A stretch of 62,367 nucleotides of DNA from the NCBI GenBank assembly GCA_947371955.1, contig CANBRQ010000006.1, positions 1 to 62,367 of the forward strand, in the 5' to 3' direction. The notes beneath the pieces were generated by a model. It was not told where the DNA came from. It made no database searches and saw nothing but the letters and a program-made list of their open reading frames with translations. The stretch is from Paracoccaceae bacterium (lineage in GTDB: Bacteria; Pseudomonadota; Alphaproteobacteria; Rhodobacterales; Rhodobacteraceae). Positions 1-62,367 of the stretch are shown piece by piece (position 1 is the first letter of the stretch; every line of letters begins with the position of its first letter). Both the position numbers and the translations under genes were made by a program.

Positions 1-320
1 GCGGGCAAGTCATAGCCCTCGGGCTGTGGCGGGCGCGTTTGATAGCCTGTGAGCCGCGCCAAGGCCGCAGCCACGCCCGGGTCTGTGTAGTAAAGGCTGT
101 AAACCCCGGTCAGCAGGGCCGCGAAGGCTGCGGGCTGGTCTCGCTCCACCTTTCGCACCGTCTCTGGTGAGATGCCGCCGGTTAGCGCCTCTAACACCGG
201 CGGGATTGTGCCGGCGAAACGTGGATGCGCTTGCAGGCGGGCGGGTAGGGTCGTGGCACTGGCGGGTGGAAAATCGCCATCGCCGGGCAAGAGCACATCG
301 AGGAGCGCGGTCAGGGTCAT
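1..320 (-). CDS. Small protein resembling gluconate 2-dehydrogenase subunit 3 (partial, C-terminus outside window)
   Basis: The reverse strand reads an open frame from the ATG at 320-318 to the window edge (106 codons seen), beginning MTLTALLDVLLPGDGDFPP. Its start overlaps the stop of the GMC flavoprotein as ATGA, so the two are translationally coupled. In many bacteria a GMC flavoprotein is paired with a small subunit of the gluconate 2-dehydrogenase subunit 3 family, and this protein has the same size class, position and a Leu-Pro-Gly-rich opening. Unlike usual members it shows no Tat signal, so it is probably cytoplasmic. The family call is inferred mainly from context; that the gene is real is well supported by coupling and codon use. 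Confidence 0.6.
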   Translation of the reverse strand, partial: MTLTALLDVLLPGDGDFPPASATTLPARLQAHPRFAGTIPPVLEALTGGISPETVRKVERDQPAAFAALLTGVYSLYYTDPGVAAALARLTGYQTRPPQPEGYDLP

Positions 321-1918
321 GCTGCCACCCCGATGCTGGCGCGGTCGCGGATCAGGCAGTCTGCCGCGCACAGGGCAAGGGCTTGCAGGGTTGAGGTCGG
401 GTTCAGGGCGGCGGCGGTGGTGAAGACAGAGCCATCCAGGACGAGCAGATTGGGCACCAGATGCGCGCGTGAGGTGGCATCCACCACCGAAGTCCCCGGA
501 TCGGCGCCCATGCAGGCCGTTCCCAGCAGATGGAAGCCCGCATGGACCAGAAGGTCCTGTGAGACGACCTCGACCGCGCCCGCCTCGGCAAAAGCGCGGC
601 TGGCGCTGGCGATGCCATGGGCGATCATCTTGCGGGTGTTGTCGTCTAGGCTGTAAGTCATCTTGGGCGCAGGGATGCCGAAGCGATCTTGCAAGCTGTC
701 GGAAAGCGTGACCCGGTTTTCCAGCCTCGGCAGGTCTTCTGTTGTCACGGTCAGGCTTGCGGTATGGCCGAAGGTGCGGCGGAACGCGGTGTGATGCCCC
801 GCGCCCCATGGCAGGCGCGGCAGATAGCCGCCGCAAGCCGTGCCCACCGGCCCGTCCGAGCGGATCAGCTGCATCTGATAGCCGCGCACGAAGCCGCGCG
901 ACGGATCGGTTTCATAGAACTGCTGCGACAGGATCGAGACGGCGAAGGGCCCTTTCTGACCTTCCATCGGCTCGTCGAAGCGGGCGGTGACAAGGCCGGT
1001 CGGGTGATGCATCAGACGTCGCCCCACCAGATCGGTGTCATTGGCCAGCCCGTTCGGAAATCGCCTAGACGTCGACAGCAGCATCAGCCGCGCCGTGCCC
1101 ACCCCATTCGCCGCAAGTGCTACGACCGCGGCCTTGTGACGCCGCACCACGCCGTCGCGGTCGAAGTAGGCCACGCCGGTCGCGCGGCCCTGCGCGTCGG
1201 TCTCTACCTCAAAGGCGGTGGCGCGGGTGATCAGCCGCACCCCGGCTGCCAAAGCCTGCGGCCAATAGGTCACGTCGGCCGAGGAGCGTGCCTTGACCGG
1301 ACAGCCCAGATCGCAGGGCCCGCAATTGTTGCAGGCCCCGCGCCCCGCGCCATAGGGGACCGAGTTGATCGCGACATCCGCCGGCCACCAATGCCAGCCC
1401 AGCCGGTCAAAGGCTGCGGCCATTCGTTCTCCGGCGCGGCCCAGCGGAATGGGAGGCATCTGACGCGGGCCGCGCGGCGGATTGCCGGGATCGCCGTGCA
1501 GCCCGGATACGCCCATCATCAGGTCGTTCTCTTCGTAGTAGGGGGCCAAGTCCTCGTAACAAATCGGCCAGTCATCACCCACACCATCCAAGCTGCGCGT
1601 GCGGAAGTCCGAGGGACGAAAGCGCGGGAAATGCGCCCCCCACAGGATGGTCGATCCGCCCACCGCGTTGTAAAGAAATGGCTTTATCGCCGCATCCGTA
1701 TCATCAATCGGGTAATCTGCCACACCTTGGCGCACATTGGGGTTCGGGTGATGCGTGGTCTGGCGGGCGATCTCCCACTCGGGGTGCAGGCTGGGTGTGT
1801 CGGCATAGCTGACCCAGTCGCCCTGCTCCAGACAGGTGACGCGCAGTCCCGCCCGTGCCAGACGCCAGGCAGCAGCGGCCCCGCTGGCCCCCGCGCCCAC
1901 GATCAGCACATCATCCAT
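317..1918 (-). CDS. GMC-family FAD-dependent oxidoreductase
   Basis: 533 aa. The N-terminus carries the dinucleotide-binding motif VGAGASGAAAAWRLA (residues 7-21), and the C-terminal part has GTACMG and NPTST, typical of glucose-methanol-choline flavoproteins of the gluconate/sorbose dehydrogenase branch. Four cysteines at residues 196, 199, 202 and 206 (CNNCGPCDLGC) are a conserved feature of that branch. The enzyme should oxidise an alcohol or sugar-type hydroxyl. It is the fifth gene of the minus-strand transport operon, 15 bp after the ATPase, and is coupled to the small protein after it. No signal peptide is visible, so oxidation is probably cytoplasmic and acts on the imported compound. 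The substrate is unknown. Confidence 0.88.
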   Translation of the reverse strand: MDDVLIVGAGASGAAAAWRLARAGLRVTCLEQGDWVSYADTPSLHPEWEIARQTTHHPNPNVRQGVADYPIDDTDAAIKPFLYNAVGGSTILWGAHFPRFRPSDFRTRSLDGVGDDWPICYEDLAPYYEENDLMMGVSGLHGDPGNPPRGPRQMPPIPLGRAGERMAAAFDRLGWHWWPADVAINSVPYGAGRGACNNCGPCDLGCPVKARSSADVTYWPQALAAGVRLITRATAFEVETDAQGRATGVAYFDRDGVVRRHKAAVVALAANGVGTARLMLLSTSRRFPNGLANDTDLVGRRLMHHPTGLVTARFDEPMEGQKGPFAVSILSQQFYETDPSRGFVRGYQMQLIRSDGPVGTACGGYLPRLPWGAGHHTAFRRTFGHTASLTVTTEDLPRLENRVTLSDSLQDRFGIPAPKMTYSLDDNTRKMIAHGIASASRAFAEAGAVEVVSQDLLVHAGFHLLGTACMGADPGTSVVDATSRAHLVPNLLVLDGSVFTTAAALNPTSTLQALALCAADCLIRDRASIGVAA

Positions 1919-1933
1919 CGCGCACCTCCCTCT

Positions 1934-3724
1934 TCAAATTTCGCCCGCGACCACCCGGTGACAGCGCACCGCACGCCCGTCTTGCTGCGTCAGAACCTGA
2001 GGCGTGCTGCGGCAGGCGTCGTTGGCAAAGCCGCAGCGGCTGGCCAGATAGCAGCCTTTCGGCAGGTCGATCGGACTGGGAATTTCACCCTGCAGGGCTG
2101 CCGCTTCAGGATGATCGACGCGGCGATGGGTCGGGTCGGGGAACAGGTGAGCCGACAGCAGCGCCCGCGAATAAGGGTGCTGCGGGGCGGAGAAGACCTG
2201 TTCCACACTGCCCTCCTCGACGATCTGGCCGAGGTACATCACGGCCACGCGCTGGCACAGGAAGCGAACGGTCGTCAGGTCATGGCTGATGAACAGGAAG
2301 GATATCCCCAGTTCCGCCTGCAACCGCGCGAGCAAAGCGATCAGCGCATTCCGCGCGCGCGGCGCCAGAACCGAGGTCGGCTCGTCCAGCACCATGAAAT
2401 CGGGCCGCAGGATAAGGGCGCGGGCGATGTTGATGCGTTGCAGGGCACCTGCGCCGAGGCCCTTGGGTTTGCGGTCCAGCAGGGCCTCGGGCAGGTTGAC
2501 CAAAGCCAGCACCTCTGCCGCCCGCTTGCGCCGGGCTGCGGCGTCATCGGTGGAATGCAGCCGCAGGGGTTCGTCCAATATCTGCGCGATGGTCCAGCGC
2601 GGGTTGACGCTGTCGAACGGGTCCTGAAACACGATCTGCACACGGGACCGATAGCCCCGCATGGCAGCGTTCGACAGGCGCGACAGGTCGGTCCCGCCGA
2701 ACAGGATCGTGCCATCGGTCGGGTCCACAAGCCGCACAAGACAGCGCCCGACGGTCGTCTTGCCCGACCCGCTTTCGCCGACCAGCCCCACCGCCTCGCC
2801 CTTGCGGATGGTCAGGGCGACCTGATCCACGGCATGGACGACCTTGGAGGAATGTCGGATAGGGAAGTTCTTCGTCAGCCCCTTGGCCTGCATAAGAACC
2901 GGCGCGCCGGACGCCACCTGCGCGGGATAATCGCTGCCCTTTTCACGATAAAGCCGCAGCACATCCTGACTGTAGGGATGCCGGGGTGCCGCGAAGAACT
3001 GACGGACCGGGGCATCTTCGACAATGCGGCCCTCGTGCAGGACAAGGACCCTGTCGCAATAGTTGGCGATCACGCCCAGCTCTTGCGTCACCAGCAGGAT
3101 GGCCGATCCGGTCATTTGCACCGTCTGCCACATCTGGTCCAGAAACTGCGCCTGAATCGTCACATCCAGCCCGCTGGTAGGTTCATCGGCGATCAACAGC
3201 CGCGGACGAGACGACAGCGCCATGGCGATCAGCGCCCGCTGCGCCATGCCGCCCGACAGTTCATGGGCAAAGGTGTCCACGCGCCGCTCGGGGTCGTTGA
3301 TGCCGACCATGCGCAGCATCTCGATTGCCTGCGCCCGGGCGTCGGATGCCGAGCCGCCATTGTGCGCTGCGTAGGCATTGCCGATCTGCCGGCCGACCTT
3401 CAGCATCGGGTTCAGTGCTGCCCTTGGGTTCTGCACGATGATGCCGATGTCACGGCCCCGGATGGCGCGGATATCCTCATCTGGCAGGGTCAGAAGATTA
3501 CGCCCGTCGAACTTGACCGAGCCGCCCATGATCTTGCCCGGTGCCCGTGCTAGACCCAGAAGGGCCAGCGCCGTCGTGGATTTCCCGCTGCCTGCGTCGC
3601 CCACAAGTCCTACAACCTCGCGCGCGTCAATGTCGAAGCTGACGCCCTTCACGGGTTGCAGCATGCCCGCCGGGGTTGGATAACCCACCGCCAGATTGCG
3701 GACTTTCAGGATCGGCTCAGCCAT
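1934..3724 (-). CDS. Fused dipeptide/oligopeptide ABC transporter ATPase (DppD-DppF type)
   Basis: 596 aa with two ABC domains in tandem. Domain 1 has Walker A GDAGSGKS (42-49), signature LSGGMAQR and Walker B LLIADEP. Domain 2 starts near residue 275 and has Walker A GESGSGKT and Walker B VLDEP. Its signature is LGAGALQR (423-430) instead of LSGGQ, and its D-loop is also unusual (SVLAPRARN). Domain 2 may therefore have lost the normal signature contact and the protein may hydrolyse ATP asymmetrically. The Cys-rich C-terminal tail is normal for oligopeptide ATPases. I chose the ATG at 3724 because it overlaps the permease stop by 8 bp and begins MAEPILKV. An in-frame upstream start at 3763 lies inside the permease gene. 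Confidence 0.9.
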   Translation of the reverse strand: MAEPILKVRNLAVGYPTPAGMLQPVKGVSFDIDAREVVGLVGDAGSGKSTTALALLGLARAPGKIMGGSVKFDGRNLLTLPDEDIRAIRGRDIGIIVQNPRAALNPMLKVGRQIGNAYAAHNGGSASDARAQAIEMLRMVGINDPERRVDTFAHELSGGMAQRALIAMALSSRPRLLIADEPTSGLDVTIQAQFLDQMWQTVQMTGSAILLVTQELGVIANYCDRVLVLHEGRIVEDAPVRQFFAAPRHPYSQDVLRLYREKGSDYPAQVASGAPVLMQAKGLTKNFPIRHSSKVVHAVDQVALTIRKGEAVGLVGESGSGKTTVGRCLVRLVDPTDGTILFGGTDLSRLSNAAMRGYRSRVQIVFQDPFDSVNPRWTIAQILDEPLRLHSTDDAAARRKRAAEVLALVNLPEALLDRKPKGLGAGALQRINIARALILRPDFMVLDEPTSVLAPRARNALIALLARLQAELGISFLFISHDLTTVRFLCQRVAVMYLGQIVEEGSVEQVFSAPQHPYSRALLSAHLFPDPTHRRVDHPEAAALQGEIPSPIDLPKGCYLASRCGFANDACRSTPQVLTQQDGRAVRCHRVVAGEI

Positions 3725-4619
3725 CTTCGTACCGCCGCTCCAATGCATTTCCCAGAACGGCAAAGCCGAACACCGTCAGCGAGATCGCGATGCCGGGAAA
3801 GACCGAAGGCCACCATTCGCCCAGGATGATCGTATTGGCCCCGGTTGAGATCATCAGCCCCCATTCCGGCGTCGGCGGCCGCACCCCGGCACCCACGAAG
3901 GACAGGCCCGCCGTCAGCAAAATGGCAAATCCGATAGTGACCGAGGATTGGATCAGCGCCGGCGTCAGGGAATTCGGCAGCACGTGGCGCAGGGCGATGG
4001 CGATCTCGCTGTTGCCCATAGCGCGGGCCGCCTCGACAAAGCCTCGCGATTTCTGGCTGAGGACCTCGGCCCGGGTCAGGCGGATGTAGATGGGGATATA
4101 GACGAAGGCCAGCGCGATGACGATGTTGCTGGTTGACCGCCCGGCCAGCGTCACCAGCACCATTGCCGAGATAAACACCGGGAAGGACTGCATCACGTCC
4201 GAGACGCGCATCAGAAGCTCGGTCGCGACGTTGCGGAAGTAACCGGCGATCAGACCCAGAAAGACGCCCACGGCCAAGGACAGGAAATTCGCCGTCAGTG
4301 CGATCACGAGATCCGTGCGCGGTGCGGCGATGACACGGGAAAAGATGTCATAGCCGCTGACATCGGTTCCCATGAAGTGCGGTGGATAAGGCAGCGTCCC
4401 GGCGAACCAACTGGTCAGAAGGCCCGGAATCTCCACCAGCGACGGCGGTGGTTGCGCCACCCGTACTGTGGTCAGCATAGGGTCATAGGGCCCGATATAG
4501 GGACCGATTGCCGCCAGAATCGTCACCGTTATCACGATGACAAGCCCGATGCGGAACAGCCAGTCGGCCCGTTTGGGCGGCAGGGCAGGTAGGGCGTCGA
4601 TGTCGGGCAAAGCGCTCAA
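3717..4619 (-). CDS. ABC transporter permease (DppC type)
   Basis: 300 aa inner-membrane protein with an N-terminal membrane anchor, a periplasmic segment carrying GTDVSGYDIFSR (the usual GTD.GRD motif of this family) and a C-terminal permease domain. The EAA-loop sequence EAARAMGNSEIAI contacts the ATPase. It partners with the adjacent DppB-type permease: its ATG overlaps that gene's stop by 4 bp, and its own stop overlaps the ATPase start. Such heterodimers import peptides and many peptide-like, glycosidic or opine-like compounds, so the ligand cannot be read from the permease. Confidence 0.92.
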   Translation of the reverse strand: MSALPDIDALPALPPKRADWLFRIGLVIVITVTILAAIGPYIGPYDPMLTTVRVAQPPPSLVEIPGLLTSWFAGTLPYPPHFMGTDVSGYDIFSRVIAAPRTDLVIALTANFLSLAVGVFLGLIAGYFRNVATELLMRVSDVMQSFPVFISAMVLVTLAGRSTSNIVIALAFVYIPIYIRLTRAEVLSQKSRGFVEAARAMGNSEIAIALRHVLPNSLTPALIQSSVTIGFAILLTAGLSFVGAGVRPPTPEWGLMISTGANTIILGEWWPSVFPGIAISLTVFGFAVLGNALERRYEDG

Positions 4620-5644
4620 TAGGCGATCCTCGGGTCAATGGCGGCATGGATGAGGTCCAGAAGAAGATAGACCACCAGCGAGATGGCGGTGATGATCAGA
4701 ACCACGCCCTGAATGGCCGGATAGTCGAAGGCCAGTACCGAGCGGACCGCATATTGCCCGATGCCGCCAAGCGAGAAGACCGTCTCGACCAGTACCGCGC
4801 CCGACAGCATGAAGCCGTAGAGAATGCCGATCAGCGTCATCGAGGGGGCCATGGCGGCGCGCAGGGCGTAACGGGCCACCACCTTGCGCGGCAGGCCAAT
4901 GGAATTGGCGTAGAGCACGAAATCCGATTGCAGCGCGCGCAGCATGTTCTGCCGCACCATCTTGATGATCGGGCCCGACAGGACGAAGGTCAGGTTCAGC
5001 ACCGGCAACATCAGATGATGCGCGGCCTCGAAGAACTTCTTGGGCTGGCCGGCCAGAAGCGTGTCGATCAGAATGAAACCGGTCATCGGCGGCGGCGGGG
5101 TCGTCATGGGCGACAGGCGGCCGAGCGGGGCCGGCGCGATGCCAAGCTTGAAGAAGAAGACATAGACAAACAGCAGGCCCCACCAGAATTCAGGCTGCGA
5201 TCCGGCAAACAGGGAATAAAGGAAAACCCCCTTGTCGGCCCGCCCGCCGGGGCGCAGGGCCGACAGCATGCCCACCGGCACCGCAACCGCGAAGGCAAAA
5301 AGGAATGACAGCGTCACCAGTTCCAGCGTCACGGGCAGGTAGGACGCGATCTCTGCCGTCACCTGACTGCCCGTCACCCAACTGACCCCAAGCGAGCCTT
5401 GCAAAAGGCCCGGCGAAACATCGGGCTGAAAGCCAAGGTAGATCGAAAGTTGCGTCAGAACGGGCCGGTCCAGCCCCAATTGCGCCTGCGCCTGCGCATA
5501 GGCCTCTTTGCTGGCATTCATACCGACAAGCCGCGAGACCGGGTCGGCGGGCAGAAGCCGGATCAGGAAGAAGACCGAGATGGTCAGACCCAACAGTTGT
5601 ACCAGCCCAATCGACAATCGTCTGAGAACATATTTCAGAAGCAT
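4616..5644 (-). CDS. ABC transporter permease (DppB type)
   Basis: 342 aa from the ATG at 5644 (MLLKYVLRRLSIG). A GTG two codons upstream at 5650 would be an alternative start. The protein opens with a membrane helix and the RLLPADPVSRL segment typical of DppB/OppB, has about six membrane helices, and ends AAIDPRIAY, a classic C-terminus of this family. It lies downstream of the solute-binding gene but is separated from it by a strong RNA hairpin (5672-5705), so it is probably made at lower level than the binding protein. Confidence 0.92.
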   Translation of the reverse strand: MLLKYVLRRLSIGLVQLLGLTISVFFLIRLLPADPVSRLVGMNASKEAYAQAQAQLGLDRPVLTQLSIYLGFQPDVSPGLLQGSLGVSWVTGSQVTAEIASYLPVTLELVTLSFLFAFAVAVPVGMLSALRPGGRADKGVFLYSLFAGSQPEFWWGLLFVYVFFFKLGIAPAPLGRLSPMTTPPPPMTGFILIDTLLAGQPKKFFEAAHHLMLPVLNLTFVLSGPIIKMVRQNMLRALQSDFVLYANSIGLPRKVVARYALRAAMAPSMTLIGILYGFMLSGAVLVETVFSLGGIGQYAVRSVLAFDYPAIQGVVLIITAISLVVYLLLDLIHAAIDPRIAY

Positions 5645-5671
5645 CGGCACCGGGCCTTCAGGTGGGGAATG

Positions 5672-5705
5672 TTGCGACCCGGCAGACAGCGCTGCCGGGT
5701 CGCAA
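5672..5705 (-). terminator. Stem-loop between binding-protein and permease genes
   Basis: Perfect inverted repeat: 14-bp arms (plus strand TTGCGACCCGGCAG and CTGCCGGGTCGCAA) around a 6-nt loop. It starts 12 bp after the stop of the solute-binding gene and lies before the permease start. There is no U-run, so it is more likely a partial terminator or 3'-stabilising hairpin than a full intrinsic terminator. Such hairpins commonly raise binding-protein mRNA over permease mRNA in ABC operons. Confidence 0.8.
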
Positions 5706-5716
5706 GTGTGTTCAGG

Positions 5717-7402
5717 TCACTCGGCCAGCTTCAGGTCGTAGTAGCGCAGAGAGTTGTCGGGATACCAGCGCAGGCCGCTCAGCTTGTCGGTATGGGCCCA
5801 CTGGGTCTTGTATTCCACAATAGGCAGCCAGACGACATCGCGCGCGAGAACGTCCTGAATGGCAGCGGTCGCAGCATCGCGCTTGGCGGTGTCAGGCTCC
5901 ACCCGTGCCTTGGCCCAGGCATCGTCAACTTCCGTAGGATTGGAGTAGTTGACCATGTTGTTCAAGCCGCCCTTGTCGCCGGTCACGAAGAACAGCTGGA
6001 TCGCATAGCCCGCATCCACGCCGATCGGCTTTTCCTGATCGTTGATCGCAAAGGGCAGGTCGCGCTTGACCAGCTGGCGGTCGCCGTACTGGGTCTGCGG
6101 GATCGGGTCCAGCGTCGAGGGGATGCCCACGGCCTGCAGCGCGGTATTGATGATGTTCACGATCGGGCCAAGGGTCGATTCCTTCTCGGACACATAGGAC
6201 AGACGGAAGGAATCCGCGAAAGCCTCCAGCCCCTTGCCGTCCGGATAACCGGCCTGCGCCAGAAGCTCCTTCGCCTTGGCCGGATCATAGGTATAGTTGG
6301 CAGAGGCCTTGTAGCCCGGATAGCTTGACGGAACCATGCCCTGCCACTGCTTGGCCTGACCGAAGTAGCCGTTCGCGATGATCTGATCGAACGGGATCGC
6401 GTGCGAGATCGCCTGACGAACCAAGGGGTTGTCGAAGGGCTTCACCTTGAAGTTCATGTGCAGGAAGGTGTTTTCGTTGCCCGCAACCGAGCCCACTTTC
6501 AGACCCGCCGCCGAACGCAGGCTGTCGAATTCCCGTGGCGTCAGGCCGGTGGCCACCTGCGCTTCGCCGGTTTGCAGCACCACGGCACGGTTGGACGACT
6601 GCGGCACGCGCTTGACGGTGACGGTGTCGACATCCGGCTTGCCGGCGAAGTAGTCCGGGTTCGCGGAGTAGCTGATTTCCTCGTTCTTCGTCCAGGAATT
6701 CAGGCAATAGGCCCCGAAGCCCGGCGCGTTGGTGTTGTTCACATAGTCATGCGACCACGGGTCGGCATCGGTCTTGTGCGCCTCCATCGTCTCTTTGTCG
6801 AAGATCAGAAGGCCGAAGATCGTCAGCACAGGCAGGAACAGCGCATTGGGTTCGCCCTGCTTGATCTGCACGGTGTAGTCGTCGATCTTGGTCACAGCAT
6901 CGCCGATATCTTTGGCCGCTGCGTCGCCGCCGAAGACCTCCGGCCCGAAGCCCTTGATCGAGCCAACGTTCGACAGGAACCAGCCGATCGGGGCAGCACC
7001 CGACACCGACTTGGCCCGCTGGAAGGTATAGATCACGTCATCAGCATTGAAAGTGGCGCCATCGCAGCCCTTTACCCCCTGCCGCAGCTTGAACGTCCAG
7101 GTCAGGGTTGCCGCATCAAAGCTCCAGCTTTCGGCCAGACGCCCTTCGAACTTGTTGAAATCCGGGACCGTCACCCCGGTGTCATTGGTGCTGGAAGCCG
7201 CATAGCCAACCAGTGGCTCCAGCAGGGTCACCATGCCCTGCTGACTGGCAGGAATTGCCGCAGATGGGCCGTCATAGTCCAAACCGGCCGGAACATCTTC
7301 GGACAGAATCAGGATTTCCTTGGCGGAAAGGGGCGTCGCTGCGCCTGCCAATAGGCATAGCGCAGCGGCAGAGCATAGAAGCTTAGTCGAAGCTGTTCTC
7401 AT
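5717..7402 (-). CDS. ABC transporter substrate-binding protein (SBP family 5)
   Basis: 561 aa with a Sec signal peptide (charged MRTASTK, hydrophobic core LLCSAAALCLLAG, probable cleavage after PLSA). The body has the family 5 pattern LAESWSFDAATLTWTFKLRQ followed by FNADDVIYTFQRA. It should deliver the ligand from the periplasm to the DppBC permease. A clear GGGAGG ribosome site lies 6 bp before the ATG. It is the first gene of the operon, and its promoter overlaps operator O1 (7457-7474). The ligand is unknown. The dehydrogenase, amidase and CoA-dependent genes of the same regulon suggest an amide-bearing or hydroxylated organic acid rather than ordinary dipeptides. Confidence 0.92.
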   Translation of the reverse strand: MRTASTKLLCSAAALCLLAGAATPLSAKEILILSEDVPAGLDYDGPSAAIPASQQGMVTLLEPLVGYAASSTNDTGVTVPDFNKFEGRLAESWSFDAATLTWTFKLRQGVKGCDGATFNADDVIYTFQRAKSVSGAAPIGWFLSNVGSIKGFGPEVFGGDAAAKDIGDAVTKIDDYTVQIKQGEPNALFLPVLTIFGLLIFDKETMEAHKTDADPWSHDYVNNTNAPGFGAYCLNSWTKNEEISYSANPDYFAGKPDVDTVTVKRVPQSSNRAVVLQTGEAQVATGLTPREFDSLRSAAGLKVGSVAGNENTFLHMNFKVKPFDNPLVRQAISHAIPFDQIIANGYFGQAKQWQGMVPSSYPGYKASANYTYDPAKAKELLAQAGYPDGKGLEAFADSFRLSYVSEKESTLGPIVNIINTALQAVGIPSTLDPIPQTQYGDRQLVKRDLPFAINDQEKPIGVDAGYAIQLFFVTGDKGGLNNMVNYSNPTEVDDAWAKARVEPDTAKRDAATAAIQDVLARDVVWLPIVEYKTQWAHTDKLSGLRWYPDNSLRYYDLKLAE

Positions 7403-7456
7403 TTCTGACCTCCCGGATGATAATTTTGGGCATGTTTGCCACCGGATAACGTACTA

Positions 7457-7474
7457 GATTTGTCCGGACAAATC
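7457..7474. promoter_or_regulatory. Operator O1 (18-bp perfect palindrome) overlapping the transporter promoter
   Basis: GATTTGTCCGGACAAATC is a perfect 18-bp palindrome centred 63 bp upstream of the binding-protein start. On the minus strand a TTGACA -35 (7494-7499) and TGATTT -10 (7470-7475) with an 18-bp spacer can be read, and the -10 overlaps the palindrome. The same core TGTCCGGACA recurs at 7561-7570 and 17944-17953. The likely ligand is the GntR/HutC-type regulator encoded at 15904-16662, which would then be a repressor. Confidence 0.8.
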
Positions 7475-7532
7475 ACGCATCAAGAACCCAGCCTGTCAAG
7501 CCACTTTTCGCGGGTCCAACCACGAAAGAGGA

Positions 7533-7571
7533 TTGACAGCGCCGCCAGCAAGCCGGAATTTGTCCGGACAA
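7533..7571 (+). promoter_or_regulatory. Promoter of the plus-strand catabolic operon with operator O2
   Basis: TTGACA (7533-7538), 17-bp spacer, GAATTT (7556-7561). Operator O2, TTGTCCGGACAA (7560-7571), covers the downstream edge of the -10. O2 lies exactly 100 bp centre-to-centre from O1, so a looped or cooperative repressor complex on the divergent promoters is possible. The first gene starts about 50 bp downstream. Confidence 0.75.
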
Positions 7572-7619
7572 CTCCAGCGTGGTCAATCTCTGGGCAACGC
7601 GTAGACAGGGGGGGCAAGG

Positions 7620-7931
7620 GTGCGGATCATCGTCCTTTTCAATCTCCGGCCGGGCGTCGATCCGGCGGCTTATGAGGCTTGGGCCGCCTCGTCCGATGCG
7701 CCAACGGTGCGCGGACTGCCTTCGGTTTCGGGCTTTCGCGTTCATGCACTAACCGGGCTTTTGATGGGCGCGGGCACGCCGCCGTTCCAGTATGTCGAGG
7801 TGTTGGACGTGTCTGACATGGATCAACTTGGACGCGACATCGGCACGCCAGCGATGCAGGCGATCTCGGCCCAATTTCAGGCCTTTGCCGACAACCCGAT
7901 CTTCCTCACCACGCGGGAGATCGGGGCATGA
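7620..7931 (+). CDS. RedY/HapK-like small alpha/beta protein
   Basis: 103 aa, starting at GTG 7620 behind a purine-rich AGGGGGGGCAAG site. The start MRIIVLFNLRPGVDPAAYE and the conserved spacing to FQYVEVLDVSD match the RedY-like/HapK family of small dimeric alpha-beta barrel proteins, known from prodigiosin-type gene sets and also common in catabolic operons of proteobacteria. Its biochemical role is not established. It is the first gene of the catabolic operon and its stop overlaps the next start by 4 bp, which suggests a co-translated helper or small enzyme in the same pathway. Confidence 0.7.
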   Translation: MRIIVLFNLRPGVDPAAYEAWAASSDAPTVRGLPSVSGFRVHALTGLLMGAGTPPFQYVEVLDVSDMDQLGRDIGTPAMQAISAQFQAFADNPIFLTTREIGA

Positions 7932-8758
7932 CACTGAAAGGCCAGGTCGCGCTGATCACTGGGGCGGGCCGGCCAAAGGGGCTGGGGCTTGCCATCGCCA
8001 CACGTCTGGCCGCGGAAGGCGTACGGATCGTGCTGCATGACCGTGGCGCCATCGCAGGAGAGATCGCCCCCGCGCATGGTGTAGGCGTGACCTCTGATCT
8101 GGAGGCTGCAGCAGCCGGCCTGCGCGCCTCGGGGGCGGAAGTTCTGACTGTAACCGGCGATCTTCTGAACGAGGCGGCGATGCAGGCCATCGTCGAGGCC
8201 GCCGATCAAGCCTTTGGCCGTCTTGATATTCTGGTGAACAACGCGGGCATCGGCTACCTGTTCGGCCCGCTGATCGAGATGCGGGCCGAACATCTGGACG
8301 CCGTGCTGGGCGTCAACCTGCGCGCGCCGGTCCTGATGACCAAACATGCCGCCCGCCTGATGATCCGGGACGGCAGGGGCGGGCGCATCATCAACATCGC
8401 CTCGCAGGCGGCCAAATCCGGCTTTGCCTTCGCCGTGGCCTATACCGCGTCCAAACACGGGCTGTTGGGCTTGACCCGCGCCTCTGCGCTGGAGCTGGGG
8501 CCGCATGGGATCACGGTGAATGCGATCTGCCCGAATCATGTGACCACGGGCCTTGGCGCCTGGCAGAACGAATTCATGTCGCAAGCACGGGGCGAAACGC
8601 TGGATCAATACATGACCGGGATGCGCGCCCGCATTCCCCTCGGCCGCACCGGTACGCCGCAGGACACGGCAGAGGTTGCGGCCTTTCTGTGCTCGCCGCA
8701 AGCCGCCTATATCACCGCCGAGGCGATCAACGTCTCGGGCGGGGAGGAGTATCACTGA
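7928..8758 (+). CDS. SDR-family NAD(P)-dependent oxidoreductase
   Basis: 276 aa classical short-chain dehydrogenase/reductase. It has the glycine-rich motif TGAGRPKGLGLA near residue 13, NNAG, a catalytic serine in IASQA, and YTASK, the Tyr-x-x-x-Lys catalytic pair. The C-terminus ends INVSGGEEYH. It should oxidise a hydroxyl group or reduce a keto group of a pathway intermediate. It is translationally coupled at both ends (ATGA with the RedY-like gene, TGATG with the deacetylase-like gene). The substrate is unknown. Confidence 0.9.
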   Translation: MTLKGQVALITGAGRPKGLGLAIATRLAAEGVRIVLHDRGAIAGEIAPAHGVGVTSDLEAAAAGLRASGAEVLTVTGDLLNEAAMQAIVEAADQAFGRLDILVNNAGIGYLFGPLIEMRAEHLDAVLGVNLRAPVLMTKHAARLMIRDGRGGRIINIASQAAKSGFAFAVAYTASKHGLLGLTRASALELGPHGITVNAICPNHVTTGLGAWQNEFMSQARGETLDQYMTGMRARIPLGRTGTPQDTAEVAAFLCSPQAAYITAEAINVSGGEEYH

Positions 8759-9633
8759 TGGCGGATTTCCACTGGCCCAACAAGGCGCGGCTTGCCATGT
8801 CCTTTGTCATCAACGTCGAGGAAGGCTCGGAAATGTCCGTCGCTCGGGGCGACAAGGGGCCAGAGCCGGTCGATGAATTGGGCGTTGCCCTGAAAATTCC
8901 GATCCGCAACTACGGCAACGAAAGCAACTACCAGTACGGCCTGAATGCTGGCGCGCCGCGCGTCTTCGGGGCCTTTGCTGCCGCAGGCATCCGCACCACG
9001 GTCACCGCCGCCGCCCAGTCGCTGGAACTGGCACCCCATGTCGCCCGCCTGATCGTGGAGGGCGGGCATGAGACCTGCTCGCATGGGTGGCGCTGGGTAC
9101 ATCAGTTCAGCCATGAGGAGGCGCGCGAAACCGAGTTTATTCGCAAGGCCGTAACCTCGATCGCGCAGACCACCGGGACCCGCCCCTATGGCTGGCTGTC
9201 ACGCTACATGCATACCGAACGCACCCGCCGCCTGCTGGTCGAAGCCGGGTTCGAGTACCACATGGACGACTATTCGGACGACGTGCCGCGTTGGGATCTG
9301 GTGGAGACAAGTTCCGGTCCCAAGCCCATCGTCATTGTGCCATATGCCATCGACACCAACGACATGAAGTTCTGGCTCGCCCCCGGCTATACGCCGCAGC
9401 AATGGTTGGATTACGCGATCGACACCTTCGACCGGCTTTATGAGGAAGGCGTCCATGCGCCCCGGATGATGTCGCTTGGTCTGCATCTGCGCATCATCGG
9501 CCGTCCCGGCCGGATTGGCGCGCTGGAGCGGTTGATCGCCCATGTCCAATCGAAACCCGGCGTCTGGTGCGCGGCACGGCTGGACATCGCCCGCGCCTTC
9601 GCCGCCAGCGTCCCGCCCCCGGAGGCCGCATGA
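8758..9633 (+). CDS. Polysaccharide-deacetylase-fold amidohydrolase (PuuE-like)
   Basis: 291 aa from the ATG at 8758, which overlaps the SDR stop (TGATG). The sequence RLAMSFVINVEEGSE followed later by NYGNESNYQYG, EGGHETCSHGWRW and GYTPQQW is typical of the polysaccharide-deacetylase superfamily members related to the allantoinase PuuE, not of true cell-wall deacetylases. Expected chemistry is metal-assisted hydrolysis of a cyclic or linear amide. No signal peptide is present, so it acts in the cytoplasm. Its presence with an amidase (20729-22048) suggests that the degraded compound contains amide bonds. Confidence 0.85.
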   Translation: MADFHWPNKARLAMSFVINVEEGSEMSVARGDKGPEPVDELGVALKIPIRNYGNESNYQYGLNAGAPRVFGAFAAAGIRTTVTAAAQSLELAPHVARLIVEGGHETCSHGWRWVHQFSHEEARETEFIRKAVTSIAQTTGTRPYGWLSRYMHTERTRRLLVEAGFEYHMDDYSDDVPRWDLVETSSGPKPIVIVPYAIDTNDMKFWLAPGYTPQQWLDYAIDTFDRLYEEGVHAPRMMSLGLHLRIIGRPGRIGALERLIAHVQSKPGVWCAARLDIARAFAASVPPPEAA

Positions 9634-11015
9634 TAGCCCATTCCCAACGTGTCGCCGAACATGTGGCCAAGGTCCGGTACGAGGATTTGCCGCCGGAAGC
9701 CGTGGCCAAGGTCAAGACCTTCCTCCTCGATACCATCGGCGTCGGCATTGCGGGGTCTTCGGGCGCCAAGGTGGGCGAGCTTGCCGCCCTTGCCGCGACA
9801 TGGGGAAGCGCGCCCGAGGCTTCGGTGTGGCTGACGGGTCAGCGCATGTCGGCAGGCTCTGCCGCCATGGTCAACGCCTATCAGATTCACTGTCTGGAGT
9901 ATGACTGCGTTCACGAAGGCGCGGTACTGCATCCGATGGCCACGATCCTCTCCGCCGTGATGGCTTGGGCGGAACGCGAGGCGGGGCGCGGGCGCAAGAT
10001 TGCCGGGCGCGATCTGATTGCCGCGATGGCGGTTGGCGTTGACGTCTCGACCATGCTCGGCATTGTCACCGATGCGCCGATCCGCTTCTTCCGCCCAGCC
10101 ACAGCGGGCGGGTTTGGGGCTGCGGGAGCTATTGCACGCCTGGCCGGAATGGATACACGCGGCGTTCTCGATACGCTGGGCGCGCAGTATTCGCAGGCCA
10201 GCGGCACCTTGCAGCCGCATGTCGAAGGCTCCCCCATGCTGGGGATGCAGGTGGGCTTCAACGCCCGCGCCGCGATCATGTCCGCCGATCTGGCCGCAGC
10301 CGGGTTCCGCGGGCCGCATGACATCTTTACGGGGCAATACGGCTATCTGGTGCTGTTTGAACAGGATAACCACGATCTGCCGCCCTTCCTCGATACTCTG
10401 GGCCGCGACTGGCAAATCCTGCACATGTCGCACAAGCCCTTCCCCTCGGGCCGCTTGACGCATGGCGTGGTGGATGGCCTTGGCCGCCTGATGGCGGAGC
10501 ACGGGTTCAAGCCGGATGACATCACCGCTGTCCGGGCCGAGGTTCCGCCATTGGTGCACCGTCTGGTCGGGCGGCCTGATGTGCCCGCGCCCGAGGCGAA
10601 CTATGCCAAGCTATGCCTGCGATTTGTGGCGGGAACCTATCTTGCCAAGGGTGGCGTCGATGTGCCCGACTTCCGGGGCGCTGCACTGACCGATCCGCTG
10701 ACCCATAGTTATGCCGGTCTTGTCGATGTGGTGCTGGATGCCAACCCCGACCAGAACGCCCTTGACCCGCAGACGGTCACTGTGACCCTGACCAACGGCG
10801 CGCGCCATACGGTCACCATGGCACATGTCTATGGCCACCCGGACGTGCCCCTGACCGATGCCGAAAATCAGGCCAAGTTCCACCGCTGCCTTTCCTTCGC
10901 AGCGGCGCAACTGCCCGCCGCCAATGCCAGCGCTTTGATTGACGCGGTGGCCAACCTTGAAACGATCGGCGACATCTCGAGCCTCATCGCCCTCACCCGA
11001 CCGGGGTCGCCATGA
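9630..11015 (+). CDS. MmgE/PrpD family protein (first copy)
   Basis: 461 aa. The N-terminus (RVAEHVAKVRYEDLPPEAV, then KTFLLDTIGVGIAG) and the GVDVSTMLGI and HVEGSPMLGMQ segments are typical of the MmgE/PrpD family, which includes 2-methylcitrate dehydratase, cis-aconitate decarboxylase and iminodisuccinate epimerase. I chose the ATG at 9630 (MIAHSQR) because it has GGAGG upstream and overlaps the previous stop (ATGA). The protein probably dehydrates, isomerises or epimerises a polycarboxylic acid. A second, divergent paralogue is encoded at 17984-19318 under the same operator family. Confidence 0.88.
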   Translation: MIAHSQRVAEHVAKVRYEDLPPEAVAKVKTFLLDTIGVGIAGSSGAKVGELAALAATWGSAPEASVWLTGQRMSAGSAAMVNAYQIHCLEYDCVHEGAVLHPMATILSAVMAWAEREAGRGRKIAGRDLIAAMAVGVDVSTMLGIVTDAPIRFFRPATAGGFGAAGAIARLAGMDTRGVLDTLGAQYSQASGTLQPHVEGSPMLGMQVGFNARAAIMSADLAAAGFRGPHDIFTGQYGYLVLFEQDNHDLPPFLDTLGRDWQILHMSHKPFPSGRLTHGVVDGLGRLMAEHGFKPDDITAVRAEVPPLVHRLVGRPDVPAPEANYAKLCLRFVAGTYLAKGGVDVPDFRGAALTDPLTHSYAGLVDVVLDANPDQNALDPQTVTVTLTNGARHTVTMAHVYGHPDVPLTDAENQAKFHRCLSFAAAQLPAANASALIDAVANLETIGDISSLIALTRPGSP

Positions 11016-11854
11016 CCGCCCCCCGCCGCAGCCTGCTTTTCGCCCCGGCCAACCGCCCCGAGGTTCACACCAAAGCCCTCGCCGCCGGGCCGGACATGCT
11101 CTGCCTCGATCTTGAAGATGCCGTCCCACCGACCGCCAAGACCGAAGCGCGGGCCATCGCAGTGGCCTTCCTTTGCGCCAGCGGAGGGCCAGAGCGTGTG
11201 GTGCGCATCAACGCCCTGCGCGGGTTGGAGGGTCTTCGCGACTTGACCGCGATTCTTGAGGCCAAGCCTGCAACCGGCGTCGTGTTTCTGCCTAAGGTGA
11301 TGGAGCCGGGCGAGTTGCGGTTGGCCCATGACCTGATCGCCGAAAGTGCACCGGGTCTGCAACTGGGCGTACTGATCGAAACCGCCGAGGGGCTGGAGAA
11401 CGCCTTTCAAATCCTTCGCGCCAGTGACCGCATCGCCTTTGCCATGTTCGGCGGCGTTGATCTGGCCGCCGACCTTGGCGTTGCCGTGGCGCATGAACCG
11501 CTGCTTTATGCCCGCTCCCGTCTGGCCCATGCCGCCGCCCGCGCCGGGGTGGACTTGCTGGATGTGCCCTGCCTGTCCTTCCGTGACGAAGCCGCTGTCG
11601 CCGCCGAGGCCCGCGCTGCCAAGGCCTTGGGCTTCACCGGCAAGGCGGCGCTGCATCCTGCCGGTCTTGCCGCCATCCACGGTGTCTTCGATCCGACCGA
11701 GGCCGAGATTGCCAAGGCCGAAGTCATCGTCGCCGCCTATCGCGCTAGCCCCAACGGGCTTGCCACGTTGGACGGCAAGCTTGTCGAAAAGCCGGTGGTT
11801 CGTGCCATGGAACGCATTCTGGCCCTGCGTCGCCGCGTCGCACCGTCCAATTGA
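11012..11854 (+). CDS. CoA ester lyase, HpcH/HpaI-CitE family
   Basis: 280 aa. The pattern RRSLLFAPANRPE, MLCLDLEDAVPP, LIETAEGLENA and AMFGGVDLAADLG identifies a CitE-like TIM-barrel lyase; the Glu and Asp in the last two segments are the Mg-binding residues of the family. Such enzymes cleave malyl-, beta-methylmalyl- or citramalyl-CoA into acetyl-CoA or propionyl-CoA plus glyoxylate or pyruvate. The start overlaps the MmgE/PrpD stop. With the MaoC hydratase and CoA-transferases downstream it forms a plausible terminal hydration and retro-Claisen step. Confidence 0.9.
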   Translation: MTAPRRSLLFAPANRPEVHTKALAAGPDMLCLDLEDAVPPTAKTEARAIAVAFLCASGGPERVVRINALRGLEGLRDLTAILEAKPATGVVFLPKVMEPGELRLAHDLIAESAPGLQLGVLIETAEGLENAFQILRASDRIAFAMFGGVDLAADLGVAVAHEPLLYARSRLAHAAARAGVDLLDVPCLSFRDEAAVAAEARAAKALGFTGKAALHPAGLAAIHGVFDPTEAEIAKAEVIVAAYRASPNGLATLDGKLVEKPVVRAMERILALRRRVAPSN

Positions 11855-11875
11855 ACGCAACGGAGGTTTGTACGG

Positions 11876-12394
11876 ATGACAGTGGAACATGCGAAGGTCG
11901 GCCCCAACCGCTACAGGGAACGCTTCGGGCGCTACTACGAGGATTTCGTGGTGGGCGACGTCTACGAACACCGCCCGGGCCGAACCCTCAGCGAGGCGGA
12001 CAACACCTGGTTCACGCTTTTGACCATGAACACCCATCCCATGCATTTCGACGCCGAATACGCCAAACACTCGGAATTCGGCCGCTGCATCATTTCCTCT
12101 CCACTGACGGTGGCAGTGATCGTCGGCCAAAGCGTGACCGATGTCAGCCAGAAGGCCATCGCCAATCTGGGCTGGACCAACATCCGCATGACCCACCCGC
12201 TGTTTGCCGGAGACACGCTGACCTCTGAAACCGAAGTCACCGCAAAGCGGGAAAGCAAATCGCGGCCCGATGCCGGGATCGTCTCGGTGAAGACATCTGG
12301 GTTCAATCAGCACGGAGTTCTGGTCTGCGATTTCGAACGCACCATCCTAGTCGCCCGGCACGGCCACCCGCTGGAGGAGAAGGCGAATTACTGA
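11876..12394 (+). CDS. MaoC-family acyl-CoA hydratase (mesaconyl-CoA hydratase-like)
   Basis: 172 aa hot-dog-fold protein. The opening YYEDFVVGDVYEHRPGRT, the NTHPMHFD segment with His and Asp, and the NLGWTNIRMTHPLFAGD segment match the MaoC branch that includes mesaconyl-CoA and beta-methylmalyl-CoA hydratases. It would hydrate an unsaturated dicarboxylyl-CoA to the hydroxyacyl-CoA cleaved by the CitE-like lyase just upstream. There is a 21-bp gap to the lyase with an ACGGAGG ribosome site. The exact acyl chain is not known. Confidence 0.85.
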   Translation: MTVEHAKVGPNRYRERFGRYYEDFVVGDVYEHRPGRTLSEADNTWFTLLTMNTHPMHFDAEYAKHSEFGRCIISSPLTVAVIVGQSVTDVSQKAIANLGWTNIRMTHPLFAGDTLTSETEVTAKRESKSRPDAGIVSVKTSGFNQHGVLVCDFERTILVARHGHPLEEKANY

Positions 12395-12415
12395 AAGCTT
12401 GCAAAGGAAGACAGC

Positions 12416-13579
12416 ATGAACACCCGCACCGCCCCGATGTCTGACGAAGACACCATGATCCTCGAAGCGATCGGCAAATGGCTGGACCGCGACGTGCGGC
12501 CCCATGTGCTGCGGCTGGACCATGCCGACGAATACCCGACAGAGATGGTCGAACAGATGAAGGAGATGGGCCTGTTCGGCGCCACGATTCCAGCCGAATA
12601 CGGTGGTCTTGGCCTCTCGGCCTCGACCTATGTTCGGATCATCGAGAAGATCGCCGAGGTCTGGATGTCGCTGACCGGCATCATCAACAGCCACCTCATC
12701 ATGGCCGCCTGCGTCGCCCGCACCGGCACCCAGTCGCAGAAGGCCGAATTCCTGCCGAAATTCGCCACCGGAGAAATCCGGGGCGGTCTGGCCCTGACAG
12801 AGCCCGACTGCGGCACCGACCTTCAGGCCATCCGCACCCGCGCCGTTCGCGATGGCGACGATTACATCATCAACGGCACCAAGACCTGGATTTCGAATGG
12901 CATTCAGGGCTCGTGCTTTGCCCTGCTGGTCAAGACCGATCCCACGGCGGACCCGCGCCACAAGGGCATGTCGATGTTCATCGCCCAGAAGGGTCCGGGC
13001 TTCACCGTCTCGCGCAAGCTGGAAAAGCTGGGCTACAAGGGCATCGACAGTGCCGAGCTGATCTTCAAGGACTACCGCATCCCCGCCTCGCATCTTCTGG
13101 GGCTGGAGGAGGGGCATGGCATGCAGGCCGCCCTGTCGGGGCTGGAACTTGGCCGCATCAACATCGCGGCCCGGGGATGCGGGCTGGCCTCTGCCGCGCT
13201 GATGGATTCGGTGAAATACGCCCAAATCCGCAAGACCTTTGGGAAGCCCATCGCGCAGCATCAGGCGATCCAGTTGAAACTCGGCGAAATGGCCACCCGC
13301 CTGCAGGCCGCGCGCCTGCTGACCTATGACGCCGCCCGCGCCTATGACAGCGGCGAGCGGTGCGACATGGAGGCGGGGATGGCCAAATATTTCGCCTCGG
13401 AGGCCGCGGTGGAAAACGCGCTTGAGGCGATGCGGATTCATGGCGGCTACGGCTATTCCAAGGAATACCACATCGAGCGCTACTACCGCGACGCCCCCCT
13501 GATGTGCATCGGCGAGGGCACCAACGAGATCCAGCGGATGATCATCGCCAAGCAATTGATCGAACGGAACCCGGCATGA
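12416..13579 (+). CDS. Acyl-CoA dehydrogenase
   Basis: 387 aa, normal length for the family. It has GGLALTEPDCGTD in the middle domain, the HKGMSMFIAQK segment, and the C-terminal IHGGYGYSKEY and GEGTNEIQRMII; the Glu of GEGTNEIQ sits in the usual catalytic region. It is an FAD enzyme that introduces a C2-C3 double bond into an acyl-CoA. Next to a CitE-like lyase and a mesaconyl-CoA-hydratase-like MaoC, a branched or dicarboxylic acyl-CoA such as methylsuccinyl-CoA is a plausible but unproven substrate. It is coupled to the next gene by ATGA overlap. Confidence 0.92.
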   Translation: MNTRTAPMSDEDTMILEAIGKWLDRDVRPHVLRLDHADEYPTEMVEQMKEMGLFGATIPAEYGGLGLSASTYVRIIEKIAEVWMSLTGIINSHLIMAACVARTGTQSQKAEFLPKFATGEIRGGLALTEPDCGTDLQAIRTRAVRDGDDYIINGTKTWISNGIQGSCFALLVKTDPTADPRHKGMSMFIAQKGPGFTVSRKLEKLGYKGIDSAELIFKDYRIPASHLLGLEEGHGMQAALSGLELGRINIAARGCGLASAALMDSVKYAQIRKTFGKPIAQHQAIQLKLGEMATRLQAARLLTYDAARAYDSGERCDMEAGMAKYFASEAAVENALEAMRIHGGYGYSKEYHIERYYRDAPLMCIGEGTNEIQRMIIAKQLIERNPA

Positions 13580-14775
13580 TCCCACCCCTGCACGGCATCC
13601 GTGTGCTGGCGGTCGAGCAATACGGGGCCGGGCCTTGGGCCAGCATGTATCTGGCGGACATGGGGGCCGAGGTCATCAAGATCGAGGACCCGGCGACCGG
13701 CGATGCCTCGCGCCAGTCTGGTCCGCATTTCCTCGGGCCGAACGACAGCCAGTTCTACCAGACCTTCAATCTGGGCAAGAAATCCGTGGCGCTTGATCTG
13801 CGGGCCGCTGAAGGCCGTGCCGTGCTGGAGCGGCTGATCCCCACCGCCGACATCCTCTTGAACAACCTGCGCGGCGATCAACCGGGCAAGCTGCGTCTGA
13901 CCTATGCTGATATGGCCGCGCTGAACCCAAGGCTCGTTTGCGGCCATCTGTCGGGCTACGGCCGCACCGGTCCCCGCGCCACGTGGCCCGCCTATGATTA
14001 CCTGATGCAGGCCGAGGCCGGTTTCCTGCACGTCACCGGAGAGCCCGGAACGCCGCCTTCCCGAATGGGGCTGTCAATTGTGGATTACCTTTCCGGCATC
14101 ACGCTGGCCTATGCTTGCACGGCGGCGCTGGTCGGCGCGCTGAAATCGGGCAGGGGGCGCGACGTCGATGTCTCACTGTACGACGTTGCCGTGCATCAGT
14201 TGACCTATCCGGCCACATGGTATCTCAACACCGGCGAAAGCATTGAAAGACGCCCGCGCTCCGGCCACCCGTCGGTTGTGCCGTGCGAAGTGTTTCCGAC
14301 CGCCGATGGCCAGATTTTCCTGATGTGCGTGCTGCCGAAGTTCTGGGAGGCGCTTTGCGAGGCGCTTGGTCTTCGGCACTTGCCACAGGACCCTGCCTTT
14401 GCCACGCCCCGCGCCCGGTTCGACAACCGAGACGCTCTGGCGGCTTTGCTGGATGCGGTGCTGGTACACAAGCCCACAGCGCATTGGATGGGCCTTCTGT
14501 CAGGCAAGGTGCCCGCCGCGCCCGTGCTGACCTTGGCTGAGGCGCTTGACAACCCCTATCTTTCCCAGACCGGCGGCATCCAGACGCCCGGCCATCCGAC
14601 CCTGCCCGGCCTGCGGACCTTGTCCAACCCGATCCGCCTTGACGGCATCCGCGCCAAGGCTCGCACCGCGCCTGCGCTCGGGGCCGACACGAAGGTGCTT
14701 CTGACCGAGGTCGGCTATTCAGAGGCCGAACTGAGCAACCTCGCCGCCCGCGCGGTGATCGGAGGACTGGCATGA
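13576..14775 (+). CDS. CaiB/BaiF family CoA-transferase (first of two)
   Basis: 399 aa from the ATG at 13576, which overlaps the dehydrogenase stop. Class III CoA-transferase features: LAVEQYGAGPWASMYLADMG, GAEVIKIEDP, the NLGKKSVALDL segment, and the WPAYDYLMQAEAG segment whose Asp141 is the expected acyl-anhydride-forming nucleophile. It should transfer CoA from a donor such as succinyl-CoA or acetyl-CoA to the free acid produced by the pathway. It is followed by a second member of the family with a 4-bp overlap. Confidence 0.9.
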   Translation: MIPPLHGIRVLAVEQYGAGPWASMYLADMGAEVIKIEDPATGDASRQSGPHFLGPNDSQFYQTFNLGKKSVALDLRAAEGRAVLERLIPTADILLNNLRGDQPGKLRLTYADMAALNPRLVCGHLSGYGRTGPRATWPAYDYLMQAEAGFLHVTGEPGTPPSRMGLSIVDYLSGITLAYACTAALVGALKSGRGRDVDVSLYDVAVHQLTYPATWYLNTGESIERRPRSGHPSVVPCEVFPTADGQIFLMCVLPKFWEALCEALGLRHLPQDPAFATPRARFDNRDALAALLDAVLVHKPTAHWMGLLSGKVPAAPVLTLAEALDNPYLSQTGGIQTPGHPTLPGLRTLSNPIRLDGIRAKARTAPALGADTKVLLTEVGYSEAELSNLAARAVIGGLA

Positions 14776-15893
14776 AGATGGAAGGCTTCCGCATTCTGGA
14801 CCTGTCGCAGTTCCTGCCGGGGCCGATGCTGACGCAGATGCTGGCCGACCACGGGGCCGAGGTCATCAAGATTGAACCCCCCGGCGGAGAGCCGGTTCGC
14901 AATGTCGGATACCGCCAGAACGGCCAGTCGGTCTGGTTCCGCAACACCCACCGTGGCAAGAAGTCGGTTGTGCTGAACCTGAAGGACCCGGCCGATGTCG
15001 CGGCCTTCCTCGAACTGGCCAATACCGCCGATGTGGTGGTCGAAGCCTTTCGACCCGGTGTGGTCGATCGCCTTGGCGTGGGCTATCCAGCCGTAAGCCG
15101 CATCAATCCCCGCATCGTCTATGCCTCCATCTCGGCCTTTGGCCAGACCGGCCCGCAGGCGCTGCGTCCCGCGCATGATCTGGCGATTGAGGCGCTTTCC
15201 GGCGTGGTCAGTCTGAACCTCGGCACCGACGGCACCCCCACCAATCCCCATATGCCCGTGGCCGATCTTGCAGGTTCCATGACGGCGCTGTCGGCGATCC
15301 TCATGGCTCTGCTGCGCCGTGAAAAGTCGGGGCGGGGCGACTACATCGACATCTCGATGCAGGATGCGACGATGGCTTGGCTGCCCAACGTCACCGGACC
15401 GGTCTTTGCCGAAAACCGCCCGCCGGTGGTCAAGCAGGAAAGGTCCTTCGGCGGCTATGCCTTCTTTTCCATCTACCAGACTGCCGATGCCCGCCATGTC
15501 GCCCTTGGCGCTGTCGAACACAAGTTCGTCGAGAATTTCCTGAACGGCGTGGACCGCCCGGACCTGATTGCCGCCGCCTGTGGCCCGAATGGCCCGGGAC
15601 AAGAGCCGGTGAAGGCCGCGCTGGCGCAGATTTTCGCAACCAAGACCCGGGCGCAATGGGAGGCGTGGGCACAGGGCCGTGATCTGTGCTTTGCCCCGGT
15701 GCTTGACTTGAAAGAGGCATTCTATCAGCCACAGGTCACCGCGCGCGGCATGTTGCTGCACGATCCGGACGGCAATCCCCATATCGGCAATCCGGTGAAA
15801 TACGCGAGTGAGCCTGCCGTGCTCGACTTGCGCCTGCCCGCCTTGGGCGAACACACGGCGGAACTGGTGAAGCGGAAGTGTCCTGACGTCTGA
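14772..15893 (+). CDS. CaiB/BaiF family CoA-transferase (second of two)
   Basis: 373 aa. Same fold as its neighbour (LDLSQFLPGPMLTQMLADHG, GAEVIKIEPPGGEP, RGKKSVVLNLKDP) with the catalytic Asp at about residue 136 (RPAHDLAIEALSG). The two proteins are only distantly alike and could form a heteromer or use different acids. This is the last gene of the plus-strand operon; it ends 11 bp from the convergent regulator gene. Confidence 0.9.
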   Translation: MKMEGFRILDLSQFLPGPMLTQMLADHGAEVIKIEPPGGEPVRNVGYRQNGQSVWFRNTHRGKKSVVLNLKDPADVAAFLELANTADVVVEAFRPGVVDRLGVGYPAVSRINPRIVYASISAFGQTGPQALRPAHDLAIEALSGVVSLNLGTDGTPTNPHMPVADLAGSMTALSAILMALLRREKSGRGDYIDISMQDATMAWLPNVTGPVFAENRPPVVKQERSFGGYAFFSIYQTADARHVALGAVEHKFVENFLNGVDRPDLIAAACGPNGPGQEPVKAALAQIFATKTRAQWEAWAQGRDLCFAPVLDLKEAFYQPQVTARGMLLHDPDGNPHIGNPVKYASEPAVLDLRLPALGEHTAELVKRKCPDV

Positions 15894-15903
15894 CAACCGC
15901 AAT

Positions 15904-16662
15904 TCAGCCGCGGCCACGGACGTCCTTTTGCAACTGCATGGAATAGGAAAAACGATCCCCCGGATGGTCGTTGACCGAGACGAGCATCAAGCGGCCCTCG
16001 CTGTCCAGATAGCGCCGCACCACCTGCACCGCCCAGATCCTCCGCGACACGCCCAATTCCGCCGCCGCCTCGGCAGAGATCGGCATAGCGCGGATGTTCT
16101 GCTCCACCCGGTCCACCATCACGCCGTAACGATCTTCGATCAGGCGGTAGATTGCACCGGTCAGCGTGGCAAAATCCGGCACGATCGCGGCGAAGGCTTG
16201 ATTGATCAGCACCGTGGACCAGCAGATCGGCAGCCGACCGGCGGCATCCAGACGCAATCCTTCCAGAATGACCCAATGCTGTCCGGCCTGATCCCCCAAC
16301 ACTGCGCCAAGGGGTGCCGGCGGCACCCCTTCCGAGATGCGGTCCACCCGAAGGTGGGTATCGGCAGCATATTGGAACAGTTCGTTCAGCGAATGCATGG
16401 TGTGCACATAGCCGCCCTTCGGACTGGCAGAGATGACCTGACTGCCCGATCCCTGCCTGCGCTGCACCAGCCCTGCCTCGGCCAGCCGCCGTAATGCCTC
16501 GCGCACCGTGTGGCGGCTGATGCCAAACTCTTGGCACAGATCCAGTTCGGTCGGCAGAAGGGCGCCCACCGCATAGGTGCCCTCGGCGATCCGATGCTGC
16601 AAGGTATCGCTGACCTGAGCATAGCGCGGTCCCGGTTTGGCGCCCGATTCAGTGGATGTCAT
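15904..16662 (-). CDS. GntR-family regulator, HutC subfamily (UTRA domain)
   Basis: 252 aa. Residues 20-85 form the GntR winged helix (LPTELDLCQEFGISRHTVRE, LAEAGLVQRRQGSGSQV). The C-terminal two-thirds is a UTRA ligand-binding domain, with LPICWSTVLINQAFA and YGVMVDRVEQNIRA typical of HutC-type members. It overlaps the CoA-transferase gene by 14 bp and is therefore co-expressed with it behind operator O3. It is the natural candidate for binding the three TGTCCGGACA palindromes, giving autoregulated local control of transport and degradation. The effector is unknown. Confidence 0.92.
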   Translation of the reverse strand: MTSTESGAKPGPRYAQVSDTLQHRIAEGTYAVGALLPTELDLCQEFGISRHTVREALRRLAEAGLVQRRQGSGSQVISASPKGGYVHTMHSLNELFQYAADTHLRVDRISEGVPPAPLGAVLGDQAGQHWVILEGLRLDAAGRLPICWSTVLINQAFAAIVPDFATLTGAIYRLIEDRYGVMVDRVEQNIRAMPISAEAAAELGVSRRIWAVQVVRRYLDSEGRLMLVSVNDHPGDRFSYSMQLQKDVRGRG

Positions 16663-17905
16663 CCAGTCCCTCCCTCAACCACGCGCGATGACGTGGATCG
16701 GCAATCGAGATGAGCGCATGGGCCCGTTCGGTCAAGGACAATCCACCCAGATGCGCCACGCCATGTTCTGTCACCACGATGTCGACATCGGCCCTAGCGA
16801 CGGAGATCGGCGTGGCCGAGGGCAGGCGCGGCACGATGCGGCTTGTTTGGCCGCCTTTCGCGGTTGAGGCAATCGCTAGCACCGCCCGCCCGCCCGCTTG
16901 CGCCCGGGCCGCGCGGTGAAAATCTATGAGCCCACCTTGTCCGCTGACCTGTCTGCCGTCGATCACTTCGGCATTCGCTTGGCCGAACAGGTCCATCTCG
17001 ATCACCGAATTGACCGAGACGAAGCCCGGAGTTCGCGCCAGAACAACGGGGTCATGCGTATGACCGACCGGTGCAAAGCGGGTGGCGGGCAGGTCCGGAA
17101 CCGTCGCGTAGAACGCGGCGTCCCCCAGTGCGACCCCGGTGACCACGCCCCGCGAAAAGACCCCGCGCCGCAGCGGTTCAACGAGAGCGGGCGAGATCAT
17201 GCCCGCGTGGAACCCCAACCCCGTCAAGCCGGACCGCGCCAGAGCCTCCAGCACCGCCGTCTGAACCTTGCCAAGCCCCAGTTGCAACGTATCGCCGTCG
17301 CGTAACAGGCCGACGATATGGGCGGCAATGGCGGCAACCTCGGCTCCGATGAAGCCTGCGACATAGGTGGGCAAAAGGTCATCGGTCTCGACGAAAGCCG
17401 TGAACCGCTCCAGCGGCAGACGCGGGCCATGCGGCACGTCTGGCATCCGTGAGTTGACGATCCCTACGATCCTGGCACCCGCGGCAATCGGGCTGGGCGC
17501 GAAATCGCATGCAAGGCCGAAGCCAACAGCGCCGTCCTTGCCTGGGGGCGGAACGGTCAGGAAAACCAGATCGACAAAGCCCTTCTGTCCCAGCCGCCGC
17601 CAGAACTGGCTGTAATGCATCGGCAGATGGGCGACACATCCCGCCGGGCGCATCAAACCTGCTGTGGCAAAGATCGTCTCCACCGTCGTGTTTCGCCCAA
17701 GGGCGGAAAGGTCGCTCTCATTGACGCCGGGGATGAACGCACCGGTCAGCTTAACCCCGCGCCACAGGTCCGGATCGTTGCGCACGGCATTCAGGATCGC
17801 CAAAGGCTCGGCCGCGCAACCGGCCAGAAAGGCGCGCCCCCCTTCGGGCACCAATGCTGCCGCTTCCGTGGCCGTAAGGGTAGAAGGCAAAGCCATGGGG
17901 CGCAT
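16649..17905 (-). CDS. Acetyl-CoA hydrolase/4-hydroxybutyrate CoA-transferase family protein
   Basis: 418 aa from the ATG at 17905 (AGGA ribosome site). The segments LQLGLGKVQTAVLEAL, GFHAGMISPAL and VSVNSVIEMDLFGQ are typical of class I CoA-transferases of the acetyl-CoA hydrolase/4-hydroxybutyrate transferase family; Glu303 is the predicted nucleophile. It would activate or recycle CoA thioesters in the pathway. The gene is divergent from the second MmgE/PrpD gene, with operator O3 between them, and forms a two-gene unit with the regulator. Confidence 0.85.
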   Translation of the reverse strand: MRPMALPSTLTATEAAALVPEGGRAFLAGCAAEPLAILNAVRNDPDLWRGVKLTGAFIPGVNESDLSALGRNTTVETIFATAGLMRPAGCVAHLPMHYSQFWRRLGQKGFVDLVFLTVPPPGKDGAVGFGLACDFAPSPIAAGARIVGIVNSRMPDVPHGPRLPLERFTAFVETDDLLPTYVAGFIGAEVAAIAAHIVGLLRDGDTLQLGLGKVQTAVLEALARSGLTGLGFHAGMISPALVEPLRRGVFSRGVVTGVALGDAAFYATVPDLPATRFAPVGHTHDPVVLARTPGFVSVNSVIEMDLFGQANAEVIDGRQVSGQGGLIDFHRAARAQAGGRAVLAIASTAKGGQTSRIVPRLPSATPISVARADVDIVVTEHGVAHLGGLSLTERAHALISIADPRHRAWLREGLDDIH

Positions 17906-17933
17906 CGTTTCCTGCTTGCGGGCCTGTCCCTTC

Positions 17934-17962
17934 TGTATAAATATGTCCGGACAAATTTTCAA
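17934..17962 (-). promoter_or_regulatory. Promoter with operator O3 filling the -35/-10 spacer
   Basis: On the minus strand: TTGAAA (17957-17962), a 17-bp spacer, TATACA (17934-17939). The spacer is the operator, ATATGTCCGGACAAAT (17941-17956), a 16-bp palindrome with one mismatched pair. Binding here must exclude RNA polymerase, so the regulator encoded by this same transcript should repress itself. A plus-strand promoter for the divergent gene at 17984 is less clear. Confidence 0.78.
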
Positions 17963-17983
17963 TCGCGGTGACGCAAGGCCAGC

Positions 17984-19318
17984 ATGACGAAAGCGGCAAC
18001 CCCAGCGGATCGGACCTTGACCGAGGGTCTTTGGGCGCTTGGCTTGCGTCCTGCCACCGCTACCGACCGGCAACGCGCCGCCCTGCATCTGGTGGACTGG
18101 CTGGGCTGCGCCATAGCAGGTGCCGCAACCTCGACCGGATGTGCCATCGCATCAAATAGCCATCCTTTTGCCGGGTCCGGTGCCGCAGGGGCCACCGCGA
18201 TGGGCGGGCTGGGCAGTTTGTTCGAGATGGATGACGTGCACCGCACCGCACTGCTCCATCCCGGTCCGGTGGTGATGGCGGCTGTTCTTGCGCTGGTCGA
18301 TCTGGCACCCGATGCCGACATTCCCGCAAGCATTCTGGCAGGATACGAGGCGATGGTGCGGCTCGGCTCTGCCGTGGGTCCGGGGCACTATGCCTTTTTC
18401 CACAACACGGCCACCTGCGGCGGCATCGGCGGGGCGGCGGCAGCAGCGCGGATGCTTGGCTTAAACGGAGCGCAGGCCGTATCAGCCATGGGCCACGCGG
18501 TCAGCACCGCGGGTGGCTTTTGGCAGTGCCGCAATGAACCAAGTGCGACCAAGCATCTGCATGTGGCCGAAGCAGCCCGGCGTGGTGTGCAGGCAGCGCT
18601 TTGGGCCCGGGCCGGGTTGGTCGGCCCGCGTCACATTCTGGAGGGACCGCAGGGCTTCTTTGCCGCCGTCGCCCGCGATGGCAACCCCGATGCGGTTCTG
18701 GCCGGTCCAGACACGTGGCGCATCCATGAGGTCAGCTTCAAGCCTTGGCCCGCCTGTCGCCACGCCCATCCCACGATCGACGCCGCATTGAAACTGCGTG
18801 CCGAGTTGCATGGGCGAGGCATCGTCGCAGTCCGGGTCAGGACCTTCTCCGACGCGATTGTGTTTTGCGACCGCCCCGATCCGCAGACCGAGGCGCAGGC
18901 GAAGTTCTCGTTGCAACATTCCGTGGCCGTCACCCTTTTGTCAGGCCCCCCGGTGCTGGCCGATTTTGCCGTAGACCGCATCGCCGATCCTGCACTGGCT
19001 CGGCTGCGCGCCGTCACCACCCTTGCCGCCGATCCCGATCTGACCGCCCGCTATCCGGCGCATTTCGGCGCAAGGGTCGAGGTGGAAACGGCCGACGGAG
19101 CCACCCTGACCACCCAAGTCGCGGACGCCTTGGGTGACAGCGAGAACCCACTGGACCAAAGTGCCATCCTGGACAAGTTCCACGCCCTGACCGCCAATGC
19201 CGGGGTACCACGCCGCGGCGCCGAAACACTGGCCAATGCTGCGCTTGGGCTTGCCACTGGCGGCTCACCGAGGCCGTTGCGTGTGGCGCTTGCGGCCCTG
19301 ACTTTCCCTCCTGCCTGA
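17984..19318 (+). CDS. MmgE/PrpD family protein (second copy)
   Basis: 444 aa. Features of the family: LHLVDWLGCAIAGA, DDVHRTALLHPGPVV, HNTATCGGIGGAAAA, KPWPACRHAHPTID. It is distant from the copy at 9630-11015, so the two probably catalyse different steps (for example epimerisation and dehydration of a polycarboxylate) rather than being a fresh duplication. It starts 28 bp downstream of operator O3 with AAGG as ribosome site and leads the ligase-amidase-GAF gene group. Confidence 0.87.
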   Translation: MTKAATPADRTLTEGLWALGLRPATATDRQRAALHLVDWLGCAIAGAATSTGCAIASNSHPFAGSGAAGATAMGGLGSLFEMDDVHRTALLHPGPVVMAAVLALVDLAPDADIPASILAGYEAMVRLGSAVGPGHYAFFHNTATCGGIGGAAAAARMLGLNGAQAVSAMGHAVSTAGGFWQCRNEPSATKHLHVAEAARRGVQAALWARAGLVGPRHILEGPQGFFAAVARDGNPDAVLAGPDTWRIHEVSFKPWPACRHAHPTIDAALKLRAELHGRGIVAVRVRTFSDAIVFCDRPDPQTEAQAKFSLQHSVAVTLLSGPPVLADFAVDRIADPALARLRAVTTLAADPDLTARYPAHFGARVEVETADGATLTTQVADALGDSENPLDQSAILDKFHALTANAGVPRRGAETLANAALGLATGGSPRPLRVALAALTFPPA

Positions 19319-19334
19319 CCCGAAAAGGAACGCC

Positions 19335-20732
19335 ATGCCGTCCCCGAATTACTTCGACGCGATGGACTACCCCGCAATGATCGCCGAATACGGCCGCCCG
19401 GAAGAGTTCCTGGACCGCGTGGGCCGACTCAGCCCCGAGGCGCTGCGCGAGGGTCAGAACCGGCGCTTCCTGAAAGTGATGGAATTTGCGTGGAAGGTCC
19501 CGTTCTACCAGCGCCTTTGGGGTGCGGCTGGGGTGAAGCCCTCCGACATCCGCTCGCTTGATGACATCACGCGGCTGCCGACCTATTCCAAGGGTGACCT
19601 GATGGCCTCGGTTGAGGCCCATCCGCCTTTGGGCGACTTTCACGGCCTTGACACCTACACGCCGGAAGATCGCCCGCCACTGATCTTCCAGACCACCTCC
19701 GGAACAACCGGCCGCCCGCAACCGCTGCTGTTCGGCCCGAAAAGCCGCGAGATCCAGAACCTTCTGCTGGCCCGCTTCTACGCGATGCAGGGCCTGCGCC
19801 GCGATGACATCATTCACTCGGTCTATGGGCACGGCATGGTGAACGGCGGGCACTATGTGCGCGAGACCGTCACGCATTGGACGGGCGCGCAGTTCCTGTC
19901 AGCGGGAACCGGCGTGGAAACCCGATCGGCCCAGCAGGTCAACCTGATGCGGGATTTCGGCGCGACGGTGATCGTAGGCTTTGGCGATTACATCAAGCGG
20001 CTGTCCGAAGTGGCGCGGGAAGAGGGCATGGTGCCGGGTGTGGACCTGAAGATCCGCGCCATTGTGGGCCATATCGGGTCAGACAGCCACGCTGCCATGT
20101 CCGACGCGTGGGGCGGGGCAGAGGTGTTTGACTGGTACGGCGTGGGTGATACCGGCGCCATTGCGGGCGAAGGTCCGGACCACGCCGGGATGTATATTCA
20201 GGAGGATGCGCAATTCATCGAGCTTCTGGACATCACCACAGGCCAGCCTGTGGCAATGGGCGACAGCGGTGACATTGTCTGCACTTGTCTCTTCAAGGAT
20301 GACATTTTTCCCATCATCCGCTTCAACACGCATGATGTTTCCGCCTTCCGCACCGATCCCTCGCCACTTGGTCTGACCCTCAAGCGGCTGGTCGGCTTTC
20401 TGGGCCGGTCTGACAACATGGTCAAACTGCGTGGCATCAATGTCTATCCCACCGGCATCGGCGCGATCCTGACCGAGAACCATGCCGAGCTTTGCAGCGA
20501 ATACATCTGTCTGGTCGAACGTCGCGAGGGGCGCGACGACATGGTGGTGCATGTTGAAACCCGTGGGCCCGTGGATGCGCCCGTCGCCGCTTACGAGGCC
20601 TTGTTGCGGGCCCGACTGGGTGTGGAAGTTTCCGTGCGGCTGACCGCACAAGGCAGTCTTGCAGCGCTGACCCAGATCGAAACCCGTCAGAAGCCAATCC
20701 GTCTGATCGACCGCCGTACGGCGGAGACATGA
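19335..20732 (+). CDS. Phenylacetate-CoA ligase-like AMP-forming ligase (PaaK family)
   Basis: 465 aa. It has the phosphate-binding motif QTTSGTTGRPQPL near residue 118, the DWYGVGDTG segment corresponding to the adenylate-forming motif, and the C-terminal FLGRSDNMVKLRGINVYPTGI with the usual RSD and KLRG elements. It should activate a carboxylic acid to its acyl-CoA with ATP. PaaK relatives outside phenylacetate pathways accept diverse acids, so an aromatic substrate should not be assumed. AAAAGGA lies upstream of the ATG and the stop overlaps the amidase start. Confidence 0.88.
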   Translation: MPSPNYFDAMDYPAMIAEYGRPEEFLDRVGRLSPEALREGQNRRFLKVMEFAWKVPFYQRLWGAAGVKPSDIRSLDDITRLPTYSKGDLMASVEAHPPLGDFHGLDTYTPEDRPPLIFQTTSGTTGRPQPLLFGPKSREIQNLLLARFYAMQGLRRDDIIHSVYGHGMVNGGHYVRETVTHWTGAQFLSAGTGVETRSAQQVNLMRDFGATVIVGFGDYIKRLSEVAREEGMVPGVDLKIRAIVGHIGSDSHAAMSDAWGGAEVFDWYGVGDTGAIAGEGPDHAGMYIQEDAQFIELLDITTGQPVAMGDSGDIVCTCLFKDDIFPIIRFNTHDVSAFRTDPSPLGLTLKRLVGFLGRSDNMVKLRGINVYPTGIGAILTENHAELCSEYICLVERREGRDDMVVHVETRGPVDAPVAAYEALLRARLGVEVSVRLTAQGSLAALTQIETRQKPIRLIDRRTAET

Positions 20733-22048
20733 ACGCTATCGCCACGATGGCCGCCGCCCTCGCCTCGGGCGCGGCCTCGGCCCAAAGCCTGACAGAAGCA
20801 GCCTTGGCCCGCATCGCCGCCCAAGACGCCACAGTGCACGCCTTCATTACGGTCGCTCCCGATGCCATGACCCAAGCCCGCGGCAGCGATGCACGACGCG
20901 CCAGCGGCCAGATAGGCCCGCTTGAGGGCATTCCCGTTGCGATCAAGGACAACATAGATGTGGCGGGCCTGCCCACGACCGACGGCACCGCGCATTTCGC
21001 CAACCGGATCGCCGCCACCGACGCCCATGTCACCGCGCGCCTCCGCCAAGCAGGGGCGGTCATTCTGGGCAAGCTGAACATGCACGAAGGTGCGCTGGGT
21101 GCCACTACCGACAACCCGGTCTGGGGCCGCTGCGACAACCCCGCGGTACCAGGCCACACGCCCGGCGGCTCCAGCGGAGGGTCGGCGGCAGCTGTGGCGG
21201 CGGGGTTCGTCCCCCTGTCGCTCGGCAGCGATACATTGGGCTCGGTGCGCATCCCTGCGGCCTATTGCGGCCTTTGGGGGCTGAAACCGACGCGCGGCCT
21301 GATCGGGCGCAGCGGCATGTCGCATCTGTCCTGGACCCTTGACACGATTGGCCCGATCGCGCGCTCTGCCGACGACCTTGCCCGGGCGCTGGCCGTGCTG
21401 GCCGGCCCGGACGCGGGCGATCCTGCCTCGCTTGAGGCGCCCTTCGTCCGTCTTCCCCGTACCCTATCTCTGGCGATCCCGGACCTTGCCGGAACGCTGC
21501 TTGAACCCGAAGTCAAAACGGCCTTCGCGGCCTTCTGCGACGACCTGCGCCAGAAAGGTGTCCGCCTTGTGCACGTGGCAATTGCCGGTTGGCGGCCGCC
21601 TGCGTTGCGTCGCGCAGGCCTGCTTCTTGCGGAAGCCGAGGCAGGCGTCCTGCTTGGCGCCACGATGGACGCCGACCCCGACGGCTTTTCAAAAACCTTC
21701 CGAGATCTCGTCTCTTTCGGGCGGCGCGTGGCGAGTGCCAAACTCATGGCCGCAGCGCATGACGTCCACCAGATACGCCCCGCAGTTCTTGCGAGCCTGA
21801 CCGGTGTCGATGCGCTGCTCTTGCCGACCGTGGCGCATCAGGCTTTTGCGCATGGCGCACCCGTTCCCGAGGGTCAGGCCGACCTGACCTCCCTCGCCAG
21901 CGCTGCTGGTCTGCCCGCCGTGGCCTTTCCGATCCCGACTGGACCGGGTCATCACCCCGTTTCGGCGCAGTTGGTGGGGCAAGCATGGCATGATCTGCGG
22001 CTTCTGGCCTTGGCCAACCATCTGACGGGAGGGTCCGATGACCTCTGA
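20729..22048 (+). CDS. Amidase (amidase signature family)
   Basis: 439 aa amidase-signature enzyme with a complete Ser-cisSer-Lys triad: Lys in VAIKDNIDVAG, the cis-Ser in GGSSGGSAAAVAAG and the nucleophile in GSDTLGSVRIPAAYCG. It hydrolyses a carboxamide to acid and ammonia or amine. The preceding gene is a CoA ligase, so the freed acid could be directly activated. The ATG overlaps the ligase stop (ATGA). Relatives include allophanate hydrolases and aryl-amidases; the substrate cannot be decided from sequence. Confidence 0.92.
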   Translation: MNAIATMAAALASGAASAQSLTEAALARIAAQDATVHAFITVAPDAMTQARGSDARRASGQIGPLEGIPVAIKDNIDVAGLPTTDGTAHFANRIAATDAHVTARLRQAGAVILGKLNMHEGALGATTDNPVWGRCDNPAVPGHTPGGSSGGSAAAVAAGFVPLSLGSDTLGSVRIPAAYCGLWGLKPTRGLIGRSGMSHLSWTLDTIGPIARSADDLARALAVLAGPDAGDPASLEAPFVRLPRTLSLAIPDLAGTLLEPEVKTAFAAFCDDLRQKGVRLVHVAIAGWRPPALRRAGLLLAEAEAGVLLGATMDADPDGFSKTFRDLVSFGRRVASAKLMAAAHDVHQIRPAVLASLTGVDALLLPTVAHQAFAHGAPVPEGQADLTSLASAAGLPAVAFPIPTGPGHHPVSAQLVGQAWHDLRLLALANHLTGGSDDL

Positions 22049-22610
22049 TGCGGTAGCGCTAGCCATTGCTGCGGCCAAGGCCGCTCACTCGCCCGAGGAG
22101 GTCGTGCAGGCCTCCATGGCGGTGATGTGGTCGCATCTGGGGGACTGCAGCGCGCATCTGGTTCCCGGCGCCCTGGGGCCGGACCAGCACCAGTTCTTCG
22201 TCGCGGGCGCATTCTTCGTCACCCCGGGGCGCTTACAGCAGATGCTGGTGGGCAATACCGGCTTCCCACCAGACCAGAAGCGCCTGCTTATCCCGATCGA
22301 CGGCGGCCATCCCGGCCAAGTCATCGCCAAGGCCACCCCGCTGTTGCTGGAAGACACACGCAAACACACCGAGTTCCGACAGTATCTGCGAACCGCCCGG
22401 ATGGGCTCGGCCGTCTATGCCCCTCTGATCTGGGACGGTGCGGCCCAAGGGCTGCTGATTGTGGCGGCACAGGCGGCCGGGACGATGCGGCAACAGGATT
22501 TGGCGGCCATTGTTGAACTGGCGCCGATTGTTGTTGGCGAATGGTGCGCGCGTGGCGGGCCAGAATGGCTCAAGACAGAGTATGGGCTCTGTTGCAACAG
22601 AGCCCCCTAG
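22038..22610 (+). CDS. GAF-domain protein
   Basis: 190 aa, starting inside the last 11 bp of the amidase gene. The pattern LIPIDGGHPGQVIAKATPLLL, DTRKHTEFRQYLR and AVYAPLIWDG is that of a stand-alone GAF ligand-binding domain; no output domain is attached. It may sense a pathway compound or modulate the amidase or ligase it is coupled to. The last codons (GLCCNRAP) are encoded by a perfect 22-bp palindrome at 22584-22605, so the native C-terminus may have been replaced by inserted DNA. Confidence 0.75.
   Translation: MTSDAVALAIAAAKAAHSPEEVVQASMAVMWSHLGDCSAHLVPGALGPDQHQFFVAGAFFVTPGRLQQMLVGNTGFPPDQKRLLIPIDGGHPGQVIAKATPLLLEDTRKHTEFRQYLRTARMGSAVYAPLIWDGAAQGLLIVAAQAAGTMRQQDLAAIVELAPIVVGEWCARGGPEWLKTEYGLCCNRAP
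22584..22605. repeat. Perfect 22-bp palindrome resembling joined IS6-family ends
   Basis: GGGCTCTGTTG followed directly by CAACAGAGCCC, overlapping the stop of the GAF gene. Each half reads GGCTCTGTTGCAA, which matches from memory 13 of 14 bases of the terminal repeat of IS6-family elements such as IS6100. It could be a remnant where the two element ends were joined, or simply a strong hairpin ending the operon. It lacks a U-run. Confidence 0.6.
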
Positions 22611-23079
22611 ACCTCCCGTTTGCCTCGGAAGCCCGATGGATCTTGAGCCATAGCGCCACATCCCACCCTGCATGATCCGGCAGGCGCGCCGGGTCGGCAC
22701 GCGAGGCTAGGTGATCAAAATGCGTGGCAGGGGCGATCGTCTGCGTCTTTCAGATCGGTCTGCGATCGCAAAACATGCGCTGGACTTGCGATGGATCTTT
22801 TTCGCCTGATGCAGTTCTCGCGTTCTAACGTTTCCATGCTCAGCAGGCCGGCGGGCAAATTCCGGTCAACCCCGGCAAGCCACGGACATCGCGGCCGTTC
22901 CAGTGCAACGACTGGTCGAGCTCGGCTGTAACGTCGCCCAACCGGGGCGAGGCAGACAGGGAGAAGCCCACGATGGCCTATGGGGCGGCCTTGGTCATCG
23001 CCGGCAGGCATTCGAACAAGGCGTGTGTCTTGACTCTCAGCCGCGCGCTCCACTTCATCTGGCATTGGGGGGTACGGGC
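22611..23079. other. Intergenic region without a supported gene
   Basis: About 470 bp between the GAF gene and the MBL hydrolase. Short open frames occur on both strands, but none has a good start or recognisable family. It probably holds decayed sequence linked to the palindrome at its left edge, plus the promoter of the MBL gene. Confidence 0.5.
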
Positions 23080-23838
23080 ATGATGGATGAGATGTCGCTT
23101 AAGGGGAAACCCCTTCGGCTCGCGGTTCTGGATTATGGGTTGTTCGAGGTCCACTCCGGCCCGCGCACCATCGGTATCTGCGGCTTTGCCCTGCAGACCG
23201 ACGCGGACGAGGTCGTGCTGATCGACACCGGCTTTCCGGCGAAATACGTGGAGAATGCGCAGGCCGCGACGGACGAGGATGGGCTGGGCAGCTTTGGCCA
23301 TATCCTGCGGATCACGCCTGACAACACGCCCGAGGCGCAGCTTGCCAAGCTGGGGCTGGCCAAGTCTGACGTTACGTTGATGATCCAGAGCCACACCCAT
23401 ATCGATCACGTCGGCCACATGGACGGCTTTCCCGGCGTGCCGATCCTGATTGCGGCTGCCGAGCGTGCCCTGCCGCGCCCGCTGTATTGGTCGGGCAAGC
23501 AGGCGATCGAATGGCCGGCCCGCGACTATCATCTGGTGACGCAGGATATCACCCTCGCGCCGGGGGTTGAGGTCCTGCTCTGTCCGGGCCATGCGCCGGG
23601 GCAGTTGGCCTTCATGGTGAACCTGCCGAAAAGCGGCTGGATCCTTCTCACCTCGGATGCGATCAGCCGGGCCGCCGAGATTGACGAGGGCTTCGCCGGA
23701 TCATGGGATGTTCCCTTGGCGGTGCATCACGGCGACAGGCTGATGCGGCTGGCGCGTGAGCGCGACGCGCTGGTGATCTTCGGTCACTCAGCGCAGCAAT
23801 GGCCCAGCTTGCGCAAGGCGCCCGAGTGGTTCACCTGA
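23080..23838 (+). CDS. MBL-fold metallo-hydrolase, lactonase-like
   Basis: 252 aa from the ATG at 23080 (GGGGGGT upstream). The metal-binding motif HTHIDHVGH begins at residue 105, with later His in CPGHAPGQ and an Asp in LTSDAISRA; these are the ligands of the N-acyl-homoserine lactonase/gamma-butyrolactonase (AttM/BlcC) group of metallo-beta-lactamase-fold enzymes. It has no signal peptide. It could open a lactone formed in the neighbouring pathway or quench quorum signals. It ends 8 bp inside the convergent SDR gene. Confidence 0.85.
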   Translation: MMDEMSLKGKPLRLAVLDYGLFEVHSGPRTIGICGFALQTDADEVVLIDTGFPAKYVENAQAATDEDGLGSFGHILRITPDNTPEAQLAKLGLAKSDVTLMIQSHTHIDHVGHMDGFPGVPILIAAAERALPRPLYWSGKQAIEWPARDYHLVTQDITLAPGVEVLLCPGHAPGQLAFMVNLPKSGWILLTSDAISRAAEIDEGFAGSWDVPLAVHHGDRLMRLARERDALVIFGHSAQQWPSLRKAPEWFT

Positions 23839-24553
23839 CGTCGCGGCCCTGATTGAGGATGATGACATTGCCGCTGCTGATATCTCCGGCGGGCGATATC
23901 AGGAACCCGACCCAGGCCGCGATCTCGGACGGCTGCATGGCATGGCCATGCGGCATGGCGGCGATGGCGCGGGCCAGCACATCCTCGGTCAGCACCTTGA
24001 ACAGGGGCGTCTCGGTCATGGCGGGGGCAATCGAGTTGACCGCGATCTTGTCACGCGCATAGCGGCGCGCCAGATCCTTGGTCAAGGTATCCAGCGCCGC
24101 CTTCGAAGCGCGGTAGTGCGGCGGGTCGAAGACGTCGAAGTTATAGGCCCCGTTGGAGCTGATGTTGACGATCTTGCGCACGCCTGCACGCCCCTCCATC
24201 AGCGGGATCGCCGCCTGACAGCAATGAAACGCGCCTGAGAAATTGATCGACATCTGGCGGTCCAGTTCGGAGGCAGGGATGTTCGGGAAGTCGGACATGA
24301 AGCAGGTGCCGGCATTGTTGACCAAGGCATCAAGGCCGCCATGATCCTTGGCTATCTGCGCAAAAACCTCGGCAATGGCACTCGCGTCAGTCAGGTCGAC
24401 GACCCGGCCCGTGAAGCCGTCCGCCGCCATGCTGGCCAGTCCCGGCGCGTTGATATCGAGCCCGACCACATGCAGCCCGTCCGCCATCAACTGCGCGCTG
24501 ATCGCTCGCCCAAGGCCACCCGCCGCCCCGGTCACGACTGCAACTCTAGACAT
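23831..24553 (-). CDS. SDR-family oxidoreductase
   Basis: 240 aa from the ATG at 24553 (GGGGTG ribosome site). Classical SDR: TGAAGGLGRA near residue 9, NNAGT, ISSNGAYNF and the catalytic HYRASKAA. It converges on the lactonase-like gene with an 8-bp overlap of coding ends. A hydroxy-acid dehydrogenase together with a lactonase would fit degradation of a gamma- or delta-lactone, but this is inference from proximity only. Confidence 0.9.
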   Translation of the reverse strand: MSRVAVVTGAAGGLGRAISAQLMADGLHVVGLDINAPGLASMAADGFTGRVVDLTDASAIAEVFAQIAKDHGGLDALVNNAGTCFMSDFPNIPASELDRQMSINFSGAFHCCQAAIPLMEGRAGVRKIVNISSNGAYNFDVFDPPHYRASKAALDTLTKDLARRYARDKIAVNSIAPAMTETPLFKVLTEDVLARAIAAMPHGHAMQPSEIAAWVGFLISPAGDISSGNVIILNQGRDVR

Positions 24554-25073
24554 ATCACACCCCAAATGCCAAATCCGTCCTGCATCTGGCACTATCACAC
24601 CAACGGGGCCTGTGGTGCAACCGCACCGCAGGCGATGGGCATTTCGAGCACGAGGCTCTCCGGCCGCACGGACGCGAGGGCTTCGTTGCCGTTGCCCTTC
24701 GCGGCTGCTGACCTCTGCGGACAAGAGAACTTTGCCGGTCCAGTGCTTCAAGACTTCTCGTAGATTCAATCGCTTGGCCGTCGAGCAGTGTCGCCTAGCC
24801 CCAAATTGGGCCAACCTCAATTTGCGTGGCGGATCGGCAGCCTTCGAGCTTTGACCAATTCCGGTCCTTTTTTTTACCGTACAGGGCGCGTTTGAGGGTT
24901 TTCGCAGAGATCCGTGACCCCTTTGGGGAGGAGGCTTACTGCCGCCGGCACGTCGGACTGTTCAGCGTCGTCTTGATCCGATGACCGGATAAATCGGGAA
25001 CACCCTGAGACAGCACTTTCGGGGGGGTCGAAGCCGACGGTCATCTGGCTTTGAGCGGGGCAGGGCAGGGACC
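24554..25073. other. Intergenic region, no supported gene
   Basis: About 520 bp between the SDR start and the transposase remnant. The right half contains a run of T near 24871 and looks like scrambled insertion-sequence flank. I see no family match in any frame. The SDR promoter must lie in its first 100 bp. Confidence 0.5.
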
Positions 25074-25553
25074 TTAGATTTCGCAGGCCTCAATGCTCCT
25101 GCGTTCAGGCTCATTCCTGGGGAAACGTCGGATGTTGGCCAACAAGGTGCTTATCGTGGCAGCATGCGGCACGGAGTGGTGGAGGTTGCAGGGCACGGAA
25201 ACGGATTCGGGTATCCATTTGCGCAGGGTCTCGCGGGAGATCTTCACACCATCGCGCTCGGCCAGCTTCTCGGCCGCCAAAGTCGGCCCGAAGTCCGCAT
25301 AATGCTCTCGCACGATTGCCAAGGTCAGATCCCGTAGGCCCTCGGTGCTCCGATTGTTTGAGGGCCTTCCGCGTGCCTTGTGGCGAAGCGCCACGGCACC
25401 ATCTTCGCGAAACGTCTTCAGCAATCGCTGAACCTGCCGGTTGCTCACGCACAAAACCGAGGCCGCCTCTGACGACGACATCCGGCCCGCAACCACACTG
25501 GACAAAACTTCAACGCGGTGAACTTCGCGCTCGCTCATCAACACCCATCCCAT
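25074..25553 (-). pseudogene. Truncated ISNCY/IS1202-type transposase (N-terminal part)
   Basis: The minus strand encodes MSEREVHRVEVLSSVVAGRM, a helix-turn-helix ending VSNRQVQRLLKTFREDGA, then ALRHKARGRPSNN and YADFGPTLAAEKLAERDG followed by ISRETLRKWI. This is the start of an ISNCY-type transposase of about 400-480 residues. After about residue 110 the sequence switches to unrelated residues and stops at 159 aa, so the DDE catalytic domain is gone. Nearby element DNA extends right to about 25612. It is a fossil with no expected activity. Confidence 0.82.
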
Positions 25554-25731
25554 GACGCCCGACTCCTTTGCCTGGAGGACAGGGCGACATTCTAACTTTG
25601 CTCAGGTGCGACAAGTCTACTTTGCGCGTACATGATAATATCAGATAACATATCTTATGTAAAATATTGTGGAGATTCTGCGAAACCTTCGGCCAAGTCG
25701 ACACTGGAGGCAACAGCGGCCTCACGTGAAA

Positions 25732-26014
25732 GGTCCATTCTTGGCGAGCCGTCAGATTGCGCACACAAAATCTCGGGCTTGTCGAGGTTTGACGCATGTC
25801 ACTTGTCGCCCGGCGTCAGATAAGGCGGCAATGACCGATCGCTCATTTCCGCCCGAGGCTTTGAGGGCGACGATGGAAGAGCCAACGCCCGCATCGAATC
25901 TGCGAAGCGATCGGATGTCGGCGGGAATTCTTTCGTGCCGGAAGTGGAAGGGGAACACACGTTGATCCAATCTTTCGCGACGTCGACGGCGCAGCAGGTT
26001 TGGGGCAAAGTCAT
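25732..26014 (-). pseudogene. Decayed IS110-family transposase (N-terminal fragment)
   Basis: From the ATG at 26014 the minus strand reads MTLPQTCCAVDVAKDWI, the DEDD-domain opening of IS110 transposases. The match then shifts frame near 25930 and continues as RIPADIRSLRRF, VALKASGGNERSVIAAL and VKPRQARDF, followed by an in-frame TGA and a short RLAKN stretch. Frameshift, nonsense codon and missing C-terminal Tnp20 domain show it is dead. Confidence 0.8.
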
Positions 26015-26023
26015 GGGTCATAT

Positions 26024-26042
26024 CCCCGGATCAGGTCCGGGG
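26024..26042 (-). ncRNA. Hairpin upstream of the IS110 remnant (possible bridge/seekRNA relic)
   Basis: CCCCGGA, 5-nt loop, TCCGGGG, lying 10 bp before the transposase start. IS110 elements carry a guide RNA in the non-coding end upstream of the transposase. This short stem could be a relic of that RNA, but one stem is weak evidence. Confidence 0.25.
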
Positions 26043-26268
26043 CAGGCTCTTGATCTGCGGGGTCGTCATGGCGAACACCCCTTGCAACTGTTCAGGTTCA
26101 TGTGGCGACGCGCAAATGAGCGGCATGCTAGTCAGCGGGATCAACCTCCCTGGGATGGAACGGGGTCCCATCTGCCGACCCAGCATGCCCGATCTTTGAC
26201 AGACAAGGATGCAAGGGATCCCAGTCAAATGGCCCTTCAGCGTGCCTGCGTCAGGATGGACCTTTCGG

Positions 26269-27108
26269 TCAGAAGATGTTCAGCCGCCGCATGACGATCT
26301 GCCAGCGATCCAACCGCAAGACCCCGTTGCCAGGGTTGCGGCGGGCGACGGCGTCGACCAGCACGTTCAGGATCAGCGTCAGACCCACCGTCGATTCGAT
26401 GAACAAACCGGACCCCGAGGCCGCGAACATCTTGTGGTCGGCCACGTCATGCGCCCAGTCGCAGAACTCGTCGCTGATCACGATGACCTTGAACCCGATC
26501 TCCTTGGCGATCTGGGCGATCTTCAGGCCGTCGTTGGCATAGGGCACCCCGTCGATCAGGATCAGCGCCATGGGCTTGGGTTGCACATCGCCCAGGTAAG
26601 ACAGCCATTCGCCCAACATGTTGTCACTGGCCGACAAGAAGCGCACGTTGTCGCGCGCCAAGGCAAGACGCCGGGCGAAGTCCTCGGCCGTGCCCTTGAT
26701 CGCCTGAAACCCGGTGACGAAGATCTGCTCGGCCTCAGCCGCGGTCTGCACCAGATCGTGCCATTCCGGTGTGGTGAATTCCTGAAACAGCTGTTCGATG
26801 GTGCGGATCTCGTTCTCGCGCACCTGCGAGTAGAGATCGCCCCAATCCTTGTGGTCTTCGGTCAGATGCCGCTCGTTGACTGCCTCAAGTTTAAGCTCAA
26901 GCTTCAGTCCACCAATGCCCTTGTAGCCGGCCTTGCGCAGAAACCGGCTGACCGAGATTTCACTGACCCCGGCCTTGCGCGCCAGTGAGCTACCGGTCTC
27001 ATACGGGATTTTGTCAATGTTTCGAATGAGGTGGTGTGCAATCCGCGCCTCGGTGACGGACAGGCTGGGCAGAATGCTTTGAAGCTTGCGTGTGGTAGGG
27101 GCTGACAT
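26269..27108 (-). CDS. RpiR-family transcriptional regulator (HTH plus SIS domain)
   Basis: 279 aa. The N-terminal helix-turn-helix reads LSVTEARIAHHLIRN, then KAGVSEISVSRFLRKAGYKG; the C-terminal SIS domain spans about residues 125-260 (QIFVTGFQAIKG, FLSASDNMLGEW, VIVISDEFCDWA). SIS domains of this family usually bind phosphosugars, but many relatives control peptide or amino-compound transporters. It is divergent from an ABC transport operon, with a palindromic site between them, so local control of that operon is likely. Confidence 0.9.
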   Translation of the reverse strand: MSAPTTRKLQSILPSLSVTEARIAHHLIRNIDKIPYETGSSLARKAGVSEISVSRFLRKAGYKGIGGLKLELKLEAVNERHLTEDHKDWGDLYSQVRENEIRTIEQLFQEFTTPEWHDLVQTAAEAEQIFVTGFQAIKGTAEDFARRLALARDNVRFLSASDNMLGEWLSYLGDVQPKPMALILIDGVPYANDGLKIAQIAKEIGFKVIVISDEFCDWAHDVADHKMFAASGSGLFIESTVGLTLILNVLVDAVARRNPGNGVLRLDRWQIVMRRLNIF

Positions 27109-27128
27109 CTGCGCCTTGGCTCGGATTC

Positions 27129-27173
27129 TGACAGGAATCTAACATGATAATGTGATTGACAGGAAGTCAATCA
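27129..27173. promoter_or_regulatory. Candidate RpiR operator between divergent genes
   Basis: TGATTGAC, 5 bp, GTCAATCA (27153-27173) is a perfect inverted repeat. Inside it TGACAGGAA (27157-27165) repeats a copy at 27129-27137, 28 bp apart, on the same strand. The inverted repeat overlaps a TTGACA hexamer at 27156-27161 that could be the -35 of the binding-protein promoter. Confidence 0.6.
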
Positions 27174-27232
27174 CGGGCGGAGACTTGTGCCAAGCGTCGC
27201 AACAAGACGTCATGTCTCATGGGGAGAATATC

Positions 27233-28780
27233 ATGGATCGTCGCAGCTTCATTACCTCTGCCTTGGCCGCCGGATTGGGTGGCCCCTTGCTTCTGGACCG
27301 CCTGATTTCGACCGCACACGCGGCGGGCACCAAAGTCTTGCGGATCGGCTATGCCGCGCCGGTTCAGACGCTTGACCCGATCAAGACCGTCTTCGGGCCG
27401 GATATCATCAGCCAAGGCATGATGTATGCTCGCCTGATGAAGGCCAATGCCGATGAAAGCGAGGTCGGGCCGGGCCTTGCCGAAAGCTGGACGATCTCGG
27501 ACGACGGAATGACTTACGTGTTCAAGCTGCGGGCGGGGTTGAAGTTCTCGGACGGCAGCCCGCTGACGGCAGAGGATGTGGCCTTCAGCTACAACCGGAT
27601 GCGGTTCCAGAAGGACACCGCCTATGCAGCGCCCTTCCAGCCACTGAAGACGATCGAGGCGGTGGATCCGATGACCGTCAAGTTCGGGCTGGACCGCAAG
27701 TTCCCGCCTTTCCTGAAACTGTGCGAGATCTGGAACACCGGCATCGTGTCCAAAGCCAATGTGACAGCTTTGGGCGACGACCAGTTTGGGCTGACCCCCA
27801 CCGTCACCTCTGGCCCGTTCAAGTTCGTCGAATGGAAGACCGGCGACCGTGTGACGATGGCGCGCAATGAGAACTACTATCTGCCCGGCCTGCCCAAGCT
27901 GGACGGCATCGAGTTCATCTTCGTTTCTGACGTGAACACGGGCGTGTCGATGGTGCAGGCAGGAGAGTTGGATGTCTCGATGGGCGTGCCCTTCGGCCGC
28001 ATGAAGGAACTGGAGGGGGCCGGCGTCACCGTGGTCTCGGAACCGTCCAGCGCCACCTATGACATGCTGTTGAATCAGTCCCAGCCGCCCTTCGACAATC
28101 TGGCCTTTCGGCAGGCGGTCAGCTTCGGCATTGATCGGCAGGTGATCAACGATACGGTCACGGCAGGCTATGGCACGGCGGCGACGTCGATCTTTAGCCC
28201 GAAGCTGGCCTTCTTCGACACCAGCCTGAAGGTGATCGCCCGCGATGTGGAAAAGGCCAAGGCCCTGCTGGCGCAATCGGGCGTGGCGGATGCGTCCTTC
28301 ACCCTGCTGACCAATGCCGGCACCACGGATGAAGACAAGACCGCCGTCCTCATTCAGGCGCAACTGGCCGAGGTGGGGATCACGGTCACCGTGTCTTCGG
28401 TGGATCCAGGTCAGGTCTGGACCCAGTTGGTGGCCGGTGACTATCAGGCGCAACTCAACTGGTGGTACAATGAAACCACCGACCCCGACAACGCCGTGCG
28501 CTGGTGCGTCTGGGGGGCCGGTGACAACAAATCCTACTACACCCGCTACAACAATGACGAGGTCAACAAGCTGATCGACGAGGGTGCCGGCGAGCAGGAC
28601 GAGGCCAAGCGCGCCGCGATCTATGCCAAGATCCAGCAGATCTGTGTCGATGAGGTGGCGCAGGTGGCCCTCTATCACCCAAGCTGGACCTCGGCCCGGT
28701 CGAAGGCGGTCACCGGGTTGACGTTCGACCTCGGCTCGCAATACGCAGCGATCGACTCGGCCGACCTTACAGAAGGATGA
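27233..28780 (+). CDS. ABC transporter substrate-binding protein (SBP family 5), second transporter
   Basis: 515 aa from the ATG at 27233, chosen for its GGGGAG ribosome site and because it gives a twin-arginine-type leader (MDRRSFITSALAAGLGG, cleavage near THAAG). The body has the family 5 features TLDPIKTVFGPD, LAESWTISDDGMTYVFKLR and LTAEDVAFSYNR. It captures a peptide-like ligand in the periplasm for the permeases that follow; its stop overlaps the next start (ATGA). Tat export of binding proteins is uncommon but known. Confidence 0.9.
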   Translation: MDRRSFITSALAAGLGGPLLLDRLISTAHAAGTKVLRIGYAAPVQTLDPIKTVFGPDIISQGMMYARLMKANADESEVGPGLAESWTISDDGMTYVFKLRAGLKFSDGSPLTAEDVAFSYNRMRFQKDTAYAAPFQPLKTIEAVDPMTVKFGLDRKFPPFLKLCEIWNTGIVSKANVTALGDDQFGLTPTVTSGPFKFVEWKTGDRVTMARNENYYLPGLPKLDGIEFIFVSDVNTGVSMVQAGELDVSMGVPFGRMKELEGAGVTVVSEPSSATYDMLLNQSQPPFDNLAFRQAVSFGIDRQVINDTVTAGYGTAATSIFSPKLAFFDTSLKVIARDVEKAKALLAQSGVADASFTLLTNAGTTDEDKTAVLIQAQLAEVGITVTVSSVDPGQVWTQLVAGDYQAQLNWWYNETTDPDNAVRWCVWGAGDNKSYYTRYNNDEVNKLIDEGAGEQDEAKRAAIYAKIQQICVDEVAQVALYHPSWTSARSKAVTGLTFDLGSQYAAIDSADLTEG

Positions 28781-29715
28781 ACCGTTTCGCCTTTCTGCTG
28801 CGCCGGCCGTTCGAGCTGATCCCGGTTCTGTTCGGGATCAGCCTGATCAGCTTCCTGCTGTTGCAACTGACCCCCGGCGATCCGGTGCGCCTGCTTCTGG
28901 GCCCCAAGGCGAGTGAAGAGGCGATTGCCCTGATCCGTCAGCGCTATGGCCTCGATCAGCCGGTGGTCGTGCAATACTTGTACTACATCAAGAACCTGCT
29001 GGGCGGCGATCTCGGGCAGTCGATCAGCTTTCGGTCGGCCATCGGTCCGGTTCTGCTGCAAAGGATTGGCCCAACCGTCTATCTGCTGGTCTATGGCCTG
29101 ACGCTGTCCGTCTTGCTGACGCTGCTTCTGGGCGTCTCGGCGGCGCGCAGCCGGGGCGGCTGGGTCGATCAGACGATCCGACTGATCTGCGTGATGGGGG
29201 TCGGGGTGCCGTCCTACTTTGTAGGATTGCTGCTGGTCCTGCTGTTTTCCTTGAAATTCAAGGTATTCCCGGTGTCGGGCTATGACAAAAGCGCCCTCGC
29301 CAACCTTTACCATCTGTTCCTGCCGGCCCTGACCATCGCCATATCGGTTACACCCATCCTGACCCGCAACTTCCGCGCCACGCTGATGGCGCAGATGAAC
29401 GCCGGCTATGCGATTGCCGCCTTGTCCAAGGGCGTGCCCGAGGCTCAGGTCTTCTGGCGCCATGTCTTCTGGAACTCGCTGCTGCCGACGATCAGCCTGT
29501 TTGGCGTCGTCGCCTCGTTCCTGATCGGCGGCACGGTTGTCATCGAGAACGTCTTCAACATACCCGGCCTTGGCCTCTTGTTGGTGCGGTCTGTGCTGAG
29601 CCGGGATTATCTGGTGGTGCAGGGCGTTACCTTGGTCATGGCGGCGGGGATCGTCCTGTCGAACCTGCTGATAGATGTGCTGATGGCGGCCTTGGACCCG
29701 AGGATCAAGACATGA
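28777..29715 (+). CDS. ABC transporter permease (DppB type), second transporter
   Basis: 312 aa with six or so membrane helices. It has the N-terminal PFELIPVLFGISLISFLLL helix, LTPGDPVRLLLGPKA, and the C-terminus MAALDPRIKT typical of DppB. It overlaps the binding-protein stop by 4 bp and the next permease start by 4 bp, so binding protein, DppB and DppC are one translationally coupled unit. Confidence 0.93.
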   Translation: MNRFAFLLRRPFELIPVLFGISLISFLLLQLTPGDPVRLLLGPKASEEAIALIRQRYGLDQPVVVQYLYYIKNLLGGDLGQSISFRSAIGPVLLQRIGPTVYLLVYGLTLSVLLTLLLGVSAARSRGGWVDQTIRLICVMGVGVPSYFVGLLLVLLFSLKFKVFPVSGYDKSALANLYHLFLPALTIAISVTPILTRNFRATLMAQMNAGYAIAALSKGVPEAQVFWRHVFWNSLLPTISLFGVVASFLIGGTVVIENVFNIPGLGLLLVRSVLSRDYLVVQGVTLVMAAGIVLSNLLIDVLMAALDPRIKT

Positions 29716-30539
29716 CCGCCCTGACTTGGCTGCGCCGCGAAGCGCCGCTTTCAATGACGATCGGGTTGGGCATCACATTGGTCTGGGTCCTGCTGGCCGC
29801 CTTCGCCCCGCTGCTGACGCCCTTCGATCCCATCAAGATTGACGCCGCCAACGCCCTGCAGCCCATCGGCAACGGGCATCTTCTTGGCACCGACTCGGTC
29901 GGCCGCGACCTGTTAGCGCGCATTCTGTATGGTGCGCGGATGGATTTGCTGATGGCTGTGGCGGGCGTGCTGGGCCCCTTTGTCCTTGGCACGGCAATTG
30001 GGCTTTTCGCGGGGTCGTCCGGTGGCTGGGTGGATGCCGTTCTGATGCGGATCTTGGAGGTGACGATCTCGTTCCCCTATTTCGTGCTGGTGATCGCCAT
30101 CGTGTCGATCATGGGACCGGGGCTGAAAAGCTACATCATCTCGCTGACCATCGTGAACTGGGTGACCTATGCAAGGCTGGTCCGGGCCGAGACTTTGGTC
30201 CTGACCAATGCCGATTTCATCCTGGCCGCCCGCGTGCTGGGCTACAGCCGTCTGCGCACCATGGCGCGGCATATCTTCCCCAATGCCATCGTCCCTTCGG
30301 CCGTGTTCCTGATGACGGACGCCGTGCTGACCATCGTTCTAGGCTCGTCTTTGGGTTTCCTTGGCCTTGGCGTTCAGCCGCCCACACCCGAATGGGGTGT
30401 GATGATTGCCGAGGGGCGAACCTACCTCGGCTCGGCTTGGTGGATATCGCTGTGCCCCGGGATAGCACTGTGTTCGCTGGCCTTTGGGCTGTCCTTGGTG
30501 GCCGATGGTGTCGCAAAAGTTCTGGACCCGGAGGCGTGA
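29712..30539 (+). CDS. ABC transporter permease (DppC type), second transporter
   Basis: 275 aa. It has the DppC hallmark GTDSVGRDLLARILYGAR after the first membrane helix, the EAA-like loop VLGYSRLRTMARHIFPN and GVQPPTPEWGVMIAEG. Its TGA shares bases with the ATPase ATG (TGATG). It is the heterodimer partner of the preceding permease. Confidence 0.93.
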   Translation: MTALTWLRREAPLSMTIGLGITLVWVLLAAFAPLLTPFDPIKIDAANALQPIGNGHLLGTDSVGRDLLARILYGARMDLLMAVAGVLGPFVLGTAIGLFAGSSGGWVDAVLMRILEVTISFPYFVLVIAIVSIMGPGLKSYIISLTIVNWVTYARLVRAETLVLTNADFILAARVLGYSRLRTMARHIFPNAIVPSAVFLMTDAVLTIVLGSSLGFLGLGVQPPTPEWGVMIAEGRTYLGSAWWISLCPGIALCSLAFGLSLVADGVAKVLDPEA

Positions 30540-32152
30540 TGGAAAACCTTCTGTCGGTTCAGGACCTGTCGATCAGCTTTGACACCGCGCATGGCGTGGT
30601 GGATGCGGTGAAGCATGTGTCCTTCGACATCCACAGGGGAGAGGCCTTGGGGATCGTGGGTGAGTCAGGCTCTGGCAAGTCCGTCGTCTGCCGTGCCCTT
30701 CTGCAACTGCTTGCACCCAACGCCCGCGTCACCAGCGGCCGCATCCTGCATCAGGGCCGCGATGTGCTGACCCTGCCCCCCGAGGCGCTCAATGCCTTCC
30801 GGGGCGAGACCGCTTCGATGATCTTCCAGAACCCCTCCACCCACCTTGATCCGATCATGCGGGTCGGTGATCAGGTGGCCGAGGGGCTGATGATCCACCG
30901 CAAGCTGGACAAGGCCGCAGCGGCAGAGCAGGCGGTGAGCCTGCTGGAGGATATGAAGATCGTCGACGCCCCCCGCCGCGCGCGGGCTTTCAGCCATGAA
31001 CTGTCGGGCGGCATGCGGCAAAGGGTGATGATCGCCGCCGCCTTGGCCTGCAACCCTGCCCTGCTCATCGCCGATGAACCTACAACGGCGTTGGACGTGA
31101 CGGTACAGGCGCAAATTCTGGCGCTGATCCAGAAGGTCCGGGCAGAGCGGAATCTGACGGTGGTTCTGGTCTCGCACGACCTCGGCGTGATTGGCGAGGT
31201 CTGTGACCGGATCATCGTAATGAAAGACGGCCAGATCGTCGAGACGGGGACGACACACGACATCCTGACCGCCCCGCAGCATGACTACACAAGGAACCTG
31301 ATCCGCGCGCAGCCCTCGCTTCTGCCGGACCGTACCGAGGCGCCGGGGACAGGTCCCGAGATCGTCGCCGTTGAAAACCTGTCCGTCCGCTTCACCGCGC
31401 CGCGCAGCCTGTCAGATGTGATCCGCCGCAAGCCGGCGCATCAGGTGCGGGCCGTGGATGACGTGAGCCTAACCCTGCGGCGCGGCGGGTCCTTGGGCGT
31501 TGTGGGGGAGTCGGGCTCGGGCAAAAGCACGCTTGCACGGGCCTTGGTGGGGCTGGTCAAGCCCACCTCGGGGACGGTGCGCGTGGCGGGAGTGACGCCG
31601 GGACGCGACCCCTCGCGCATTGTGCAGATGGCGTTTCAGGACCCCTATATGTCGCTGAACCCTGCCTTCACCGTGGCGCAAACCCTGTCCGAACCCTTCC
31701 GCGCCCATAACCTTTGCGCGCCCTCGGAACTGCCCGCCCGGCTCAAAGCCCTGATGCAAAAGGTGGAACTGCCCGAAGACCTGCTGCGCCGCAAATCCGG
31801 CCAGCTTTCGGGCGGCCAGCGGCAGCGGGTGGGCATCGCCCGGGCGCTGGCCATGTCGCCCGACATCCTGATTGCCGACGAGGTGACGTCTGCCCTCGAC
31901 GTCTCAATCCAGGCGCAGATCCTGGAACTGTTCAAGCGGCTGCAACGCGACCTTGGGCTGACGCTGATCCTGATCTCCCACGACCTCGCCGTGGTGCGCT
32001 ATCTGTGCGAAGACGTGGCGGTCATGCAGCATGGCCGTCTGGTGGAATACGGCCCCGCAGCGCAGGTGCTGCGCCACCCCGCCAGCGACTACACCAAGGC
32101 GCTTTTGAGTGCGGTGCCGAAACTGATCACCCAAGCAGGACCAAACCCATGA
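30539..32152 (+). CDS. Fused dipeptide/oligopeptide ABC ATPase, second transporter
   Basis: 537 aa with two ABC domains. Both are complete: domain 1 has GESGSGKSVV, LSGGMRQRVM and LLIADEP; domain 2 has GESGSGKST, LSGGQRQRVG and LIADEV. This contrasts with the homologue at 1934-3724, whose second signature is degenerate. Note the unusual ADEVTSALD instead of ADEPTSALD in domain 2. The stop overlaps the P1 peptidase start, tying uptake to hydrolysis. Confidence 0.93.
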   Translation: MENLLSVQDLSISFDTAHGVVDAVKHVSFDIHRGEALGIVGESGSGKSVVCRALLQLLAPNARVTSGRILHQGRDVLTLPPEALNAFRGETASMIFQNPSTHLDPIMRVGDQVAEGLMIHRKLDKAAAAEQAVSLLEDMKIVDAPRRARAFSHELSGGMRQRVMIAAALACNPALLIADEPTTALDVTVQAQILALIQKVRAERNLTVVLVSHDLGVIGEVCDRIIVMKDGQIVETGTTHDILTAPQHDYTRNLIRAQPSLLPDRTEAPGTGPEIVAVENLSVRFTAPRSLSDVIRRKPAHQVRAVDDVSLTLRRGGSLGVVGESGSGKSTLARALVGLVKPTSGTVRVAGVTPGRDPSRIVQMAFQDPYMSLNPAFTVAQTLSEPFRAHNLCAPSELPARLKALMQKVELPEDLLRRKSGQLSGGQRQRVGIARALAMSPDILIADEVTSALDVSIQAQILELFKRLQRDLGLTLILISHDLAVVRYLCEDVAVMQHGRLVEYGPAAQVLRHPASDYTKALLSAVPKLITQAGPNP

Positions 32153-33246
32153 CCGAAGCCGCACGCAAACCCCGGGCCCGCGACCTTGGCTTGCCTTTTC
32201 CGGGTACCCCCGGCCCCTTCAACGCCATCACCGATGTGCCGGGAGTGCGGGTGGGCTTCACCACGTTGACCGACCCCGCGCGGAACATGCGCACCGGGGT
32301 CACCGCCATCCTGCCGCGCAACGAATCTGACAGCCCGCGCCCGGTCTGGGCCGGGTTCCATACCCTGAACGGCAATGGCGAGATGACCGGGGTGCACTGG
32401 ATCAACGACGCGGGCTATTTCGTGGGCCCGATCTGCATCACCAACACCCATGGCATCGGTGCCGCCCATACCGGGGCGACCGAGTGGATGATTTCCAACT
32501 ATGCCCAGTATTTCAAAGACGAACACGCCTGGGCGATGCCCGTGGTGGCCGAGACCTATGACGGCGTCCTGTCCGACATCAACGCGATGTTTGTCAAACC
32601 CGAACATGCAGTAGCGGCGCTGAATGCCGCCCAGTCCGGCCCGGTGGCGGAAGGCTCCACAGGCGGCGGCAACGGCATGATCTGCTATGATTTCAAGGGT
32701 GGCACCGGCACCGCCTCGCGCCAGATCACCATCGGCGGGCAGGACTATACGGTGGGCGTGCTTGTACAAGCCAACTTCGGCATCAGACCCTGGCTGACCG
32801 TTCTGGGCGTGCCGGTGGGGCGCGAGATGGCCGAGGGCTGGCAGCGCACCAAGGAAACCGGTTCGATCATCGTGATCATTGCCACAGATGCGCCTTTGTC
32901 GGACGCGATCCTGCGGCAACTGGCAAAACGCGCCTCTTTGGGGATTGCGCGGTCAGGCACGCCGGGGGGCAACAATTCGGGCGACATCTTCCTGGCCTTC
33001 TCGGTCGCCGACGAGATGGCCGATACGCTGCACGCAGGCCCGATGATCCACCGGCGTTCGGTGAACTGGGAGGAGCTGAACCCGATCTACGAAGCGGCGG
33101 TTGAAGCGGTCGACGAAAGTGTCATCAATGCCCTTGTCGCAGGCGAAGATGTGGCGACCTTCAAACCGGAAGGCTTCATCTGCCCAGGCCTCGACACCGA
33201 TCGTCTGATACAGATCATGGCCGCCTACGGCCGGGCCGGGACCTGA
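32149..33246 (+). CDS. P1-family peptidase (DmpA/S58 aminopeptidase-amidase)
   Basis: 365 aa from the ATG at 32149 (ATGA overlap with the ATPase). P1/DmpA family features: ITDVPGVRVGFTTL, the GVTAILPR segment, STGGGNGMICYDFKGGTG and the autocleavage site region GGNNSGDIF, where Ser277 is the predicted N-terminal nucleophile of the beta chain after self-cleavage. Members remove N-terminal residues or cleave D-Ala and beta-amino-acid amides and esters. As last gene of an import operon it probably hydrolyses the imported peptide- or amide-like substrate in the cytoplasm. Confidence 0.9.
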   Translation: MTEAARKPRARDLGLPFPGTPGPFNAITDVPGVRVGFTTLTDPARNMRTGVTAILPRNESDSPRPVWAGFHTLNGNGEMTGVHWINDAGYFVGPICITNTHGIGAAHTGATEWMISNYAQYFKDEHAWAMPVVAETYDGVLSDINAMFVKPEHAVAALNAAQSGPVAEGSTGGGNGMICYDFKGGTGTASRQITIGGQDYTVGVLVQANFGIRPWLTVLGVPVGREMAEGWQRTKETGSIIVIIATDAPLSDAILRQLAKRASLGIARSGTPGGNNSGDIFLAFSVADEMADTLHAGPMIHRRSVNWEELNPIYEAAVEAVDESVINALVAGEDVATFKPEGFICPGLDTDRLIQIMAAYGRAGT

Positions 33247-34006
33247 ACCACGCTAGCCCCCGGAGATACAGGCTTTCTGGTGACTGGCATGCAGATGCCG
33301 GTCTCAACATCGGCCAGATACATCCCTGCCATGCGCGCCAGGGTCAAGAAGGTGACGGCTCTGATCCCCGGCACAGAGATGAAGGTGTTCCCCGAACTCG
33401 CCCTTCATGCCCTGCTGCTGTGGGCAACAGTGTCTTCGCAGCCCACGACCTCGAGCCGTGGGTGCGATAACCTTCCTTGGCGAGGCAGAATTCAGCGGTC
33501 TCCTGATCTGCAGCGAAGTGCAGACGCCCCAGCGAAGCCCTTGGTGAGGAAAGCGGGACGTTCGATCGCGTCCACGTCACCCCCCTGCCCTTCCGGCACC
33601 CATTGCACAGCCATTCTGTTCAGTTTCTGAACGTGGCTTGGCGTTCTTGCGAGGCGTCGCGTTGCCCTCAACTTTGATACGCCCCGTGTTAAGCATCATC
33701 TCTTGCCTCTAAATATATGATTTCGGCGCAAGCGGTTTGACGCTTTTGCTGCTTCGCCCTGCAATTCGGTCGCCCGCTGCGGGCAGCCGACGTTCTTTCT
33801 CATCAGCACGCAGCAAGGCGGCCCTAGCAAAATCGTCGATGCCGATGCCGATCATCGCCGCCTCGGCCCAGCCCTGGAAGGCCGAATTGCCGCAATTCGA
33901 CGCTAAGGGACCTGCAACCAGCACTGGATTGGCGCGACATCCCGGTGACTGGACCAAAGGGACGCGGTCAGCTACCACTTTGGCGAAGTCGCAAAAGGTT
34001 GTGGGC
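33247..34006. other. Intergenic region, no supported gene
   Basis: About 760 bp between the peptidase and the GntR gene. Open frames on both strands (up to about 115 codons) have no recognisable domain and poor starts. An AT-rich stretch at 33711-33721 is the best candidate for a promoter. It may contain decayed coding DNA. Confidence 0.45.
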
Positions 34007-34657
34007 ATGACGCAGCAAAATCCCGGTCTCGTCCAACTGATCCTCGACCGGATTGACCTTGGCCTGTTGAACCCCGGCGACACCCTGGACGAGGGAGAGC
34101 TTGTCGCCACCTTCGGCGTTTCGCGCACTCCGGTGCGCGAGGCGATCTTGCAACTGGAAGCCGTGGGTCTGGTCCGCCGCCTGCCGCGCAAAGGCGCGGC
34201 CATCTTCCGCCCGACGCTTGAGGAGTTCCTCGCCATCCTGGAGGTCCACGCCAAGCTGGAGGGTCAGGCGGCAGGTCTCGCCGCCCGGCGCCTGTCGCGG
34301 GCGGGGGCTGTGGCGCTGGAGCGGGCGGTGGCCAACTGCGCGGCACATGCGGCGACCCATGGCGATGGCGATCCAGACGGTTACTACCAGCTCAACCTGC
34401 GGTTTCATGAATGCGTGGCGCTTGCGGCAGGCAATGCCGTGCTCGTCGATTTCGTCAAGACCAACGCCCGCAAACTGCTGGCCTATTACCGCGCCCGCTA
34501 CAAGTTCTCAGGGGTCATCGCGGCTTCAGCGACCGAGCATAGCGCCATCGCGCGGCTGATCCTTGACCGCCAGTCGGCCGAAGCCGAGGCCCTGATGCAG
34601 CGTCACGTCCAGTTTGATCAAGTCACAGCCATGGACCTCTTGGCCGCCCTGTCCTGA
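34007..34657 (+). CDS. GntR-family regulator, FadR/FCD subfamily
   Basis: 216 aa from the ATG at 34007 (AAAGG upstream). The winged helix covers about residues 5-70 (LILDRIDLGLLNPGDTLDEG, FGVSRTPVREAILQLEAVGL) and the all-helical FCD ligand domain follows, with its metal/ligand His and Asn in YQLNLRFHECVALAAGN. It sits at the head of the P450/glutamine-synthetase group and most likely controls that group in response to a carboxylate or pathway intermediate. Its end overlaps the convergent amidotransferase gene by 40 bp. Confidence 0.9.
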   Translation: MTQQNPGLVQLILDRIDLGLLNPGDTLDEGELVATFGVSRTPVREAILQLEAVGLVRRLPRKGAAIFRPTLEEFLAILEVHAKLEGQAAGLAARRLSRAGAVALERAVANCAAHAATHGDGDPDGYYQLNLRFHECVALAAGNAVLVDFVKTNARKLLAYYRARYKFSGVIAASATEHSAIARLILDRQSAEAEALMQRHVQFDQVTAMDLLAALS

Positions 34658-35352
34658 GCCTGCTCGAAGAACCGGATGATTCCCTCGGCCATTCGCACCA
34701 TATCCGCCGGAACAGCCAGCGACCGGCGCGCTGCATCAGCCACGGCGGCGGGCATCTCGGCCGCATATTCCTCGACCAGAGCGGCCATGAATTCGGCGGT
34801 CATTTCGGGGTGATACTGGGTGGCAAAGACCGTCTCGCCGATGTGATAGGCCCCGACCGGGCAAGCGGCATTGCCTGCGATCACCCGGGCCCCTTCGGGC
34901 AGGACAAGCACCTGTTCGGAATGGGCGGCGTTCACGCGTATCTTGCCCTGAGGCAGCCAGGACTGCGAGGCCAGCACCTCGGTCTCGGTCGCGCCAAAGA
35001 CCCAGCCGCCAGGATTGGCTCCGACCTGACCGCCCAAGGCCTTGGCGATCGCCTGATGACCAAAGCAGGCGCCGAACAAAGGCTGACCCCGCGCCACGAT
35101 CTGCCGGATCAGCCCGATCAGCCGCGAGATCCAGCCTGCGCCATCATGCACCGAGGACGGGCTGCCACCAATGATGAAGCCGTCGAACTGCTCCGGATAC
35201 TCTGGAAAGCCACCCCCCGGCAGGTCAAAGCCAGTGACCTGCCAGTCGGGACGCAGACCCAGGATCAGCGCGCGGAACTTTGCCGCATCATCAGCATGGC
35301 GCGCGGCAAAGGCACTGTCATCCGTATTGGTGACCAAAACCGCGAGATGCAT
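34618..35352 (-). CDS. Class I glutamine amidotransferase-like hydrolase
   Basis: 244 aa with the full class I triad: Cys96 in GACFGHQ, His181 and Glu183 in YHPEM. There is no synthetase domain attached. Stand-alone members next to glutamine-synthetase-like ligases (PuuD with PuuA, the aniline-degradation pair AtdA2/AtdA1) hydrolyse gamma-glutamyl amides. Here a GS-like ligase is encoded just across the divergent promoter, so gamma-glutamyl-amide hydrolysis is the favoured role. Its last 40 bp overlap the convergent GntR gene, an arrangement that could allow transcriptional interference. Confidence 0.87.
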   Translation of the reverse strand: MHLAVLVTNTDDSAFAARHADDAAKFRALILGLRPDWQVTGFDLPGGGFPEYPEQFDGFIIGGSPSSVHDGAGWISRLIGLIRQIVARGQPLFGACFGHQAIAKALGGQVGANPGGWVFGATETEVLASQSWLPQGKIRVNAAHSEQVLVLPEGARVIAGNAACPVGAYHIGETVFATQYHPEMTAEFMAALVEEYAAEMPAAVADAARRSLAVPADMVRMAEGIIRFFEQAQDRAAKRSMAVT

Positions 35353-35424
35353 GCCGAAGCCCCCTTTACATATTTATAACTTCCATCATTATACACATGT
35401 GAAGCATTTGCAAGGGAGAGCGGC
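35353..35424. promoter_or_regulatory. Divergent promoter region (amidotransferase / P450)
   Basis: 72-bp intergenic region, clearly AT-rich in its middle (TATTTATAAC at 35371-35380) with an 8-bp palindrome CACATGTG at 35394-35401. It must hold both divergent promoters and probably the binding site of the FCD-type GntR regulator. I could not define -35/-10 pairs with confidence. Confidence 0.5.
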
Positions 35425-36681
35425 ATGACCCTCTGGACGCCGAATGACGACGGCCGTGCCGATCTCGGACAGCATGACAGCTTCCTGACCGGCCCGCCGC
35501 TGGCCACCTTTGCCCGTCTGCGCGCCGAGGCTCCGCTGCATTGGTCCGACTGGTCGGGCGGACAGGGCTATTGGTCGGTCACGCGGCACGCCGACATCGT
35601 GAAACTGAACGGCCAGCCTGACCTTCTGTCCTCGGCCCGCGGCATCAGGATGGAGGATCAGACCTATGAGGAATACCTCGCCCGCCGCACCTTTCAGGAA
35701 ACCGATCCGCCCGAGCATATGCAGACCCGCGTCAAGGTCGCCCGCGCCTTTTCCAAGGGTGTCGTGGCCGAGTTCGAGGCGACCATCCGCAACCTCTGCG
35801 CCGACATCCTTGACGCGATCCTGCCCAAGTTGACCTTCGATGCCACCAAGGACATCGCGCGGGAACTGCCGATGCGGATGCTGGGCCGTATCGTCGGTCT
35901 GCCGGACGAGGACCTGCCTTGGCTGGTCTCCAAAGGCGATGCGCTGATTGCCAATACGGACCCCGATTTCACCACCCATGTCCTCGACAAGATGACGACC
36001 GAAGAATTCCGCATGATGCCCTTCAACTCTCCGGCGGGGGCGGAACTGTTTGTCTATGCCAAGGACCTGATGGCACGGAAGGCCGCCAAGGGCGACACCT
36101 CGGGCGTTTTGAACCTGATCCTCGCCCCCGGACCGGACGGCACCGTGATGCCAGAACATGAGTTCCGCAATTTCTTCTGCCTTCTGGTTGCGGCAGGCAA
36201 TGACACGACGCGCTATTCCATCGCGGCCGGCCTGCAAGCCCTGGCCCACCAGCCCGAGCTTTTGCCGCTGATCCAGTCGGGTGCTGTGGATGACACCATG
36301 GCCGACGAGATCATCCGCTGGGCCACGCCGGCCCTGTACTTCCGTCGCACCGCGACGCGGGATTTCGAGATGCATGGGCAGACGGTGCGGGCCGGCGACA
36401 AGGTCCTGTACTGGTTCATCTCGGCCAACCGTGACGAGGCGGCGTTTGCCGACCCGAACCGCGTCAACCTCGCCCGCACGCCCAACAAGCACCTCTCCTT
36501 CGGGCAGGGCGGCCCGCATCTGTGCCTGGGCATGTGGCTCGCCCGGCTGGAAGTGCGGGTGCTGTTTCAGGAACTGGCCAAGCGCATCCGGTCGATCGAA
36601 CCTGCCGGAGATCAGAAATTCCTACGCTCCAACTTCGTGGGCGGGATAAAGTCCCTGCCTGTCACCGTCACGCTGCAATAG
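35425..36681 (+). CDS. Cytochrome P450
   Basis: 418 aa soluble bacterial class I P450. Oxygen-binding I-helix AAGNDTTR (256-263), ExxR as EIIR (295-298), and the haem loop FGQGGPHLCLG with axial Cys367. The opening resembles CYP102-independent bacterial families that oxidise small organics, steroids or amines. A strong AAGGGAGA ribosome site precedes the ATG. It is followed by a GS-like ligase and a 2Fe-2S ferredoxin in one operon; P450 with ferredoxin and a GS-like gene is known from morpholine/piperidine-degrading mycobacteria. A ferredoxin reductase is not encoded in the window. Confidence 0.95.
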   Translation: MTLWTPNDDGRADLGQHDSFLTGPPLATFARLRAEAPLHWSDWSGGQGYWSVTRHADIVKLNGQPDLLSSARGIRMEDQTYEEYLARRTFQETDPPEHMQTRVKVARAFSKGVVAEFEATIRNLCADILDAILPKLTFDATKDIARELPMRMLGRIVGLPDEDLPWLVSKGDALIANTDPDFTTHVLDKMTTEEFRMMPFNSPAGAELFVYAKDLMARKAAKGDTSGVLNLILAPGPDGTVMPEHEFRNFFCLLVAAGNDTTRYSIAAGLQALAHQPELLPLIQSGAVDDTMADEIIRWATPALYFRRTATRDFEMHGQTVRAGDKVLYWFISANRDEAAFADPNRVNLARTPNKHLSFGQGGPHLCLGMWLARLEVRVLFQELAKRIRSIEPAGDQKFLRSNFVGGIKSLPVTVTLQ

Positions 36682-36693
36682 GATCCATCCAGG

Positions 36694-37986
36694 ATGACCG
36701 ACCGCCTCCGCGCCATGTTCTGCGACCATCTGAGCCTGATGCGGGGGAAATATCTGCCCGCATCGAAAATGCGGGATGACGAAAGCCGCTTTGCGAGGCC
36801 GACCTTTTCCGTCCATTACGACAAGGACCTGCTGATCGAAGCGCCGGGGACCATGTGTCTGGAGGGTATCCCCGACATGGCCCTGCGCTGGAAGGCCGAA
36901 GAGATCCGCCAAGGCTGGGAGCCTGCCACGAAGGTCGTCCTCGGCGATCTGTACGGCGGCGACGGCACGCCCGTGCCGATGTGCCCGCGTGGGGCATTGA
37001 AGCGCGCGGTGACAGGGTGGGAAAAGCACGGCCTGACCCCCAAGATCGGCATCGAACTGGAGGCCTATGCTTTCGTGAGACGCGCGGATGGTCAGATCGT
37101 GCCCTATGACACGCCCGGCAGCGTGGTCTATGGCACCGGGAATTTCACCGATCCCCTGCGCTTTACCGACGCGATCTGGAACAAGGCGCAAGAGATCGGC
37201 CTGCCGCTTGACCTGATCACCGCCGAATACGACAGCCCGCAGTTCGAATTTACCCTGACCTTCGACGAGGCCGTGACCCATGTCGATACCGTGGTCCTCT
37301 TCCGCCAGATGGCGAGAGAGATTGCCCTGGATCACGGCATCCTGCTGACCTTCCTGCCCAAGCCGCATCTGAACAAGGGCGGTTCGGGCATGCATGTCAA
37401 TGTCTCGTTGACCGACCGCAATGGCCAGAATGCCATGGCCAAGGGCGACGCGGGTAGCCCTGATGATCTGAACGAGGTTGCCAAAGGCTGCATCGCGGGC
37501 TGGATGCGCCACCACAAGGCCATGGCCGGGCTTATGGCACCCAATGCGCTGTCTTACGCCCGTCTGCAACCGGCCAGCCTGTCCGGTTTCTGGTGCAACT
37601 GGGGCGGCGACAACCGCAACGTTACCGTCCGCGTCAGCGCCGAGGGTGGCAAGAAGGCGCGGCTGGAACATCGCATGGCCGATGCCGCCTCCAACCCATA
37701 CACGGCCGTGGCCACCGTGCTTCAGGCCGCCCTTCTGGGCTATGAAGGCGCCTATCCGCTTCAGCCGAAAGAGACCGGCGACGGCTTCACCGGCAATGAC
37801 GCCACCTTTGGCGTGGCTGCCAGCCTGAACGAGGCTTTGGACGACCTCTCAGCCGACACCGCGCTCAGTCATGCCGTGGGGGCAGGCCTCGTCGAAAACC
37901 ACATCTACATGAAACGCGCCGAAGTCACCAAGACCGCAGCCCTCGAAGGCGAGGCCCTGCGCGATTGGTACATCTGGTATCTGTGA
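36694..37986 (+). CDS. Glutamine-synthetase-like gamma-glutamyl ligase
   Basis: 430 aa of the glutamine synthetase fold, shorter and different from a housekeeping GlnA (no Tyr adenylylation loop recognised). It has GIELEAYAF (metal ligands), AEYDSPQFEFTL, the GSGMHVNVSL segment containing the catalytic His, and RVSAEGGKKARLEHRMADA. Relatives such as gamma-glutamylpolyamine, gamma-glutamylanilide and gamma-glutamylmethylamide synthetases attach glutamate to an amine using ATP. It lies 12 bp after the P450 gene. I infer that an amine is protected or activated as its gamma-glutamyl amide in the P450 pathway. Confidence 0.9.
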   Translation: MTDRLRAMFCDHLSLMRGKYLPASKMRDDESRFARPTFSVHYDKDLLIEAPGTMCLEGIPDMALRWKAEEIRQGWEPATKVVLGDLYGGDGTPVPMCPRGALKRAVTGWEKHGLTPKIGIELEAYAFVRRADGQIVPYDTPGSVVYGTGNFTDPLRFTDAIWNKAQEIGLPLDLITAEYDSPQFEFTLTFDEAVTHVDTVVLFRQMAREIALDHGILLTFLPKPHLNKGGSGMHVNVSLTDRNGQNAMAKGDAGSPDDLNEVAKGCIAGWMRHHKAMAGLMAPNALSYARLQPASLSGFWCNWGGDNRNVTVRVSAEGGKKARLEHRMADAASNPYTAVATVLQAALLGYEGAYPLQPKETGDGFTGNDATFGVAASLNEALDDLSADTALSHAVGAGLVENHIYMKRAEVTKTAALEGEALRDWYIWYL

Positions 37987-37997
37987 TAGGCCGCGCC

Positions 37998-38312
37998 ATG
38001 CAAGCAACATGGATCCAGCCAGACGGCAGCGCCACGACCCTTGACGTGCCCGATGGCTGCACCCTGATGCAGGCCGCAACGGCCCGCAACCTGCCCGGCA
38101 TCATCGGCGAATGCGGCGGCTCGCTGTCTTGTGCGACCTGCCACGTCATCGTGGACCCCGGCTGGTTCGCAAGAACCGGGGCCGCCGGGCCCTTCGAAGA
38201 TCAGATGCTTGACGTGGCCGAGGCCGAGCGTCAACCCACCTCCCGCCTGTCCTGCCAGATCAAGATGAGCGCCGATCTGGACGGGATCATCCTGCACATC
38301 CCGGCCGTTTGA
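37998..38312 (+). CDS. 2Fe-2S ferredoxin (adrenodoxin/putidaredoxin type)
   Basis: 104 aa from the ATG at 37998. Cluster cysteines at 39, 45, 48 and 86 (ECGGSLSCATCHV, then SCQIKM) give the C-x5-C-x2-C-x37-C spacing of vertebrate-type ferredoxins that feed P450s. It is the last gene of the P450 operon and the likely electron donor. The matching FAD reductase must be encoded elsewhere. Confidence 0.93.
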   Translation: MQATWIQPDGSATTLDVPDGCTLMQAATARNLPGIIGECGGSLSCATCHVIVDPGWFARTGAAGPFEDQMLDVAEAERQPTSRLSCQIKMSADLDGIILHIPAV

Positions 38313-38637
38313 CCGCGCCGCCTTCGTCACATCTGTCGCTGAGCCCTCATATCGGCCCTGCCCTACTCCGTACTGCGTAACCATCCTTTGAAGCGACGTT
38401 TCATGAGGAAAGCCATGGACGACAAGACGGAGTGAAACAGCGGCACGAGGCCACGCTGCACCTCAGGCTGTCATCGAAAGGGCCACGGGCTTGGGCAATG
38501 ACCCAATCGCCGGTCCAGAGGAGTGCACCGCCGTCGCAACGCCCCAAGCCATTCGCCCCGAACGCATACGGCTGATCCAAAGCATGGAAGCAAAGACAGC
38601 GGCGCGTTGCGGGGCATCTGTCGATAACCGTATTGGG
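38313..38637. other. Intergenic region between convergent genes
   Basis: About 325 bp between the ferredoxin and the radical SAM gene, both of which end here. I see no gene. Transcription terminators for both operons are expected, but I did not find a convincing stem with a U-run. Confidence 0.5.
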
Positions 38638-39645
38638 TCACGTAAGGTCATTGTAGGCGTGGCGGTTGCCGTTCGGATCCTCCACAAGATAATCCATCGA
38701 TTGTGCGCTAAGGTAGTTTGGACCGATTGGCACTTTCCCGTACCCACCCGGAATATCCATCACATAAGTTGGCAAACATATGCCCGAAAGACGCCCGCGC
38801 AACGTTGCCATCAGGGCCTGACCCTCGGCAATCGTTGTGCGGAAGTGGCTGGTTCCTTTGGCAAGGTCGGCGTGATGCAGGTAATACGGTTTGACGCGGT
38901 TGCGGGTCAGCGTGCGGAACAGGGCTTCAAGGACGGCCGCGTCATCGTTCACGCCCTTCAGCAGAACCGATTGCGACAAAAGCGGAATCCCTGCATTGGC
39001 AAGGCGGGCAAGCGCTGCGCAGGCGGCTTGGGTCAATTCTGCCGGATGGTTGGAGTGCACGACGACATAGACGGCCGGGCGGGTCTTCAGCGCCTCGATC
39101 AGCGCGTCGGTGATGCGGTCTGGGGCGACGACGGGGACACGGGTGTGAAACCGGATCACCTCGACATGCGGGATGGCCGCCAAACGGTCGATCAGCGACG
39201 CCAGACGGCGCGGGGAAAGCGTCATCGGATCACCGCCCGTCAGGATGACCTCCCAGACCGCAGGGGTGGCAGCGATATAGTCGATGGCCTTTTGCAGCGC
39301 GGCTTCCGGCAGATGACCGGTTGCACCCACGGTTTCGCGGCGAAAACAAAACCGGCAGTACACCTCGCATGTCTGGGTCGCATGCAGGATGACCCGGTCA
39401 GGATAGCGGTGCGTCAGCCCCTCGGTCGGCTCGTGCACGCGGTCACCGATCGGATCGACCAGTTCCTCAGCCCGGATCAGAAGTTCGTTCAGCGTGGGCA
39501 CGAATTGGCGGGCCACGCCTTCGGTGGTTTGCGCCATCTCGGCGGTGATGCGCAGGCGGAATTGGTCGGTCACCGGTGCCAGCGCTGCCGCACTGTCCAA
39601 GGTCAGTCCGGCATTGATCAGGTCGGTGAGGGTGGTGATTGCCAT
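38638..39645 (-). CDS. KamA/EpmB-family radical SAM protein (lysine 2,3-aminomutase-like)
   Basis: 335 aa from the ATG at 39645. The 4Fe-4S radical SAM motif C-x3-C-x2-C is at residues 93, 97 and 100 (TCEVYCRFCF); the PLP-binding Lys is about 304 in PGGYGKVP. The length is close to EpmB, which makes beta-lysine for elongation factor P modification, and shorter than clostridial KamA. It is a single gene here; no efp or epmA neighbour is visible, so whether it serves EF-P or a separate amino-acid pathway is open. Confidence 0.9.
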   Translation of the reverse strand: MAITTLTDLINAGLTLDSAAALAPVTDQFRLRITAEMAQTTEGVARQFVPTLNELLIRAEELVDPIGDRVHEPTEGLTHRYPDRVILHATQTCEVYCRFCFRRETVGATGHLPEAALQKAIDYIAATPAVWEVILTGGDPMTLSPRRLASLIDRLAAIPHVEVIRFHTRVPVVAPDRITDALIEALKTRPAVYVVVHSNHPAELTQAACAALARLANAGIPLLSQSVLLKGVNDDAAVLEALFRTLTRNRVKPYYLHHADLAKGTSHFRTTIAEGQALMATLRGRLSGICLPTYVMDIPGGYGKVPIGPNYLSAQSMDYLVEDPNGNRHAYNDLT

Positions 39646-40401
39646 GGTTGCCCCTATGTTGGGGCAAACGCTATCGCGGTTCGGGCGGCGATTGGCAAGT
39701 GCGGCCGCTTCGAAGACTTGCTGCAACGCAGAACCACGCCGGAAAGATAAATCATGCCGCCGGTATGCTTTCCGCCGCAGTCTGGCCAGCGCAACCCCCG
39801 ACGCTGGGGTTCGGCGTCGGGATGTCGACTTGTCAGGCCGGTATCCGCCCCAAACTGGTGACAGCCGCCGAAGTCGCCAAATCCATCAAGGGATCGACCG
39901 CCTTGGCCCAACTGTGGGGCCACGTGGCTGATGCGCGAGTGTGGGGGTACTGCCGTTTGACGAGCTGACCCGGGACATCGACCGAAAGGGCAAGTTCCAG
40001 ACCTATGTCACCATCGTGGCACTGGCCGTCATCGTCGCGTCCGGCGCGGCCGTCCTTTCTGTAGCCTCGCTTCTGATGTCTTGCGTTGGCCCTCGTCCCG
40101 AAGTTTCATGTTGTTCAAGTCTTGCCACAGAATTTTCCAGATACAATCGTGTGGCCCTACACAGAAGAATTCTACCCAATGGACTGTTAAGGATAGGAAA
40201 TCTGTGGTTGGCGGCGGGTGAGAGGCAAAGGCATGTGAACTGACCCCGGTTGCGTCGTCAATCTGTTGGTTTGCGCCAAGCCGAGGCGGTCACAGTCGCG
40301 ATAGGGGCATGTATGAGCGCCCCGGAGAACCGCCTCTTTTGGATAATCGTGACTGGATCAACTCAGGACATCAGAACGCCGCGACACGACCAACTCGTTC
40401 T
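39646..40401. other. Intergenic region, partly AT-rich, no supported gene
   Basis: About 755 bp. The plus strand has short peptides (one with a membrane-helix-like stretch near 40010-40080) in different frames, which looks like decayed coding DNA. 40080-40210 is clearly more AT-rich than its surroundings, suggesting foreign origin. No transposase could be identified. Confidence 0.45.
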
Positions 40402-41061
40402 TCAAGCCCGGTCCCACAACCACTTGCCCGCCACAGGCAGCAAAGTGATGCCGCCCCCCAGCGCCACGATCCACATCCAATCCGGCCCGCCCTGCGCCAT
40501 GCCTGCGCCCATTCCCGCCAGCACAAAGCAGATCGGCAGCACGCCCAGACAGGTCGCCACGGCAAACCGGGCAAAGGACAGGCAGGTGATCCCTGCCGCA
40601 TAACTGACCGCGTCAAAAGAGATGAAGGGGATCAGGCGCGAGGTGAAGATGATCAGCATCAGGCGGATTTGCGAGCGGGGTTTCGCGATGTATTTCAGGA
40701 CAGGGTTGCTCGACCGCCGGACGGCATCAAAGCCAAGATACCGCGCCGCGCCAAAGGCCATCGAGGCCCCCAGAATGGCACCTGTCGCCACAAACACCCC
40801 GCCCCACAGCGTGCCGTACAGCGCTCCGGCCGCCACGGCAATCGGGCCGCTCGGGATCGGGCTTACGACGATGGCCAGCACCATCAACCCGATCAGCATC
40901 AAGGGACCCGCCATTCCCATGCCAGCAACCGTGCTGCGCACCCATGCCTCGGTCATCATGGGCAGACGGATGCCATAGACGCCGGCAGCCAGTGCCGCGA
41001 TCACAAGCACAGCCACGCCGCCGAAGATGACGCGTTTCGTCGCGATAGCACCGACCCTCAT
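40402..41061 (-). CDS. TVP38/TMEM64 (DedA-like) inner-membrane protein
   Basis: 219 aa with five or more hydrophobic segments. The core VVSPIPSGPIAVAAGALYG, GASMAFGAARYLG and TSRLIPFISFDAVSYAAGI is characteristic of the VTT domain of TVP38/TMEM64 proteins, which include lipid scramblases and undecaprenyl-phosphate translocases. Its ATG overlaps the stop of the upstream methyltransferase gene, so they form a two-gene operon. A specific substrate cannot be assigned. Confidence 0.9.
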   Translation of the reverse strand: MRVGAIATKRVIFGGVAVLVIAALAAGVYGIRLPMMTEAWVRSTVAGMGMAGPLMLIGLMVLAIVVSPIPSGPIAVAAGALYGTLWGGVFVATGAILGASMAFGAARYLGFDAVRRSSNPVLKYIAKPRSQIRLMLIIFTSRLIPFISFDAVSYAAGITCLSFARFAVATCLGVLPICFVLAGMGAGMAQGGPDWMWIVALGGGITLLPVAGKWLWDRA

Positions 41062-41918
41062 TTTTGCCCCGCGGTCAGCAAAAGGGTGTTCGGCCCGACC
41101 CAGCCCTCAGCGCTCTGGTAGGCGTCCAGTTGCGCTTGCATGTCGTCCCACGCTGCAGCACGTGCCGCTGCGTCCAGCGGGGCAAGGATTTGCAGGATGG
41201 GTCCGGCGGACTCGCGGTTGAAGGTCAGGTAATCGGCTGTCGTCGGCCACAGGAACGGCGCCTCCATCCGCGTCGTGGCGACGTTTCGGAAGCCCGCCCG
41301 CGCCATCAGGTCATCCATCAGACCGGGCTTGCCAAGGCTGACCAGACCACCCGGCTGGAAGGGGTCGCGCGGAGGAAGTCCGGCATGCCGCAACGCGGTC
41401 GACATCAGGATGCGCAAGCAAGGGTTCATATCCGGCCCGGCAAAGACCATGGCGCAAAACCGCGCCCCCGGCTTCAGCACGCGGTGAATCTCCCGAAGGC
41501 CCGCCAGCGGATCGGGCAGGAACATCAGCCCAAGGCGGCAGACGGCAGCATCAAAGGTCGCATCCGGCAACCCAAGGTCTTCGGCATCTGCAGGATGGGT
41601 CCGCACATTCGCGTGCCCGGCACGGACAGCATTGCCAAGCGCATGCATGAGGATGCCTTCGGAAATGTCACTCGCCACGACCGCTCCTTCGGCCCCAACC
41701 CGAGCCGCAATGTCCAGCGTCTGATCGCCTGCGCCTGCCGCCACATCCAGCACATTCTGACCGGGACCGACCCCGGCCATAGCCAGCATCGCATCGGTCG
41801 GACCGCGCAGCCAGGCGCGGATCTGCGGGCCATGCCGGTCCCAGCCCGCAGCAGCCTCGTCCCATTGTACGCGGGTCCGGTCCTTGAATTGAGCAGCTTC
41901 GGTCATGGTGTGGTTCAT
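41058..41918 (-). CDS. SAM-dependent methyltransferase (class I, UbiE-like)
   Basis: 286 aa. Motif I is VLDVAAGAGDQTLDIA at about residues 55-70, with VVASDISEGIL as the acidic-loop motif II and FDAAVCRLGLMFLPDP as motif IV. It resembles the UbiE/Coq5 group but lacks firm markers of quinone methylation. Starts at 41918 or at the second Met four codons later are both possible. It is divergent from a LysR regulator gene across 183 bp, so that regulator may control it. Confidence 0.88.
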   Translation of the reverse strand: MNHTMTEAAQFKDRTRVQWDEAAAGWDRHGPQIRAWLRGPTDAMLAMAGVGPGQNVLDVAAGAGDQTLDIAARVGAEGAVVASDISEGILMHALGNAVRAGHANVRTHPADAEDLGLPDATFDAAVCRLGLMFLPDPLAGLREIHRVLKPGARFCAMVFAGPDMNPCLRILMSTALRHAGLPPRDPFQPGGLVSLGKPGLMDDLMARAGFRNVATTRMEAPFLWPTTADYLTFNRESAGPILQILAPLDAAARAAAWDDMQAQLDAYQSAEGWVGPNTLLLTAGQK

Positions 41919-42101
41919 CGGTCAAGCGCCTCCGCGCGGGGATGCAGGCGCAGACGGGCGGCGGATGCCGTCGCGTTTTCCGTCTGCGCTGATGTGGTGG
42001 GGGTTAGATCGTCGTCTTGAACAAAACTTACGCTTGTTTTTGTAACCCCCACAGCCGCAAGGTTGCGGAACGGGGCCGCAAATTTGCGGGGGAGGGCAAG
42101 G

Positions 42102-42995
42102 ATGTTCGACTGGAACGATCTGCGGTTCTTTTTGGCCGTCGCGGCCGAGGGCAGCACCCTTGCCGCAGCCCGGGCGTTGGGGGTGAACCAATCCACCGTG
42201 CAACGCAGGCTGGCGGATCTTGAGGCACAACTGGGCCAGCGCCTGGTGGAGCGGCTGCCGTCAGGCTACCGGCTGACCGCGCTTGGCCTAGCCATCCTGC
42301 CTCAAGCCGAGGCTGTTGCTGCCCAAATCGCTGTATTTGAACAGGCTTTGCGCGATCTGGGCCGCGCCCATGTTGGCATCATCCGCTTGACCTGCCCGGA
42401 ACCCATCGCCTTCCGCCTGACCAAATCCGGCATTCTGGACCGGTTCCACGCCAAGCACCCCGGCCTGAAGGTCGAGTTCGTCCTCAGCGACCAGTATGTC
42501 GACCTCGTCAAGGGCGAGGCCGACGTGGCGCTGCGGTCCGGCGATACCGACGACAACGTGCTGGTGGGCCGCAAGATCGCAGACTCTCTTTGGGCAATCT
42601 ACGCCAGCCGCGAATACATCTCCCGCCACGGTGCCCCCGGCACAGTGGCCGACCTTGCAAGCCATCCCCTGATCGCCTTTGAAGAAAGTATGAGCAAGCA
42701 CCGCATCATGACGTGGTTCAAGGAAATCGCACCCGATGCCACCTACGCTGCGCGCAACACCAGCGTGCTGGGCCTGATCTATGCCGCCAAGGCCGGTGTC
42801 GGTGTTGCCCCCCTACCTCTGACGCTGGGCGACGCCGAAGGTGATCTCGTGCGGGTTCTGGGACCCATCCCCGAACTGACCCGCGCCTGGCGTATCCTTG
42901 CCCACCCTGACAAGCGCCAGACACCCCGGATCCGGGCCTTCTTTGACTTCGTGGCACAAGAAGCCGAGGCTTGGCAACCAATCCTGACAGGATGA
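42102..42995 (+). CDS. LysR-family transcriptional regulator
   Basis: 297 aa from the ATG at 42102, with GGGGGAGG 8 bp upstream. N-terminal winged helix (FDWNDLRFFLAVAAEGSTLAA, ALGVNQSTVQRRLADLE) and a periplasmic-binding-like effector domain. It faces the methyltransferase/TVP38 operon in the usual divergent LysR arrangement. The 41919-42101 interval is its likely binding region. The effector is unknown. Confidence 0.92.
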   Translation: MFDWNDLRFFLAVAAEGSTLAAARALGVNQSTVQRRLADLEAQLGQRLVERLPSGYRLTALGLAILPQAEAVAAQIAVFEQALRDLGRAHVGIIRLTCPEPIAFRLTKSGILDRFHAKHPGLKVEFVLSDQYVDLVKGEADVALRSGDTDDNVLVGRKIADSLWAIYASREYISRHGAPGTVADLASHPLIAFEESMSKHRIMTWFKEIAPDATYAARNTSVLGLIYAAKAGVGVAPLPLTLGDAEGDLVRVLGPIPELTRAWRILAHPDKRQTPRIRAFFDFVAQEAEAWQPILTG

Positions 42996-43046
42996 GATGC
43001 AAAGCTGCACCGGCGGGGCGCAATCACACCGAAGCGTTCAATCGTG

Positions 43047-44345
43047 TCAGGCGACGACCTCAACCCCTGCAACGGGGATGGTCTGCGGGCCGGGGCGGCG
43101 GTTGGCCAGCAGATGGCGAGCCTCGGCGTGGCGACCCGCGGCGAGATAGGCCTTGAGCAGCGTGAATTCGACAAGATCCAGCTGGGCGCGGCTGCCGGAC
43201 ATGCGCACCCGCTCGTCGATCATGGCCTGAAGCTCGGCAATGGCGGTCGCGTAGTCGCCACGTTCGAAGGCACCGAAGCCGCGGGCGGCGCGGGGCACGG
43301 TCAGGCCTGCGGAGTAGCGGCCGGCCTCGGCCAGCGTTTCGATCTGGCGGGCGCGCGGCTCGACATCGGCGCCGGTCGCGGCCTCGGTCAGTGCCACGTG
43401 CCAGTCGGCGAAGGCAACGCCGGGGGACGGGAAGGTACGGTGGGCGAAGGTCCCGACCTGCTGCCACCGGGCCGTGTCGCGTGGATGTCCGGCAAGTTCG
43501 GCGCGCCACAGGAACGAGGGCGCGTCGAGCATCTTGACGATCGGCGGGCCAACATAGCGTTCGGCGCCGAAGACGTCGTCGAACAGGCGAAAGCCCTCCT
43601 CGATCCGTCCCTGGGCGAGGTGGACCAGCGCAAGGTGCCAGTTGAGATGGCCGTAAAGGCCGCCCTCGCGGGGGTAATCCAAGAGCCAGCCGCCGAGGAA
43701 GCTGGTAGCGGTCTCTGCAGCGTCCGTCTCATACAGCAGATGCGCCATCGCATGGGCAATGTAGGCATTTTCCGTCCGCTCTGCGATCGAACGGTCAAGG
43801 ATCGGCTGCGCTGCGGCATGGTGGCCAAGCTCGGACAGCGCCATGCCATAGTGGCTGTCGAGCCACCAGTCGGCGCCATAATGCGGGGCGAGGCGTTCCA
43901 GAAACGCAAGCTGCTCCTCTTCGCGCCCAGAGCGGCCTGACATGCCGATCAGCCCGGTCTGATTGGCCGCCGTGGCCGCCACGAAGGCATCTCGCGGCCA
44001 GTCCTGCACATGGCGAAGCACCTGGTCGAGTGCGGCGGCAGGCGACACGTTCACCATCCGGTGGAAAACCTCGATATGGCTTGCCTCGCGATCGGTCACG
44101 GGGGCTGCCTTCGCCGCGGCGACGGCGACGGCAGCACGAGCACCTGCCGTGTCGCCCGCCACCTGCAACGCCCGCGCCCGCCCGACATGGGCAAGGGCGA
44201 AGCCCGGATCCGCAGCCAGAGCACTGTCGAAGGCAACGACAGCACCCGGCCAAGCCCGGAGGACCCGGTCGCATCCGTCGCGGTAGGCGTCGGCCGCTGC
44301 GTCTGAGAGGGTCGTCAGGTCATTTCCGTAGGGGTCGGTACGCAT
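43047..44345 (-). CDS. TTC38-like tetratricopeptide-repeat protein
   Basis: 432 aa from the ATG at 44345 (GGAG 9 bp upstream, MRTDPYGNDLT). It consists mostly of helical repeats: FALAHVGRARALQVAGD, MALSELGHHAAAQPILDRSI and LNWHLALVHLAQGRIEEGFRLF. Order and length match bacterial relatives of TTC38, a protein family of unknown function common in Proteobacteria and animals. No signal peptide. It stands alone, convergent with the LysR gene. Confidence 0.85.
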   Translation of the reverse strand: MRTDPYGNDLTTLSDAAADAYRDGCDRVLRAWPGAVVAFDSALAADPGFALAHVGRARALQVAGDTAGARAAVAVAAAKAAPVTDREASHIEVFHRMVNVSPAAALDQVLRHVQDWPRDAFVAATAANQTGLIGMSGRSGREEEQLAFLERLAPHYGADWWLDSHYGMALSELGHHAAAQPILDRSIAERTENAYIAHAMAHLLYETDAAETATSFLGGWLLDYPREGGLYGHLNWHLALVHLAQGRIEEGFRLFDDVFGAERYVGPPIVKMLDAPSFLWRAELAGHPRDTARWQQVGTFAHRTFPSPGVAFADWHVALTEAATGADVEPRARQIETLAEAGRYSAGLTVPRAARGFGAFERGDYATAIAELQAMIDERVRMSGSRAQLDLVEFTLLKAYLAAGRHAEARHLLANRRPGPQTIPVAGVEVVA

Positions 44346-45377
44346 GCGCGAATCTCCGGACGGCAATGGGACATACTCCAGTGTATCAGCCGACATTCCC
44401 AAAGCTGCATGCAGATTGGCGGTATGATCATGCGATCGCGCGCACGTTCCATGTGGCGCACCAAGCTGGCGCGGATTCACACGAAGACAGGACATCTCCG
44501 GGCAGTGCAACTGCTCTTGGGACAGACGAAGACGGACAACGCGGTAAGATATCTTGGCCTTGACCACGGATGACGCTTTGACGCTGTCGCGAGGCATCAA
44601 TCTCTGACGCATCTCCGTGCGGTCGCCGGCACCTGCCATTGAGGCACGTCGCAGCCAGAGGAGCATGCAGCCCATAGCCGACGCTCCAGAGGGACAAGGG
44701 GCCCATGGGCTGCCTTCCGAAAGCGGTCAATCATGGCGCCATCTTCTGGCAACAGCCCTCTGGCGCGAGCGATGATGAAGCCTGTGAACCGGCAAATGCT
44801 CGTCTCATGGTCCTCCGCGGAAACGTTCGCCAAAACTCCGGATTATGCGCGCAATGTCGCACCGGACGGATGGTCGGCCAGCAGGCATGGCAACCTGCTG
44901 GCGGGTCTTGAAGGGCGCATGGCGCCTTCGTGAACGCCTTGGCACGAATTCAGCAGAGCTTGGTGCAGCTTTCGGGACGCAGCTCAAAGCCGGGCGCATC
45001 CTTTGCTGCGCGACAGACGCCCCCCTTGCAGGTTTTGGTTCAAGATGACGAACGTGCTCTGTCCACCTGTGCCCAGACGTCTGCACCGTGGCGGTCATTG
45101 CTTCGTCCTTCCGTGGAATCCTTGCAGATCATGCCGGTATGCCAAGGGGCCAACCGGTTCACGCACGACATCAAGGGCGACGCCGAGCATCTTGAAGCAT
45201 GTGGTTTTCCACAAGATCGCCGCCCGGTTGCGCAGATTTCACGCGGCAAACACGGCTCAATCACGCAGCGATGACTGCCGTCGATGCAAGGTTTGCAGGC
45301 AGACCGAGCACGTCCTTCGGACCGGATCGGTTCCTCGCATTGACCCAAAGCCCAAACCCATTTTCACGGAGAGACTT
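44346..45377. other. Long intergenic region without a supported gene
   Basis: About 1 kb. Several open frames of 60-110 codons exist on both strands, but none has a family signature and the frames overlap each other, so it is probably decayed DNA or a control region. No insertion-sequence ends were recognised. Confidence 0.45.
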
Positions 45378-45677
45378 ATGAAACCCTTCACAACAGCCTT
45401 TTGCCTGATGATCCTGGCAGGACCGGTGCTGGCCGAAACACCAGCCGGCAAATTCCAGCGCTGCATCGAATAAGGTTCGGCGCTGGACGCTACGGAAGAA
45501 TGCATTGCACTTCGGACGACCTATCTGGCCCAGATCGACGGCTGCATGGCCGCACCCCAGGTAGCCGCAGCCGAGGCGATCAAAATTGCGACCTCGGGCA
45601 GCAACCACGGCTACCGGGCGCGCTACCTGATCTGCACACGGGCGGTCAAATCCAGACATGGTCCCTTTGGCCACTAG
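45378..45677 (+). pseudogene. Small secreted Cys-containing protein interrupted by one stop codon
   Basis: The ATG at 45378 (CGGAGA upstream) starts a signal peptide (MKPFTTAFCLMILAGPVLA) followed by ETPAGKFQRCIE and then TAA at 45471-45473. The same frame continues without interruption for 67 more codons (GSALDATEECIALRTTYLAQ and GYRARYLICTRAV) to TAG at 45675. The combined 98 codons give a typical small periplasmic protein with Cys in CIE, EEC, DGC and LIC. One base change separates it from an intact gene. It is either a recent nonsense mutation, a sequencing error or programmed readthrough. The family is not recognised. Confidence 0.7.
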
Positions 45678-45723
45678 GACCCCGGCGGCTGGCGGGGTTA
45701 CAAAGAAGCCGCTCGCGGACCAT

Positions 45724-46845
45724 TCAGTCCGGCAAGCCAGCCTTCAACATGCCGGCGCGCACATGCGCATAGTGATCCGCTGTGGCGCTCGCGATGCGCA
45801 ATCTTGAAACCTTGAACGCCGGGTCCCGTTTCAGCACGCGTCTTGCAGCTTCGCAGGCGTATTCGCCAAATGCCAGATAGGCGCGCGCCAACGGATAGTC
45901 CGGATTAAGCAGCACCACCTCGCGGAACATCGAGAGGGCCTTGGCATTGTCATCACCGGCATAGCCGCGCAACACACATTTATAGGCTTCCATCGACGGC
46001 TTGCCCCGCGTGTTTTCGACAATGGCATGTTCCACCCGGTTTTGCAGCGAGGCGATGATGGCTGCGGCGATTCGGGCCGGAACGCCCGGGGTTTCGTTCA
46101 GGTCACATTCGAAAACCGCGCTCCACACCTAGGCGCGGGCGGCGGCACGGATCAGTCTGACCGTGATGCGCAGGCCGGTTGCCGTGGTCTGAATGCAGCC
46201 TTGCGCCAGAAGCGAGGCTCCCAGGCGCTGCCCGATCTGGGCCACGTCCTGCGTGATTTGCGCAATCGCTGCAGCCGAGAAGCGGTCGATCACGAACAAC
46301 ACGCGAAATCGCCCAAGGCCCGTGGTGATCTCTTCGGCCAGACCCTCGCCAAACAGGTTGAAGCGCGCGTTCCCGGTAAGATTGACGAATGGCAGAACCG
46401 CGATGGAGGCGGACGTGTTGGCCACCGATGCCGTCATCCGCAGTGCATCGATGCGCCCGGTAAGCAAATCTCGGTACAGATCCTCGGTCTCCTGTTCGGG
46501 TCCGATGCCAAGATCCTTCTCAAGCGCTTCCCGGCAGGACCCATACAGCTTCAAAGCGCCGCTCCGGTCGCCCCGGGCGAAGCTGATCCGCATGGCAGCG
46601 CGGCAGACCTGTTCGTTCAGGCGATCCAGATTAATCAGACGGTGGCCAAGGGCTGCAAAGACGTCGCCCGCCCCCTCGGCAAATTCCGCTTCGGAGGCAG
46701 TGGTCAAGAGCCTGACGGCCATCGTCTCAAGTCTTTGACGTTCGGCCAGAAGCCAGGTTTCAAACTCCGGTGCCGACCCTTTCAGCCCCGAACATGCCCG
46801 GAACGGCTTCAGGCTTGCATGAGCGGTTGTTTCGACGAAATCTTG
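45724..46845 (-). pseudogene. Truncated and stop-interrupted SARP-like (BTAD) regulator
   Basis: The minus-strand frame starts without an initiator just after a stop at 46846-46848 and reads FETWLLAERQRLETM, a BTAD segment (VCRAAMRISFARGDRSGALKL), then SIAVLPFVNLTGN typical of TolB-like domains. It has TAG at 46129-46131 and continues in the same frame as VWSAVFECDLNETP and TPR-like sequence to 45724. The N-terminal DNA-binding domain is missing and the left neighbour gene begins where it should be. It is a relative of the intact regulator at 55961-57589. Confidence 0.78.
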
Positions 46846-46898
46846 CTATGCTACGGCCCGGACGGTTCCGGGCGACAGGCAGAGGGATGTTGGGCGCA

Positions 46899-47602
46899 AT
46901 GACGCATGATCGCCGGCAGGCCTTGGCGCTGAATGCTGATCTCGTGGCCCTTTCCGCGCGGGACGTGCCCGATCCCGGTCCGCAAGCCGGCCGTCAGATG
47001 TTCGGTGACGCAGACTATCAGACGGCCGCCATGCAGGTTCTGCAAGACTATGGCGACGGGCCGATCTGGTTGTTCGCCTATGGCTCGCTGCTGTGGAAAC
47101 CGGCTTTTGCGCCAGCCGAAAGCCGGGTCGCCCAAGCCGAGGGGTGGCACCGGTCTTTCTGCATCGCCATGCACCGCTGGCGCGGGTCGCCCGAGCAGCC
47201 CGGCCTAATGTTGGCCCTGCGGCCGGGCGGCAGCTGCACCGGCCTTGCAACCAGAGTTCCGGACGGCGACCGCCTAGCCCAGATGGTCACGCTGCTGCGG
47301 CGCGAGAGTGCCGGGCCGGACGGAATGAAGTCCTTGCGCATCATTGATTTGGACACCGCACAAGGCCCCCTGCGCGCGTTTGCTTTTACGCGGACCCGGT
47401 CGGCAGCATACCGGAACTGGAGACGCCCAGGGTCGCCGAAGTGCTGGCGCGGGCCTGCGGACACATTGGGTCCTGCGCTGAATATCTTCACAACACCGTC
47501 GTGGCACTGGAATGCCATGGCATCCGCGATGGTCACCTGTGGGATCTGCAAGAACTGGTTGCAACGGAAATACTGAAGCAAATGACTACGATAACCGGTT
47601 AG
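46899..47602 (+). pseudogene. ChaC-type gamma-glutamylcyclotransferase with a frameshift
   Basis: The first frame from ATG 46899 contains DGPIWLFAYGSLLWKPAF, the substrate-binding Gly-Ser-Leu loop of ChaC-type gamma-glutamylcyclotransferases, then GWHRSFCIAMHRWRGSPEQP. Near 47385 the coding match changes frame and continues as DPVGSIPELETPRVAEVLA and EYLHNTVVALECHGIRDGHL to TAG at 47602. ChaC enzymes degrade glutathione or other gamma-glutamyl compounds to 5-oxoproline. One indel separates it from an intact gene of about 230 aa, so a sequencing error is possible. The start could also be 46887. Confidence 0.78.
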
Positions 47603-47880
47603 AGCCGCAGCCAAATAGGGCAAATCCTGCGGTCCGTCCCCGGGCCGCTTCCACTTCTTCATGTCGTTTGCGGCGCCAACGTCCGCAAGGGCGACCCGCT
47701 GACGGGATATTCGACATGTCCCCGCAAGAAGAGGGCACTTGGCCCGATGTCAGAGTCAGCGACAAGGCCTGCGCGTGCTGGCATCAACGTGCCATTCCGA
47801 CGGGCCTGTCGGTCTGCAAGATCGCAGATCAGCCTCCGGTCAGGGGCTCCGCCCGGTTGTTTGACGGACGTGCGGCGTCT

Positions 47881-48789
47881 TCAGATGCCCTGCGGCAAGG
47901 CGCTTTTCGGGATGCGGCAGGCCACGGAATAGGCGGGGTTGAAGACATTGGCCACGTCGTAGCGCACGAACATCGCCATAACATGACCCGCCGCCACGTG
48001 ATCCAGACCGAAATCCTCTGCCAGCCAATTGAGCATCTCGGTCGTGGCATGCTGCAACGCCTGATCCAGCGGTCGCGCATTGCCGATGGTGAAGATATGA
48101 TCGGCGTCTTCCCCCCGAGGCCAGGCTGCGGTCTTGCCTTTCACCACCCGGACCGTGAACTGAATTTCTGCTGAGGTCTCGATGCCCGCAATCTCGCCAT
48201 CGCCCTGCGCGGCATGGACGTCACCCAGAAAGAACAACGCACCCGGTTCAGAAACGGGAAAGTACAAGGTCACTCCCGCCCGGACGCCGCGATAATCCAT
48301 GTTGCCGCCATGGGGACCAGAGGTGGCGGTCGAGATGAACTGTCCCATGTCAGGGGCCACGCCAAGGCAGCCGATCATCGGTTCCAGCGGCACCGACCAC
48401 CCTTTGAGAGCAGGCGGCGCATGACGCAACGAGACGCTTTGGCCATTCCGATCAATGTCCCAGAGGATCTTTTCCCGGGCAGGCAAGCTCGCCACCTTGT
48501 CAGGGTCAACAACATTGCCGGCCAGTCCTTGCCGCGTCCAGCCCTGCCGCCGTGTCATGTCGATGCTGTCGATCGTGACAGAAAGCAGATCGCCCGGCGC
48601 CGCGCCTTCGACGTGAAACGGCCCTGTCATCGGGTTCGGCTCCCCGGCCGCCTGCGCCTCGTCCGCATCTGCGCCATGGGCGTCAATCGTCCTCGTCACC
48701 ACGCTGTCCCCATCTGCGATATGCAGAACCGCGGCATGACGGCCGATGGTGTTGAAGTACGACTGCGGCGAAAAGCGGTGAAGGGTCAA
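47881..48789 (-). CDS. Acetamidase/formamidase family protein (TTG start)
   Basis: 302 aa if started at TTG 48789, which has a GGAG 7 bp upstream and begins LTLHRFSPQSYFNTIGRH; there is no Met in the upstream frame close to the domain. The FmdA/AmdA features are PMTGPFHVEGAAPGDLL, EPMIGCLGVAP, GPHGGNMDYR and FFLGDVHAAQGDGEI. The enzyme hydrolyses formamide or a short amide to ammonia and acid. It sits next to the broken gamma-glutamylcyclotransferase but is transcribed towards it. Confidence 0.87.
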   Translation of the reverse strand: MTLHRFSPQSYFNTIGRHAAVLHIADGDSVVTRTIDAHGADADEAQAAGEPNPMTGPFHVEGAAPGDLLSVTIDSIDMTRRQGWTRQGLAGNVVDPDKVASLPAREKILWDIDRNGQSVSLRHAPPALKGWSVPLEPMIGCLGVAPDMGQFISTATSGPHGGNMDYRGVRAGVTLYFPVSEPGALFFLGDVHAAQGDGEIAGIETSAEIQFTVRVVKGKTAAWPRGEDADHIFTIGNARPLDQALQHATTEMLNWLAEDFGLDHVAAGHVMAMFVRYDVANVFNPAYSVACRIPKSALPQGI

Positions 48790-49000
48790 GGCGATCTCCG
48801 GTGGAACGTTGCAGGGAGAGGATGCTATGGCACACCGTTCGGATGCAAGTCTCAAGCGCAAGCATGTCGTCTTGCGGCAAACAAACACGGCCACCGCGCC
48901 TTTGCAAAGGACGTAGCTTTTGGCCCCCTTCGGGGCGCAGATCAAAACGGCAGGCCGGAGTGCCAAACGGCAGACACTCATTGCGGCTGGATGTCGGAGG

Positions 49001-49120
49001 TCACGACCCCCTCTCGAACGTCATGACCGGGAAGCCGAGAGCCTTGGCCTTCTCGGCGAGGTTTTCCCGGATGCCACTGCCCTTAAATCCGCGTCTCAAA
49101 TCCTGGGTCCTATCTGCGCC
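49001..49120 (-). pseudogene. C-terminal fragment of a DUF2493-type (SLOG) protein
   Basis: The minus strand ends GSGIRENLAEKAKALGFPV then a stop, which resembles the C-terminus of DUF2493 proteins carried on alphaproteobacterial plasmids and integrative elements. The rest of the domain is absent, so this is at best a remnant. Confidence 0.4.
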
Positions 49121-49151
49121 TGCTGCCGCAGCCGGACTGTGGATCCTGACG

Positions 49152-50153
49152 TTAGTGCAGTTTGTTGCAGCTGTCCTTGCCATGGGCATCCGGCAAAGAA
49201 GCGCCGTCCGTGGCCATGAAGTCCCAGGTATAGGAATCGGCCGCCAAGGTGATTTTCAAGACACCCTCTTTGCCACCGTTGTCGCTTCCAAAAGGACCCA
49301 CTTCTGAAATGTCCCAGCGGGACGTGTACAGACCCTCCGTCAACCCGTCGCCTCCGGTCCCCACGACAAAGGATCTGATGCCGTCGTCGGCGGGCTTCCC
49401 CTCACCGTCGTGCCGTTTGAACTGCTCGTAGTCGTGGTCATGCCCGGCGAGCACGATGGACGCCCCTTTGCGGTACAGCATACCAAGCTCCTTTTGCATC
49501 GGGTGGTCGTTCGAAAGCGGCGTGGATTTGTCGGTCTTGTAGCCGTGGCCATGCCGGCCGGATGAAAACGTCGGCGCATGCCAGAAGGCCAGAAGGCAAG
49601 TCGTGGGCGCCGTGATCCCGGCCAGGGTCGTTGCCAGCCAATCCCTCTGAGCCTTCTCTTCATCGCCGCTAAGGTTGGAATTGAGCCCGATCAACATCCA
49701 GGTGCTGTCCTTGTCCGCCAAGGGCAGCGCGAAAAAGCCTTTGCCGCTGCCCATTTGAAGAACGGCAGCATTGGTCTTGAAATGTTCGAAGTAGGGGGCC
49801 GCCCCGTTGGTAATATATTCGTGGTTGCCGGGCACCGGAAGGATGGCGGCGTCCAGTCCGCTCCACTGCGCGGCAAAACAGGCAAATTCGTCCGTGGTAC
49901 CGGAGCTATAGGCAAGATCACCCAAGGCCAGCACCTTCACGGGGATGGACTTTTCGTTGCCCTCCTTGATGGCTCTCGCGAGGTCTCCGGTCGCAGTGGC
50001 GGCTATGAAATGGGCAGTACCTTCCTTCGCACAGGTCGCGATGTCGCCAGCGGCCACCAGGATACCCACGGTTGGCGGGGCGGCTTGCGCAAAGGCCGGT
50101 GCTACGGGCAGAAATGTCAGGCCGAGAACGGCGAAGCAGGGCAGACGGGTCAT
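49152..50153 (-). CDS. Secreted calcineurin-like metallophosphatase
   Basis: 333 aa from the ATG at 50153 (CAGGAGAA upstream). Sec signal peptide MTRLPCFAVLGLTFLPVAPAFAQ. The metallophosphoesterase motifs are in order: AAGDIATC, LALGDLAYSSG, PVPGNHEYI, LAFWHAPTF and VLAGHDHDYEQF. It resembles purple-acid-phosphatase-like periplasmic enzymes and should cleave phosphomonoesters outside the cytoplasm. It is the last gene of a six-gene minus-strand run that starts with the PAP2-fold gene at 55836. Confidence 0.9.
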   Translation of the reverse strand: MTRLPCFAVLGLTFLPVAPAFAQAAPPTVGILVAAGDIATCAKEGTAHFIAATATGDLARAIKEGNEKSIPVKVLALGDLAYSSGTTDEFACFAAQWSGLDAAILPVPGNHEYITNGAAPYFEHFKTNAAVLQMGSGKGFFALPLADKDSTWMLIGLNSNLSGDEEKAQRDWLATTLAGITAPTTCLLAFWHAPTFSSGRHGHGYKTDKSTPLSNDHPMQKELGMLYRKGASIVLAGHDHDYEQFKRHDGEGKPADDGIRSFVVGTGGDGLTEGLYTSRWDISEVGPFGSDNGGKEGVLKITLAADSYTWDFMATDGASLPDAHGKDSCNKLH

Positions 50154-50212
50154 GATCTTCTCCTGAAATCGGATGGGCTCTCGGCCCCGGTGAAGGTGTT
50201 TGGGAGGGTCGG

Positions 50213-51169
50213 TCAGGCGTCCGAATCGATGGGGACCTGACCGCTTGCCAGCCCCCAATCGGCCAGTTGGTAGGTGCCGCCGTGTACCGTTCCACTGCCC
50301 GTTCGCATCGTGGCCTTGCGATGCCGGACGTCGTTTTGGAAGGTCGGTTTTGAGGTTTCCACCACGACATCCTCGATGATCTGCCGTAAAGCCGCGTTGG
50401 TTTGGGCAGGAGAGCCGGCAAACCGAGCCCTGACCTCGGCTTCGCGACCCTTCGACGACATGCCACCATTCTGAACGGCGATGTCGTAAAACAGCGCCAG
50501 GTCCAGTTCCTCGCCAAGCCCGAATGTGGCGGCGTCATGCCGGGCGATGGTCCAATAGATCCGCTTGGCGCGGTCGGTCTGCATGCGCTGAATCTCGGGA
50601 AACGCGCCCAGGGTTTCAAAATACGACCGCCACGGCTCTGCCACGCCCATCTTGTGCGGACCCCGGCTGATGGTGTCGGCCCAGGCGACCCGTTCCGCAC
50701 GCGGCAATTTGATCTTGGCAAGGATGACGGCGGCATCACTGCCGAAGGCCAGATTGAACAGGTCCGGAAAGCCGGCGCTGATATCGGTCAGGATGGCTCC
50801 CAATTCGCCATTCGACAGGGTGAAGCCGATGATCCCCCAAGTCAGGCCCGCGCCGTCGAAATTGCCGACGACATGGGTGTAGCCTGTACCCTCAAAATGC
50901 GCCGTCACTTGCAGGCACCGGCCGAAAATGGACGGCTCCGGCAGGTGCATCAGTCGCAACCAGGTGACGTCGTCGACTTCGCCAGTGACCGGGATGCTGG
51001 CGAAAGCCTGGTACTGCTTCACCATTTCCCGTGTGGCAGAGCCAAAGATCCCATCGGCCACGATCTTTTGCGGCAGCAGCGCGTTCAGCGCCGTTTGAAG
51101 GCCTGACACGACGATGCCGGAAACCAGCACCTCGCCGGGGTCGGCTTTTCTGAAAAATAGTCTCGGCAT
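50213..51169 (-). CDS. Peptidoglycan-binding-domain protein with a lysozyme/chitosanase-like domain
   Basis: 318 aa from the ATG at 51169 (AGGAAA upstream). Residues about 15-75 are a PG_binding_1 domain (SGLQTALNALLPQKIVADGI, FGSATREMVKQYQ, VTGEVDDVTWLRL). Residues 90-290 carry HFEGTGYTHVVGNFDGAGLT followed by WGIIGFTL, similar to the catalytic start of GH46-like lysozyme-fold enzymes, with a candidate acidic pair (Glu and Asp). No signal peptide is seen. It is followed on its 3' side by the metallophosphatase and preceded by a second peptidoglycan-binding enzyme. The hydrolase assignment is tentative. Confidence 0.7.
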   Translation of the reverse strand: MPRLFFRKADPGEVLVSGIVVSGLQTALNALLPQKIVADGIFGSATREMVKQYQAFASIPVTGEVDDVTWLRLMHLPEPSIFGRCLQVTAHFEGTGYTHVVGNFDGAGLTWGIIGFTLSNGELGAILTDISAGFPDLFNLAFGSDAAVILAKIKLPRAERVAWADTISRGPHKMGVAEPWRSYFETLGAFPEIQRMQTDRAKRIYWTIARHDAATFGLGEELDLALFYDIAVQNGGMSSKGREAEVRARFAGSPAQTNAALRQIIEDVVVETSKPTFQNDVRHRKATMRTGSGTVHGGTYQLADWGLASGQVPIDSDA

Positions 51170-51225
51170 GACATGTTTCCTTCGGTTATTGGTCGCTTGA
51201 CCGGACAAATTGTCAGGCAGAAAGC

Positions 51226-52047
51226 TCACAGAGCTTCCGCTGCCACTTCGAAATGCATTCCATCCATGGTCGAGAAATGCCCGCCCCAGTAGAAGTCGTT
51301 GGCATGGGCGATGGCCACCAGTTCGCGGACACAGCCCCGGTCCCCCATCATGGCAGGAACCGACTTGCGCGGGTTCCACGTGGCGTTGATGTCAAACGCG
51401 GTGCCCCAGGCGTGGTTGGACAGATTTGCGACCGTGGCCTTGGTCGACCCGCGTTTCAGCCGCAGCGCGCAACTGCCGTCGAAGGTCAGGATGCGGTCAA
51501 GCAGCCCTGCCCCCTCCCAAGCCGCAAACAGCGAGACCAGCCGGGCCGTATGACGCTTGTTGAACCGGACAAGCCCGTCGGTTTTGGTGACGCCGTGATC
51601 CAGCGGAACGATGCAATCCTTCAGCTGAGGAATTTGGACCGAGACGATGTTTTCAGCCTCAAAACTGTTGGTGACAGTGATGTGCTCGGGGTTGCCGGCA
51701 ACCGGCGACAGGAAGAATTCGATCTCTCCACATTTCGTCTGCATCAAAGCGCCCGCCGGCGAGGACAGTTTGGTCGGCTTTTTCGGCCAGCCGAGATCTT
51801 TCTTGGCAGGATCGGGATCAAAAGCAGGGGCGGCAAAGCCCCTCGGCCCGGAAACGGCAAAGCAGGTGTCGTCAAACACCGCGCCATCGGCCAGACCGAA
51901 CCTCTTGCGGAACCGTTGAACCTCGGCCTTGGTGTTGCCGCCATAGGATCCGTCGGTCACAAGTGAGGCGGTCAGTTCGGCGTTGAGATATTCTTGAAGC
52001 CTGCGCACGTCATTGCCGAAAGCCCCAATGCCAAGAATGTAAGCCAT
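51226..52047 (-). CDS. Peptidoglycan-binding M15-type peptidase (VanY/endolysin-like)
   Basis: 273 aa. The N-terminus is a PG_binding_1 domain (GNDVRRLQEYLNAEL, TDGSYGGNTKAEVQRFRKRF). The C-terminus has the M15 zinc motifs NHAWGTAFDIN and DGMHFEV with FYWGGHF between, as in D-Ala-D-Ala carboxypeptidases and L-Ala-D-Glu endopeptidases of phages and bacteria. It should cut stem peptides of peptidoglycan, but no signal peptide is visible, so export by an unusual route or cell lysis is needed. Confidence 0.87.
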   Translation of the reverse strand: MAYILGIGAFGNDVRRLQEYLNAELTASLVTDGSYGGNTKAEVQRFRKRFGLADGAVFDDTCFAVSGPRGFAAPAFDPDPAKKDLGWPKKPTKLSSPAGALMQTKCGEIEFFLSPVAGNPEHITVTNSFEAENIVSVQIPQLKDCIVPLDHGVTKTDGLVRFNKRHTARLVSLFAAWEGAGLLDRILTFDGSCALRLKRGSTKATVANLSNHAWGTAFDINATWNPRKSVPAMMGDRGCVRELVAIAHANDFYWGGHFSTMDGMHFEVAAEAL

Positions 52048-52196
52048 GCTACTTTCCTTTGATGCTGGTTAAAGTTTGAAAAGAGTCTTGTCGGTCTTGG
52101 GCGTTCTGCCCTTCTCAATGCCGTGGTCAAAACCGCCAAATCCCTCGCCGGTGTCCGTGATCGGGGGGGTCCGACGATGCCACGGGTTGAACCATT

Positions 52197-52874
52197 TTAG
52201 CCGCCGCCTGCGATTGTGACGTCCTTGGGCAGGGCAGCGCTGTTGGCGCAGGCGGTCAGCATCGCCAGATAGGTGTTCAGCGCCAGCGTGCCTGCGGTTT
52301 GATTGGGCACGGACTCCATGATATTCTGCTGCGTTGCGGCATCGCGGACCTGCTTCAGGACTGCGGCATAGTCGGCAACCTCCTGTACCGTCGCAGTCCG
52401 GGCGTCGATCTTGACGCTTTCGATCGACCCGGCAGTCGCATAGGCGGCCGCGCGAAGATCGGCGGGTGTCATCGTGTAAGACAACGCGATGCCGGTGATC
52501 GAGGCGATGCATTCCAGCCGTTTGGCAGCAGAATAGATAGCGTCGCTGCTGGCCTTTGCGGCCTCGCGTTTGGTGACCACCCCGGTGGTGGCCCCGACGA
52601 TCCCCACATTGGTCGCGGTGGCAGTGGCTGCGGCTGTGGCGGCCGAGGCCGCACCAGCGGCGGCCGCGATCACGACATAGGACCCGATGGTATTGGTCGT
52701 CACCGTCTTGCGCGCGGCCATGGCATAGGCCTGTGCCAAGGTCTGCGCCGCCACGTGCAGGCTGTCCAGATCGGCATCCGGGGCGATCTGGACGCTTTGA
52801 TCGGCCAAATCGAGATTGTGCTGTGTGCAGGCGCAAAGCAGGGTCAGCAGGGCAAAAGCATTGCTCCTTTTCAT
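52197..52874 (-). CDS. Predicted lipoprotein of unknown function
   Basis: 225 aa. Lipoprotein signal MKRSNAFALLTLLCACTQ with a lipobox ending in Cys at about residue 16. The mature part has an Ala/Thr-rich hydrophobic stretch (residues 64-90) that could insert in a membrane, and helical sequence with KTVTTNTIGSYVVIAAAA. I do not recognise the family. It lies between the subtilase and M15 genes in the same direction and may anchor or escort the other products. Confidence 0.75.
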   Translation of the reverse strand: MKRSNAFALLTLLCACTQHNLDLADQSVQIAPDADLDSLHVAAQTLAQAYAMAARKTVTTNTIGSYVVIAAAAGAASAATAAATATATNVGIVGATTGVVTKREAAKASSDAIYSAAKRLECIASITGIALSYTMTPADLRAAAYATAGSIESVKIDARTATVQEVADYAAVLKQVRDAATQQNIMESVPNQTAGTLALNTYLAMLTACANSAALPKDVTIAGGG

Positions 52875-52949
52875 CTTTCTCTCCTGTATCGAGGGGCGTC
52901 ATCTGTCGGGAGGCCGTGGAACTGGCCTCAACTAGAAATCAATCCAAGG

Positions 52950-54785
52950 TCAGCCCGCAATCAAACCATTGGTCAAATCGAAGCGCACCTCGCAGGGGTA
53001 TCCGCGCTCTTTCACCGCCGCCGGGGTGTCAACCGGTGGCGCGATCAGCGCCGTCCAAGCCGCCGCAGAACCGCCGTCCAGAACATGGCGAACGAAGTGG
53101 CGGGTTGCGAGCGCGGTGGAAAAACTGGTGCCCTGAACGATGGCCGAACTGCCCGAGCGATAACCGGCAGTAATCAATCCCGGTCGTGACGGCGACCGAT
53201 CCGCCGGAAAGGCTACGCTTGGCGCGAAGTTCGGCACGTTGGTCAGATCGCCGCGGGATCCCCATGCCACCGGTTGCTTGTCTGAACAGCGGTAGCCCGC
53301 AACGATCACAGCGCCACTTTCCACCGCCGAAGCGTTCAGCGTGCCACATGGGCTGGCGTCAACTTTGTGATCGTTGACCAGTTGCGACGGACGACTTCCG
53401 TTGTCGTTGGGCCGCAAAGCACGTTCAGACTGCAACTCGACATCCAGTCGAACAGGCGACGCAGTCCGGCTGACCTGCAACCGCCAATGACCAGGCGGTG
53501 CAGACATGCGGTCCGTGCGATGCGGTTGGGTTGGAGCCACGCAAAGGATCAGCCCCAGCCGGTCACCTGGATTTGGGGCACCCAGAACATAGGCTCGGGC
53601 GATTGGGTCCTCCTTGCCTTCAGGGCAAATTTCCTGCGCCGTAGATGCCTCGCAAGGAAAGATCACGGCCGCAGGCCCATTGGGTGGGCTCAAGGTCATC
53701 GTCAGCCCCGCCAAATCTGCATCCGCCTGAAACCAGACCTCGGCATAGGTCGAAAATGGATTGCCCGCCGCCACCTGCCAGCCGATTCCGGTCTCGTCTT
53801 CGCGTGTGGCCGTCAGGCTGGCCCGGGCCTTGCCCAAACCGTCATTTCCAGCAGGCATGAACAGGTTGGCCGAGGGATGCTTGCCCAGAAACGCCTTGAG
53901 CCGTTTGGGCAAAGGGTCAGAGCCGTCCTTGGGCCCAGCCGAAAGACCATAAGACAGATTTATCGCGATGGTCGGCCATTTGGTCGCGTCATCGGACAGC
54001 AGTTCGGTCAGCCTCTGCTGAACCCAGCTGAGCGCCTGATCCACAAATACATCCAGGAAGACTCCCGAAGGCGAAAGGATGCGGTTGGACGGCAGGGAAA
54101 CCGCAAGGATCGGCACGTCGCGAAGCGTCAGGTTTTCCGCGTCGGAACGCATGGGGTCGGTGCCCGCAGCCAGGTCCAGCACATGGGTTCCATGGGCTTC
54201 CATCAGCGCCGTCCCGCGTGGAGCCTGCGCCATCTCCAGAACCTGACAGCCAAGCCTGCCAAGCGCAGTATCCTCGGTCAGGGCCTCGACGGCTTGGAAA
54301 TCGTCTTGACGCAACTCGCGCCCATAGATCACCCGGTTTGATCCGGTCAGAAAAGGTGCCTCCATCAACCAATGGGCGCAGATGCGCGGTGCGCCGGTCC
54401 GGCTGCGGAACCTTTCCTGCAACGGGTTTATGTCCGTGTCGATCACGACGATGATCGCCTTGGGATGGGTGCCAAAAGCGTCGATGGGGTCGCCAAATTC
54501 GACGTCGCCCGCAACTTGATCGGCTTTTGGCCCCAAAGCCACCGGCCACATCGGCAGAAAGCGTTGGCTTCTGGCGGCATCTCCGCGCGAAGTGACACGG
54601 AAAGGTGTGATCGCCCCGCCATCACCTTCGACCTGGGTCTCGCGGGAAAAGGTCAGCCCCGACAGACTATCTCGCGCGCCACCATTGCTTTCGACTTGCT
54701 TCCACCAATCGACATAGGCGGACTCTTCGCCATTTGGCCAGTCGCTCGGGCCGGGCCGATAAGCCCGTGTGACAAGTTCCGGCAT
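52950..54785 (-). CDS. Subtilase (S8 family serine peptidase)
   Basis: 611 aa from the ATG at 54785 (AGGGGAG upstream, 1 bp from the stop of the PAP2 gene). The catalytic triad is Asp116 in VVIDTDI, His198 in EAHGTHVLDLAAG and Ser554 in QGTSFSTALATR; the oxyanion Asn is in MPAGNDGLG. The first 100 residues lack a signal peptide or a clear I9 inhibitor domain. The insertion between Asn and Ser (about 170 residues) holds a beta-rich segment. Length and lack of secretion signal set it apart from digestive subtilisins and fit a specialised processing or toxic protease. Confidence 0.9.
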   Translation of the reverse strand: MPELVTRAYRPGPSDWPNGEESAYVDWWKQVESNGGARDSLSGLTFSRETQVEGDGGAITPFRVTSRGDAARSQRFLPMWPVALGPKADQVAGDVEFGDPIDAFGTHPKAIIVVIDTDINPLQERFRSRTGAPRICAHWLMEAPFLTGSNRVIYGRELRQDDFQAVEALTEDTALGRLGCQVLEMAQAPRGTALMEAHGTHVLDLAAGTDPMRSDAENLTLRDVPILAVSLPSNRILSPSGVFLDVFVDQALSWVQQRLTELLSDDATKWPTIAINLSYGLSAGPKDGSDPLPKRLKAFLGKHPSANLFMPAGNDGLGKARASLTATREDETGIGWQVAAGNPFSTYAEVWFQADADLAGLTMTLSPPNGPAAVIFPCEASTAQEICPEGKEDPIARAYVLGAPNPGDRLGLILCVAPTQPHRTDRMSAPPGHWRLQVSRTASPVRLDVELQSERALRPNDNGSRPSQLVNDHKVDASPCGTLNASAVESGAVIVAGYRCSDKQPVAWGSRGDLTNVPNFAPSVAFPADRSPSRPGLITAGYRSGSSAIVQGTSFSTALATRHFVRHVLDGGSAAAWTALIAPPVDTPAAVKERGYPCEVRFDLTNGLIAG

Positions 54786-54786
54786 C

Positions 54787-55836
54787 CTACCACTCCCCTT
54801 TGGCACGGACCCAGAATTCGGCCAGCGTGGGCATCGGACCAAGTCTGCCCTGCGCGGTGCGCCGCCCAAGAAGTTCTGCCAGATTGGCCGAACCGAAAGG
54901 ATTTGGGTTTGGCTTGCCGTTTTCTGTCCAGATGCCCGGGACAGTCCCGTCGTAGATGGCACCGCCCAGTGGAGCGTTGCCCATCGCGCAATCCGCCAGC
55001 CAATCGCCCAGACAGCAGCCCAACAGCCCTCCGGCCAAGCTGTCATGCGGGAAATGCACGCCAGCGACCGAGCGATTCTCGGCGATGCGGCGCGCCTGTT
55101 TGAACAGGATCATGTCGGCGCGGACCGCATCCTCGGTGGGGATCGCCGAAGAAAGACGATGCAGCACAGTCGCCACAAAAAAGGCTTCGCAGCCATGCCC
55201 CGAAGGAAAGCTGCCATGCGGCGGCGTTTGGATCAGGGGCATGATTTCGGGCGCAAAGGTGTTTGGCCTTGGCGCGCGGAATCCATGTTTTATCGGCATC
55301 TCGACCGTAACGGCAAGCCGCACCGCCGCTTCCAGCAGTTCCAGCGTCCAGCGCCTTTGGCTGTCATCCAGCTGATGGATCGTGCCGAAAAACGACAGGA
55401 TATCATGCATCTGCACGACGATCTCGGGCAAGCGGTCCTCGCGCAGATCTGCAAGGGTGCGCAACGTCGGCATCTGCGCCTGGAAATCCATGGGTGCAGG
55501 TTTCGTGATGGCGATCAGCGGTCCGGCGCCCACGATCAAGACTTTGGCAAGGTTGGAATCGCAGGTCAGTTGCAAGGCCGACACCAGTTCCTGATCAATG
55601 ACATCGCCGCGCAAATCGGCGGTCAGATAGGACAAGCCCGTTCCCGGAATCGTGGCCGGTGCGGCACTGCCCAAGCCATCCCATGACCCGACAATACCGT
55701 CCCGATTGAGCGCCAAAGCAAGAGAGGTTTCGCTGGAGGCTTCGCTTCCGGCGTGATCGGTCGCGCTGCCGGATTTTCCGGATTTTCCGGATTTCCCCGA
55801 CTTGCCCGATTTCCCCGACTTTCCAACTTCTGACAT
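54787..55836 (-). CDS. PAP2/vanadium-haloperoxidase-fold enzyme with (GKS)6 N-terminal tail
   Basis: 349 aa. The active-site motifs of the vanadium chloroperoxidase/acid phosphatase superfamily are all present: Lys183-x6-Arg190-Pro191 (KHGFRAPRP), PSGH (211-214) and Arg255-x5-His261-x3-Asp265 (RSVAGVHFPHD). It could be a phosphatase or a haloperoxidase; sequence alone does not decide. Residues 5-22 are six perfect Gly-Lys-Ser repeats, giving a flexible basic tail. There is no signal peptide. First gene of the six-gene run; its ATG has GAGG 8 bp upstream. Confidence 0.88.
   Translation of the reverse strand: MSEVGKSGKSGKSGKSGKSGKSGSATDHAGSEASSETSLALALNRDGIVGSWDGLGSAAPATIPGTGLSYLTADLRGDVIDQELVSALQLTCDSNLAKVLIVGAGPLIAITKPAPMDFQAQMPTLRTLADLREDRLPEIVVQMHDILSFFGTIHQLDDSQRRWTLELLEAAVRLAVTVEMPIKHGFRAPRPNTFAPEIMPLIQTPPHGSFPSGHGCEAFFVATVLHRLSSAIPTEDAVRADMILFKQARRIAENRSVAGVHFPHDSLAGGLLGCCLGDWLADCAMGNAPLGGAIYDGTVPGIWTENGKPNPNPFGSANLAELLGRRTAQGRLGPMPTLAEFWVRAKGEW
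55771..55824 (-). repeat. Six 9-bp tandem repeats encoding Gly-Lys-Ser
   Basis: Coding-strand units vary at wobble positions (GGAAAGTCG, GGGAAATCG, GGCAAGTCG, GGGAAATCC, then GGAAAATCC twice). The last copies are identical in DNA, so copy number may change by slippage without frameshift. Protein-level conservation with DNA divergence in the older copies suggests selection for the tail. Confidence 0.9.
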
Positions 55837-55906
55837 GGCGCATCCCTCAGGATCAATTTCTGAATTCGACTATCCACGCGAAACACGATTCCTGTTTATG
55901 TTTTCT

Positions 55907-55940
55907 TTGACATCCGGCAGAATTTGCGACGAATTTGCGT
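55907..55940 (+). promoter_or_regulatory. Regulator promoter with 11-bp-phased direct repeats
   Basis: TTGACA (55907-55912), 18-bp spacer, GAATTT (55931-55936). The direct repeat GAATTTGCG occurs at 55920-55928 and 55931-55939, exactly 11 bp apart. SARP-type regulators bind direct repeats with 11-bp phasing next to the -10, so this may be an autoregulatory site of the gene just downstream; it is also the only obvious control region for the divergent hydrolase operon. Confidence 0.6.
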
Positions 55941-55960
55941 TCCGCGACGGAGGGATTGTT

Positions 55961-57589
55961 GTGCCCGAAGGCTATTCACTGAAACGTCTTTCGATTCGCT
56001 TGTATGGACCACTGGAAATTCGCGCGGCGGACGGGGCGGATGTTACGCCACAAGGATCGCGCAAGATTCTCGGCCTTGTGGCGCTGTTGGCAACCGCACC
56101 CCGGCTGGAACGGGAACGCGGCATGATCGAGGATACCTTGTGGAGCGATCGCAGCGCTGAGCAGCGCTCTGCCAGCCTGCGGCAGGCTTTGTCGTCGCTG
56201 CGCCGGTCGCTTGGCCAGTCGGGCATGGCGCTTACGGCAGACCGTCACCGGATAGGCCTTGACCCGGCCCTCATCGAAATCCTGCCGCCAAATCCTGCGG
56301 ACAACGGGATCTTCCTGGAAGGACTGGTGGTGCCTGATCCTGTATTCGAGGCGTGGTTGCGTCTGGAACGCGGCATGCGCCTGCGGCAGTCTGGCAGCGA
56401 TCCCAGACCCAGCGCTGCGACGCCGGGCGCTTCGGTGGGGGAAATGCCTGCGCTGTACATCCTGCGCGAACCTCGCTCATCGGCGCAGGAAACCATGTTG
56501 GGCAATCTGTTTGTCGACGCCCTTTCGCGCTCTTTGGCTGAACATTTTTCTCTTCAAATCAATTACATAATGCCACGCCGTCAGGAGGCGGGGCGTGCGC
56601 GTGACCTGACTTTTACCGCGGATGCGATGATCCTTGGCGGGACGACCGCGCTTCGTGTGGCGCTTGAAGCAGGTCCCATGCGGCGGCCGCTGTGGTCGGG
56701 TCATCGGATGGCGGTAGAACTGGGCGCGATGGCCGCGCTGGAGAACGACGACATCCAGCGCCTGGTCAACGAAGCCGTCGAGGGATACGCAGACGCGCTT
56801 TTGGCGGATCAACGTGCGGGCCATGTGCGGCTCAACGCGACGGCGATAGGACGGTTGGCCGTGCGCCGGATCTTTACGATGCGCCCGACGGAATACGAAG
56901 ATGCCGACGATCTCTTGAATCGGGCCTTCGACCTCGATCCGCGCGGCATCTACCTTGCCTGGAAAGTGCTGATGCGTATCATTCAGCTTGTCGAGCGACA
57001 CCAGATCGACCGTTTTGTTGTTATTGATGAGGCAATTGACCTTGCCCATCGCGCCGTGGAACTTGAGCCGATGAATTCCATGGTTCTGGCGGCAGCGTCC
57101 AATGCCGCGATGCTGGTTGAAAGCAATGCGGGTGCGGCGCTGGAATTGGCACAACGCTCCGTCCGGTTGAACCAGTCGAACCCATTTGCTTGGGATTGCC
57201 TGTCAACGGCCGCGCTCCATGCCGGCAAACTCGAAGAGGCCTATGTTTTTGCAGTGAAGGCGCAAAGATTGGCCGGAAACACGCCGTTCAAACATTGGTA
57301 TGATATGGGGCGCTCCCTTATGGCCACTGTGACCGGACGGCTGGATGAGGCATTGCGCCTGGCCTCTGCGGCATCGGTCGTCCCGCATTTCAAACCGCCG
57401 CTGCGCTATATTGCCGCGCTTTATGCCGACAAGGGGCTGACTGACCAAGCCAGTCTCGCGGTCGCTCAACTGCGCCGGATTGAGCCGGACTTTGCGCCGG
57501 GCCAGATGGTCGAAGACCCGGACTATCCGGTCGCCGCCCTGCGTCGCAGCCAAATCCTGAAGCGTGGCATGTTTGGCGATATGTCCTGA
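55961..57589 (+). CDS. SARP-like regulator with BTAD, TolB-like and TPR regions
   Basis: 542 aa from GTG 55961, chosen because GGAGGG lies 6 bp upstream and the promoter repeats would otherwise be coding; an in-frame ATG at 55898 is less likely. Residues 5-100 form a winged-helix DNA-binding domain (LSIRLYGPLEIRAADGADVT, KILGLVALLATAP) with SARP-type sequence AEQRSASLRQALSSLRRSLG. A BTAD-like linker ends EAWLRLERGM. A TolB-like region follows, then TPR-type helices from about 340 to the end. Divergent from the hydrolase operon, it is the likely activator of it. Confidence 0.85.
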   Translation: MPEGYSLKRLSIRLYGPLEIRAADGADVTPQGSRKILGLVALLATAPRLERERGMIEDTLWSDRSAEQRSASLRQALSSLRRSLGQSGMALTADRHRIGLDPALIEILPPNPADNGIFLEGLVVPDPVFEAWLRLERGMRLRQSGSDPRPSAATPGASVGEMPALYILREPRSSAQETMLGNLFVDALSRSLAEHFSLQINYIMPRRQEAGRARDLTFTADAMILGGTTALRVALEAGPMRRPLWSGHRMAVELGAMAALENDDIQRLVNEAVEGYADALLADQRAGHVRLNATAIGRLAVRRIFTMRPTEYEDADDLLNRAFDLDPRGIYLAWKVLMRIIQLVERHQIDRFVVIDEAIDLAHRAVELEPMNSMVLAAASNAAMLVESNAGAALELAQRSVRLNQSNPFAWDCLSTAALHAGKLEEAYVFAVKAQRLAGNTPFKHWYDMGRSLMATVTGRLDEALRLASAASVVPHFKPPLRYIAALYADKGLTDQASLAVAQLRRIEPDFAPGQMVEDPDYPVAALRRSQILKRGMFGDMS

Positions 57590-57802
57590 CACGAAAGTTC
57601 AACGATCTGGAGCGCTTGCGCGGCCCAGCAAAGCTGTTTGGAGTTCCGTGTCCTTTGGCGTCAGGGCCGGAGGTGAAGTCTCCTGCGCAGCAAATATGAC
57701 CATTCGACCGATCCTCGACGTCGCGCACGTAAATAGCCATTTATACGGAATACGGTCATTGAACAGGCCATTCCTTGACGTCGATGCCGTCAGAACATAC
57801 AG

Positions 57803-57839
57803 TGACCGCTTAAATGATCACAAGGATGTCTCGCGGTCA
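57803..57839. promoter_or_regulatory. Inverted repeat upstream of hipBA (candidate HipB operator)
   Basis: TGACCGC (57803-57809) and its complement GCGGTCA (57833-57839) are 23 bp apart, and a third half-site CGGTCA lies at 57753-57758. The site is 28 bp before the hipB start, fitting autorepression by a HipB-type antitoxin. Confidence 0.5.
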
Positions 57840-57866
57840 TTATACTGCTCAAAGGAACCAACACCC

Positions 57867-58199
57867 ATGAAGCGGATCAGAAGCTACTCGCGGGTGACGA
57901 CCGAAGCCCTGTCGCTCTTTGGCAAACTGATCAAGACGACGCGGCTTGAACGCGGCCAGACCTCCGAGGAGCTTGCAGAACGGGCCGGCATCGGCCGCAC
58001 GACCTTGCGCAACATCGAGAATGGCGGACCCGGAACCGAAATCGGGGCAGCCTTCGAGGTCGCCGCACTCCTTGGAATCCGGCTCTTTGGCGTTGATCAG
58101 CCGACGCTTGCCCTGCATGCGGCGCGCTTGGACGAGAAACTGACGCTGCTTCCGAAGACCGCTCGCCCCGCCAGCCCGGAGGTTGACGATGACTTCTAA
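57867..58199 (+). CDS. hipB: HipB-like antitoxin / XRE-family regulator
   Basis: 110 aa from the ATG at 57867. The helix-turn-helix reads LGKLIKTTRLERGQTSEELA followed by ERAGIGRTTLRNIENGG, a HipB/XRE DNA-binding domain. Its stop overlaps the hipA start region, so antitoxin and toxin are co-translated, antitoxin first, as usual for type II systems. It should neutralise HipA and repress the pair through the upstream inverted repeat. Confidence 0.88.
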   Translation: MKRIRSYSRVTTEALSLFGKLIKTTRLERGQTSEELAERAGIGRTTLRNIENGGPGTEIGAAFEVAALLGIRLFGVDQPTLALHAARLDEKLTLLPKTARPASPEVDDDF

Positions 58200-59499
58200 G
58201 CTCGCGCAGCGCAATGAAGCCTTTGTCTGGATCTGGCTGCCGGGCCAGACCGAGCCGGTCGTGGCAGGCCGTATCGCACAAGACCAAGACCGCTACGTCT
58301 TCAACTATGGTGCCAGCTATCTGAGCCGCAATGACGCCATCCCGATCTATGAACCCGAGCTTCCGCTTGGCCGAGGCCTGATCGAGCCGCAGCCCGGCCT
58401 CTCGATGGCCGGCAGCCTTCGCGACGGCTCCCCGGATGCCTGGGGGCGGCGCGTGATCATCAATCGGCTGATGGGGGCCAAGGCCGCTGAAGCCACAGAC
58501 CTTACGGAACTCACCTTCCTGCTTCAGTCGGGGTCGGATCGCATCGGTGCCTTGGATTTCCAGGAGTCCGCGACCAATTATGTACCGCGCTTGAAGGCCA
58601 ACGCGCCTTACGAAGAGCTTCTTGAGGCCGCAGCCATGGTCGAGAAAGGTATGTCGCTGACACCAGCCCTTGATTTGGCCCTGAATCACGGAACCTCAAT
58701 CGGTGGCGCACGCCCGAAGGCACTGATTGATGATGGAGATCGCAAGCTGATCGCGAAGTTTTCGGCAAGCGCTGATATCTACAGCGTCGTGAAGGCAGAA
58801 TTCCTTGCCATGAAGCTGGCATCTGCCTGCGGCCTGAACGTAGCGCCTGTCTCCTTGATCCCAGCTGCAGGCAAAGACGTCCTGCTCATCGAGCGTTTTG
58901 ATCGGGTAAAGGTGGCGGCCGGGTGGCAGCGGCGGGCGATGGTTTCCGCGCTGACACTCTTCGGCCTTGACGAGATGATGGCGCGGTATGCCTCCTACGC
59001 AGACTTGGCAGAGATCATCCGCCACCGCTTCGCATCCCCAAAGGACACACTGCAGGAACTCTTCGGGCGGATCTGTTTCAACATCCTGTGCGGCAATACG
59101 GACGACCACGCCCGCAACCACGCCGCGTTCTGGGACGGCAAGACGCTGTCCTTGACGCCTGCCTATGACATTTGTCCGCAAGGCCGCACGGGCTCTGAGG
59201 CCACCCAAGCCATGCTGATCACCGGCGACAACCGCAGGAGCACGCTGGCCAGTTGCCTGGCCGCCGCTCCAACCTTCCTGCTGAGCGAGGACCGCGCAGC
59301 ACAGATCTTGCACAAGCAGATCACCATCATCGCGGGCGCGTGGGACAGTATCTGCGACATGGCCAAACTGAGCCAGACGGACAAAAACCTGTTTGCGGGT
59401 CGACAGTTCCTGAACGCCTATTGCACTCAGGGTCTGGGCAAAGAGCATGCCGCCTTGCACGAGGCGTTCGCGCAGGCAAGGGCGACGATTTCCGGTTGA
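58189..59499 (+). CDS. hipA: HipA-family serine/threonine kinase toxin
   Basis: 436 aa from the ATG at 58189 (GGAGG 6 bp upstream). HipA features in order: the N-terminal couple domain around FNYGASYLSR, GGARPKALI and KLIAKFSAS, the ERFDR segment, the catalytic NTDDHARNHAAFWDG and the LTPAYDICP metal-binding segment. All key residues look intact, so the kinase is probably active. In E. coli HipA phosphorylates glutamyl-tRNA synthetase and stops growth; the target here is inferred only. It overlaps hipB by 11 bp. Confidence 0.92.
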   Translation: MTSKLAQRNEAFVWIWLPGQTEPVVAGRIAQDQDRYVFNYGASYLSRNDAIPIYEPELPLGRGLIEPQPGLSMAGSLRDGSPDAWGRRVIINRLMGAKAAEATDLTELTFLLQSGSDRIGALDFQESATNYVPRLKANAPYEELLEAAAMVEKGMSLTPALDLALNHGTSIGGARPKALIDDGDRKLIAKFSASADIYSVVKAEFLAMKLASACGLNVAPVSLIPAAGKDVLLIERFDRVKVAAGWQRRAMVSALTLFGLDEMMARYASYADLAEIIRHRFASPKDTLQELFGRICFNILCGNTDDHARNHAAFWDGKTLSLTPAYDICPQGRTGSEATQAMLITGDNRRSTLASCLAAAPTFLLSEDRAAQILHKQITIIAGAWDSICDMAKLSQTDKNLFAGRQFLNAYCTQGLGKEHAALHEAFAQARATISG

Positions 59500-59838
59500 T
59501 GGCGACGTTTGCCCGCTGAGTATGCGGTCTTCGCAGATCTCGTGTCTTTGGTCCGGGGCCATTGCCTTGGCAATCCGTCGCCACGGCGGGTTCTTGGGCA
59601 GGACCAGAAGAGGCTGGAACCCTCGCCACTTCTGCCAAGATCGTTCTGGCACCGTTAGCGCGGGCTCTGGGGCCTCGGCGGGCCCAACCGGCAACGACGC
59701 GAACTGGGCAGGATCAAGGCGTCTCTCTTCACCCGAATCCTCCAAGAAAGGATATGGTGCCTGGGCACCCCGTGCCGTCGCGCAGCCACCGCCACCGCGG
59801 GCTTTGCACAGGTCTGGCAAGTGGCGGCACTCTGACGG
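59500..59838. other. Intergenic region, no supported gene
   Basis: About 340 bp between hipA and the ScpB-like gene, which converge. No frame gives a recognisable product. It separates the toxin-antitoxin pair from the recombinase module. Confidence 0.5.
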
Positions 59839-60429
59839 TCAAGGTGCCATCAGTCCGGCATCCGACAGTTGCTCTGCATCGGGCAGGTCGCGCAGCGTTT
59901 GCAGGCCGAAGGCGGCAAGGAAGGCGTCAGTGGTCACGAACGTATAGGGCGCGCCGCGTCGGGGTTCGCGGGGGCCGGTGGCAATCAGGCCGCAGTCGGC
60001 CAGTCGCCGGATCAGATCGCGGCTGATCTCTTTGCCGAAGATATCCTTCAACCCGTCGCGGCTGATCGGCTGGTGGTAGGCGATGGCCGCCAGAACGGCG
60101 GTGTCAAAGGCGCTCAGGTCGAGCGCCTGCCCCCCCACATCCGCCGCCGCGCGGATCGCGGGGGCGTAGACGGCCTTGGTCCGCAGCAGCCAGCCGGACC
60201 CCGACTTTGTCACCTCATAGGGGCGGCCCTCCAGATCGGCTATCAGATCCTCGATCAAAAGGTCGACCGCAGCCCCCTGCCCCACAACCCGCGCCAGCGC
60301 ATCGCGGCCCACCGGCGTGGCCGAGGCGAACAGCACCGCCTCGATCCGCCGCAGCCATTCCCGCCAGCGCATCTCGGGTGGCAGATCAAGCAGGTCCCGG
60401 TCCAGTTCCGCATGCTGCGCCATGGTCAA
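59839..60429 (-). CDS. ScpB-like segregation and condensation protein
   Basis: 196 aa with two winged helices. The ScpB pattern is RRIEAVLFASATPVGRDALA, then ETVL-like IEDLIADLEGRPYEV, DTAVLAAIAYHQPISRDGL, and RLADCGLIATGPREPRRG with PYTFVTTDAFLAAFGL. Chromosomal ScpB pairs with ScpA and SMC in a condensin. Here no scpA is present; the gene overlaps the start side of a DUF1403 gene by 4 bp and lies next to an integrase, as seen for plasmid-borne copies in rhizobia and relatives (from memory). It is probably a replicon-specific variant with its own role. Confidence 0.85.
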   Translation of the reverse strand: MTMAQHAELDRDLLDLPPEMRWREWLRRIEAVLFASATPVGRDALARVVGQGAAVDLLIEDLIADLEGRPYEVTKSGSGWLLRTKAVYAPAIRAAADVGGQALDLSAFDTAVLAAIAYHQPISRDGLKDIFGKEISRDLIRRLADCGLIATGPREPRRGAPYTFVTTDAFLAAFGLQTLRDLPDAEQLSDAGLMAP

Positions 60430-61316
60430 ACCCCGTAGAGGCGGAAGCTGTCCCGCCCGGTCAACTCGCGCACCACGCCAAGCTCGACAAGCCGGTCAGA
60501 CAGGCGGCGCGCGGCGCGGTCTGACATGAAGGTGGTCAAAGACGATGGTGCGAGGGCGTCGCGTGACAGGAACATCTCAACCGCGCGGTCCGCCGCCTTG
60601 GCGCGCAGCTTCGGCGCCACCGCCCGCAATCCCGCCGCCCGCCGCGCCAGATCGGCCGCCAGCGGAACGGCCTGTTTTGCCCCGGCCAGTATGGCGCGGT
60701 GGCAGGCCAACCGCAGGTCATCGCCCCGCAACCGCAGATCGCGCAGCTTCAGCGCCACAGCCAGAACCGGCAGGATGTGATTCCAGCCCATCGCTGTCCC
60801 AAGCACCGCATCGGCCAGAACCAAAGCCGCCGTCTCGGCGCGGGGCAGGTCCGTCAGCACCGCCTCGATCACGTAGGCCGCCCGGTCCACTGGAGTGCCT
60901 TCCGTCGCAGCAAGGCAGAGGGCGATCTGGCCGGCAGGCAAACTCGCCAGCGTCCGCTCCAGATGCGCGACAGTTATTGGCCTTGCCACCGCCCGGGACC
61001 AAAGCGCGAAAACCCCGCCCGCAGGCCCAGGATCATCGCCCGCCCGCGTCAGATGCACCGCATCGCGCAAGGCGGCCTGACTCTCCCTCCGGCCAGTAGA
61101 GCCCACACAGACCTCAGCCGCCGCCAGCGCCAGCCGGTCGCGCCACAGCGCGTGCGGGATGAAGCTCTGCGCCGCCACCCCATGCAGATGCGCCAGCGCC
61201 GCACCAGACCGAAACGCCGCATCGGCAAGGGTTTCGGCAGACCCCGCCACGATCCAGCGCGGCAGGGGGGCGATGGCAATAGCGTTTTCTGCAGGGTCGG
61301 GACCGGGATGTCGCAT
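60426..61316 (-). CDS. DUF1403-family protein
   Basis: 296 aa helical protein. The pattern PLPRWIVAGSAETLADAAFR, AALAHLHGVA, WRDRLALAAAEVCV and FMSDRAARRLSDRLVELG is that of the DUF1403 family, which has no known function. The C-terminal 60 residues could be a winged helix (RAARRLSDRLVELGVVRELT). Its stop overlaps the ScpB-like start by 4 bp, so the two are made together. It is divergent from the recombinase gene. Confidence 0.82.
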   Translation of the reverse strand: MRHPGPDPAENAIAIAPLPRWIVAGSAETLADAAFRSGAALAHLHGVAAQSFIPHALWRDRLALAAAEVCVGSTGRRESQAALRDAVHLTRAGDDPGPAGGVFALWSRAVARPITVAHLERTLASLPAGQIALCLAATEGTPVDRAAYVIEAVLTDLPRAETAALVLADAVLGTAMGWNHILPVLAVALKLRDLRLRGDDLRLACHRAILAGAKQAVPLAADLARRAAGLRAVAPKLRAKAADRAVEMFLSRDALAPSSLTTFMSDRAARRLSDRLVELGVVRELTGRDSFRLYGV

Positions 61317-61393
61317 GCCAGAACGCTAGCCCGTCGCGGCGCTTTAGGCCAGTCTTATCGGTTAATACCGCCGCATGGTTCCGATCTTCACTA

Positions 61394-61420
61394 TGTCCAA
61401 TAATCTTGCATTATCGGACA
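61394..61420. repeat. dif-like 27-bp inverted repeat between DUF1403 and the recombinase gene
   Basis: Two 11-bp arms, TGTCCAATAAT (61394-61404) and ATTATCGGACA (61410-61420), separated by CTTGC; ten of eleven arm positions pair. Arm length and AT-rich inner ends resemble dif/XerCD-type crossover sites. A further TTATCGG lies at 61355-61361. It could be the recombination site, a recombinase operator, or both. Confidence 0.7.
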
Positions 61421-61442
61421 CGCTGGCGCTATGCTGACCAGC

Positions 61443-62367
61443 ATGAAAAAACCGCCCGAAACACCGCCAAATCGCCCCGCCGCCCAAGCGGACGAAGCCG
61501 CCCTGCCCTCCCACATGGCAAGGTCAGGTGCCCTTGACCGGCTGGTCGAGACTGCCCGCGACTATGCCAGGGCTGCGGCTTCGGACAACACGCTGAGGGC
61601 CTATGCCAAGGACTGGGCCCATTTCGCCCGCTGGTGCCGGATGCGTGGCGGGGACGCTCTGCCGCCGTCGCCTGAACTGATAGGCCTCTACATCGCCGAT
61701 CTGGCCGCCCCTCAAGGCAAGACCCCTGCCCTCTCGGTCGCCTCCATTGCGCGGCGGCTTTCGGGCCTGTCCTGGGGCTACGGACAGCGCGGGCTGACGC
61801 TGGACCGCAAGGACCGCCACATCGCGACCGTGCTTGCCGGCATCCTCCGCAAGCACGCCCGGCCACCGGCGCAGAAAGAGGCGATTCTGCCCGACGACAT
61901 CCGCGCCATGCTGGCCACCCTGCCCCGTGATCTGCGCGGGTTGCGCGACCGGGCGATCCTGCTGCTTGGCTTTGCCGGAGGCTTGCGCCGCTCCGAGATC
62001 GTCACGCTTGACCACGGCAAGGACGACACGCCCGACAGCGGCGGTTGGGTGGAAATCCTCGACGGTGGCGCCCTGTTGCGCCTGCGCGGCAAGACCGGCT
62101 GGCGCGAGGTGGAAATCGCCCGCGGCTCCAGCGACCAGACCTGCCCCGTGCATGCCCTGAGCCAATGGCTGCACTACGCCAAGATCGACTTCGGCCCGAT
62201 CTTCGTTGCCGTCTCGCGCAGCGGGCTGCAAGCAACGCCGAACCGGCTCTCCGACAAGCACGTCGCCCGTCTGATCAAGCAGACGGTGAAAGAGGCCGGC
62301 ATCGGCCCCGACCTGCCCGAGGCCGAACGCCTGCGGCTTTACTCCGGCCATTCGCTGCGCGCCGGCC
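61443..62367 (+). CDS. Tyrosine recombinase/integrase (partial, C-terminus outside window)
   Basis: An open frame runs from ATG 61443 (MKKPPETPPN; an in-frame ATG at 61431 is also possible) to the window edge, 308 codons. The N-terminal core-binding domain reads ASDNTLRAYAKDWAHFARWC, and the catalytic domain has LLLGFAGGLRRSEIVTL with Arg-I, a Lys in LRGKTGWREV, and SGHSLRAG with His-x-x-Arg-II at the edge. The Tyr nucleophile is beyond the window. It is not close to phage integrases in layout and resembles the recombinases found with DUF1403/ScpB genes. It would act on DNA sites such as the adjacent inverted repeat. Confidence 0.9.
   Translation, partial: MKKPPETPPNRPAAQADEAALPSHMARSGALDRLVETARDYARAAASDNTLRAYAKDWAHFARWCRMRGGDALPPSPELIGLYIADLAAPQGKTPALSVASIARRLSGLSWGYGQRGLTLDRKDRHIATVLAGILRKHARPPAQKEAILPDDIRAMLATLPRDLRGLRDRAILLLGFAGGLRRSEIVTLDHGKDDTPDSGGWVEILDGGALLRLRGKTGWREVEIARGSSDQTCPVHALSQWLHYAKIDFGPIFVAVSRSGLQATPNRLSDKHVARLIKQTVKEAGIGPDLPEAERLRLYSGHSLRAG

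Follow-up and report, generated by a model that had tools for sequence, protein, structure and literature searches.

Gene organization at the locus

The window, that is, the whole 62,367-nucleotide stretch of Paracoccaceae DNA that was analyzed, contains six co-directional minus-strand genes facing a regulator gene on the plus strand, as a previous sequence-only reading had described:

49152..50153, minus strand: calcineurin-like metallophosphatase (PF00149), predicted to be exported; without a relative in the fetched cassette neighborhoods; apparent local addition
50213..51169, minus strand: GH46-like wall hydrolase with a PG_binding_1 domain; signal peptide probably absent; apparent local addition
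51226..52047, minus strand: M15_4 wall peptidase with a PG_binding_1 domain, without evident signal peptide; apparent local addition
52197..52874, minus strand: short lipoprotein-like gene, without a relative in the fetched neighborhoods; apparent local addition
52950..54785, minus strand: predicted Csp-like S8 subtilase (fold model and profile search), without visible signal peptide
54787..55836, minus strand: soluble PAP2 enzyme (PF01569, E 8.8e-15) with a full active-site motif and an N-terminal array
55771..55824, minus strand: (Gly-Lys-Ser)x6 array of the PAP2 protein, four residues past its start; the copies vary synonymously in their codons
55898..57589, plus strand: winged-helix/TPR regulator oriented toward the operon; its start may be ATG 55898 or GTG 55961

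The S8 gene starts one base past the PAP2 stop codon. Scans for regulatory elements gave four promoter-like sites (2.2 expected) and nine terminator-like sites (9.6 expected), neither number being clearly above chance, and no Rfam match was obtained between 45000 and 62367. Plasmid records held no close DNA match to the 8.4-kb region itself.

Hydropathy, with an N-terminal threshold of 2.0, was the sole measure of export signals. The claim that only the phosphatase and the lipoprotein carry such signals held in part: hydrophobic N-terminal segments were present in both proteins (2.23 and 2.52 respectively), and no segment above 2.0 was found in the S8 or PAP2 protein of the window, nor in any of their 77 and 79 relatives; however, the GH46 protein also passed the threshold (2.41 at residue 14). 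We kept the no-signal call for this protein because its hydrophobic stretch runs into the start of the PG_binding domain, and hydropathy is no proof in either case. Internal 19-residue stretches above 1.6 occurred in 12 of 79 PAP2 and 7 of 77 S8 proteins. On this point the sequence-only reading was right: the missing export signals call for an explanation.

A three-gene module recurs across genomes

One pattern scan returned 549 places encoding PAP2 relatives, so that hundreds of bacterial species may carry the cassette; the best 80 of these 549 were examined, with genes outside the window called by a simple codon-score caller. PAP2 was called in 79 of the 80 fetched loci, and an S8 gene lay at most two genes away in 76 of the 79 and a regulator relative in 77 of the 79. 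L040 and L052 lack the regulator and have other genes in its place; at L048, where the contig ends, it was not seen. In 61 genomes, S8 relatives were found at 16 places and strong PAP2 matches (E < 1e-27) at 18; each S8 place shared a cassette with a different one of the latter, and at the two PAP2 places left over the same S8 was present as judged by clustering. The trio is thus found repeatedly across Alphaproteobacteria and in some other Pseudomonadota.

The other genes of the window behaved differently from this core. GH46 was matched in its own and in two others of the 61 genomes; these two matches were weak, confined to the N-terminal ~100 residues and located in larger proteins. M15 matches were found in 9 of 61 genomes including its own and were mostly weak, and among about 100 fetched neighborhoods there were only three M15 relatives, one of which (L050) did not adjoin a cassette. 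The proposed conservation of the whole gene order was therefore not borne out, and a SARP-controlled island of wall hydrolases was rejected as a unit because conservation of the core does not extend to the four downstream genes. Judged from sequence comparison, the conserved unit is the winged-helix/TPR regulator, the array-bearing PAP2 protein and the protease, and the wall hydrolases, the lipoprotein and the metallophosphatase look like local additions. Annotated records name the products ‘phosphatase PAP2 family protein’ and ‘S8 family serine peptidase’. The sequence-only reading had not recognized a described system here, and we likewise found no published description of the cassette in the literature searched.

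The regulator had been assigned to the SARPs, and its N-terminus indeed looks SARP-like by eye. SARPs are defined by a BTAD domain that follows the winged helix. In Pfam, the window regulator matched only TPR models, all below their cut-offs, and BTAD was not found in it, nor was it among 25 of the 27 families listed for 60 regulator relatives; by contrast, a broken SARP-like gene at 46129-46722 of the window, used as positive control, matched BTAD at E 1.9e-11. The relatives share TPR (in many) and Trans_reg_C (9 of 60) with SARPs but differ from them in a cyclase domain found in 4 of 60. We therefore did not retain the SARP assignment.

PAP2 proteins carry uniform but hypervariable peptide arrays

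The model of the PAP2 protein had a pLDDT of 89.3, with residues 1-24 below 50, and its nearest solved structures were class A acid phosphatases, which share its PAP2 core with a Lys/Arg/His active site and were nearest by profile as well; vanadium haloperoxidases, enzymes of vanadate-dependent halide oxidation, gave weaker sequence and fold matches. The class A acid phosphatase motif reads K-x6-RP, PSGH, SR-x5-H-x3-D. K-x6-RP, PSGH and R-x5-H-x3-D are all present in the cassette PAP2, and in its relatives an invariant Asn replaces the Ser before the last active-site Arg (NR, not SR). Furthermore, class A acid phosphatases are secreted with a signal peptide, whereas by hydropathy a hydrophobic N-terminal segment occurs in 0 of 79 cassette PAP2 proteins, and unlike both class A acid phosphatases and vanadium haloperoxidases the cassette enzyme has an extra N-terminal part with the array.

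This array consists of tandem copies of one short peptide at the PAP2 N-terminus, GKS in six copies in the window. It had been overlooked in the sequence-only reading and proved to be the distinctive feature of the cassette. All 79 called PAP2 proteins carried an array of at least four copies, and the 80th locus (L118), where PAP2 was not called, encoded GGGGA x8 in an open frame. Other genes searched alike contained arrays in 2 of 770 cases (1 of 770 in an earlier, less symmetric background count), and over the same stretch none was found in 77 S8 proteins, 78 regulators or two second, larger PAP2-like genes. The array lay upstream of the caller-chosen start in 31 of 79 PAP2 genes, with an in-frame ATG upstream of it in 30 and only GTG/TTG in one; in several genes of the first set the start was set by hand to include the array, and that of L036 was moved downstream to the next Met.

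Arrays comprised 4-21 copies, and 96 arrays were built from 48 different units, mostly with periods of 3 or 4 (2, 5 and 6 were also found) and chemically very unlike each other (e.g. GKS, NSQ, GWD and DAR). Many units are Gly-X-Y tripeptides as in collagen-like adhesins; however, several lack Gly, the arrays are short and other periods occur, and of three PAP2 proteins scanned with collagen-like models only one (L034) matched, far below the cut-offs. Within arrays, codon differences among 928 units were 1286 synonymous and 21 non-synonymous, a ratio of 61:1 against 0.32 expected, although the detection rule favors uniform units: at least three perfect copies were required and extension tolerated one mismatch per unit, so that non-synonymous differences are undercounted. 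In 96 of 96 arrays the unit was encoded by more than one DNA version, and 14 Ser columns mixed TCN and AGY codons. L116, L129 and L147 (duplicates), L049 and L051 were left out of the codon-difference analysis and of the Mantel and tree analyses below. These patterns show strong selection on the peptide, keeping it uniform within an array while the unit turns over between lineages. They raise a clear, testable question: by what means the regularity of a protein tail, and not its sequence, can be what counts.

The units of paralogues within one genome differed (GKS/HGM in G000, GGGA/TGW in G016, GNA/GGA in G019), and only 0.5-2% of PAP2 pairs shared a unit at a PAP2 distance above 0.5. A partner protein with the same repeat was considered and rejected: the (GKS)3 pattern occurred in the draft genome of the window only at the window PAP2 array, and a search of four genomes for the (GNQ)3 pattern found it in the array of G035 alone.

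The co-encoded protease is predicted to be Csp-like

The full catalytic triad attributed to the S8 protein was confirmed: Asp116, His198 and Ser554 are intact, as is the oxyanion Asn314, and none of the four varies among 64 aligned relatives. PF00082 was matched at E <= 0.01 by 59 of 64 relatives, and the window protein scored 20.3 bits against a curated cut-off of 21.8. The 11 best PDB fold matches of its model (pLDDT 80) were clostridial CspA, CspB and CspC, which Foldseek aligned over 468-521 columns at E 1.5e-20 to 4.3e-16, the next other protein following at 4.8e-6; Csp proteins also came first in a profile search. Identity in these fold matches was only 13-16%, but Csp proteases and the window S8 have in common a large insertion between the oxyanion Asn and the catalytic Ser. 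The model places beta strands between N314 and S554, consistent with a jelly-roll domain inserted in the subtilase domain as in Csp proteases. By predicted fold, the protease is thus a Csp-like subtilase, which would place such proteases outside the spore-forming clostridia.

Csp germination proteases keep their prodomain bound once autoprocessing has taken place, and they act on pro-SleC during spore germination. In clostridia, the cortex hydrolase pro-SleC is described as requiring CspB for its cleavage (PMC3567191). The conserved partner in the cassette is the array-bearing PAP2 protein, not SleC; the only SleC link seen was a match of the PG_binding domain of the GH46 protein to SleC (9h68, E 0.0035).

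Close relatives of the cassette encode the Csp-like S8, whereas a second S8 type was found in L049, L051, L226 and L227, another S8 in L228, and a peptidase A4 in five genomes, each of which also has the array and the regulator (two calls by Pfam, three by our own model built from those two). Judged by gene content, these distant relatives have kept a protease but exchanged its family, for other subtilases or the unrelated peptidase A4. Three distant loci with array and regulator (L245, L246 and L256) gave no protease model match in the short stretch available, and L225, a longer stretch of the L245 place, gave no protease with the S8 models and motif used. L247 had a regulator match without array or protease.

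Possible functions of the module

We favor, with a probability of roughly 0.4, a reading in which the regulator controls the three-gene module and the flexible repeat tail of PAP2 is a substrate of the protease, whose action modulates the enzyme. The protease would remove the tail or trim it stepwise, and this processing may switch, release or time the PAP2 enzyme, in analogy to the need for CspB in pro-SleC cleavage. In the window, the four further same-strand genes downstream, including two wall hydrolases, may be co-expressed with the module. Co-variation of unit and protease would be expected if the protease read the unit. A partial Mantel test of unit against S8, on the 83 loci in which all three proteins were long enough, gave r 0.25, but only 0.05 for tripeptide loci alone, and in quick trees of these loci the period class changed twice and the unit 47-48 times, alike on the PAP2, S8 and regulator trees. 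Since the Mantel signal is carried by the repeat period and the trees are alike, S8-specific co-evolution of the unit is not supported.

Alternatively, the array might be a tag for self-assembly or localization, which we regard as possible. Copies of PAP2 with the same unit would associate via the uniform faces that identical units give to an extended chain, so that the unit may drift as long as the copies match, paralogues would avoid mixing by using different units, and the protease would dissolve or mature the assembly. Uniformity without a fixed sequence, periods of mostly 3 or 4, the different units of paralogues in three genomes and the confinement of the unit to the arrays in two genomes tested are all consistent with such a tag. 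However, diverged paralogues are expected to differ anyway, given how rarely distant pairs share a unit, the units are chemically very unlike, and the array is of low confidence and looks disordered in the monomer model.

A further reading, which we consider rather unlikely, is a barcode-like system in which the hypervariable, internally uniform PAP2 array would be counted, trimmed or released by the co-encoded protease; the protease family would be interchangeable because the array, not the fold, carries the information, and free units or array length would feed back on the TPR regulator.

The sequence-only reading had suggested an island of cell-wall hydrolases whose products leave through lysis or by an unknown export route, and we judge this unlikely. 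The lack of evident signal peptides in the window wall hydrolases agrees with it, and a weak trace of a wall role remains near the closest relatives, where wall hydrolases, likewise without evident signal peptide, lie beside the L075 cassette (Amidase_3 + M15_3) and adjoin those of L076 and L079 (M15 + PG_binding); the wall genes, however, are not conserved with the core, and most fetched cassettes have no wall-hydrolase neighbor. PG_binding_1 was found in 5 of 121 neighbor proteins (4 of 120 without the hand-added L079) against at most 1 of 121 controls. The neighbor set was reduced from 153 non-redundant proteins to 147 by removing six above 900 residues; 120 were scanned together with the L079 M15 gene, which was added by hand and whose cluster was already represented. 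The controls were 121 of 148 printed proteins (177 in all), located 4-6 genes from the same cassettes. Four of the five neighbor matches (L076, L079, L081 and L101) were recovered by our own PG_binding model, which matched none in the control; of these, the N-terminus of L081 is export-like and the start of L101 is truncated. The type VI sheath gene VipB was present in 20 of 61 genomes including that of the window, but it was not found in the cassette genomes G016, G017, G030 and G035, and type VI export was therefore rejected as a general exporter. The suggested defense role also went unsupported and was rejected: PADLOC matched 0 of 10 proteins (seven from the window), phage records contained no S8 relative, and 22 viral places gave a PAP2 model match in 21, generic PAP2 only, with no array, S8 or regulator match.

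RRNPP systems of Firmicutes combine TPR peptide receptors with pro-peptides and processing subtilases. By analogy, the protease could free short array peptides with the TPR regulator as their receptor, and a cassette that unites a protease, a TPR regulator and many copies of an identical peptide, together with a unit turnover that resembles pherotype change, fits this scheme. We nevertheless think it quite improbable: the cassette peptide forms an array on an enzyme that lacks an export signal, a unit of 2-6 residues would make a short signal, unit changes are equally numerous on all three trees, that of the regulator included, the partial Mantel correlation with the regulator is small (r 0.10), and the PAP2 enzyme would be left unexplained. 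Finally, that the array is a functionless by-product of DNA slippage is very improbable, for although strains can differ by one unit in copy number (5, 6 or 7 in six Phaeobacter plasmid records), every array mixes DNA versions of its unit, synonymous differences prevail, though under a detection rule that favors uniform units, Ser columns mix TCN and AGY, and every called PAP2 gene has an array. Copies of the cassette were found in 21 Phaeobacter plasmid records, which provides culturable test strains.

A regulator, a PAP2 enzyme and a protease form the conserved unit

The window is one contig (C6) of a draft genome in 353 contigs, and its closest named relatives place it in the Rhodobacteraceae. 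The sequence-only reading had described six co-directional genes facing a regulator, and all of them were found where it had placed them, with the following assignments (minus-strand families from Pfam):

49152-50153, minus strand: calcineurin-like phosphoesterase (the metallophosphatase)
50213-51169, minus strand: PG_binding_1 and GH46
51226-52047, minus strand: PG_binding_1 and M15_4
52197-52874, minus strand: lipoprotein-like protein (no match in an NCBIfam search)
52950-54785, minus strand: S8 protease
54787-55836, minus strand: PAP2 enzyme
about 55898-57589, plus strand: regulator

A single base separates the PAP2 stop codon from the S8 start codon, which suggests that translation of the two is coupled.

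Among 61 genomes compared, PAP2 relatives were present in 21 at E <= 0.001, with 18 places at E < 1e-27. The S8 of the window had matches in 13 genomes (16 places), all of which shared cassettes with 16 of these 18 strong PAP2 places; in one genome (G017) the regulator stands between PAP2 and S8. At the remaining two strong places the same S8 was present by clustering. Across 20 PAP2 neighbourhoods, window included, the window-type S8 was found in 18 and another S8 in two, and the regulator in 17; it was absent from loci L040 and L052, and none was seen in L048, where the contig ends. Contig C16 of the window's own genome holds a further cassette. When 84,980 species genomes were scanned, 549 places encoding PAP2 relatives came up, of which the best 80 were kept and PAP2 was called in 79. 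In these best 80 of 549, S8 lay at most two genes from PAP2 in 76/79 loci and the regulator in 77/79. In three of these five exceptions, L076, L085 and L094, the available sequence ends close by; in L081 the S8 is five genes away from PAP2, and in L149 no regulator was called.

The GH46 gene was matched in 3/61 genomes, its own included and the other two weakly, and the M15 gene in 9/61, its own included and mostly weakly. In the fetched neighbourhoods, no gene was related to the metallophosphatase, lipoprotein or GH46 at E <= 0.001. The proposed island of wall hydrolases is not conserved as a unit: GH46, M15, metallophosphatase and lipoprotein are not conserved with the cassette, and regulator, PAP2 and protease are conserved instead. 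That reading named genuine genes but drew the unit wrongly, and a more interesting one lies inside its region.

PAP2 carries a tandem short-peptide array

The predicted PAP2 model had a pLDDT of 89.3, with array residues 1-24 below 50. The closest solved structures were class A acid phosphatases (7f17 by profile, E 2.1e-17; 7f18 by fold, E 1.2e-6), whereas vanadium haloperoxidases matched more weakly. Its catalytic residues are complete. By hydropathy, an N-terminal hydrophobic segment was seen in 0/79 PAP2 and 0/77 S8 relatives.

All 20 PAP2 proteins of the first set have a tandem short peptide at or near the N-terminus. The unit is GKS in the window and elsewhere in this set NSQ, GNQ, GGGA, GNA, GRN, VGN, HGM, HGI, HGL, NKS, TGW, GGA or NHS; in two distant loci it is SR, about 60 residues into PAP2. 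Arrays of at least four copies were found in 79/79 called PAP2 proteins (best 80 of 549 places), compared, over an equal stretch, with 2/770 other genes, 0/77 S8, 0/78 regulators and 0/2 second larger PAP2-like genes. At the 80th locus (L118), where PAP2 was not called, an open frame encodes GGGGA x8. In a phylum-wide specificity sample of 29 further PAP2 places, the repeat occurred in 20/20 with a regulator match inside the short flank (only three copies in L202), and in L192, which has an S8 and a regulator found in a longer stretch. No array was found in the other 8 places of this sample, which have neither regulator nor S8 match, nor in 21 viral places matching the PAP2 model. The array-cassette link is not absolute, because locus L247 has a regulator match yet no array.

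Among the 96 distinct arrays, 48 unit classes were distinguished; copy numbers range from 4 to 21 (median 9), and the period is 3 in 71 arrays, 4 in 17, 2 in 7 and 6 in 1. The DNA of the copies differs within every one of the 96, and TCN and AGY codons are mixed in 14 serine columns. Codon differences between copies were 1286 synonymous versus 21 non-synonymous (94 arrays, 928 units; expected ratio 0.32); the detection rule is biased towards uniform units, which we doubt is the full cause of this excess. We conclude that selection acts on the array at the peptide level. The unit was common to nearly all of 21 PAP2 pairs less than 0.2 apart, to 30% of pairs at distance 0.3-0.4 and to about 2% or less beyond 0.5; by these comparisons, the unit changes between lineages. 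On Phaeobacter plasmids, the NSF unit is present in 5, 6 or 7 copies in six records, in single-unit steps. In two genomes, each searched with its own pattern, the unit was not found elsewhere.

Unrelated proteases occupy the same slot

The predicted S8 model (pLDDT 80) had CspB, CspA and CspC of Clostridium and Clostridioides as its first 11 PDB fold matches (E 1.5e-20 to 4.3e-16), the first non-Csp match following at E 4.8e-6, and a profile search agreed (9sj6, E 4.7e-26; 4i0w, E 1.4e-14). PMC3567191 describes CspB as marked by a jelly-roll insertion and a prodomain that stays bound, and reports that in clostridia the cspBAC locus and CspB activity are required for SleC, a cortex hydrolase, to be cleaved efficiently.

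On distant branches, a second S8 type is the partner in L049, L051, L226 and L227; L228 has yet another S8. In five genomes of distant branches the partner is a peptidase A4, confirmed by Pfam in two (PF01828, E 3.3e-23 and 1.4e-27) and assigned in the other three by a model built from these two; array and regulator are kept in all five. Since unrelated protease families fill the same slot, proteolysis would belong to cassette function, and this is the best evidence for it. Counting against such a role, no protease model matched in the short stretch available for L245, L246 and L256, all of which carry array and regulator.

In the most likely mechanism, the protease would act on the tail of the PAP2 enzyme encoded with it; the main rival is a model in which the array serves as an assembly tag. 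A sequence-reading protease is not supported, because co-evolution of unit and protease failed to hold on trees. No paper on the cassette was found in the literature searched, in which subscription journals are thinly covered, so its absence from print is unproven.

The regulator and its neighbours

Among 60 regulator relatives, Pfam identified TPR in many (TPR_19 in 33), Trans_reg_C in nine and a cyclase domain in four. BTAD was not among the families listed for them (25 of 27); it was readily detected in a broken gene elsewhere in the window. The evidence reaches as far as a predicted SARP-like winged-helix/TPR regulator, no further.

45724-46722, minus strand: broken SARP-like regulator, its BTAD-bearing frame closed by a stop codon and apparently continued by the downstream frame
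57867-58199, plus strand: HTH_3 protein, part of a toxin-antitoxin pair resembling HipBA that lies immediately past the cassette regulator
58189-59499, plus strand: HipA of the same pair

Large RTX-like or repeat-rich proteins adjoin the regulator in L034, L037, L047, L101, L103, L138 and others; Pfam confirms only L047 (HemolysinCabind), L034 and L037 were judged by eye, and clustering puts eight of these proteins in one group.

Other genes near cassettes

Wall hydrolases without evident signal peptide lie nearby in the close relatives L075, L076 and L079.

L075, 4342-9887: after the cassette, Amidase_3 + M15_3, two proteins without Pfam match, and a further one that is papain-like by eye; evident signal peptide in none (by eye)

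PG_binding_1 was the commonest Pfam family among neighbours (5/121, one added by hand; otherwise 4/120), compared with at most 1/121 control proteins. Of four identified PG_binding_1 neighbours, that in L081 looks exported and that in L101 is truncated at the start. Wall hydrolases may be an occasional addition to the cassette, these counts being suggestive only.

An animal-type haem peroxidase gene lies beside or near the cassette in L036 (5522-7276), L051, L086, L096 and L141, by clustering for all five and by Pfam for L036, L086 and L141. Directly downstream of the cassette in L046 (1365-6821, minus strand) is a bacterial alpha-2-macroglobulin, a protease trap. On a Paracoccus zhejiangensis plasmid (L208), tssH, which encodes a type VI ATPase, and a gene of the caspase family are near the cassette. 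A larger PAP2-like protein (662-683 aa) occurs near the cassette in L097 (11747-13798) and L099 (11848-13836); it matches the PAP2 model, has no array and, in L097, no Pfam match, and its cluster covers 24 loci, possibly through synteny.
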